From Clostridiales bacterium (GTDB lineage: Bacteria > Bacillota > Clostridia > Monoglobales > Monoglobaceae), in contig JAHZIG010000027.1 of assembly GCA_019419865.1 (NCBI GenBank), positions 1 through 38,740 on the forward strand: a stretch of DNA of 38,740 bases, read 5' to 3'. The notes beneath the pieces were generated by a model, which saw nothing but the letters and a program-made list of their open reading frames with translations, did no database searches and was not told the origin of the DNA. This document shows positions 1-38,740 of the stretch, piece by piece. Made by a program: the position numbers and the translations under genes. Each line of letters opens with the position of its first letter. Position 1 is the stretch's first letter.

Positions 1-52
1 AGAGCTTTCATACCTATTTGCGCCGACGCAGGGCGGCGGAATGGAGATTATT

Positions 53-958
53 ATGTACAACCCGCAGCTTGACGTATTCATAAAGACCGCCGACGGCGGC
101 AGTTTCACAAAGGCGGCAGACGAACTATACATATCGCCGACGGCGGTGATGAAGCAGATAAATTCGCTCGAAAGCCGGATCGGAGTGAAACTCATAGAAC
201 GGACGAACCGCGGGATCAGCCTTACCGAGGCGGGGAAGACGTTTTATAAGGAAGCGAAGCTGTTTATAGAGTATTCGAACAACGCCGTAAGCAGAATAAG
301 ACGCGCCGCCGAGGACGACAGGTTCGTTGTCCGCGTTGGAACGTCTATGCTCAACCCGTGCAAGCCGCTTATGGAACTGCTGAAATATTCGGACGACGTA
401 TATTCTAAGTTCAAGATAAACATAGTCCCTTTTGAGGACGAGCATACGAATATCCTTACAGAGATCGAGAGTATAGGTTCCAAATTCGATTTTATCTTCG
501 CCGCCTGCAACGCGCCGCAGTGGCTGAGCCGCTGTAACTTTCTCAAAATAGGCGACTACGACGTCTGCTGCGCCGTACCAGGCTCTCATCGTTTGGCGTC
601 TAAGCGCAGACTTTCGGTAAGCGATCTGAGAGGAGAAGCGCTTATAATGATGGAGAGGGGCGGCAGTTATATTCTCGACGACCTGCGCGACGGATTATCG
701 GCGCAGGAGCCTATGATAAAGATCGAGGACACGTCGTTTTACGATATAGAAGTGTTTAACCGCTGCGAACGAACCGGCGGCATATTGCTTACCCTAAGCG
801 GTTGGAGCGATATACACCCGTCTTTGATCACGATACCCGTCGACTGGGATTATCGCATACCATACGGCGTAATGTATCCGCTCGATCCTAACGAGCATAT
901 CCTAAGCTTTTTGGAGATAATAAAGGCCGCCGCCGATAAGGCCGAACATACTGAATAA
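53..958 (+). CDS. LysR-family transcriptional regulator
   Basis: A 301-residue protein with the LysR layout. Residues 1-60 form a winged helix-turn-helix; the stretch around GGSFTKAADELYISPTAV is the typical recognition helix region. The remaining ~210 residues fit the effector-binding (periplasmic-binding-like) domain. I chose the ATG at 53 because GGAG at 43-46 sits six bases upstream; an in-frame ATG at 41 overlaps that site and adds four residues not typical of the family. A terminator follows at 964-987, so the gene is probably monocistronic. LysR proteins usually control a divergent neighbour, which would lie left of the window, so target and effector are unknown. Confidence 0.9.
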   Translation: MYNPQLDVFIKTADGGSFTKAADELYISPTAVMKQINSLESRIGVKLIERTNRGISLTEAGKTFYKEAKLFIEYSNNAVSRIRRAAEDDRFVVRVGTSMLNPCKPLMELLKYSDDVYSKFKINIVPFEDEHTNILTEIESIGSKFDFIFAACNAPQWLSRCNFLKIGDYDVCCAVPGSHRLASKRRLSVSDLRGEALIMMERGGSYILDDLRDGLSAQEPMIKIEDTSFYDIEVFNRCERTGGILLTLSGWSDIHPSLITIPVDWDYRIPYGVMYPLDPNEHILSFLEIIKAAADKAEHTE

Positions 959-963
959 CGCCG

Positions 964-987
964 AGCCGCCGTTTTGCGCGGCTTTTT
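964..987 (+). terminator. Rho-independent terminator after the LysR gene
   Basis: AGCCGC (964-969) pairs with GCGGCT (978-983), followed by a run of five T. It begins six bases past the LysR stop codon. Confidence 0.75.
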
Positions 988-1160
988 AAGTATAAAAGCG
1001 GCTTTCGCCCAATTTAAATATTTGACGGCTCCGACGCTCTGTATAAATCATACTCTGATGTAAATAATATTTATATCGCCGCGCGCGATTGATGTAAAAT
1101 TAAAATATCAATTTTGATTATTAAAGTCGACAGATCTGGTTTTAGATAAGGAGCGTTAAA

Positions 1161-2279
1161 ATGAAAAGTAAAGAAAACGATAAAAAAAGACCTAAGTATA
1201 TGCTGAAGGCGGCCGAATACGGGCTAAACGAGGCCGAGGAGCGTCGGGAAAGCGGGGGCGCTTCCGCAAGATGCGATCTTGCGGTCGAGGCGAGAGAGTT
1301 GTATTTGGGAGCGCGGCGGGAAGAGACGCGCGATGCGGACAAGGGCGCCGAGGCGGATAAAGAGGATATAGGGGTCGAGATGGAGACCGAGAAAGCGGAG
1401 GAATATATTGAGATAACCCGCGTCAAGGTAGTAGACGAGAGGGGCGAGAAGAACATAGGCAAGCCCAAAGGGAATTATATAACGATAGAGACGCCGGCCA
1501 GGTTTTTCGGCGAACAGTCGGCGTACGAGGGAATGTGCAGAGCGTGCGCGAAGGAGATAAGAGCGCTTGCCGACAATTTTCTGGAGTCGGAGGACGACAC
1601 GGTCTTGGTCGTGGGGCTGGGGAACTGGAATATAACCGCCGACGCGCTTGGGCCTAAGGCGGTAGCGTCGCTTATGGTGACGCGCCATCTTAAAGAATAC
1701 GTTCCCGAGGAGATAGACGAAGGGGTCAGGCCGGTATGCGCAATATCGCCCGGGGTGCTGGGACTTACCGGGGTCGAGACCGGAGAGATCGTTTTGGGGA
1801 TAGTCGATAGGATAAAGCCGAAACTTGTTATCGCGATCGACGCGCTGTGTTCGCGGAGGATAGAGAGGATAAACGCCACGATACAGATAGCCGACACCGG
1901 GATAACTCCGGGCGAAGGCGTGGGGAATAAGCGCAGGGCGCTGAATCTTGAGACGCTCGGGATACCGGTGATAGCCATAGGAGTTCCGACGGTGGTGGAC
2001 GCGGCGACGATAGCGGGAGATACGTTAGAGCTTGTAGTGAGCGAACTTGAGAGCGCGGTCGAGCGCGACGAACCGCTATATAAGCTGCTGAGCCTGCTCA
2101 AAAACGAGGACAGGTACGAGCTGATAAAGCAGGTCATAGACCCCAAGTTCGGAAATTTCGTCGTCGCGCCTAAAGAGGTGGACTCCATAATCGACGACAT
2201 AGCATCGGTGGTGGCGAACGGGATAAACATAGCGCTCCACCCCGGGATCGAACTCGAGGATATCGACAGGTACGTATAG
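1161..2279 (+). CDS. gpr: Spore germination protease GPR
   Basis: A 372-residue protein recognised as GPR, the protease that degrades small acid-soluble spore proteins during germination and is made as a self-processing zymogen in the forespore. Hallmarks seen: VVGLGNWNITADALGP near residue 150, RPVCAISPGVLGLTG, VIAIDAL, the IADTGITPGEGVGNKR segment with the conserved Asp, IAIGVPTVVDA, and a C-terminal VAPKEVDSIIDDIA. AAGGAG at 1147-1152 supports the start. The motif near the family's processing site reads RCDLAVEA at residues 37-44 where Bacillus has RTDLA near residue 15, so the predicted propeptide is about 20 residues longer. spoIIP, often next to gpr, is absent. No convincing sigma-G/F promoter was found by eye. 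Confidence 0.95.
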   Translation: MKSKENDKKRPKYMLKAAEYGLNEAEERRESGGASARCDLAVEARELYLGARREETRDADKGAEADKEDIGVEMETEKAEEYIEITRVKVVDERGEKNIGKPKGNYITIETPARFFGEQSAYEGMCRACAKEIRALADNFLESEDDTVLVVGLGNWNITADALGPKAVASLMVTRHLKEYVPEEIDEGVRPVCAISPGVLGLTGVETGEIVLGIVDRIKPKLVIAIDALCSRRIERINATIQIADTGITPGEGVGNKRRALNLETLGIPVIAIGVPTVVDAATIAGDTLELVVSELESAVERDEPLYKLLSLLKNEDRYELIKQVIDPKFGNFVVAPKEVDSIIDDIASVVANGINIALHPGIELEDIDRYV

Positions 2280-2311
2280 CCAGCCGCCCGCGGCGCCGCT
2301 TAAATTAGATG

Positions 2312-2340
2312 TTGTATTTGGATAAATTATGTGTTAGAAT
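2312..2340 (+). promoter_or_regulatory. Sigma-A promoter of lepA-hemW
   Basis: TTGTAT (2312-2317), 17-base spacer, TAGAAT (2335-2340), with TG one base before the -10 (extended -10). It lies about 50 bases upstream of the lepA start. Confidence 0.7.
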
Positions 2341-2391
2341 ACAATATGATATTTTGATTTTAATACCTTGATCATGGAGGAATTGAAACGA

Positions 2392-4197
2392 ATGGGTAAT
2401 CGACAGGAATATATAAGAAATTTTTCAATAATAGCGCATATAGATCACGGTAAGAGCACGCTGGCGGACAGGCTTTTAGAGGCCACGGACGCGCTCAGCC
2501 AGCGCGAGATGCAGGCTCAGGTGCTGGATAATATGGAGCTCGAGCGCGAAAGAGGTATAACTATCAAGGCGAGAGCCGTTAAGCTGAACTATAAGGCCAA
2601 GGACGGGAACGAGTACGAGCTCAACCTCATAGACACGCCCGGACACGTGGACTTTAACTACGAGGTGTCCCGTTCTCTCGCCGCGTGCGAGGGAGCGGTC
2701 CTTGTCGTGGACGCCGCGCAGGGGATCGAGGCGCAGACGCTTGCGAATACATATCTTGCGCTCGATCACGATCTGGAACTTGTTCCGGTCATAAATAAGA
2801 TCGATCTGCCGAGCGCGAGACCGGACGAGGTCAAGAAGGAGATAGAGGACGTAATAGGCATAGACGGCGAGGACGCGCCGCTGATCTCGGCCAAGAACGG
2901 GATCAATATCGACGCGGTCCTTGAAAAGATAGTGGAACTTGTGCCGCCGCCGTCGGGCGACGAGGACGCGCCGCTCAAGGCCTTGATATTCGATTCGTAT
3001 TACGACGCGTATAAGGGCGTCATAGTCTATGTGAGAATAGTGGACGGAAAATTAAAGCCCGGTCAGAGGATAAAGATGATGGCGTCCGGCAGCGAGTTCG
3101 ACGTGGTAGACGTGGGTTATTTAAAGCCGATAGGCATGGAGAGCGCGGACGGACTGCTCGCGGGCGAGGTCGGTTATATCACCGCGAGCATAAAAAACGT
3201 CAGAGACGTGCGCGTCGGCGATACGGTGACGATAGCCGACGATCCGGCAGAGGAGGCGCTGCCCGGTTATAAGGAAGTTAAATCGATGGTATACTGCGGT
3301 ATCTATCCGGCCGACGGCGCGAGATACGACGACCTCAGAGAAGCGCTCGAGAAGCTCCAGCTCAACGACGCGTCGCTGAATTTTGAGGCGGAGACTTCGG
3401 TAGCTCTCGGTTTCGGATTCAGATGCGGATTCCTCGGGCTTTTGCATATGGAGATAATCCAGGAGCGGCTGGAACGCGAATATAATCTCGATCTGGTAAC
3501 GACGGCTCCGTCGGTCGAATACAGAGTCGTAAAAACCGACGGCGAGGTTGTTATGATAGACAACCCCACCAATATGCCGGACCCGTCTACGATAGACTAC
3601 ATGGAGGAGCCTATCGTAAAAGCGTCCATCCTCACGCCTAAGGATTATGTGGGAAGTATAATGGAGCTGTGTCAGGACAGGAGAGGTACGTATATAAATA
3701 TGGAATACCTCGACGAGACCCGAGTTCAGCTCAACTACGACTTGCCTCTCAACGAGATAATCTACGATTTCTTCGACGCGCTTAAGTCGAGGACGAGAGG
3801 CTACGCGTCCTTCGACTACGAGTTCTCTAAGTACGAGAGAGCTGAGCTCGTCAAGATGGATATGCTCTTAAACGGCGAGATAGTAGACGCGCTCTCGTTT
3901 ATAGTCCACAAGGACAGGGCGTATACCAGAGGTCGCAGGATAGCCGAGAAGCTGAAAGAAGCCATACCGAGACAGCTGTTCGAGATACCGATCCAGGCGG
4001 CGATAGGCGGCAAGATAATCGCCCGCGAGACGGTCAAGGCGATGCGCAAGGACGTCCTCGCCAAGTGCTACGGCGGCGATATAAGCCGTAAGAAGAAGCT
4101 GCTTGAGAAACAGAAAGAGGGTAAAAAGCGTATGCGCCAGGTCGGAAGCGTAGAGGTTCCGCAGGAGGCGTTTATGTCGGTACTCAAACTCGATTAG
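2392..4197 (+). CDS. lepA: Elongation factor 4 (LepA) GTPase
   Basis: A 601-residue translational GTPase that acts on stalled or mistranslocated ribosomes. G motifs: AHIDHGKST (residues 15-23), [15 protein letters not shown], and NKIDLP. The rest follows the EF-G-like fold, and the C-terminal LepA-specific domain ends in [13 protein letters not shown]. The ATG at 2392 gives the normal LepA N-terminus ([18 protein letters not shown]) and the family's ~600-residue length; GGAGG lies at 2376-2380. Upstream TTG (2368) and ATG (2374) starts would overlap that site. hemW begins 20 bases downstream, so the two are probably cotranscribed from the promoter at 2312-2340. Confidence 0.97.
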
Positions 4198-4217
4198 CGG
4201 TAAAGCTGAGGTTGATC

Positions 4218-5381
4218 ATGGATAATATTTTTGATATAAAAAACGAAAATCGCGACGCAATAGGGATATACGTGCATATCCCTTTTTGTGTGCAAAAATG
4301 TCTGTACTGCGACTTCAACTCTTATGCCGGAGCGGAGAAAAGGCATGACGAATATATCCGCGCCCTGCTCGGCGAGATAAGAGCCACGGCTAATAGACCC
4401 GGAGTCGGCGGCGCAAGAGCGGATTCGGTATATATAGGCGGAGGGACGCCGACGACCCTTAAGCCGCAATATATAAATACGATACTGCGCGAACTAAAAG
4501 ATCGGTTCGATATCGCGGATAATGCGGAGATAACCGTCGAATGCAACCCGAAGACGGCGGAAAAGGCGGATTTTGAAAAACTTTTGCGCGCGGGCGTGAA
4601 CAGGCTCAGTATAGGACTTCAGAGCGACGACGATGTTTTGCTCAAAAAGCTCGGCCGCATACACCTATACGAGGATTTCTTGAAATGCTTGAGCGACGCC
4701 AAAGAAGCGGGGTTTGAGAATATCTCCGCCGATCTGATGTTCGGCATACCCGGACAAACGCTTGGGATATGGGAAAAAACTCTCAGGAACGTAAGCGGTC
4801 TCGGACTTAAACATCTATCCTGTTATTCGCTGAAAATAGAAGAGGGAACGCCGTTTTACGAGAGATACGGCGAAGGAGATAGTAAGGATCTTCCGGACGA
4901 CGACGAGAACAGGGATATGTACGACGCATGCGTGAATATCCTGCGGGAAAACGGCTATAATCGCTATGAAATATCCAACTTCGCCCTGCCCGGATACGAG
5001 TCGAGACATAACTTGAAATATTGGGATATGTCCGAGTTTTTGGGATTCGGCGCCGGAGCCTATTCATATTTTGACCATTACAGATATAATAATATATCAG
5101 GACTTGGCGAGTATATAGCCGCAAGCGATAAGGTCGAAGATTCAGTAAAGCTTTCGGTCGCCGACGAGATGAGCGAATTCGTCTTTCTCGGCCTCAGGCG
5201 CGAAGCCGGTATATCCGCCGGAGCGTTTAGAGAGAGGTTCGGGACGGACATATTCGATATTTATGCGAAGCCGCTCGAGAAATATATCAAGAACGGGATC
5301 CTTTTATGCGACGGAGACAATATAAAGATAAGAGAAGATATGGTCTTTGTCAGCAATTACATACTCAGCGATTTTGTGTGA
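4218..5381 (+). CDS. hemW: HemW, radical-SAM heme chaperone
   Basis: A 387-residue radical-SAM protein related to oxygen-independent coproporphyrinogen oxidase. The cluster motif is C24-x3-C28-x2-C31 followed by DF. HemN enzymes carry another cysteine just after, so this is HemW, the heme-trafficking chaperone, rather than a true oxidase. YIGGGTPT and SIGLQS, both family motifs, are present. I chose the ATG at 4218 because GAGG (4208-4211) is six bases upstream; the TTG at 4212 is too close. Older annotations often call this gene hemN or hemZ. It follows lepA by 20 bases, the usual order in Firmicutes. Confidence 0.95.
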   Translation: MDNIFDIKNENRDAIGIYVHIPFCVQKCLYCDFNSYAGAEKRHDEYIRALLGEIRATANRPGVGGARADSVYIGGGTPTTLKPQYINTILRELKDRFDIADNAEITVECNPKTAEKADFEKLLRAGVNRLSIGLQSDDDVLLKKLGRIHLYEDFLKCLSDAKEAGFENISADLMFGIPGQTLGIWEKTLRNVSGLGLKHLSCYSLKIEEGTPFYERYGEGDSKDLPDDDENRDMYDACVNILRENGYNRYEISNFALPGYESRHNLKYWDMSEFLGFGAGAYSYFDHYRYNNISGLGEYIAASDKVEDSVKLSVADEMSEFVFLGLRREAGISAGAFRERFGTDIFDIYAKPLEKYIKNGILLCDGDNIKIREDMVFVSNYILSDFV

Positions 5382-5425
5382 CCGGCGAGAGCCGTCCGTA
5401 CGCGGACATAAACGCCGACGCCGGT
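5381..5425 (+). terminator. Nested hairpin at the hemW stop, possible terminator
   Basis: ACCGGCG (5381-5387) pairs with CGCCGGT (5419-5425) and encloses the perfect hairpin GTCCG-TACG-CGGAC (5394-5407). The outer arm starts on the last base of the hemW stop codon. There is no good T-run after it, so termination may be weak or the structure may have another role. Confidence 0.45.
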
Positions 5426-5521
5426 CGAATTTATACGAATACGCGGGGGTATTGGATATTTTACACATAGACGTCCGGTGTGAATTTAAGCGCCTTTATT
5501 TAATATTAATCTAAAAAACTA

Positions 5522-5550
5522 TTGACAAATTTTTGGGTCGGTGTTAATAT
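5522..5550 (+). promoter_or_regulatory. Sigma-A promoter of the hrcA-grpE-dnaK-dnaJ operon
   Basis: TTGACA (5522-5527), 17-base spacer, TAATAT (5545-5550). The start site expected near 5557 lies just before the CIRCE operator. Confidence 0.9.
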
Positions 5551-5561
5551 ATAACCAAGAG

Positions 5562-5588
5562 TTAGCGCTCAGTTCTGTTGAGCGCTAA
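5562..5588 (+). promoter_or_regulatory. CIRCE operator (HrcA-binding inverted repeat)
   Basis: TTAGCGCTC, nine bases, GAGCGCTAA: a perfect 9-9-9 inverted repeat. The usual consensus half is TTAGCACTC, so each arm has A to G at one position with the compensating change in the other arm. Placement at the transcription start fits HrcA repression relieved by heat shock or unfolded protein load. Confidence 0.95.
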
Positions 5589-5709
5589 CAGAAAACTTGG
5601 AGGATACGAGCTTTACATAACTTAAGCAAATCAGAGAAACAATACGGATATTTGTTTAAATAATTATCATGATGATATGCGTTTATTGTAAGCAAGGAGG
5701 CGGGACGGC

Positions 5710-6816
5710 ATGTCATTAGACGATAGAAAGAAATTGATACTGAGGGCTATCGTTGAGGATTATATAAAGAATGCGGAGCCGGTCGGTTCGCGCAGTTTAT
5801 CCAAGACGACCGGCCTGAATTTAAGTCCTGCGACTATCCGTAACGAGATGGGCGATCTGGAGGACATGGGGCTGCTTGCTCAGCCGCATACGTCCGCGGG
5901 AAGGATACCTACCGGACTCGGGTTTAGGTATTACGTTGACAGCTTGATGAAGCAATACGAGATGACGACCGGGGAGATCGCCGATATGAAGCGGATAATG
6001 GTCGGTAAAATGCGCGAGCTTGACGATATCGTCAGAGAGGTCTCGGCGGCGTTTTCGTCCATTACAAATCTTCCGACGTTCGGGCTTATCCCGGTAGACG
6101 AGTACGGAACGGTGAAGAATATAAAGATCGTAGGGATCGATAACCGGACCATAATGGTGATAGTTTCGGACAGTTCGGGACTTATTAAAAATAAACTGCT
6201 TAGACTAAGGCAGGATATCGACGACGAATGTATAAACGAGCTGACGCAGGTATTAAACGACAACCTCGTCGGCGTAAAGCGCAAGGATATAAACCTTGAC
6301 AGGATAGTCAAGATACAGTCGGCGGTAGGCGATAACCTCGAAATAATGACTTCGGTCCTTCAACTTGTTCACGAAGCGATGGACGAGATGGAGAAGAACG
6401 AGGTGTATATGGAAGGAGCCTCGAATATACTGAGATTCCCGGAATACAATTCGGTAGAGAAGATCAAGGAGATACTCGAGGTCTTCGACGATAAAAACGC
6501 GATCGGGTCGATGGCGGATATGGTTCCCAAGGACATGAAAAAGGGAATCAATATCTATATCGGCGACGAGAACCCTATGCCGCAGCTTAAGAGTAACAGC
6601 GTGATATTCTCAAGCTACAGCATGGGCGGGAACATGACCGGTATAATAGGAGTTATCGGGCCGGTCAGAATGGACTACGCCAAGGTGGTCTCGGGAATGA
6701 AATTCTTCTCGGAGCAGCTGAGCCGTCTGTTCGACGAAACAGAAACGGACGATAAACGCTTAGAGAGCGCGGACGAGAAGCCGGACGCGGATGAAAAGGA
6801 CGAGAAGGAGACGTAG
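5710..6816 (+). CDS. hrcA: Heat-inducible transcription repressor HrcA
   Basis: A 368-residue repressor that binds CIRCE and shuts off the chaperone operon it heads. Residues 1-75 form the winged-helix DNA-binding domain, including GLNLSPATIRNEMGDLEDMG and the family signature HTSAGRIPT. The GAF-like and dimerisation regions follow, with FFSEQLSRLF near the end. AAGGAGG at 5694-5700 fixes the start. The last ~25 residues are an acidic Asp/Glu/Lys tail that makes the protein slightly longer than typical (~340-350); its role is unknown. First gene of hrcA-grpE-dnaK-dnaJ, with an autoregulatory CIRCE 120 bases upstream. Confidence 0.97.
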   Translation: MSLDDRKKLILRAIVEDYIKNAEPVGSRSLSKTTGLNLSPATIRNEMGDLEDMGLLAQPHTSAGRIPTGLGFRYYVDSLMKQYEMTTGEIADMKRIMVGKMRELDDIVREVSAAFSSITNLPTFGLIPVDEYGTVKNIKIVGIDNRTIMVIVSDSSGLIKNKLLRLRQDIDDECINELTQVLNDNLVGVKRKDINLDRIVKIQSAVGDNLEIMTSVLQLVHEAMDEMEKNEVYMEGASNILRFPEYNSVEKIKEILEVFDDKNAIGSMADMVPKDMKKGINIYIGDENPMPQLKSNSVIFSSYSMGGNMTGIIGVIGPVRMDYAKVVSGMKFFSEQLSRLFDETETDDKRLESADEKPDADEKDEKET

Positions 6817-6892
6817 CGATACGAAACGTAAATTATAAGTTTTACTCAGGTAAAATCAATAATAGATAATCAGTAACGGAGAATGTGATAAT

Positions 6893-7486
6893 ATGCTTAA
6901 AAAAGATAAAGCTAAGAATAATGAAGAGAAGGCGGAGACCAAGGTAGAAGATACCGAGGTCCGGCAGGAAGAGACAAAGGCGGAGCAGAACGCGGCGAGC
7001 GGCGCCGAAACGGACGCGGAAACGACCGAGACCGAGGCTCCGAGCGCGGAAGAGCTTCTTAAAGCGGAGCTTGACGAGACGAAGGATAAACTGCTCAGGA
7101 AGGCCGCGGAATTTGATAATTTCAAAAAGCGCACCGCAAGGGAAAAAGAGGACTTCTATAAATTCGCCGTGTGCGATACTGTAGAAAAGCTGTTGCCGGT
7201 CTTGGATAACCTGGACAGAGCCATAGCTTCCGGAGAGCAGAACGAGGATAAAGAGGCGCTGCTCGAGGGCATAAAGATGGTCAGGAAGCAGTTTTCCGAT
7301 TCGCTTACCGGCATAGGCGTCGAGGAGATCGAGGCGGTAGGCAAAGAGTTCGATCCCGAAGTGCATAACGCGATCATGACCGAGGAGAGCGATCAGGACG
7401 CCAACACGATCCTCGAGGAGTTCGCCAAGGGATATAAGTACAAGGATAAGGTCATAAGACATTCCATGGTCAAGGTGAGCAGTTAG
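6893..7486 (+). CDS. grpE: GrpE nucleotide exchange factor
   Basis: A 197-residue DnaK cochaperone that releases ADP from DnaK. Residues 1-60 are a Glu/Lys/Ala-rich low-complexity segment; the long coiled coil follows (about 60-110, with AEFDNFKKRTAREKEDF). The C-terminal beta domain contains VEEIEAVGKEFDPEVHNAIM and ends in the family's VLQ/KGYKYKDKVIRHSMVKVS type of tail. GGAG at 6878-6881 serves as ribosome binding site. It lies 76 bases after hrcA and 113 before dnaK without a visible new promoter, so it should be driven by the CIRCE-controlled promoter. Confidence 0.97.
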   Translation: MLKKDKAKNNEEKAETKVEDTEVRQEETKAEQNAASGAETDAETTETEAPSAEELLKAELDETKDKLLRKAAEFDNFKKRTAREKEDFYKFAVCDTVEKLLPVLDNLDRAIASGEQNEDKEALLEGIKMVRKQFSDSLTGIGVEEIEAVGKEFDPEVHNAIMTEESDQDANTILEEFAKGYKYKDKVIRHSMVKVSS

Positions 7487-7584
7487 CGCTTATAACTTAA
7501 GATAAAGAGCGCTTAAGATCAAGTTGAAAACGAGAACCGGAGCTTATCCCGTTCTCTGAACCATATATTAGATTATTATTTTGA

Positions 7585-9450
<1,866 letters not shown>

Positions 9451-9488
9451 GCTCGATTATCGATATATAAAGTTTTATATTGACAAAA

Positions 9489-9520
9489 AAGACCGCTCTT
9501 TGGCGACATTGGGCGGTCTT
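9489..9520. terminator. dnaK-dnaJ intercistronic hairpin, partial terminator or mRNA stabiliser
   Basis: AAGACCGCTC (9489-9498) pairs with GGGCGGTCTT (9511-9520), ten pairs including one G-T. Downstream on the plus strand there are only two T, so readthrough into dnaJ is likely; on the minus strand the arm is followed by a T-run. Confidence 0.55.
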
Positions 9521-9599
9521 AAAGGATTATTGGATAAAAGACAGAGATTTTGTTTAAACCGACAGACGACCGGGTTCGGTCGCGAAAGGATGGTTGTTT

Positions 9600-10766
9600 A
9601 TGGCAGATAAAAGAGACTATTACGAGGTGCTTGGGGTAGGCAGGAACGCGACTCCCGAAGAGATAAAAAAAGCATACCGCAAACTTGCGAAGCAAAATCA
9701 TCCGGATTTGAACCCGAATGATAAAGAGGGCGCGGAGAAGAGATTTAAAGAGGCGACCGAGGCCTACGAGGTGCTCAGCGATCCCGATAAGAAGTCGAGG
9801 TACGATCAGTTCGGTCACGCGGGAGTAGATCCGAGAGCGGCGGCCGGCGGCGGAGGCGGCTACGGCGGTTTTGGCGGCGGAGTATACGACGATATCGATT
9901 TCGGCGATATATTCAGCAGTTTCTTCGGCGGCGGATTCGGAGGCGGCGGACGCGCGCGCAGCCGCGCCAACGCGCCTGTTCAGGGAGCCGATATCAGGAT
10001 GAACGTCGATCTGACGTTTGAAGAAGCCTGCTTCGGTACTACCAGAGAGATAACGGTAAACCATTTGGAGAAGTGTAGCGTCTGTAACGGAAACGGCGCG
10101 AAGCCGGGCACCGAGCCGGTTACATGTTCGGCCTGCGGCGGTACCGGACAGGAGACGGTAAGACAGTCCACGCCGTTCGGCATGGTTCAGACCACGAGAA
10201 CCTGCACGGCCTGCGGCGGACGCGGTAAGATCATAAAGGAACCCTGCGCCGCTTGCCGGGGCGAGGGCAGAGCGAGACGCGCCAAGAAGATAAAGGTCAA
10301 TATCCCGGCGGGCGTAGATTCGGGACGTCAGGTATACGTCAGAGGCGAAGGCGACGCGGGCAAGAACGGAGGCCCCAACGGCGACGTTATCTTGTTTGTT
10401 AACGTCAAGCCGCATAAGACGTTCAAACGCGAGGGCGCCGATATATACAGCGACTTTCATATAACCTTTGTACAGGCGACGCTCGGCTGCGAGGTCGTGG
10501 TTCCTACCTTAGACGGCGACGTCAAATATACGATACCCGAGGGCACGCAGCCAGGAACGGTGTTCAAGCTCAAAGACCGCGGCGCGTATAAGCTCGGTTC
10601 GACCAACAGAGGCGACCAGTACGTTAAAATGATCGTGGAGATCCCGAAAGGAATTACCGATAAGCAGAAGGAGATCCTGCGTCAGTTTGACAACAGCGTC
10701 GATCCGTCGAAGTATAAGACGAAGAAGAGTTTTGGAGAAAAATTTAAAGATTTTATGAACGGTTAA
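9600..10766 (+). CDS. dnaJ: Chaperone DnaJ (Hsp40)
   Basis: A 388-residue type I J-protein that delivers substrates to DnaK and stimulates its ATPase. The J domain (residues 1-70) carries the essential H34-P35-D36. A Gly/Phe-rich region follows (about 75-115). All four CxxCxGxG zinc repeats are present, with one variant ([32 protein letters not shown]), then the C-terminal substrate-binding domains. The ATG at 9600 gives the canonical [13 protein letters not shown] start; an in-frame TTG at 9594 overlaps the AAAGGATGG binding site. The 149-base gap from dnaK holds a hairpin that may lower dnaJ output relative to dnaK. Confidence 0.97.
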
Positions 10767-10781
10767 CGTTTATATGTTATG

Positions 10782-10831
10782 CCGGGCGATCGATGTGGGT
10801 TTTATATCCCGATCGACGCCCGGTTCTTTTT
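10782..10831 (+). terminator. Terminator after dnaJ
   Basis: A long imperfect stem: CCGGGCG-TCGAT-GGG (10782-10799, with small bulges) pairs with CCCGATCGACGCCCGG (10808-10823), followed by TTCTTTTTAT. It ends the heat-shock operon. Confidence 0.8.
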
Positions 10832-10910
10832 ATGCTGATTCTATATTTTCCGGGAAATCAATTTTGGGTCGTTCGCTTCTATTATTCAAACCAAATTTAT
10901 ATTTAAGCGA

Positions 10911-10939
10911 TTGAATAAAAGATAATTATCTGCTATAAT
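10911..10939 (+). promoter_or_regulatory. Sigma-A promoter of prmA
   Basis: TTGAAT (10911-10916), 17-base spacer, TATAAT (10934-10939), about 60 bases upstream of prmA. Confidence 0.8.
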
Positions 10940-11000
10940 AAAACAAATTTGCCGGAACGGCGATATATATGAATATAATTCAAAGATTTGAGGTAAAAAT

Positions 11001-11957
11001 ATGGAATGGAAAAAAGTCAAGATAACTACCAATCGGGAGAGCCTGGACGCGCTGAGCGACGAGCTTGCGGGTATTTGGATATATGGGATAGAAATAACCG
11101 ATAAAGACGATTTTAAGGAATTTCTGGAGAACAACACAAAATACTGGGACTACGTCGACGAAAAGCTTGAAGAGCTGAAAAACGCGGATACGGCGGTTAC
11201 GCTGTACCTTAGCGAGGACGAGGAGGGCGAAGAGCAGTTTAAGGCGCTGCTGGCTCTGCTGGAGAAGCTAAAAGCGAAAGGCGGTTTCGGCTCGCTTGAG
11301 ATACAGACCGAGGACGTGCGCGACGAGGATTGGTCGGAGAACTGGAAACAGTATTTCAAACCGCTCGAGATAGGCGAAAAGATACTTATCCAGCCCGAGT
11401 GGCAGCCCGCCGAGGAGACGGACAGGATAGTGTTCGTCATAAATCCGGGTATGAGCTTCGGAACCGGTACCCACGACAGCACCCGGTATTGCATAGAGGA
11501 AGTCGAAAAATGTCTGAAAAAGGGAGATTCTGTTTTAGATTTAGGCTGCGGCAGCGGGATCTTGTCGATAATCGCCCTGCTGCTTGGCGCCGAGAGGGCG
11601 GACGCGGTGGATATCGACCCGAACTGTATAGATACCGCGTATTCAAATTTAGAGCTTAATCACATAGACCGAAGCCGGTATAACGTAGTCGCCGGAGATA
11701 TAACCGCGGACGCGGAGTTGAGGGCGAGCTTTGGCAAGTATGATTTAGTACTCGCGAATATCGTCGCCGACGTTATAATATCGCTCGCGCCCTACGTTAG
11801 GGATTTTATGAAGCCGGACGGTAAGTTTATCTGTTCGGGGATAATAAACGAACGGCGCGCCGAGGTCGAAAAGGCGCTTGAAAGAAGCGGCCTGTTCATA
11901 GAGGAGGAGCGCAGTTCGGACGAATGGACGGTAATCAGAGCCTCGGCGAAGGAATAG
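11001..11957 (+). CDS. prmA: Ribosomal protein L11 methyltransferase PrmA
   Basis: A 318-residue SAM-dependent methyltransferase expected to trimethylate ribosomal protein L11. The N-terminal ~110 residues are the L11-recognition domain; the catalytic domain shows NPGMSFGTGTHDST, motif I DLGCGSGILSI, and LANIVADVI where the family usually has NI-A-P. Its normal length, and its place after dnaJ and before rsmE, match Firmicutes order. TTGAGGT just upstream is the ribosome binding site. A separate promoter at 10911-10939 and the terminator after dnaJ indicate it is not simply part of the heat-shock operon. Confidence 0.95.
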   Translation: MEWKKVKITTNRESLDALSDELAGIWIYGIEITDKDDFKEFLENNTKYWDYVDEKLEELKNADTAVTLYLSEDEEGEEQFKALLALLEKLKAKGGFGSLEIQTEDVRDEDWSENWKQYFKPLEIGEKILIQPEWQPAEETDRIVFVINPGMSFGTGTHDSTRYCIEEVEKCLKKGDSVLDLGCGSGILSIIALLLGAERADAVDIDPNCIDTAYSNLELNHIDRSRYNVVAGDITADAELRASFGKYDLVLANIVADVIISLAPYVRDFMKPDGKFICSGIINERRAEVEKALERSGLFIEEERSSDEWTVIRASAKE

Positions 11958-12026
11958 CTTTGAGCTTCGGGAAGATAGAGCGAATGCCGGATATTATTAA
12001 AATCAGATTACAAAATACATGTTCGC

Positions 12027-12055
12027 TTGAAAAGAATAACGGAAGATGATATACT
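12027..12055 (+). promoter_or_regulatory. Sigma-A promoter of rsmE
   Basis: TTGAAA (12027-12032), 17-base spacer, TATACT (12050-12055), with TG one base before the -10. It lies in the 124-base gap between prmA and rsmE. Confidence 0.75.
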
Positions 12056-12081
12056 AATGCATATGTAAGAGGAGAATAGAT

Positions 12082-12825
12082 ATGCGCAGGTTTTTTACCG
12101 AACCCGAGAATATCTCGGACGGAATGATAGAGATAATCGACGACGCGAGGCATATTACTAACGTACTCAGAATGGAGCCGGGCGATCTGATAGAGGTCTT
12201 CGACGGCGGCGGATACGATTATACCGCGGAGCTTGTGGAGATCGACAGCCGCCGGTGCATAGCTAAGATCGTCGGATCTAAGCGGTCGGAGCTCGAACCT
12301 GAGATCAAGGCGACGCTGTATCAGGGAATACCGAAATCCGACAAGCTGGATACGATAATCCAAAAAGCGGTCGAGCTCGGCGTGCATAAGATCGTTCCGG
12401 TGCGGACGGCGAGATCGGTAGCCAAGATCTCGGACGATAAGCGCGGCGCTCAGAAGATAAGCCGGTATAATAAGATCTCGGTCGAGGCGGCTAAGCAGTG
12501 CGGCAGGGGGATCGTACCCGAGGTGCGCGCGCCTATCGATTTTGAGGAAGCGCTGGCCGAGCTTAAGGATTACGATCTGAGTATAATGCCGTACGAGATC
12601 TTGGGACACGACGGGGATAAAGGTCTGAGCGGGGTCTTGAAAGCGAATCCTTCCGCAAAGAATATCGCGGTGATAATAGGTCCCGAGGGCGGTTTCGCCG
12701 ACAGCGAGGCCGAAAAGCTAAAGGACGTCGCCGAGCGGGTGGGTCTGGGCAAAAGGATACTTCGAACCGAGACCGCCGGGAGCGCGTTGCTTGCAATAAT
12801 AATGTATGAGTACGGCGAAATTTAA
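12082..12825 (+). CDS. rsmE: 16S rRNA m3U1498 methyltransferase RsmE
   Basis: A 247-residue SPOUT methyltransferase that methylates U1498 of 16S rRNA. The N-terminal ~70 residues are the PUA-like RNA-binding domain (MRRFFTEPEN start, HITNVLRMEPGD). The SPOUT domain carries IIGPEGGFADSEAE and the knot region LGKRILRTETAGSALLAI. AGAGGAG upstream supports the start. It has its own extended -10 promoter, and the membrane protein gene 86 bases downstream is probably cotranscribed. Confidence 0.96.
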   Translation: MRRFFTEPENISDGMIEIIDDARHITNVLRMEPGDLIEVFDGGGYDYTAELVEIDSRRCIAKIVGSKRSELEPEIKATLYQGIPKSDKLDTIIQKAVELGVHKIVPVRTARSVAKISDDKRGAQKISRYNKISVEAAKQCGRGIVPEVRAPIDFEEALAELKDYDLSIMPYEILGHDGDKGLSGVLKANPSAKNIAVIIGPEGGFADSEAEKLKDVAERVGLGKRILRTETAGSALLAIIMYEYGEI

Positions 12826-12911
12826 TGTCGCCTTCGGAGGTCGTTTGACGGGAGACGTAAGGAATTAAATAATTCAGGATTGACGAAAAAGGAGAAAGAA
12901 GGAGAATTTGT

Positions 12912-13403
12912 ATGGCTGGAAACAAAAAGAAGAACGGCGAAAAGCTTCGCAGGATGGAGGAGAGACATAACGAGAAGGATCGGCTCACCAACTGGTATAT
13001 GATAAACCTGACCTGGGGCGCCGTGGCTATGGGCGTGTTGATCTATCTGCAAAACTGCTATAAGACCGCGTCGATAGCGGTTCATATGCAGCTCGTTACA
13101 TGGATAATGACCGCGGTATTCGCGGCGGCGGCGATAGTTGTGTTCGCGCTTGGAAAAACGAAAGTTATAAAGAATTATTCAAGAGCCAAAAACTACTCGA
13201 TATTTTTAGCGGTCTGCGCTTTAGCGTCGCTGTGGCTGTCCGTATATAATCCGATCCGCGCGTTCGTCGAGTCTATTATCAATAAATTCGATCCGCTGTT
13301 TATGATCAATTCTCACTGGAATATATGGATCCTTATGCTGGGCGTAGGAATCTATCTTGTGGGCGCGTTTATTTATTATCTGATAAAGCTTTATAAGGAT
13401 TAA
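12912..13403 (+). CDS. Small four-helix membrane protein, unknown function
   Basis: I do not recognise this 163-residue protein. The first ~25 residues are hydrophilic and strongly basic (MAGNKKKNGEKLRRMEER). Four hydrophobic segments follow, at about 29-47, 59-80, 95-112 and 136-157, with a short positively charged C-terminus, so both ends are probably cytoplasmic. GGAG at 12901-12904, seven bases before the ATG, supports translation. It is the last gene before the bidirectional terminator at 13421-13449 and likely follows rsmE on one transcript. No catalytic motif is visible. Confidence 0.8.
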   Translation: MAGNKKKNGEKLRRMEERHNEKDRLTNWYMINLTWGAVAMGVLIYLQNCYKTASIAVHMQLVTWIMTAVFAAAAIVVFALGKTKVIKNYSRAKNYSIFLAVCALASLWLSVYNPIRAFVESIINKFDPLFMINSHWNIWILMLGVGIYLVGAFIYYLIKLYKD

Positions 13404-13420
13404 CGATCCGCAATATAAGA

Positions 13421-13449
13421 AAAGGGAGTCCGCCGATCGGATTCCCTTT
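13421..13449. terminator. Bidirectional terminator between convergent genes
   Basis: AAAGGGAGTCCG (13421-13432) pairs with CGGATTCCCTTT (13438-13449) over 12 pairs with one G-T and a five-base loop. T-rich sequence follows on the plus strand and A-rich sequence precedes it, so it can serve both the rsmE block and the minus-strand regulator. Confidence 0.85.
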
Positions 13450-13454
13450 ATCTC

Positions 13455-14288
13455 TTAAAACGTATAATTATTCTTTCTGTACTTGCTGGGGGAGACGCCC
13501 ATCAGCTTTTTGAACACGTCGCCGAAGTAGTTACTGTCCTTGTATCCGCAGAACCTCGCTATCTCGGTCACTGAATACTGCGTCTCGGCAAGCATGCTCG
13601 CGGCCATTTTTATTCGAACGTTGTTTAAGTACTCGTTAAAGCCGAAACCGGTAACCTTTTTGAATTTCTTTGAAAAGTATGTAGGGCTCATGTACGCCAT
13701 TTTTGATATATCGGCCAGCGTTATCTGCTGGTTGTAGTAGTTGGTGATATATTTGCATACATGCTGGATACGCTCTTCGTGGACGCTTATATCTTCAAAC
13801 GGCACGATCTTATGGTTTATGCACCTGTCTAAAAATATTATCAGCTCGCTCATGTGCGAATACGAAAGGTATTTGGAGTAAGCGTCGTCGCGGTTGTGCT
13901 CCGCGTTAAGCTTATGCAGCAGCGCCTCGAACGCGTATCTTTTAGATACCGGGATACGTATCTTTTTGACGTTAAAACATTCCAGGAACGTCTTTTTGTC
14001 CATGTTGTGAGAACATACGATATCCACAAACTCGTCGTTGAAGGTCATAAGATAACGCTCATGATACTTCTCGTTGGATACGGTCGTGGTCAAATGAAGG
14101 TCTCCTTTGTTAACAAGTACGACGTCGCCCGCTTCAAGATTATAAAGAGTATGGTTGATAAAATATCTTCTCGTACCGGTCATTAAGTAGTATATCTCGT
14201 AATAATCGTGCATATGCGAGTTTTTCATCGCATACGGAGTGTTATATTCGCTTCTCTCGATGTTTATGCAATCGGATTCTAAACCCAT
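13455..14288 (-). CDS. AraC-family regulator, probable activator of the pectin/galacturonate locus
   Basis: A 277-residue two-domain regulator. The N-terminal ~150 residues form a cupin sensor domain (NSHMHDYYEIYYLMTG, then LEAGDVVLVNKGDLH). The C-terminal ~100 residues carry two AraC helix-turn-helix motifs: ITLADISKMAYMSPTYFSKK, and VTEIARFCGYKDSNYFGDVF ending in GVSPSKYRKN. AAGGAGG lies just upstream of the ATG. It is transcribed away from uxaC from a strong promoter at 14415-14443. The divergent arrangement and the cupin domain suggest it senses a uronate or oligogalacturonide and activates the genes to its right; that is inference from context. Confidence 0.93.
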   Translation of the reverse strand: MGLESDCINIERSEYNTPYAMKNSHMHDYYEIYYLMTGTRRYFINHTLYNLEAGDVVLVNKGDLHLTTTVSNEKYHERYLMTFNDEFVDIVCSHNMDKKTFLECFNVKKIRIPVSKRYAFEALLHKLNAEHNRDDAYSKYLSYSHMSELIIFLDRCINHKIVPFEDISVHEERIQHVCKYITNYYNQQITLADISKMAYMSPTYFSKKFKKVTGFGFNEYLNNVRIKMAASMLAETQYSVTEIARFCGYKDSNYFGDVFKKLMGVSPSKYRKNNYTF

Positions 14289-14414
14289 TCTCTTACCTCC
14301 TTGGAGCCGTTAATCGGAAAAAATCATCACAGCAGCGTTTCATAATCAATATGTCAAAATATCTTTATAATCAAAGACATCGGTAACGTCGGCGAATACC
14401 ATGCGTTTATATTG

Positions 14415-14443
14415 ATTATAACACATACGTGGCAAAATATCAA
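14415..14443 (-). promoter_or_regulatory. Promoter of the AraC-family regulator
   Basis: Read on the minus strand: TTGATA (14443-14438), 17-base spacer, TATAAT (14420-14415), with TG one base before the -10. This leaves a ~120-base leader. The 527-base AraC-uxaC gap (14289-14815) otherwise holds the uxaC promoter and the palindrome at 14530-14542. Confidence 0.8.
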
Positions 14444-14529
14444 TAGTTTTTGCAAAAATTACAGTATTATTGCTAAGGAGTGCGGAATTAACGTATTTAC
14501 ATGGTTTTTGGCGGATTTTAAAGAGTTTT

Positions 14530-14542
14530 AGTTAAATTAACT
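14530..14542. promoter_or_regulatory. 13-bp palindrome upstream of the uxaC promoter, candidate operator
   Basis: AGTTAA-A-TTAACT, a perfect inverted repeat centred about 28 bases upstream of the uxaC -35 and lying between the two divergent promoters. The binding protein is unknown. Confidence 0.4.
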
Positions 14543-14564
14543 GTAAATACTCTTAAAAAAACAT

Positions 14565-14594
14565 TTGCAAAATAGATGTACTTTAGTGTATAAT
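14565..14594 (+). promoter_or_regulatory. Sigma-A promoter of uxaC
   Basis: TTGCAA (14565-14570), 18-base spacer, TATAAT (14589-14594). Transcription from here would give a leader of about 215 bases before uxaC; I saw no recognised riboswitch in it. Confidence 0.65.
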
Positions 14595-14815
14595 AGACAA
14601 TAGGTTTATTATATTTTAGTTGAATTGAATTGTTATATACACAGACAATTTAACAAGCGATAAATTAATACCCGAGCGAGTTGTAGGAGCGGCCCGAAAT
14701 TTATAATTCCTGTAAAATTATGCATGGATCAGAAGTATTTTCGATAGCATGCCGAGCGTTTGGGAGAAATGAGTAAACTAATTATTTGGAATATATTTTT
14801 TTGGAGGAATTTAAA

Positions 14816-16222
14816 ATGAAAGATTTTATGGACAAAGACTTCATGCTGACCAACGACACCGCGGTAAAGCTCTACCATGAGTTCGCGGCGGATATGCCGA
14901 TATTCGACTATCATTGCCACCTAAGTCCGCAGATGATGTACGAGGATAAGCCGTTTGACAATATTACGCAGATATTTTTGGGCGGCGATCACTATAAGTG
15001 GCGTTACATGCGCTCGTTCGGTTTGGATGAGAAATATATGACCGGCGACGCTCCGGATAAGGACAAGTTTAAGATGTTCTGCAAAGTTCTCCAGTACGCG
15101 ATAGGCAACCCGCTTTATCATTGGACGCATTTGGAGCTTAAGACTTATTTCGGTATAGATACGATAGTCAGAGAGGATACCGCCGACGAGATATGGGAAA
15201 AGGCCAACGCCGTCATCAAGGATACCCAGATGAGCCCGGCCAAGCTTATAAACCAGTCGAACGTCGCCGTGATCTGCACGACCGACGATCCGATAGACAG
15301 CCTCGAGTGGCATAAGAAAATAGCCGAAAAGGGTCATATTAAAGCGAAGGTTCTTCCGGCGTTCAGACCCGACTTCATGATCAATATCGACAAGCCTACT
15401 TTCGCGGGATACATAGACAAGCTCGCGGCGGTCGCCGGTATGAATATCTCAAGCTACGCGGAATTGATCGACGCGGTATATAAGAGGATAGACTTCTTCC
15501 ACGAAGCCGGATGCAGGATCTCCGATCACGCATTAGACAGCGTTCCGTACGAGGACGCGACGGAAGCGGAAGTAGACGCAATATTTAAAAAGGCGATGAG
15601 CGGCGAGAAGTTGTCGCAGTACGAGACCGACGCTTATAAGAGCATGACGCTCAGAAAGCTGGCTGAGAAATATCACGAGCTCGACTGGACGTTCCAGCTG
15701 CATATAGGCGCTCTTAGAAACAACAACACGAGAATGTTCGCAAAGCTCGGAGCGGATACCGGTTTCGATTCGATAAGCGATTACTGCATAGCGGCTCCGC
15801 TTTCAAAACTGCTCAATTCTATGGAAGAGAGCGCTAAGCTGCCTAAGACGATACTCTATACCCTAAACCCGAAGGACAACTACGTGCTGGGCACGATGCT
15901 GGGCAACTTCCAGGGAACAGAGGTTCCGGGCAAGATCCAGTTCGGTTCCGGCTGGTGGTTCAACGATCAGAGAGACGGCATGACCGAGCAGATGAAGGCG
16001 CTGGCGAACCTCGGCGCGCTCGCAAGATTCGTCGGAATGCTCACGGATTCGAGAAGCTTCCTTTCCTATACAAGACACGAATACTTCAGAAGGATCATGT
16101 GCAACATATTGGGCGGCTGGGTAGAAAACGGCGAGTTCCCGGCGGATATGGATACGCTTGAGACGATAGTCAAGGGGATCTGCTTCAATAACGCGAAAGA
16201 ATATTTCGGTATAGAGATTTAA
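14816..16222 (+). CDS. uxaC: Glucuronate/galacturonate isomerase UxaC
   Basis: A 468-residue uronate isomerase converting D-galacturonate to D-tagaturonate (and D-glucuronate to D-fructuronate), the first cytoplasmic step of galacturonate catabolism. The FDYHCHLSP motif (metal-ligand His33 and His35) and NPLYHWTHLEL are typical, and the length matches the family. I chose the ATG at 14816 because GGAGG at 14803-14807 sits eight bases upstream; an in-frame ATG at 14786 lacks a binding site. It is divergent from the AraC-type regulator and upstream of kdgK. The matching dehydrogenase and dehydratase genes lie 13-15 kb downstream. Confidence 0.97.
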   Translation: MKDFMDKDFMLTNDTAVKLYHEFAADMPIFDYHCHLSPQMMYEDKPFDNITQIFLGGDHYKWRYMRSFGLDEKYMTGDAPDKDKFKMFCKVLQYAIGNPLYHWTHLELKTYFGIDTIVREDTADEIWEKANAVIKDTQMSPAKLINQSNVAVICTTDDPIDSLEWHKKIAEKGHIKAKVLPAFRPDFMINIDKPTFAGYIDKLAAVAGMNISSYAELIDAVYKRIDFFHEAGCRISDHALDSVPYEDATEAEVDAIFKKAMSGEKLSQYETDAYKSMTLRKLAEKYHELDWTFQLHIGALRNNNTRMFAKLGADTGFDSISDYCIAAPLSKLLNSMEESAKLPKTILYTLNPKDNYVLGTMLGNFQGTEVPGKIQFGSGWWFNDQRDGMTEQMKALANLGALARFVGMLTDSRSFLSYTRHEYFRRIMCNILGGWVENGEFPADMDTLETIVKGICFNNAKEYFGIEI

Positions 16223-16516
16223 CATAGTCGTTATTTTAAAATATTGAGCGCGTAAAGCTATCAGGCGGACGGCGAAAAGCGTTCTCAGATCCGGATCAAG
16301 ATCGCGGCCGCGTATTTAGCCGTCTACGGAGCCGGCATACTCGCCCGGTAGTTATAAATACGTATTGAAAGATCGTATGAAGGTTTAACATAAATATGAT
16401 ATAAATTAAACATAAGCGTTAAATGAAATATATAATATAATTTTAGCTCCGCGTCCGTATACGGTAAACGCGGCGCGGACAGATATAAAAATATAATGAA
16501 AGGCGAGGACAAAGCT

Positions 16517-17545
16517 ATGGATTTTATTCAACCTAAAAACGAATACGACTTGATTACGATGGGCGAGGTAATGCTCAGACTTTCGCCGCCGGGAACGGAT
16601 AAGATTTCACAGAGTTATTCGTTTGATAAAAAAGCCGGCGGCGCGGAGCTGAACGTAGCGTCCGGCTCGGCGATCCTGGGAATACGCAGCGCGCTGATAA
16701 CAAAGATACCAGAGAGCAAGATCGGGCATTTTGTTAAAAACATGATCCGCTACGGAAACGTAAGCGACGATTACATAGTATACGATCACTCGAAGCAGGC
16801 GAGACTGGGTATTTATTACTATGAGACCGGAGCGTATCCGAGAAAATCGTCGGTCATCTACGACAGAGCCAACGCTTCTATCACAACGCTGACCCTCGAC
16901 GAGATCGACCCGTCGGTATACGGCAAGACGCGAGTTTTCCACGTCAGCGGCATAACGCTGGCTCTCGGCGAAGGCATAAGAAAGACCACGCTTGAAGTTA
17001 TCAAGAAGTTCAAAGAGGCCGGAGCGGCTATATCGTTCGATATAAATTACCGCGCTTCGCTGTGGGACGAGGATACGGCGCGTTCGGTCGTCGAGTCCAT
17101 CTTCCCGTACGTGGACATCCTGTTCGTATCGGAGGAGACGTCGCGCAGGATGCTCAGAAAGACCGGCGAGCTTGAAGATATAATGAAGAGCTATTGCGCC
17201 GACTACGGCTGCAAGGTTGTGGCTACGACGAGACGCGAGGCGATCAGCCCAAAGATACATAACTTCAGCTCAAAGATCTACTACGACGGTAATTTCTACG
17301 AGGAGAAGCCGTATAAGAATATCGAGGTAGTCGACCGCGTCGGCAGCGGCGATGCGTACCTTGCGGGAACCTTGTTCGGTATGCTTAAGTACGGCGATAT
17401 ACAAAGAGCGCTCGAATACGGCAACGCGATGTCGGCCGTTAAGAATACCGTGCTCGGAGATATGTCCTGCAGCAGCTTGAGCGAGATAGACAGCGTAATA
17501 AAGGCGCATAAGGCCGAAGGCGTGCAGGATGAGATGAACCGATAA
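16517..17545 (+). CDS. kdgK: PfkB-family sugar kinase, probable 2-keto-3-deoxygluconate kinase
   Basis: A 342-residue ribokinase-fold kinase. It opens with DLITMGEVMLRLSPPG, has the substrate-binding KAGGAELNVASG motif, and ends with the PfkB signature DRVGSGDAYLAG near residue 273, which includes the catalytic Asp. The PPG and sugar-binding motifs resemble KdgK, which phosphorylates 2-keto-3-deoxygluconate from altronate dehydration to KDPG; the uxa neighbours support that reading. The ATG at 16517 has GAGG at 16505-16508; the in-frame ATG at 16496 lacks one. The 294-base gap before it holds no strong promoter or terminator that I can see, only AT-rich DNA and TATAAT-like stretches near 16431. 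Confidence 0.88.
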   Translation: MDFIQPKNEYDLITMGEVMLRLSPPGTDKISQSYSFDKKAGGAELNVASGSAILGIRSALITKIPESKIGHFVKNMIRYGNVSDDYIVYDHSKQARLGIYYYETGAYPRKSSVIYDRANASITTLTLDEIDPSVYGKTRVFHVSGITLALGEGIRKTTLEVIKKFKEAGAAISFDINYRASLWDEDTARSVVESIFPYVDILFVSEETSRRMLRKTGELEDIMKSYCADYGCKVVATTRREAISPKIHNFSSKIYYDGNFYEEKPYKNIEVVDRVGSGDAYLAGTLFGMLKYGDIQRALEYGNAMSAVKNTVLGDMSCSSLSEIDSVIKAHKAEGVQDEMNR

Positions 17546-17589
17546 AATTCGTAAGGTTATTTTGGGGGAATTAAAATAAGATATTTTGA

Positions 17590-17622
17590 CCGGACGTCCG
17601 GGCTTTGCGGCTTGGCGTCCGG
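17590..17622 (+). terminator. Possible weak terminator after kdgK
   Basis: CCGGACG (17590-17596) pairs with CGTCCGG (17616-17622); the first arm is also part of the palindrome CCGGACGTCCGG. Only TGTTATTAT follows, so termination is uncertain. Confidence 0.4.
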
Positions 17623-17699
17623 AGCCTGTTATTATGAGACGTGGTTCAAACGATAATATGCGCTTTTGATTTATGATTTGAATATTTGTTTGTTTGGAT

Positions 17700-17707
17700 A
17701 AACGTTT
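17700..17707. promoter_or_regulatory. AAACGTTT palindrome, possible LacI-type operator of the pectate lyase
   Basis: AAACGTTT, a CG-centred 8-bp palindrome about 110 bases upstream of the pectate lyase start, in the style of LacI/CcpA half-sites. No clear -35/-10 pair was found nearby, so this is only a candidate. Confidence 0.25.
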
Positions 17708-17759
17708 GTATCATGGTTAAAATCGATATTCAGGGAATTAGGAGTTTTTGAGATAGTCG

Positions 17760-17787
17760 TATAACATAGCGGCGCGAGCCTGTTATA
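17760..17787 (+). promoter_or_regulatory. Hairpin in the pectate lyase leader
   Basis: TATAACA (17760-17766) and TGTTATA (17781-17787) form a perfect 7-bp inverted repeat, ending 15 bases before the AGAGG ribosome binding site. It could be an operator or an mRNA structure. Confidence 0.35.
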
Positions 17788-17816
17788 TACGTAATTTTAT
17801 AAAAGAGGTGAAATAT

Positions 17817-20800
17817 ATGAGGAAAAAGCTGGTAAGCTTAGCCGTGTCGGCGGCTATGTTGGTTACAAGTATGTCGGTTCCGGTTTTCGCAAACGGGGAC
17901 TCGGGCGCAGCCGAGCTTTCGTCCGATACCAGCGCCGTAATAGCGTTCGAGGGCGCCGAAGGCGGCGGAATGTACACCGAGGGCGCGAGGGGCGCTTTAA
18001 ACGGCGGAGAGAAGATAGAGGTCTATCACGTCACCAGTCTGGCCGACAGCGGAGCGGGCACGTTCAGAGACGCGGTGTCCAGAGGAAATCGAATAGTAGT
18101 GTTCGACGTCTCCGGATATATAGACTTAGATACTAACGTATCCATAACGCACGATAATATGACCATTTTAGGTCAGACCGCGCCGGGCGACGGAGTCTGC
18201 TTCAGAGGCAATAACATTAAAGTAGGCGCGAATAACGTTATACTTAGATATTTAAGGTTCAGAGTCGGCGATAAGCTGGCAAACGGCGACGATACCAGAG
18301 CGCAGGACGGTCTCGAGATCACCGATAATTGTCAGAATGTGATCATAGACCATTGCAGCGTGACCTGGGGAACGGACGAGAACCTTTCGGCGTACGCGGT
18401 CAAAGACGTTACTGTTCAGTGGAGCCTTATAGCCGAGGCGCTCAATATGTCGGTTCACGACAAGGGCGAGCACAGCTACGCGGGCATCTGGGGCGGCGTG
18501 AACCTCAGCGTGCATCATAACCTGATCGCGACGCATAAGAGCAGAAATCCTAAGGTCGGAACGTCAGAGACCGTGGCTATGACTGAAGGCTACACCGACG
18601 ATCAGACGCTGGTCGATATGCGCAACAACGTTATATATAACTGGGGCGACAAGGCCGGTTACGGTTCGGAGAACGGAGCTAAGACATACTTGATCAACAA
18701 CGTATACAAGCCGGGTCCTTCGACTCCTTCGGGAAAACGCGCGAGAATATTCGAGCTCAGCGTCGGCAATAAGTATCAGACCGACTACCTCGGCAGCGTG
18801 TACGCGGAAGGTAATCAGATAATGGTAGGCGCGGACGATCCGGACTACACAGACGCGCAGATAGTAAATCAGGATAATTGGCAGGACGACAGACATATAG
18901 GCGTATATGTAGATACCGGTATCTATAACAGATATGGCGGAAATTACAATTATGATATAAAGATCGAGGAACCGGACGATCAGTACCGGGAATATGAAAG
19001 GAATTACCCGATCGATACCGACGAGACGAGCGAGGTATTCGACAAGGTGGTAAACGGCGCGGGAGCGACGCTGCCGGTCAGAGACGACGTTGATATGAGG
19101 ATAGTAAACAACGTGATAAACGGTACGGCTCCGAACATGGACGGCGACGGAGTGAACGACAGCATAGGCTTGTTGGATTCGCCGGCCGACGTCACGGATG
19201 AATACGGAAGCGGAGTAGAATGCGACGGCAGAGGCTATCCGGTAATCGAAACGGTTACAAGAGACGTCTCCGAGGATCTGGATAACGACGGTATACCAAA
19301 CGTTTGGGAGGATAGGATGGGTCTCGACAGCGGCAACCCGAACGATTCCACAAATATCTCTCCCAGGGGCTATACCTGGCTCGAAGAATATGTGGAAGAG
19401 GTTATCAATAAGCAGAACGGCGACGCGTTCTCCGCTGCGATCGACGCGACCGACGATTATGTTACGGCGGGTTCCGCGGTAGAGATCTCGATTCAGAATA
19501 TGCCCGCCGACGTAGTGAAAGCGGAGCTGTATTCGGACGTTGACGACTATCTCGGCGACGTCGAAATAAACGGCGGCGAAGGAACGTCTATAACGGATTA
19601 CAGCGGCGGCGTAGTCACGGTAGAGCGCGGAGGTTACGAGGGCGAGATGACGGCGGTGGTCGCCGGATATAACGCCGACAGAACATTGGCTGATATTAAA
19701 TACGCGGCAATACCGAGCGGTGAAAACAGCGTCGAAGTTGGAGAGGTGACGGCGGACACCGTTAGAGTTTTCCTGTGGAATAATATCGCCGATATGATCC
19801 CTCTGTGCGGCGAGTATAAGAGCGATATAACGCTCGGCGCAGGCGAGAACAATATCGTAGCCAAACTCATAAAGTCGGACGGTTCGTACGAACTCACGTC
19901 AAATAAGACGATATACGTGACCGGAAACACGACCGATCCTAATTGGACGGGCGCCGAGAACACATATGACGGGAACGAATACGCGCTCGTTCCGGGTCAA
20001 GAACTGACGCAGAGCGCGGACGGAGATTTCCAGTATTTTGCTCAGTTAAGTTCTATGAGCAATACGGATACCGGAACAACCGCGTATATCGGTTACGGAG
20101 ATCTTGGCGTAGGAATCAGATATAACCAAGATCATCAGGCCGAGGTCGTTTATAAGACCGGCGCCGGCGGCGAATATCAGGCGGCGGCAGATCTGCCGTA
20201 CGGCGCCGACGAATACAGCATGTTTAGAATAGTCAAGAGCGGCGTGAACGTTAAGCTATACGCAGGAAGAAGCCTGGCCGAATGGACCGAGATCGCCGAT
20301 CTGGCGTATTCGGGCGGAAGCGCTGCGGTCGTCGGCGTAAGCTCGGAAGACGCGAACGAGATGGCGGTCGTTAAATTCGACAGTCTTAGGATAGTTACGG
20401 AGGAGAGCAATCCTTCAATAGATATCACGAATGTGGAGAACAACTCAAGGCTCGATTTCAATACGACTCTAAGCGTCGACGTAACTCCGGATATAGGCGG
20501 GATAACCGAGATCTGGGTCTACTTAAACGACGACGTCATAGAGAGCATAACCTACGATGAGCCTATAACGTCGGAGAGGACGATAACCATACCTCTTTCG
20601 TTCGCGACAGTCGACGCGGGAACCTTAAGAGTTATGTGCTTCGACGAAAATCTCGGTTCGGCCGAGTCTTCAAGAGAGGTGTCCGTGTCTCAGGATATCG
20701 CTCCGTGGCAGATCGCCGACATAGGTATGTCCGAGACGGATACGAAAACGTACGTTTCGATGACTCAGGATTATACGGCTAAGATATATACCGCGGACGG

Positions 20801-22373
20801 AGAGATCGGCGGAACGAGCGATAAATTCGGTTATATGTATCAACAGTTTAGCGGCGACGCAAGAATGTATTACAGAGTTAGACTGAGCGCAAGTTCGCAG
20901 ATAGGCGCGGTTCTTAAACCCGATCTCGACGCGGATGGAATAACTTACTATTTCGGAGTGAACGCGGACGGAGATTCGAGAAGATATCAGCTGATGGCGA
21001 GAGACAGCGCCGGCGGCGAGATGAGAGTGCTCCAGGACTTCACCGATCAGATAGGCGTATCGGATAACAAACTGTTTATATTTGAAAAGACCGGGGACGC
21101 TATAAATATTTACCAGTCGCAGAATAACGCGGCGGGCTATTACAAAGAGAACGAACTGCTCTATTCGCTCGACTGCCAAGGAATAGGCGATATGTATTAT
21201 ATGGGCTTTGGAGCGGTCAATACAAACGGCATCAACAGTGGAGTAAACGCAGGCGACGTCGGCTGGTTAGTATTGGACGAGTTCAGCGCCGATAATATGG
21301 ACGCGTATACCTGGAGCTTGGATCATGGTCTCGACTTCGGATGGCAGTCGCAGAATTCGACCATGCTCATGCCCGAGTGGAGCGAAGAGGCGATCGGCGG
21401 TAACGACACGGGTAAGCTTGTGATACGGCCCGACAGCGATTATTCGGCGGACACATATATTTTCCGCGAATATCTGCCGGCTGAAGATATGACTCCTATA
21501 ATAGACTATTCGTACGATATATTCATAAGCGGCGACGACAGCGGCGTCAACACGTATCTGCAAACCCGATCGGGAGATACTGCGTTTAAGGTAAGCTTCG
21601 AGGACGAGGGCGACGACGGCAGAAACATATATATCGCCGATCAAAAAATCGAGAACGCGTCCTTTGATACGGGTAAGTGGTACACCGTAAGAATTGTCAG
21701 CGATCAGGGTATAGACGCTGGTTTAGCGGATATAACGATAAGCGAGACCGGCGGAGAGACTGTAGCCGAGGTCGAAGATTGCGCGAGCGTGACGTTCAGG
21801 ACTCAGAACAATATCGAAAAGAGAGTACCTGTGACCAACGGTATGTTCTTCGAGGCAATGTCTGGCAAATCGGGAACCTATTATATAGATAATATAAGCG
21901 TAAGTCAGATTCCGTCCGAATTTACGGTGGAGACCGTAGGCCGGGATATATGGAAATTCGACGGCTTGTTCGGAGCTCCGGCAAACAGCCCTGTGACCGG
22001 ACAATTAAGCGGCGAGACGATGACTACGATAGGAAGTATCACAACGCAGGAGGATAGCAGGACGATCGACGGCGAAAGCTTTAATTATTGCATCAGACCG
22101 GATAATGGAAGCGTGAATTCGAACTGTCTCAAATTCAACGTCCCGGCGGGAGATACGACGATACGGGTTTACGCCGCGTCGGCAAGTTCGTCTCAGGCGA
22201 GAACGCTCGTGGTAAACGACGACGGCGTTGCGAACAACCTGTCTATCCAGGAGCGCGGCGTTTACGAATATAACAGAAGCGGCGACGAGGGTGAGATAAC
22301 GATCTACGTCTTGGCCGGAATAAGGATATACGGCGTAGCTTATGAGACTACTCGGATAGTAGGTCAAGATTAA
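17817..22373 (+). CDS. Secreted modular PL1-family pectate lyase
   Basis: A 1,518-residue exoenzyme that should cleave polygalacturonan by beta-elimination. A signal peptide covers residues 1-25 (MRKK, hydrophobic core, cut after VFA). The PL1 beta-helix (about 30-450) starts with VYHVTSLADSGAGTFRDAV and contains VIIDHCSVTWGTDENLS and SRNPKVG with the likely catalytic Arg near 242. A calcium-binding-like DLDNDGIPNVWEDRMGLD segment lies near 487-510, as in many PL1 enzymes. The ~1,000 residues after it look like beta-sandwich modules: an Ig-like part near 860-960, laminin-G-like repeats, and a C-terminal carbohydrate-binding-like domain. No LPxTG, SLH or dockerin is visible, so the protein is probably released. 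ATG 17817 follows AGAGG; a GTG at 17808 overlaps it. Confidence 0.92.
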   Translation: MRKKLVSLAVSAAMLVTSMSVPVFANGDSGAAELSSDTSAVIAFEGAEGGGMYTEGARGALNGGEKIEVYHVTSLADSGAGTFRDAVSRGNRIVVFDVSGYIDLDTNVSITHDNMTILGQTAPGDGVCFRGNNIKVGANNVILRYLRFRVGDKLANGDDTRAQDGLEITDNCQNVIIDHCSVTWGTDENLSAYAVKDVTVQWSLIAEALNMSVHDKGEHSYAGIWGGVNLSVHHNLIATHKSRNPKVGTSETVAMTEGYTDDQTLVDMRNNVIYNWGDKAGYGSENGAKTYLINNVYKPGPSTPSGKRARIFELSVGNKYQTDYLGSVYAEGNQIMVGADDPDYTDAQIVNQDNWQDDRHIGVYVDTGIYNRYGGNYNYDIKIEEPDDQYREYERNYPIDTDETSEVFDKVVNGAGATLPVRDDVDMRIVNNVINGTAPNMDGDGVNDSIGLLDSPADVTDEYGSGVECDGRGYPVIETVTRDVSEDLDNDGIPNVWEDRMGLDSGNPNDSTNISPRGYTWLEEYVEEVINKQNGDAFSAAIDATDDYVTAGSAVEISIQNMPADVVKAELYSDVDDYLGDVEINGGEGTSITDYSGGVVTVERGGYEGEMTAVVAGYNADRTLADIKYAAIPSGENSVEVGEVTADTVRVFLWNNIADMIPLCGEYKSDITLGAGENNIVAKLIKSDGSYELTSNKTIYVTGNTTDPNWTGAENTYDGNEYALVPGQELTQSADGDFQYFAQLSSMSNTDTGTTAYIGYGDLGVGIRYNQDHQAEVVYKTGAGGEYQAAADLPYGADEYSMFRIVKSGVNVKLYAGRSLAEWTEIADLAYSGGSAAVVGVSSEDANEMAVVKFDSLRIVTEESNPSIDITNVENNSRLDFNTTLSVDVTPDIGGITEIWVYLNDDVIESITYDEPITSERTITIPLSFATVDAGTLRVMCFDENLGSAESSREVSVSQDIAPWQIADIGMSETDTKTYVSMTQDYTAKIYTADGEIGGTSDKFGYMYQQFSGDARMYYRVRLSASSQIGAVLKPDLDADGITYYFGVNADGDSRRYQLMARDSAGGEMRVLQDFTDQIGVSDNKLFIFEKTGDAINIYQSQNNAAGYYKENELLYSLDCQGIGDMYYMGFGAVNTNGINSGVNAGDVGWLVLDEFSADNMDAYTWSLDHGLDFGWQSQNSTMLMPEWSEEAIGGNDTGKLVIRPDSDYSADTYIFREYLPAEDMTPIIDYSYDIFISGDDSGVNTYLQTRSGDTAFKVSFEDEGDDGRNIYIADQKIENASFDTGKWYTVRIVSDQGIDAGLADITISETGGETVAEVEDCASVTFRTQNNIEKRVPVTNGMFFEAMSGKSGTYYIDNISVSQIPSEFTVETVGRDIWKFDGLFGAPANSPVTGQLSGETMTTIGSITTQEDSRTIDGESFNYCIRPDNGSVNSNCLKFNVPAGDTTIRVYAASASSSQARTLVVNDDGVANNLSIQERGVYEYNRSGDEGEITIYVLAGIRIYGVAYETTRIVGQD

Positions 22374-22525
22374 AAAATAAGAAAATTAGGGTAATAACCG
22401 GGCGGGAGTCTTTTGCGCTCTCGTCCGGCTTCCGAAACTTTACTTTTGGCCGTCGCGTAGCCGCCGGGCAAATATTAATAAGGAAAAATGCATAAAATCT
22501 TGCGGTAAAATTTATTTAATATTTT

Positions 22526-22539
22526 TGAAAGCGCTTTGT
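22526..22539. promoter_or_regulatory. cre-like (CcpA/LacI-type) site upstream of the ABC importer
   Basis: TGAAAGCGCTTTGT has a perfect AAAGCGCTTT core and differs from the catabolite-responsive element TGAAAGCGCTTTCA at one or two outer bases. It lies in the 510-base AT-rich gap (22374-22883), about 240 bases before the importer promoter. Confidence 0.45.
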
Positions 22540-22627
22540 AATATAAGCGCTATACAGGAAATGTACCTGCAAAGATGTGATTTTCGGTTAAAAAAGTTGC
22601 GGCGTTTTACATATTTTAGAAAATTAA

Positions 22628-22660
22628 TTAAAAATCAAACAAGAGTTAAAAATCAAACAA
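22628..22660. promoter_or_regulatory. Perfect 15-bp direct repeat, candidate activator site of the importer operon
   Basis: TTAAAAATCAAACAA occurs at 22628-22642 and again at 22646-22660, period 18. The pair lies about 120 bases upstream of the importer -35. Two tandem half-sites are what AraC-family activators bind, and one is encoded at the start of this locus. Confidence 0.45.
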
Positions 22661-22776
22661 AACATTATAAAACTGTAAAGTTGTACAGGTAAATTGCTAT
22701 GACAGCGCAAAAAATTTGTAAAATGCGAATAAAATAAGGTTTTATTGTGTTATTAACATAAAATGAATAAAATATA

Positions 22777-22805
22777 TTGATTTTTTTATGCAAAACTAAT
22801 ATAAT
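22777..22805 (+). promoter_or_regulatory. Sigma-A promoter of the ABC importer operon
   Basis: TTGATT (22777-22782), 17-base spacer, TATAAT (22800-22805), about 80 bases before the first permease gene. Confidence 0.75.
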
Positions 22806-22883
22806 AGATGTATAAAATATATTAAAAAATTTGGGCGGGACAGTTCAAATTATACAAAACCATAAGAATGGGAGGAGATCGAC

Positions 22884-23918
22884 TTGAAAAAAGCTGTTGC
22901 AGAGAAAAATGTAAAAACTAACAGCTCTCCCGCGCTTGCTGCGGAGAAGAAAAAAGGCAATTGGTTTTCGAGAGAATGCAGTAAATTTAGAAAAGGAAAA
23001 TTTTTAGTATTATTGATGATACCCGGAATTATATACTATATAATTTTCCATTATGGTCCTATATATGGACTGTTGACGGCGTTTAAAGATTACAAGCCGA
23101 GATTAGGTATACTGGGAAGTCCGTGGGCTGATAATTACGGGTTTGCGGAATTTATAAGATTTTTCACGATACCTGATGTCTGGAACTACATATGGAACAC
23201 AATCGTGCTTAGCGTATTGAATATAGTTTGGTTGTTTCCGTTGGCAATTATCTTGGCTCTGTTTATTAACGAATTGAGAAGCGTAACGTTTAAAAAAGTA
23301 GTTCAGACAATATCTTATTTGCCGCACTTTGTGTCGGTTGCGGCTGTAGCGGGTATGATTACGCTGTTCTGTACGTCTCAGCAGACGTCGGTTGACGCGG
23401 GAAGTTATGCAAACGAGGGTATAATCAATCAGTTCTTGCTTTCACTCGGACTTATTGATCAAGGTATTCCATTTTTGTCGAGAACAGAATGGTTCAGAAC
23501 TATATATACGGCCTCAGGCGTATGGCAAAGCGTAGGCTGGAGCGCAATTATATATATAGCTGCTCTTTCGGGCGTTGACCAGGAATTGTACGAAGCCGCT
23601 ACGATTGACGGCGCAAGCAGAGTTCAGAAGATGTGGCATATATCTGTCCAGCTTATAAAACCGACGATAGTAATACTTCTTATCATGCAGATCGGTAAGA
23701 TAATGTCGCTGGGAGCCGACAAAGCTTTGTTGCTGCAACAGCCTGCAACGTATGAACACTCCCAGATACTCAGTACATACATATATAACCAGGGTCTTAA
23801 CCAAGGTGAGATATCATATTCAACCGCGGTTGGATTGTTCAACTCATTGCTCAACGTTATACTTGTATGTATAGCAAACTTTATTTCGAGAAAACTTACA
23901 GATACAGGTTTATGGTAA
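22884..23918 (+). CDS. ABC sugar importer permease, LplB type
   Basis: A 344-residue inner-membrane permease of the MalF/LplB class, expected to form the channel with the next gene for uptake of pectin oligosaccharides. After a ~35-residue basic N-terminus come about six hydrophobic segments and the EAA loop LYEAATIDGASRVQKMWHI, which docks the ATPase. The start is TTG at 22884: GGAGG (22871-22875) is eight bases upstream and the next in-frame Met is near residue 48, inside the first membrane segment. No ATPase gene is present in the cluster, as is usual for this class, which shares an MsmK/UgpC-type ATPase. Codons are clearly more A/T-ended than in the flanking lyase gene. Confidence 0.92.
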   Translation: MKKAVAEKNVKTNSSPALAAEKKKGNWFSRECSKFRKGKFLVLLMIPGIIYYIIFHYGPIYGLLTAFKDYKPRLGILGSPWADNYGFAEFIRFFTIPDVWNYIWNTIVLSVLNIVWLFPLAIILALFINELRSVTFKKVVQTISYLPHFVSVAAVAGMITLFCTSQQTSVDAGSYANEGIINQFLLSLGLIDQGIPFLSRTEWFRTIYTASGVWQSVGWSAIIYIAALSGVDQELYEAATIDGASRVQKMWHISVQLIKPTIVILLIMQIGKIMSLGADKALLLQQPATYEHSQILSTYIYNQGLNQGEISYSTAVGLFNSLLNVILVCIANFISRKLTDTGLW

Positions 23919-23937
23919 GAGAGGAGGATAATTAATA

Positions 23938-24831
23938 ATGGTAAAAGATACATCAGTTTCATCAGTTATTCTCGATATTGTAATATATGTCGTTTTAATA
24001 TTATTGATGATTGTAACGCTATATCCTATTATATATATACTATCCGTTTCGCTTTCGAGTCAGGCAGCGTATGAAGCGGGAGAAGTTGTTTTGTGGCCGG
24101 TTGGTATCAACCTGGAGGCATATAAAGAGGTCTTGACGGGTGGAACCGTTCCGATGTCGTTTTTGCAGGCGGTAATTAATACGTTGCTATATACTGTTAT
24201 TTCACTGTTTATGACAACTACGCTTGCGTATCCGCTTTCGAGGTCAAAGGATAGGGTGCCGTTTCACGGTTTTATAACAAAGTTGGTCGTGTTCACGATG
24301 TTCTTCACAGCCGGCATGATACCTATGTATTTGATAGTGCAGAAAGTCGGTTTGCTTAACACAAGATGGGCGCTTATAATCCCGGTCGCTATCACGACCT
24401 ACAACTTGGTCGTCATGAGATCGTTCTTCGAGAGCGTTCCGGTAGAGCTTGAGGAAGCGGCGTTTATAGACGGCGCTAACGAGATAACGATATTTGCAAA
24501 GATAATACTCCCGCTTTCCAAAGCGGCGCTTGCGACGGTAGGTTTGTTCTACGCGGTCAGCCAGTGGAACCAGTGGTTCAACGCTATGCTGTACCTGAGC
24601 GACAGAGTAAGCGAATTATATCCGTTGCAATACATAATAAGGCAGATAATCATGGAGAATCAGATCGCGGCGGAGGCTGCGGCTGCCGGAGAGCTTACGC
24701 AGGTTCAGACAAGTACCGTACAGCTTAAGTACGCTACGCTGTTCGTATCGATAGTTCCAATGCTTTGCGTATATCCGTTTATACAAAAATACTTTGTTAA
24801 AGGCGTTATGGTTGGTTCTGTTAAGGGTTAA
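23938..24831 (+). CDS. ABC sugar importer permease, YtcP/LplC type
   Basis: A 297-residue partner permease of the MalG class with about six membrane segments. It has the EAA loop ELEEAAFIDGANEITIFAKI ending in ILPLSKAAL, and the C-terminal QKYFVKGVMVGSVKG that is very typical of YtcP-like proteins. GAGAGGAGG lies upstream, and the gene starts 19 bases after the first permease, so translation is probably coupled. The class imports oligosaccharides; the pectin enzymes on both sides suggest oligogalacturonides. Confidence 0.93.
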   Translation: MVKDTSVSSVILDIVIYVVLILLMIVTLYPIIYILSVSLSSQAAYEAGEVVLWPVGINLEAYKEVLTGGTVPMSFLQAVINTLLYTVISLFMTTTLAYPLSRSKDRVPFHGFITKLVVFTMFFTAGMIPMYLIVQKVGLLNTRWALIIPVAITTYNLVVMRSFFESVPVELEEAAFIDGANEITIFAKIILPLSKAALATVGLFYAVSQWNQWFNAMLYLSDRVSELYPLQYIIRQIIMENQIAAEAAAAGELTQVQTSTVQLKYATLFVSIVPMLCVYPFIQKYFVKGVMVGSVKG

Positions 24832-24857
24832 TATAATATGATAACAGGAGGTAAATC

Positions 24858-26552
24858 ATGAAAAATTTGAAAAGAAAAGGCCTTATGGCCGCTGCGCTCG
24901 CGGGAGTTTTCGCCGCTTCAACATTGCTGACGTCGTGCAGCAGCGTGAACAGAGAATCGTATGTAAACGACGAGGGCGAGACCATCTACACATATTATTT
25001 TAATATGTATACTCAGGATAACACGGAGTATAAAGAAGGTCAGGATACCGTATTCGCGAATCTGCTCAGAGATAAGTTCCATGTAGAGTTCGAATATGAA
25101 AGAATCCCGAGAGGCGACTGGGAGACAAAGACAAATTTGGCTTATGCTACCGGTAACGAGGCGGATGTAACTACGGGCGGTAAAGAGCCGCAGTATAAGA
25201 AATGGGCTAACGAGGGCTATCTTGAAGCTATACCTGAGGAGTACTATACAGGCGACGACGCGATCTTAAAGGATTGGGCAAATCTTTGGACCCCTGACGA
25301 ATTTGAACGGGTTCTTGAGCTTGCCAAAAGTCCGGACGGAAATCTTTACTATCTGCCGAGTAAGAGGCAGGAAAAAGTCCAGATGTGTTGGCTTTACAGA
25401 CAGGATGTATTTGAACAGCTGGGTCTGGAGTTCCCGCAGACGATTGACGAGTTGTATGATGTTTGTATGCAGCTTAAGCAGGCTTATCCCGACAAGATCA
25501 TAATTTCGTCTAACGGACAGGAACTTTCATCTCTTACAGGATTTTTCCAGGCGTATTGGATTCCGGAACTTGTTATGACGGAGCATTCTTATGTTGATCC
25601 GGTTACAGGCGAATATGTTCCGTATGCGCTAACGACGGACAATGCAAGAGAGATGTATAAGACTATCAAGAAGTTCTCCGACGCCGGTTTGATTGACCGC
25701 GAGATACTTACTATGGATAAGGACATGTTTTCTACACGTCTTGCGCAGGATAACTGTTTTATAACATATAACTATGTATATAATACAGAAGATTTCACCA
25801 AGAAGACTAATGCTACGAATGCAAACAAAGGCGGAATTTGGACTTGGTCCGGCGATATGATAACCGCGTTCCCGGAAAAGGGTACTATCTATAAGAGAGA
25901 CCCGCTGTATTCTAACTGGGGTCCGGCGTTTAGCGTAGGTATATCCGATGACAAGGACAGATACGAAGCTCTGCTTAAGACGTTCAACTGGTTTGCAACA
26001 GAAGAAGGTCAGATGTTTATGACGTACGGTGTCGAGGGCGACAGCTTTGAATATGACGAGAACGGTGTTCCTCATATCTTAGACGGCTGGTACGACGAGA
26101 GCGACCCCAATTCTGATAAGGATACTGAGAAGAATTTCTCGACAGAGTACGGTTCGTTCAGCTCGCAGTTTGCTAAGGAAGAGAATATGTTTAACGCAAT
26201 TAGAGGTGATGTAATAGAAGAATTGTGGGCTGCATACCAGGCTCATGACAACTATTACTACTTCGAGCAGATCCCGATGAGATACACTGAGGATGAACAG
26301 ACAAGATATTCAGATTTGGAAGTAGCTCTTAATGCAAAACGTAACGAGTATCTGCAGAGATTCTTCTCTGGCGACGTAGATCCTAACAACGACGCTGATT
26401 GGAATCAGTATATCAGTGATATGAAGAAAGTCGGTTTGGATGAATTCTGCGAATTGCAGACGACTGTATACGAGAGAACGCAGGCCGAGATAGCTGATGA
26501 AGACGCTGAGAATTCAAGCGAAGCGCAGACTGATACAGCTGCGGCGGAATAA
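24858..26552 (+). CDS. Extracellular solute-binding lipoprotein of the oligosaccharide importer
   Basis: A 564-residue lipoprotein of the LplA/family 1 binding-protein class that should capture the oligosaccharide outside the membrane. The signal MKNLKRKG plus hydrophobic stretch ends in the lipobox LLTSC with the lipidated Cys27. After that come family features such as PRGDWETKTNLAYATG and a long substrate lobe. The C-terminal ~20 residues are Glu/Ala-rich. Its size, above ordinary sugar-binding proteins (~430), fits the LplA subgroup. AGGAGG precedes the ATG; the gene starts 26 bases after the second permease and is closed by the terminator at 26593-26622. Which oligosaccharide it binds cannot be told from sequence. 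Confidence 0.93.
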   Translation: MKNLKRKGLMAAALAGVFAASTLLTSCSSVNRESYVNDEGETIYTYYFNMYTQDNTEYKEGQDTVFANLLRDKFHVEFEYERIPRGDWETKTNLAYATGNEADVTTGGKEPQYKKWANEGYLEAIPEEYYTGDDAILKDWANLWTPDEFERVLELAKSPDGNLYYLPSKRQEKVQMCWLYRQDVFEQLGLEFPQTIDELYDVCMQLKQAYPDKIIISSNGQELSSLTGFFQAYWIPELVMTEHSYVDPVTGEYVPYALTTDNAREMYKTIKKFSDAGLIDREILTMDKDMFSTRLAQDNCFITYNYVYNTEDFTKKTNATNANKGGIWTWSGDMITAFPEKGTIYKRDPLYSNWGPAFSVGISDDKDRYEALLKTFNWFATEEGQMFMTYGVEGDSFEYDENGVPHILDGWYDESDPNSDKDTEKNFSTEYGSFSSQFAKEENMFNAIRGDVIEELWAAYQAHDNYYYFEQIPMRYTEDEQTRYSDLEVALNAKRNEYLQRFFSGDVDPNNDADWNQYISDMKKVGLDEFCELQTTVYERTQAEIADEDAENSSEAQTDTAAAE

Positions 26553-26592
26553 GGTTTAAGGTCGATTGACTCAAAACTGAATATGCGACAAC

Positions 26593-26622
26593 GGCTGCCA
26601 AATTCAAATTTGGCAGCCTTTT
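26593..26622 (+). terminator. Terminator after the ABC importer operon
   Basis: GGCTGCCAAATT (26593-26604) and AATTTGGCAGCC (26607-26618) form a near-perfect stem followed by TTTT. The remaining 500 bases to the next gene are AT-rich and non-coding. Confidence 0.9.
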
Positions 26623-26741
26623 AAATTTTCGCATGGAATATTAGCGATTTATAAATCTGCAAATTGAGGATCCCAGACGCGTTAAAATTGAAATATAGAG
26701 CCGGTATAGCGGGATCTCAAAATGGGCGGAAAAGATTTGTT

Positions 26742-26756
26742 CGCCTATATTAGGCG
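26742..26756. promoter_or_regulatory. 15-bp palindrome in the gap before the pectin methylesterase
   Basis: CGCCTA-TAT-TAGGCG, a perfect inverted repeat, isolated in the 588-base gap 26553-27140. It might be an operator or a short hairpin. A TATAAT at 26961-26966 without a good -35 is the only promoter-like element I see in the gap. Confidence 0.3.
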
Positions 26757-27140
26757 GGATAGGAAGACGAGCGCAGCTTGTACGTTCTTTCTCACATTAA
26801 AGAAAAATCTAAAATATAAAGCGTAAGATTAGAGGAGGATATACTTTAAAGTATTATCCAATATCAGCTCCGACTAATTAAAATTATATTATTTAAACCT
26901 ATGTAAAATTATCATATTACTGAAAATTTGCCACAAATTTTATGAAAATTTACGAAATACTATAATAGTGAGAGCGCGGCATAAAAGACGTTTAAGGAAT
27001 ATAAGGGAATAAATTTTACTAAAAACGAGAATTATAATTAAAATAATTCGTCGAAGATTATAAAAAGCAGGCGCGGTTAGCTCCGACATTCATGCAAATA
27101 CCAAAAAAACAGACTAAACAAGAACTGCGAGGTAAAATAA

Positions 27141-28046
27141 GTGAATATTTATGTACGACAAGACTATAAAACTGTAGCTGAAGCATTGCAATCGGCTCAA
27201 GATGGGGATATAATAATTATACCGTCGGGAATTTATTACGAAAAGCTGACGGTGGACAAGAAAAACATAAAGCTGATAGGCGAGGGTTTTGTTACGCTGA
27301 CTTACGACGCGGCCTCGGGCAATATTTCAGTTACCGGCGAGAAATACGATACCTTTTCTTCGCCGACGGTTACCATAACCGAAGAGGCGGCCGGATTTGT
27401 CGCCGAGAACATAACGTTTGAGAACAGCTATAATCGGATAGATCCGGACAGAAAAGTGACGCAGGCGGTCGCGGTAAGCTGCGGAGCCGACGCGGTGTTT
27501 AATAACTGTAACTTTCTCGGCTGTCAGGATACGCTGTATGTGCACGGCGGCTCGAAGCAGTATTTTTACGATTGCTACATAGAGGGTTCGGTCGATTTCA
27601 TATTCGGCGACGCGACGGCGCTGTTCGACGAATGCGATATAAATTGTATAAGGAGCAAATCTTATATTACGGCCGCGTCCACCCCGGAGAATAATCGGGC
27701 GGGGTTGGTGTTTTATAACTGTTATATCGGCGCGAATCCGGGCTGTGAGAACATCTATCTTGGCAGGCCGTGGCGCGCCCATACAGAGGGCGTGAAATCG
27801 CATACCGCGTTTATCGAATGTACCTATAATTTCGACTGCGCGCCGGAAGGCTGGCTGTCGTGGCATGTGGAGCCGGGAGAAGAAGCGGAGAATATCCGTT
27901 ACGAGGAATACGGCGCCGCCGATCTGCACGGGAATCCGGTAGACGTCGAAAATCGGGCGCCATGGTCGAAACAGTTGAGTAAAGACGAGGCGGAAGCGCT
28001 TATGGGATATATGGGAAGTCTTGCAAAGCTCGGCGATCCGGACTAA
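27141..28046 (+). CDS. Pectin methylesterase (CE8) without signal peptide
   Basis: A 301-residue pectinesterase that removes methyl esters from galacturonan, releasing methanol. All CE8 motifs are present: GIYYEKL, QAVAVSCGAD, CQDTLYVH (catalytic Asp130), DFIFG (Asp152, nucleophile) and YLGRPWR (Arg209). There is no signal peptide: the protein opens directly with NIYVRQDYKTVAEAL, so it should act in the cytoplasm on imported oligosaccharides. It starts at GTG 27141, with GAGG at 27129-27132; the ATG ten bases on is out of frame. It precedes a polygalacturonase that also lacks a signal. Confidence 0.94.
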   Translation: MNIYVRQDYKTVAEALQSAQDGDIIIIPSGIYYEKLTVDKKNIKLIGEGFVTLTYDAASGNISVTGEKYDTFSSPTVTITEEAAGFVAENITFENSYNRIDPDRKVTQAVAVSCGADAVFNNCNFLGCQDTLYVHGGSKQYFYDCYIEGSVDFIFGDATALFDECDINCIRSKSYITAASTPENNRAGLVFYNCYIGANPGCENIYLGRPWRAHTEGVKSHTAFIECTYNFDCAPEGWLSWHVEPGEEAENIRYEEYGAADLHGNPVDVENRAPWSKQLSKDEAEALMGYMGSLAKLGDPD

Positions 28047-28343
28047 AAATGGAGCCGCAAGGAATTTAGGGCGCCTATCGAGTCAGATCCGGCGCGTCCC
28101 GGAGCGGAGATAAGCTTAGGATTCATGCATACGGATCATAGGCGGCGAATAGACGGCTTAAGCGCGTATAAACTAACTTTTGCTTTAAAAAAATATGCGG
28201 TTGGATTTAAGATTTATATTGCTTAAGCGGTCTTTTAAAGGTAAAATATTAGTTAAGAAATATTTAAGAAATATATTGAAATATAAATGAACTTATAATA
28301 AAAAATTTAAAGCGTATAGAACAGGAATAAGGGGGAATGACAA

Positions 28344-29822
28344 ATGCAAGGTATTTCTACAGTGTTTGACGTTACAAATTATGGGGTTATAGGAGACGGA
28401 GTAACTAATAATACTGCAAAGATCGCCGAGGTCATAGCTTTGGCGGAGAGTAAGAACGGAGGAACGATATACTTCCCTCCCGGCGAATATGTGACGGGTA
28501 CGATAGAGCTCAAAAGCAATATGACCTTGTATCTCGAAGGCGGCTGCACTATATTAGGCAGCGAAAGACCTGAGGATTATCCGATGATAACCAAGGAGAT
28601 ACTGCCCGGGTACAACCGAGAAGGACATTCGGGACTTGTTAAGGCGTTTAAGGCGAAGAACGTAACGATAACCGGCCGCGGAACTCTCGACGGCAGAGGC
28701 TATAACTGGTGGGATCATCCGGAGAACGAGCATCGTCCGAGAGCCGTTCAGCCGATACTTTGCGAAAACGTAAGGATCAGCGGGATCACTATAATCAATT
28801 CAGCGATGTGGACCGTTCACCCCATATGCTGCACGAACGTCACGATCGACGGGATAACGATTAATAATCCGGCGAACTCGCCGAACACGGACGGCATCAA
28901 TCCTGAGAGCTGTTCGTTCGTACATATCAGCAATTGCCATGTAGACGTCGGCGACGACTGCGTAACAATCAAGTCGGGTACGGAAGACGACGATCTTCAG
29001 AAGCAGTATCCGTGCGAGAATATTACGGTCACCAACTGCACCATGTACAGCGGTCACGGCGGAGTCGTAATAGGCAGCGAGATGTCCGGCGGAGTTAAGA
29101 ACGTAACGATATCCAACTGCGTGTTTAACGGCACGGACCGCGGTATCCGCATAAAGACGAGACGTAAGAGGGGCGGCAGCGTCGAGGATATCAGAGTTTG
29201 CAACATAATGATGACAAACGTATTTTCCCCGCTGACGATAAACGGCTACTATAAGTGCGGCGGCACGGATCCCAACGACATGTCGTTGTTCTCGCTCGAC
29301 CCGCTTCCGGTAAACGACAAGACTCCGGTGTTTAAGAACATATACATCAGTAATCTGACCGCAAGAGACGTTAAGTGCGCGGCCGGTTATATCTACGGAA
29401 TTCCGGAAGCCCCGGTGAAGAGCTTGCATATAGATAACTTCGTATGCGAAATGAGCCCGAGCGGTCACGACGTCAAGAGACAGCCGATAATGGCGTATCA
29501 CGTCGAGCCTTGCGCGGGCATGGGCTTCTACTGCGCTAACATGGAGGACGTATGCTTCAATAATATCCATATCAAGGCGTACGACGGACCTTCGATAATA
29601 ATAGAGAGATCGAACCTCGTAAAGGTCGGCGGTCTCACCTCGGAGGGAGATAATACGGCCGTTAAACTGAGCAGGTCCAAGAATATATTTGTAAATAATT
29701 CCATGATAAACCCGGATGCGGAGACGTTTATCGAGACCGACGCGGAGTCGAGCGAGACGCTTCATACCAGCGGCATATCATACGACGAGAGCAGACAGAC
29801 CGAGGTTAAAGTAGTAGAGTAA
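28344..29822 (+). CDS. GH28 polygalacturonase without signal peptide
   Basis: A 492-residue family 28 glycoside hydrolase that hydrolyses alpha-1,4-galacturonosyl bonds. All four signatures are intact: NTDGINPE (Asp183), GDDCVTIKSG (Asp204, Asp205), GHGGVVIGSE (His238) and RIKTRRKRGG (Arg269, Lys271). No signal peptide is present, so it should act in the cytoplasm on short oligogalacturonides, probably as an exo-enzyme releasing galacturonate for UxaC. The 297-base gap before it has TATAAT at 28294-28299 with no well-spaced -35. uxaB follows after 60 bases without a terminator, so the two are probably cotranscribed. Confidence 0.94.
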   Translation: MQGISTVFDVTNYGVIGDGVTNNTAKIAEVIALAESKNGGTIYFPPGEYVTGTIELKSNMTLYLEGGCTILGSERPEDYPMITKEILPGYNREGHSGLVKAFKAKNVTITGRGTLDGRGYNWWDHPENEHRPRAVQPILCENVRISGITIINSAMWTVHPICCTNVTIDGITINNPANSPNTDGINPESCSFVHISNCHVDVGDDCVTIKSGTEDDDLQKQYPCENITVTNCTMYSGHGGVVIGSEMSGGVKNVTISNCVFNGTDRGIRIKTRRKRGGSVEDIRVCNIMMTNVFSPLTINGYYKCGGTDPNDMSLFSLDPLPVNDKTPVFKNIYISNLTARDVKCAAGYIYGIPEAPVKSLHIDNFVCEMSPSGHDVKRQPIMAYHVEPCAGMGFYCANMEDVCFNNIHIKAYDGPSIIIERSNLVKVGGLTSEGDNTAVKLSRSKNIFVNNSMINPDAETFIETDAESSETLHTSGISYDESRQTEVKVVE

Positions 29823-29882
29823 AATAAAGTTTATCAATGATTGAGATTTAAGATCTAACATAAAGAAAGGGGCTATGTAAAG

Positions 29883-31250
29883 ATGGAAAGATTAAAGAGA
29901 ACCGAACCGTGTAAGCTTAAGGAGAAGGTACTCCAGTTCGGAGAGGGCAATTTCTTAAGAGGCTTTGTAGATTGGATGATCGATAAGCTGAATAAGGAAA
30001 TGGATTGGAACGGCGGAGTAGTACTCGTTCAGCCGCTGGCTCAGGGACTTGTTCCTATGATCAACGAGCAGGACGGATTGTATACGCTGTATCTGAGAGG
30101 TTTGCAAAACGGCGAGAAAGTCGAAGAGACGCGAGTAGTCGAGTGCGTAACGCGCGGGATCAATCCTTACGAAAATACGGACGAATTCTTTGAATGCGCT
30201 AAAAACCCGGATCTGAGATTCATCGTCTCCAACACGACGGAAGCCGGGATCGAGTATAAGCCGAACCAGGGCGCGGACGATTTTGCGGGAACGACATTCC
30301 CGGGACGTCTCACCATGTTTATGAAAGCGAGATACGACGCGGGTCTTCCGGGATTTATACTGCTGCCCTGCGAGCTTATAGACAAGAACGGCGACTGCCT
30401 TAAGGAATGCGTGCTAAAGTACGCGGCGGATTTCGGTTACGGTCAGGACTTTGCGGATTGGGTCGAGAAAGAAAACCACTTTACAAACACCCTGGTCGAT
30501 CGCATAGTTACAGGCTATCCGAGAGATACCGCTAAGGAGATGGAAGAGCAGTACGGCTATCTTGACAACGTGATAGATACGGCGGAGATATTCCACCTGT
30601 GGGTAATAGAAGGCGACAAAGAACTCGCGAAGGAGATCCCGTTCGATAAGATCGGCCTCAACGTGCTATGGACGGACGACGTCACGCCTTATAAGAAGAG
30701 AAAGGTAAGAATACTTAACGGCGCGCATACGATGATGGTCCTCGCCGCGCATTTGGCGGGTCTTGAGACCGTTAAAGAGGCGATGGACGACGAACTCGTA
30801 TTCTCGTTTATGAAACAGGGCTTGTTTGAAGAGATAATCCCGACGCTCGATCTTCCTAAGGACGAGCTTGAGCAGTTCGCGAACGACGTCATTGAAAGAT
30901 TTAAGAATCCTTTCATCAAACACTACCTGCTCAGTATAGCGCTGAACTCCGTATCTAAGTATCAGGTAAGAGTTCTGCCGTCGGTTCTTGAATACATAAA
31001 ACAGCATAACGAGGAGCCGAAACGCCTTGTGTTCTCGCTCGCGGCGCTGATCGCGTTCTACAGAACCGACGCGGCTAACGACAACCCGGACGTAATGGAG
31101 TTCATGAAGACCGCGTCCACAGGCGATATCCTCGCAAAGACCGAGTATTGGGGAACCGACCTCTCATTCCTCAAGCCGAGCATAGACAAATACCTCGAAG
31201 CTATCGACAGCAAGGGTATCCGCGAAGCTATGAAAGAAGTAGTGGAATAA
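29883..31250 (+). CDS. uxaB: Tagaturonate reductase UxaB (altronate oxidoreductase)
   Basis: A 455-residue member of the polyol/mannitol dehydrogenase family that reduces tagaturonate to altronate with NADH. It shows the N-terminal nucleotide-binding LQFGEGNFLRGFVDW and the family signature KVRILNGAHTMMVLAAH near residues 274-290, including the catalytic Lys and the Asn/His pair. The family also contains UxuB (fructuronate reductase), but the neighbours uxaC and uxaA and the length of ~455-480 favour UxaB. AAGAAAGGGG precedes the ATG. The gap to uxaA is almost entirely filled by a repeat element. Confidence 0.94.
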   Translation: MERLKRTEPCKLKEKVLQFGEGNFLRGFVDWMIDKLNKEMDWNGGVVLVQPLAQGLVPMINEQDGLYTLYLRGLQNGEKVEETRVVECVTRGINPYENTDEFFECAKNPDLRFIVSNTTEAGIEYKPNQGADDFAGTTFPGRLTMFMKARYDAGLPGFILLPCELIDKNGDCLKECVLKYAADFGYGQDFADWVEKENHFTNTLVDRIVTGYPRDTAKEMEEQYGYLDNVIDTAEIFHLWVIEGDKELAKEIPFDKIGLNVLWTDDVTPYKKRKVRILNGAHTMMVLAAHLAGLETVKEAMDDELVFSFMKQGLFEEIIPTLDLPKDELEQFANDVIERFKNPFIKHYLLSIALNSVSKYQVRVLPSVLEYIKQHNEEPKRLVFSLAALIAFYRTDAANDNPDVMEFMKTASTGDILAKTEYWGTDLSFLKPSIDKYLEAIDSKGIREAMKEVVE

Positions 31251-31301
31251 TTAGAAGCGTAATTAATAGAAGTTAGGAACGGGAGATCGGCGAGCGGACG
31301 C

Positions 31302-31328
31302 GAGACGGCGCGGCTAAAGCACCGTCTC
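31302..31328 (+). promoter_or_regulatory. Hairpin after uxaB
   Basis: GAGACGG (31302-31308) pairs with CCGTCTC (31322-31328), 13-base loop, no T-run directly after it. It lies between uxaB and the repeat element at 31377-31554. Confidence 0.4.
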
Positions 31329-31376
31329 AGCCGAGGAATGGGACCTTTGTTTGTATACGGTTTTCGAGACAGGATA

Positions 31377-31554
31377 AACATAGGAGTTAGGATAACAGAA
31401 TTTAGGGGTTGCGATATAATCCATCGTTTTAACGCCTGAGCCGCCGCCCATGCGAAATACTCTGTTTTCCTATCGCGGCCGTGAAGCCGTATAAACGACT
31501 AAAGCGGCCGCATACGTTCCTAATCGCTAATTGCTAATCACTAATCTCTACGTT
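31377..31554. repeat. ~180-bp element with heptad terminal inverted repeats, copy A
   Basis: The left end reads AACATAGGAGTTAGG; the right end, read on the other strand, is AACGTAGAGATTAGTG followed by further TTAGNGA-type heptads. The interior shares TACTCTGTTTTCCTAT with copy B at 38124-38306, which has the same two ends. It encodes nothing. It stops exactly before the uxaA ribosome binding site (AAGGAG at 31555). A weaker stretch with similar TTAG motifs at 31250-31285 may be a decayed fragment. Confidence 0.75.
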
Positions 31555-31568
31555 AAGGAGGAGAGCTA

Positions 31569-32984
31569 ATGAGACAATTACAAATACATCCGGACGATAA
31601 CGTCGTCGTAAACGTCGGCGGCGAGTATAACGGACATAAGACCGCTATCAGAGACATCAAGGCCGGCGAGAATATCATAAAATACGGATATCCTATAGGC
31701 CACGCGATATGCGATATAAAAAAGGGAGAGCACGTACATACGCACAACATCAAGACCAACCTGAGCGGGATACTCGAGTATAAATACGAGCCGCAGCTCA
31801 AAGGGGAGACGAAGGCCGAGGATAAGATGTACTTCGACGGCTTTGTGCGCGAGGACGGCTCCGTAGGTATAAGAAACGAGATCTGGATCGTGAACACCGT
31901 CGGCTGTATAAATATGACGTCGAAGAAATTGGCCGAAGAGGCGAACAAGCTGTACGCGGGACGCACGGACGGGATATTCAACTTCGTCCACCCATTCGGC
32001 TGTTCTCAGCTCGGCGAGGATCAGGCGACTACCCAGCATATATTAAAAGGATTGGTAAATCATCCGAACGCGGCCGGAGTTTTGGTCCTCGGTCTGGGCT
32101 GCGAGAATAACAATATTCCGGTGTTTAAAGAAGTTTTGGGCGATTATAATCCCGATAGAGTCAAATTCATGTCCACTCAGGAGTACGATAACGAGATCGA
32201 GGAGGGACTTAAGCTCATCGGCGAACTGGTCGAGTACGCCGAGCGGTTCAAGAGAGAAAAATGCGACGCGTCCAAGCTGGTCGTGGGTCTAAAATGCGGC
32301 GGAAGCGACGGTTTCTCCGGACTTACCGCAAACCCGCTGATCGGGCGTTTTTCGGATATACTGATCTCGCACGGCGGAAGCACGATACTCACCGAGGTTC
32401 CCGAGATGTTCGGCGCGGAGACTCTGCTTATGAACAGATGCCGCGATAAGGAGACGTTCGATAAGACCGTCGATCTGATAAATAATTTTAAGGATTACTT
32501 TATGCGCCACAACCAGGTGGTATACGAAAACCCGTCGCCCGGAAATAAGAAGGGCGGCATAACGACGCTCGAGGATAAATCCCTCGGCTGCGTTCAAAAG
32601 AGCGGAAGTTCGGACGTCGTGGACGTTATCCAAATAGGCGATCACGTCGTCAAGCAGGGGCTCAACCTGCTGACCGGACCCGGAAACGACATAGTGGCGG
32701 TCACCAACCTCACGGCGTCGGGCTGTCATATGATACTGTTCTCGACGGGACGCGGAACGCCGGTCGGCGCGCCGGTTCCGACCGTTAAGATATCGAGCAA
32801 CACCGATCTTTACAATCGCAAGCCGCACTGGATAGACTTTAACGCGGGACCGATCGTCGAGGGAGCCGATCTGAGCGGCGATCTGGCACAGTATGTGCTC
32901 GAGGTCGCAAGCGGAAAACAGACCAACAACGAAAAGAACGGTTACAGAGAAATATCGATCTTTAAAGACGGCGTTGTGCTTTAG
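31569..32984 (+). CDS. uxaA: Altronate dehydratase UxaA
   Basis: A 471-residue dehydratase converting D-altronate to 2-keto-3-deoxygluconate. The N-terminal ~90 residues are the SAF domain (with VHTHNIKTNLSG); the catalytic UxaA region follows, starting at FDGFVREDGSVGIRNEIWIV and containing HPFGCSQLGED, VLGLGCENN, GLKCGGSDGFSG and GNDIVAVTNL, whose Cys/His/Asp residues suit a metal-dependent dehydratase. AAGGAGGAGAG precedes the ATG. It completes the set uxaC-uxaB-uxaA-kdgK that turns galacturonate into KDPG. Confidence 0.96.
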   Translation: MRQLQIHPDDNVVVNVGGEYNGHKTAIRDIKAGENIIKYGYPIGHAICDIKKGEHVHTHNIKTNLSGILEYKYEPQLKGETKAEDKMYFDGFVREDGSVGIRNEIWIVNTVGCINMTSKKLAEEANKLYAGRTDGIFNFVHPFGCSQLGEDQATTQHILKGLVNHPNAAGVLVLGLGCENNNIPVFKEVLGDYNPDRVKFMSTQEYDNEIEEGLKLIGELVEYAERFKREKCDASKLVVGLKCGGSDGFSGLTANPLIGRFSDILISHGGSTILTEVPEMFGAETLLMNRCRDKETFDKTVDLINNFKDYFMRHNQVVYENPSPGNKKGGITTLEDKSLGCVQKSGSSDVVDVIQIGDHVVKQGLNLLTGPGNDIVAVTNLTASGCHMILFSTGRGTPVGAPVPTVKISSNTDLYNRKPHWIDFNAGPIVEGADLSGDLAQYVLEVASGKQTNNEKNGYREISIFKDGVVL

Positions 32985-33038
32985 CGTTTTGGCGCCGGGA
33001 ATAACGCCGCGGAAGCGGTCGATAACGGATTGAGATAT

Positions 33039-33087
33039 AAAGCTGCCGGGAGGCGGATCAGTCTCCGCAACGGCGGCTTTTATATTT
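33039..33087 (+). terminator. Terminator after uxaA
   Basis: AAAGCTGCCG (33039-33048) pairs with CGGCGGCTTT (33071-33080) over ten pairs with one G-T; the inner GGAG/CTCC extends it. TTTATATTTG follows. Confidence 0.85.
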
Positions 33088-33188
33088 GTTCGGCAAACGC
33101 CCGGAACCTTATTTAAAAACGCGCGGATACGGCCGCTTTGCGGACGTCTGTTTATTTTGTGAGCGGTGAAAAAAATATATCGATTTCA

Positions 33189-33217
33189 TTGACAAGATTT
33201 ATCTAAACTGATATACT
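33189..33217 (+). promoter_or_regulatory. Sigma-A promoter of the GH43 gene
   Basis: TTGACA (33189-33194), 17-base spacer, TATACT (33212-33217), with TG one base before the -10. It is the best constitutive-looking promoter in the pectin locus. Confidence 0.88.
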
Positions 33218-33307
33218 TTATGTGAAAGTTAGATTATAATATAATCGCTTTTATAGCTTAAAATTGTACAAAAAGTTGCAAAGAGAAAAGAGAAAGGAAG
33301 AAATGCG

Positions 33308-34840
33308 ATGAATAGGACAGAAGGCAAATGGATAGCTGATTTGGGCGACGGAACGTATAAAAATCCGATACTTTACGGGGATTATTCCGATCCCGACGTG
33401 ATCAGGGTAGGCGACGATTTTTATATGACGGCCTCTACGTTTACATATGTGCCGGGATTGCCGATCCTGCATTCCAAGGATCTGGTAAACTGGGAACTGA
33501 TCAATTACGCTGTGAAAAAACTCCCGGACAGATATAACGTTCCGGTGCACGGCTGCGGCGTTTGGGCGCCGGCGATAAGATACAACGACGGCAAGTTTTA
33601 TATCTACTACGGCGATCCGGATATAGGTATATTCATGACCTATACCGAAGATATATACGGCGAATGGAGCGACCTGATCCTTGTTAAGGAAGCGGTGGGT
33701 ATAATCGACACCTGCCCTATCTGGGACGACGACGACAAGGCGTATATAGTCCACGGCTATGCGAACAGCCGCTGCGGGATAAAGAGTCATCTTGCGGTAT
33801 GCGAAATGACCTGGGATGGTACAAAGGCTATAAGCGAAGATAAAATAATATTCAACGGCACGATAAGTCAGCCGACGATAGAGGGACCGAAGGCGTATAA
33901 GAGAGACGGCTACTATTACGTGCTTTCTCCGGCCGGCGGCGTTCCGACCGGCTGGCAGGTGGCGCTGAGGTCTAAGAATATCTACGGTCCGTACGAGGAT
34001 CATATCGTTATGCGCCAGGGTCTCACTCAGTTCAACGGGCCCCACCAGGGCGGCTTGGTCGAACTGGAAAACGGCGAGAGCTGGTTCATTCACTTCCAGG
34101 ACTTAGAGGTTATCGGCAGAATAACCCATCTTCAGCCGGTAGAGTGGATAGACGGCTGGCCGGTCATGGGCGAGAATATAGACAGCGGTCTGTGCGGACA
34201 GCCGGTCTACAGACATAAGAAGCCGGACGTGGGCGGCGAATATCCGGTCGTCACGCCCCCGACCTCGGACGATTTCAGCGGCGACAAGCTCGCCCTTCAG
34301 TGGCAGTGGCAGGCGAACCCGCAGGAGAAATGGTATTCGATGACCGAAAATAAGGATAGCCTGAGACTCTACGGTCAGAATGAAAAGACCGAACAGGAGG
34401 GCTATCTATGGAATATGCCGAATCTTTTGACCCAGCTTTGGCAGGCGCCCTCGATGGTCACGACCGTCAAGGTGGATATGCCTAAGGGAACGGGCAAGTG
34501 CAGCGCCGGGTTGGGCGTAATAGGCCAGAAATACGGCTATCTCGCGCTCAACGACGAGGGTATAGTCGAGTATTACTACGGCGATTTTAAGACCGGAAAT
34601 AAAGAGGTCAAAGTTCTCGATAAGTGCGTAGGAACAACAAGCGTTTACCTCAGAACGGAAGTAATATCCTGTTCGAACAGCAAAGAGGCGTTTTGCAGAT
34701 TGTACTACAGCGTAGACGGAGAAGAGTTCACCCAGCTCGGCGAGTACGAGTGCATGCAGGGCAAATGGGTAGGCGCGAAGCACGCGATCTTCTGCAGAGG
34801 CGAAGGCTACGCGGATTTCTCGGATTTTCTTGTCGTTTAA
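33308..34840 (+). CDS. GH43 glycosidase (beta-xylosidase/alpha-L-arabinofuranosidase type), cytoplasmic
   Basis: A 510-residue GH43 enzyme. The five-bladed propeller (residues 1-320) opens with NPILYGDYSDPDVIRVGDDFYM, carrying the base Asp28. Asp134 (IIDTCPIW) is the probable pKa modulator and Glu192 (TIEGPKAY) the acid. A C-terminal beta-sandwich (about 320-510, starting DDFSGDKLALQWQW) is the GH43_C2/XynB_C type common to beta-xylosidases and arabinofuranosidases. No signal peptide is present. With its own strong promoter after the uxaA terminator it forms a separate unit. Within a pectin locus it may trim arabinose or xylose from side chains; activity cannot be fixed from sequence. Confidence 0.9.
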   Translation: MNRTEGKWIADLGDGTYKNPILYGDYSDPDVIRVGDDFYMTASTFTYVPGLPILHSKDLVNWELINYAVKKLPDRYNVPVHGCGVWAPAIRYNDGKFYIYYGDPDIGIFMTYTEDIYGEWSDLILVKEAVGIIDTCPIWDDDDKAYIVHGYANSRCGIKSHLAVCEMTWDGTKAISEDKIIFNGTISQPTIEGPKAYKRDGYYYVLSPAGGVPTGWQVALRSKNIYGPYEDHIVMRQGLTQFNGPHQGGLVELENGESWFIHFQDLEVIGRITHLQPVEWIDGWPVMGENIDSGLCGQPVYRHKKPDVGGEYPVVTPPTSDDFSGDKLALQWQWQANPQEKWYSMTENKDSLRLYGQNEKTEQEGYLWNMPNLLTQLWQAPSMVTTVKVDMPKGTGKCSAGLGVIGQKYGYLALNDEGIVEYYYGDFKTGNKEVKVLDKCVGTTSVYLRTEVISCSNSKEAFCRLYYSVDGEEFTQLGEYECMQGKWVGAKHAIFCRGEGYADFSDFLVV

Positions 34841-34859
34841 TTAGTTTATAATACGCAGT

Positions 34860-34887
34860 CGGGGCGCGCTTATTCGGGCGCGCCCCG
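34860..34887 (+). terminator. Strong GC hairpin after the GH43 gene
   Basis: CGGGGCGCGC (34860-34869) pairs perfectly with GCGCGCCCCG (34878-34887), eight-base loop. No immediate T-run; TTTTTTTT comes about 18 bases later. Confidence 0.6.
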
Positions 34888-34954
34888 AAGATTTCATAAT
34901 AATAGTTTTTTTGGAAAATATATAATTTAAAAATCAAGGGGAGGTCAATAGATC

Positions 34955-35398
34955 ATGTCTGAGCAAAAGAATAATCAAATCGATACAAACTGCGCGTATT
35001 GTATGGAAGGCGATCTGGTAGCCGCGTTTGGAATAAAGATATGCGAGCTTGAAACGTCAAAGCTGTACCTGTTTAAGGAGCAGAGCCATCCCGGACGCGT
35101 GATCGTGGCGCATAAGAAGCACGTCGGAGATATGACCGAGCTTACGGACGAGGAGAGGAACGCGTATTTTGCGGATATAGCAAAGGTATCGCGGGCGCTC
35201 CAGAGGGCGTTCAAGCCGCAGAAGATCAATTACGGCGCGTACGGCGATACCGGACGGCATCTGCATTTCCATTTGGTCCCGAAATATAAAGACGGATACG
35301 AATGGGGCGGAGTTTTTGCGATGAACCCGGGCGAAAAAACATTGAGCGAGCCGGAATACCAGAAGATGATCGACGATATTCTTAAAGAGTTAAATTAG
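34955..35398 (+). CDS. HIT-family nucleotide-binding hydrolase
   Basis: A 147-residue histidine-triad protein. The catalytic motif is H102-L-H104-F-H106-L-V, with HVGDMTELTDEE typical of the family. HIT proteins hydrolyse nucleoside phosphoramidates or dinucleoside polyphosphates; the substrate here is unknown. The N-terminal CAYC pair recalls the zinc site of some HIT proteins. AAGGGGAGG precedes the ATG. A TATAAT at 34921-34926 may be its -10, but I see no good -35. Followed by a hairpin at 35418-35447 and then a convergent gene. Confidence 0.92.
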   Translation: MSEQKNNQIDTNCAYCMEGDLVAAFGIKICELETSKLYLFKEQSHPGRVIVAHKKHVGDMTELTDEERNAYFADIAKVSRALQRAFKPQKINYGAYGDTGRHLHFHLVPKYKDGYEWGGVFAMNPGEKTLSEPEYQKMIDDILKELN

Positions 35399-35417
35399 CG
35401 AATAGAATTTAGCGGAC

Positions 35418-35447
35418 GGGCTGCCGTTTACAGCGGACGGCAGTCCC
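35418..35447 (+). terminator. Hairpin after the HIT gene, possible terminator
   Basis: GGGCTGCCGT pairs with ACGGCAGTCCC with a single bulged A. There is no T-run after it. Confidence 0.45.
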
Positions 35448-35545
35448 AAGATAAAGAAAACGCAGAGCTTTATTTCACGGAGTCAAGACGACGCCGGCTT
35501 GTAATTAAGACGCCCTGCTTTGGATCTCAATTGTAAAGTTTAATC

Positions 35546-36274
35546 TTATTTTCTTAATTTGTCGCGCGAATCTCTCCAATTCGGATAATATCTCTCCACA
35601 AGTTTCCAAAATTCTTTGCCGTGTCCGGGAACGAATATATGCGCGAGCTCGTGGACTACTACATATTCCAGACATTCTTTCGGGTATTTGATAAGATTAA
35701 AATTAACGCTCATGGTTTTGGTATTATAGCTGTACGAGCCCCATCTGCTTTTCATACGTTTTATTCTAAACGCTTCCGGCGCCGCGCCTATGATCGGCTC
35801 GTATTTTCGGATCAGCGCGTCGACAGCCGTTTCAAGTTCGGACGCTTGCATTTTCTCGACCGCGGCGGCGAGCCGCTGGGGTTCGGCGTCCTTGTCCGCG
35901 TATATCACGACCACGTCGGAGTACAGCTTGGCCTCCGGTTCGGCGCCCGCGTATATCCTTCTGACCGCCGCGTTTTCTCCCCAGATTTTGAGCGTTTCAG
36001 ACTCGGCGGCTAAGTCGGCGCTCAGCTCGGACTCTTTTTCGCGTTTAGCTTTTTCTATCTCCGCCGTCTTCGCTTTTATCCAGCCGTAATTAGCGTCTAT
36101 AAATTTTACGACCGCCGCTTCGGACGTTCTAACCGGCGCGGATACGCTCGCTTTACCGGTATCCTTGTTCAGTCTGAGATACATGTTTTTTATTCTTTTA
36201 TACTTGATCTCGACGTCTATATCGCCTACCGTTATCAAGCGGACGCTCTGAACGTCTCCGTTTTTAGTCTTCAT
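35546..36274 (-). CDS. YgjP-type (DUF45) zinc metallopeptidase
   Basis: A 242-residue protein of the YgjP/WLM-related group. The zinc motif HELAH at 208-212 with the third ligand His218 (PGHGKEFW) and the family's KSRWGSYS at 176-182 are intact; the C-terminus YPNWRDSRDKL is also characteristic. No signal peptide, so cytoplasmic. The biological substrate of the family is not established; homologues are often found next to type I restriction genes. Here it lies downstream, in the same direction, of an ATPase-DUF4435 gene with an 18-bp repeat array between them. The ribosome binding site is weak. Confidence 0.88.
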   Translation of the reverse strand: MKTKNGDVQSVRLITVGDIDVEIKYKRIKNMYLRLNKDTGKASVSAPVRTSEAAVVKFIDANYGWIKAKTAEIEKAKREKESELSADLAAESETLKIWGENAAVRRIYAGAEPEAKLYSDVVVIYADKDAEPQRLAAAVEKMQASELETAVDALIRKYEPIIGAAPEAFRIKRMKSRWGSYSYNTKTMSVNFNLIKYPKECLEYVVVHELAHIFVPGHGKEFWKLVERYYPNWRDSRDKLRK

Positions 36275-36327
36275 CGTTTACCATCGTCTTTCAATAATTA
36301 TCCGTTTCAATTATCCGCCCCGTTCCG

Positions 36328-36471
36328 GAACTGCGAGTTCTGCGGGAGCTGCGAGCTCTGCGCGAACTGCGAGTTCTGCGAGAGCTGCGAGCTCTGCGTG
36401 AATTGCGAGCTCTGCGTGAATTGCGAGCTCTGCGTGAATTGCGAGTTCTGCGGGAACTGCGAGTTCCGCAG
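36328..36471. repeat. Eight tandem 18-bp repeats, each with a palindromic core
   Basis: Eight contiguous units of the type GAACTGCGAGTTCTGCGG. Units 1-4 alternate strictly GAACT..AGTTC and GAGCT..AGCTC, so both arms of the inner inverted repeat change together; units 5-7 carry GAATT with AGCTC or AGTTC; unit 8 returns to GAACT..AGTTC with two changes in the tail. Partial units flank the array. It fills most of the 236-base gap between the ATPase (stop at 36511) and the metallopeptidase (start at 36274). Confidence 0.9.
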
Positions 36472-36510
36472 GAGCTTTGATTGCGGCGGGCGTTGCGAAC
36501 GCGGCGGGCG

Positions 36511-37947
36511 TTACAAACGTTTAGCGGGCTGCGCGTCGTCGCCAAACTCCGGCAGATACGGCGCGATAGCCGATATTATTTTTTCTCTCGCGCCGATGTC
36601 GTTCTTCAGCAGATTGATCACCCGCTTAGGATAATCGCCTCCGCCAAGCCCGAACTTTGAGCCTATCCTCTTGCTCAGATCCTTATAGTTAAATATCCTG
36701 AGGACGTCGTCTATGGTTTTCGCGTCCGAATAGAGCCGTTTTTTGGATTCAAACAGCGAGCGTATCTTTTCCTCGGAAAATTCGCTGTATATGTATTCCT
36801 CGACGTCCTTCGAGCCGAGTTTTCCGTCTATGAAATTGATCTTGCCGATCTTCTTGTTAAGCTCTATCTTAAACGCCTCCGCCGCCTGTTTCAGGATCTC
36901 GCCGCCGTAGATACTGCGTATCAGATCCTCGGCGTTTGCCAGCGCGTCGCTTTCGCAGCCGAGCTGGATCTGCATGATCCTAAGCAGTTCCGGGACTAAA
37001 AACAGGTTTTCTACCTCGGCTACTTTTATACAAAACACTCCGTCTTCGCTTAGCTCCAATATCTCCGCGTCGCTTCTGAAATCGCGGTCTATCACTCCGT
37101 ATATCTCCATATTTTCGAATAGGCCGCGCCGTTTTTTAGCCCGCATTATCTTCATGACCTGCTGACACCCGCCGCAGGGGATCACGCTAAAGCCTCTGTC
37201 GCCGTATATTTCCGAGTAGAGCATATAGTCCAAGCTCTCCTTCGTCCCTTCGGACAAAATGAATTTTCCGTTTCCGCCAAGTATCTCGTAGAGCGCGGAT
37301 TTATCGAATTCAGGGTAATCGTCCGTATTTATGAATTCGTATTCCCAGCGTTCGTTTCCGTTTTTGTCCACCGAATACGATCCGACTTTGAGCGCCGCCG
37401 ACGAATTTCTTGAAACGGCGAAGTCCATATCGTGGGTTATATAGATAAACGCCGCGTCCGATCTCAGCGCCTCGAGCCTGTCCCACAGCTTGGAGCAGAC
37501 GCTTCGCCGCATATGCAGCTCCGGCTCGTCCGCTATCAAAACCGATTCGGGCTTTAAAACGAGCGTCTTATACGCATAAAATACCATGGCCTTTTCGCCG
37601 TCGCTGAGGCGGTTTAGCGGATACAAGACCTCGGCGCCGCCGGATACGTCCGAAACGCATACTGATCCGGAGTCAAAAACCAGCTTTTTGTTTATTAGTA
37701 TCCTCGACAATATAGCGTTCAGTCCGGATACGAGCGCCCTTATCTCCATATCGTCGCGCGCCGAACCAAGTTCGCGGTTTAGGTCGAAATTTTGCGCGTC
37801 GTATCCCGAAACGACGGCGACTGCGTCTTTGTTTAAATCGCATATCTCCAGACAGAGTTTGGTCTTGCCGGATCCGTTAGCGCCCAGAACTATCAGCGGC
37901 TGCGACGGATCGAGATCTGCGGTTCCGTTTGGAAAGTTTATCTTCAT
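36511..37947 (-). CDS. ABC-type ATPase fused to a DUF4435 (TOPRIM-like) domain, OLD/PARIS-like
   Basis: A 478-residue fusion. Residues 1-190 form an ABC/SMC-like ATPase: Walker A GANGSGKT (22-29), signature LSDGE (114-118), Walker B VLIADEPELHM (Glu141) and switch YITHD (His172). There is no coiled-coil insertion. Residues ~225-330 fit DUF4435: FILSEGTKE (Glu233), VIDRD (Asp287, Asp289) and VAEVENLFLVPE, the pattern of a TOPRIM metal site. The last ~150 residues are helical. The same pair of domains occurs in OLD-like nucleases and, fused or as AriA plus AriB, in the PARIS anti-phage system. A strong promoter and a structured leader lie upstream. Anti-phage function is inference. Confidence 0.82.
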   Translation of the reverse strand: MKINFPNGTADLDPSQPLIVLGANGSGKTKLCLEICDLNKDAVAVVSGYDAQNFDLNRELGSARDDMEIRALVSGLNAILSRILINKKLVFDSGSVCVSDVSGGAEVLYPLNRLSDGEKAMVFYAYKTLVLKPESVLIADEPELHMRRSVCSKLWDRLEALRSDAAFIYITHDMDFAVSRNSSAALKVGSYSVDKNGNERWEYEFINTDDYPEFDKSALYEILGGNGKFILSEGTKESLDYMLYSEIYGDRGFSVIPCGGCQQVMKIMRAKKRRGLFENMEIYGVIDRDFRSDAEILELSEDGVFCIKVAEVENLFLVPELLRIMQIQLGCESDALANAEDLIRSIYGGEILKQAAEAFKIELNKKIGKINFIDGKLGSKDVEEYIYSEFSEEKIRSLFESKKRLYSDAKTIDDVLRIFNYKDLSKRIGSKFGLGGGDYPKRVINLLKNDIGAREKIISAIAPYLPEFGDDAQPAKRL

Positions 37948-37987
37948 TTTATCACATCCGTGCGTCGGTAATTTTCTTTCGTTTCAA

Positions 37988-38059
37988 AAGCCGTTTCCGT
38001 TAGCCCGCCTAAATCGCCGAAGGCTTATAAAAACGCGGCGCACCGGCTTAAAACGGCTT
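37988..38059 (-). promoter_or_regulatory. Structured leader of the ATPase-DUF4435 gene
   Basis: AAGCCGTTT (37988-37996) and AAACGGCTT (38051-38059) form a perfect 9-bp inverted repeat with 54 bases between. Both lie inside the ~140-base leader expected from the promoter at 38097-38125. Confidence 0.5.
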
Positions 38060-38096
38060 GCTTTTTTTCAAGTTTACCTGTTCGTTTAATACCTAT

Positions 38097-38125
38097 AATA
38101 TACCAAAAAACAGGCGTGGAGTCAA
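38097..38125 (-). promoter_or_regulatory. Promoter of the ATPase-DUF4435 gene
   Basis: Read on the minus strand: TTGACT (38125-38120), 17-base spacer, TATATT (38102-38097), with TG one base before the -10. The first two T of the -35 are the last bases of the repeat element that starts at 38124. Confidence 0.7.
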
Positions 38126-38306
38126 CGTAGAGATTAGGGATTAGCGATTAGCGAATAGGGAGTGAAATTTGATTGTTTAACGTCGAACGCTTAAGTCGGC
38201 GGAATGGAATACTATGTTTTCCTATGCGGCTACAGACGCCGTTTTTACGGCTACAGAAGCGCTTTGGACTCCTATTCGCTAATCTCTAATCTCTAATCGC
38301 TACGTT
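38124..38306. repeat. ~180-bp element with heptad terminal inverted repeats, copy B
   Basis: The left end is AACGTAGAGATTAGGG with TTAGCGA heptads. The right end is CTATTCG then three CTAATCN heptads and CTACGTT, its near-perfect reverse complement over ~40 bases. The interior shares TACTATGTTTTCCTAT with copy A (TACTCTGTTTTCCTAT). A further heptad block and CTACGTT (38307-38329) repeat the right end. No coding capacity. Confidence 0.8.
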
Positions 38307-38337
38307 CGCTAATCGCTAATCGCTACGTTCGTTTACC

Positions 38338-38347
38338 CCCCCGGGGG
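38338..38347. repeat. CCCCCGGGGG palindrome
   Basis: A perfect 10-bp palindrome within a run of seven C and five G, followed by TATTTTTCC, between the heptad element and the TGGGGAGT cluster. Confidence 0.6.
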
Positions 38348-38410
38348 TATTTTTCCTATTTTTATACTTTTGTTTAAAGTTTTACCTATACGAAATATTA
38401 TCACAAAAAT

Positions 38411-38740
38411 AAAACTCCCCATTATTGGGTAACGTTTTTGCGGGCTTTGCGCCGTTTTAGGGTCAAAAATGGGGAGTTTTGTTTTCTTACACATTATTAC
38501 AAATGCATTAAATGTCCGATTCAAGAGCGACGCGCTTTGTAAAATGGGGAGTTTTTAAGCCGTTATGGGGAGTAAATGGGGAGTCTTTTTTTGAAAATCT
38601 CCCCACGAAGAATAACGTTTTCACGGTATTTTGCGGGCGTTATGGGGAGTTTGGGGAGTTTTTTAAAAATAGTTAACGTAAAAAATAAAAAAGGCTATGT
38701 CACAACAAACAGTTGATAAATAGCCATTTTTATAGGGGAG
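38411..38740. repeat. Cluster of TGGGGAGT boxes in duplicated hairpin modules
   Basis: TGGGGAGT starts at 38470, 38545, 38566, 38577 and 38643; GGGGAGT follows at 38653; inverted ACTCCCCA is at 38414; an inverted variant is at 38598-38605; AGGGGAG is cut by the window end at 38734. Two hairpin modules are related: 38411-38480 (arms AAAACTCCCCAT and ATGGGGAGTTTT) and 38598-38650. Both enclose TAACGTTTT, CGG and a TTTGCG/TTTTGCG core. CGTTATGGGGAGT also recurs at 38561 and 38638. No gene is visible; a 63-residue minus-strand frame across it has no support. Confidence 0.8.
38687..38732. terminator. Two-tier hairpin, probable bidirectional terminator
   Basis: GGCTAT (38693-38698) pairs with ATAGCC (38720-38725); inside, CAAC (38703-38706) pairs with GTTG (38712-38715). 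T-runs follow on both strands, longer on the minus strand, so it may end a gene entering from the right. Confidence 0.6.

Follow-up and report, generated by a model that had tools for sequence, protein, structure and literature searches.

The window analysed here is a 38,740-bp stretch of DNA from a Clostridiales bacterium, and the gene at 36511-37947 on its minus strand raises the question of whether a single chain that joins an ABC ATPase head to a DUF4435 region acts as a defence nuclease and, if so, of which type. An initial annotation regarded it as a fused PARIS or OLD-like protein and as the best candidate for a new immune gene in this window. Rousset et al. (2022; PMC9122126) reported ariAB in 5.2% of 21,738 genomes, either as a gene pair or as a single fusion, detected the fusions with AAA_15/AAA_21 and DUF4435 profiles, and showed that Ocr triggers PARIS. 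The fused AriAB family is thus already described and is not new, and single-gene ATPase-DUF4435 fusions had been reported as PARIS before the initial annotation proposed a new immune gene. In the two-gene system, a hexamer of AriA holds up to three AriB subunits, and trigger binding frees AriB, which leads to tRNA cleavage (PMC11455837; PMC12409363). A two-gene combination of ATPase and DUF4435 protein is co-located inside Salmonella BREX (PMC11341690, PMC9009780), where PARIS responded to neither Ocr nor Gp5 in the tests reported (PMC11341690). OLD-ABC and TOPRIM modules have also been surveyed as BREX backup effectors (PMC12839542). The working mode of single-chain AriAB is an open question in print, and a review asks whether these proteins form a separate OLD class (PMC10568477).

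The product of the gene is probably a PARIS-type (AriAB) defence protein that belongs to the OLD family and unites, in a single chain, an ABC sensor head and a metal-dependent TOPRIM nuclease. The open frame is intact, starts with ATG, and encodes 478 aa; the assignment as a fused AriAB-type gene, with an OLD-type ABC head and a DUF4435/TOPRIM nuclease domain, was based on the open frame, profiles, and a structural model. The ABC ATPase motifs, Glu233, Asp287/Asp289, and VAEVENLFL (residues 309-317) are all located where the initial annotation had placed them. On the minus strand, the Walker A motif GANGSGKT (residues 22-29; 37861-37884) is near-invariant in 97 aligned rows, and it is followed by the ABC signature LSDGE (residues 114-118; 37594-37608), the Walker B strand with the catalytic Glu141 (residues 136-141; 37525-37542; modelled strand 136-140), and the H-loop His172 (37432-37434). 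Invariant in the 97-row alignment are S115-E118, D140/E141, H172, E233, D287, D289, E311, and E313. The Q-loop is probably Ala51-Gln52, judged by motif; MAFFT puts the Q-loop column on Tyr49.

Among the PADLOC models, that of fused AriAB (PDLC02982) ranked first with an E value of 1e-77 (best stretch, residues 76-469), followed by a second AriAB model (4.5e-12), ATPase-Toprim_I-B (1.2e-9), mad3 (3.6e-9), and AriB (4.1e-8). Pfam DUF4435 scored 33.1 bits against a cut-off of 27 over residues 233-432, and ABC_tran scored 21 bits, under its cut-off of 25. The NCBIfam matches were to ABC-type models and to a single restriction-associated AAA model, each scoring far below cut-off (best 25 of 44 families). 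A search of 5.8 billion proteins, with scoring limited to the 7,993 candidates sharing the most words, yielded 481 relatives. In the best 120 of these 481, nearly all proteins were 534-587 aa long, with DUF4435 present and the ATPase domain mostly marked. The sole other 478-aa entry among these 120 was the ortholog cluster P0001, 92% identical and with 30 member sequences; the remaining 119 shared 34-48% identity with the window protein over the aligned part, and two shorter rows, P0112 (459 aa) and P0117 (366 aa), lacked the N-terminal end including Walker A. A tree made by a quick method (LG+G4, SH-aLRT only, 52 rows thinned at 60% identity) placed the protein inside an 18-row fused-AriAB clade with an SH-aLRT of 100, on a long stem branch of 0.74, so that it is surrounded by fused AriABs and not by housekeeping ATPases. 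The profile and tree results bear out the initial reading of a fused PARIS or OLD-like protein, and membership of the fused AriAB (PARIS-type) family is well supported.

The nuclease half consists of a TOPRIM-like domain (residues 225-330; 36958-37275, minus strand), recognized by its strand/helix order and carrying Glu233, Asp287, Asp289, and EVEN 311-314, and a C-terminal helical part (residues 331-470; 36538-36957, minus strand), which lies mostly inside the DUF4435 match according to Pfam and the model. An AlphaFold2 model of one chain comprises an ABC head and, after residue 225, a domain of TOPRIM-type strand/helix order in which Glu233 and Asp287/Asp289 sit at the ends of strands, in agreement with the TOPRIM-like metal site proposed initially and not with the lack of such a fold. 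The two-gene AriB of Paraburkholderia, identified by the AriB profile (E = 5.2e-23), shares 18% identity with the window protein; when this AriB and two more rows were aligned with it, the Glu-Gly of Glu233, the DxD, Glu313, and Pro319 were invariant. E. coli AriB carrying E26A fails to cleave tRNA (PMC12409363), and Glu233 may be the equivalent of this E26.

Like two-gene PARIS AriA and AriB (PDB 8ux9, 8v46), the window protein combines an ABC ATPase with a DUF4435 nuclease bearing a Glu, a DxD, and a later Glu; the alignment to the head of the 464-aa two-gene AriA covers residues 4-444 and contains a large insert. Unlike two-gene PARIS, it is one chain, so the tethered nuclease cannot leave as a subunit. 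A phmmer search of the protein against the PDB hit ABC and SMC heads for the most part, and neither an AriA nor an AriB chain was among the matches, which counts against the PARIS-type reading. AriA was reached in the PDB only by the family profile (E = 0.03), and no AriB chain turned up with two queries of the DUF4435 type; AriB is therefore not matched directly to any solved structure by these PDB sequence searches. AriB was also not among the best 50 entries of either VIA list, an uninformative absence as the ABC head fills both.

The best-surviving alternative is a class 1 OLD/GajA-like DNA nuclease, whose TOPRIM domain would cut phage DNA upon an infection signal, tRNA not being the target. 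ATPase and TOPRIM in a single chain are the layout of class 1 OLD and of Gabija GajA, the structural match extends over the whole length, and the top Foldseek match was GajA or, for a full-length relative, OLD 6p74; moreover, the standing of fused AriAB is called unresolved in the review (PMC10568477). We nevertheless consider it unlikely, since the AriAB profile (1e-77) matches far better than that of GajA, which reached only 0.0011 in PADLOC, the nuclease half including its C-terminal part is of the DUF4435 type and matches the AriB profile, and no helicase (GajB) was found among the neighbour proteins scanned in the window and in the genome of Ca. Roslinia caecavium (G001), which carries the ortholog.

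Within the PARIS-type family, the protein resembles fused AriAB (single-gene PARIS) in having an ABC head and DUF4435/TOPRIM in one chain with the catalytic motifs kept, but differs from the usual form in its diverged sensor half and its length. At 478 residues, it is compact, as the initial annotation remarked, and shorter than usual fused AriAB by about 60 residues because most of the OLD/AriA-type helical lobe is lost. Span counts and models locate the loss to a shortened head region (residues 36-113; 37609-37842, minus strand), where relatives carry the helical lobe. The span from Walker A to the signature is 84 aa here and in P0001 versus 130-164 aa in 195 other rows, 160-164 being the top bin of the counts; a span of 130-164 aa with a helical lobe, which is typical of fused AriAB and does not define it, is thus absent from the 478-aa protein. 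The underlying 197-row set drew its database rows from the best 120 of the 481 relatives and was compiled without P0112 and P0117 (<470 aa), L062 and L064 (open frames lacking Walker A), L021 (the ortholog), L002 (the relative of genome G065), three duplicates, and six viral loci that were not extracted (L103, L105-L109). In the tree, the shortened-head ortholog cluster is nested among full-length relatives. A word-based search with the shortened head region, covering 75 candidates, found only the ortholog cluster; diverged short heads could escape such a search because it needs shared five-residue words.

Family-conserved columns are changed at 25 of 87 positions, which counts against the PARIS-type reading. 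The ATPase half accounts for 19 of its 51 conserved positions, the highest value of the 197 rows together with the ortholog. The nuclease half has 6 of 36 changed, a single one beyond residue 232, exceeding the family mean of 1.4 and again counting against this reading. Given these changes, sensing may differ or the output may be weakened. What is new is that a head specific to this lineage, with most of the lobe missing, is joined to a TOPRIM part under constraint. No description of a lobe-less AriAB form was found in the PARIS/AriAB literature searched, a scope to which two Nature 2024 structure papers did not belong.

The constraint was estimated from the syntenic ortholog in Ca. Roslinia caecavium (contig C5), which is 91% identical. 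For this genome pair, dN/dS was 0.144 for the AriAB gene, 0.183 for YgjP, 0.034 for HIT, 0.050 for GH43, and 0.022 for altronate dehydratase; a sixth gene, tagaturonate reductase, yielded no pair. The AriAB gene is under purifying selection, yet less constrained than HIT, GH43, and altronate dehydratase. Within the gene, measured over short stretches, dN/dS was 0.07 in the TOPRIM part, 0.26 in the shortened head, and 0.19 in the remaining ABC core.

The initial annotation had also assigned the gene its own promoter and leader. A promoter-like site, TTGACT-17-TATATT with TG before the second hexamer (38097-38125, minus strand), is identical in hexamers and spacing in the ortholog; it is weak on its own, because the region holds five such sites versus 2.9 expected from shuffles. 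The leader fared less well: its folding was no better than that of shuffles (z of 0.19 and 0.14), Rfam at gathering scores gave no match anywhere in the window, and an RNA leader was rejected. Directly 5' of the ATG, a 54-nt block (37948-38001, minus strand) has one mismatch to the ortholog; it is almost constant although synonymous sites of the gene differ at 0.28 between the two genomes.

These data bear on a second alternative, that this AriAB copy is decaying or was repurposed recently and no longer defends, the lobe loss representing lost sensing. The 19 of 51 changed ATPase-half columns, the stem branch of 0.74, and the lack of defence neighbours at the ortholog locus would fit such a history. 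It appears improbable, and somewhat more so than the OLD/GajA-like alternative, as the open frame is intact in two genomes with catalytic motifs retained, dN/dS is 0.144 for the whole gene and 0.07 for its TOPRIM part, the promoter hexamers and the start region are conserved between the two genomes, and cluster P0001 holds 30 member sequences.

The AriAB gene is accessory and patchily distributed. A relative beyond the ABC level was present in 2 of 100 genomes around G001, namely G001 itself (91%) and G065 (37%), a genome of the same class whose relative aligned over residues 103-466; in 18 others, the best E values ranged from 1.3e-5 to 9.5e-4. An AriAB-level match was absent from all 37 other genomes of the same family, 14 of which are at least 90% complete and 23 of which are <90% complete or >5% contaminated. 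A housekeeping ATPase at this locus in all relatives is hence not what was observed (0 of 37 family genomes). Matches occurred in 53 of 72,556 plasmid records and 2 of 50,697 phage records. The genome of Ca. Roslinia caecavium (94% complete) has one DUF4435 gene and a type IIG-like restriction enzyme with a specificity-like subunit; it gave no HSDR_N and no PglZ match, which counts against the PARIS-type reading. Near this enzyme, two ORFs of 576 and 557 aa match mad3/mad8 ATPase profiles (L129:1144-4593).

The flanks of the AriAB gene are housekeeping-like, with HIT and YgjP as near neighbours in the window and, additionally at the ortholog locus, a 273-aa ORF without a match, polyphosphate kinase (Ppk), MgtE, and Veg. 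For nine neighbour proteins scanned at the ortholog locus, defence-gene matches were limited to weak generic ones (ThsC for HIT, 1.5e-7; DrmC for Ppk, 7e-5), which counts against the PARIS-type reading, and a defence island was rejected. The repeat-rich DNA beside YgjP that the initial annotation described is real: a tandem array at 36328-36463 (136 bp; 18/36-bp units, 88-90% matches) lies between AriAB and YgjP, an interval that varies from 236 bp in the window to 151 bp in the ortholog genome. At the other end, the similarity to G001 stops at 38306, inside a short repeat. The stretch 38128-38740 contains 7-bp and 23-bp repeats around this point and a TTTGGGGAG-type repeat close to the end of the window; beyond the equivalent of 38306, Ca. 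Roslinia caecavium has the 273-aa ORF, without a Pfam match, and then the polyphosphate kinase. A functional two-gene defence unit of AriAB and the downstream YgjP-type metallopeptidase is very hard to credit: the two are adjacent on the same strand in both genomes and YgjP matches are few and distant in the family (5 of 38 genomes, one of them G001, with pieces of 30-39% identity in the remaining four), but such matches occur at just 4 of 90 AriAB loci including that of the ortholog, the other three lying >3 kb from AriAB, 236 bp with the tandem array separate the genes in the window, and YgjP as a general AriAB partner was rejected.

Relatives of the PARIS-type protein were surveyed for their surroundings, with near ORFs listed for nine loci and neighbour profiles for L025, L026, L028, L030, L031, L051, and L126. 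By Pfam, the gene order is hsdM-hsdS-ariAB-hsdR at L028 and hsdS-ariAB-hsdR at L030; by tblastn, hsdR directly follows ariAB at L024 and L089, and an HsdR match occurs at 6 of 90 AriAB loci. With three tblastn queries, type I restriction-modification neighbours were found at 7 of 90 AriAB loci (one of them, L061, with HsdM alone at 23%) versus 0 of 26 control loci, a comparison that is weak because the control covers 84 kb against 1,216 kb. The two operons support, for the fused form, the view that PARIS guards restriction systems. Upstream at L031, a 330-aa ORF matches type IIG models in part; L051 has another ATPase of the AriA/Septu kind nearby. At L026, three scanned neighbours gave at most one weak mad8 match, and at the plasmid loci L125, L127, and L128 the surrounding genes are mixed or metabolic; both observations count against the PARIS-type reading.

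Two further loci lie on mobile DNA. In an integrase-bearing stretch of a conjugative Paraburkholderia plasmid, two-gene PARIS (AriA, AriB) is directly followed by a fused AriAB (L126:4868-9143), and a PDC-S02 nuclease and EAD1/GASH-type genes adjoin. A Tn7-like element (L025:5099-13149) houses another fused AriAB, 45% identical, flanked by TnsB- and TnsC-like genes; the order is TnsA, TnsB, AriAB, TnsC, and TnsD, all in one direction, and these Tns proteins had no match at the other 89 AriAB loci.

A function for the PARIS-type protein can be proposed from its family membership. The ABC ATPase head would sense infection, and an ATP-bound assembly would keep the nuclease inactive, by analogy with AriA/AriB. 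Contact of a phage product with the head would lead the nuclease halves to pair and cut host nucleic acid, most likely tRNA, and the infection would be aborted. Since the halves are tethered, activation would be a rearrangement in place and not a release of AriB. In this lineage, most of the helical lobe is gone and the sensor half is altered, with the TOPRIM domain under the strongest constraint, a combination that points to a different trigger or to a less elaborate assembly. Tentatively, the protein may be a minimal PARIS, an AriAB minus most of the lobe in one gut Clostridia lineage, that still works, responds to a different trigger, and fires its nuclease without subunit release. A family member that naturally lacks most of the lobe and keeps its TOPRIM part under constraint offers a ready means of separating the phage-sensing from the assembly-building part of the head, and the 478-aa protein could serve as a natural deletion experiment on the role of the lobe.
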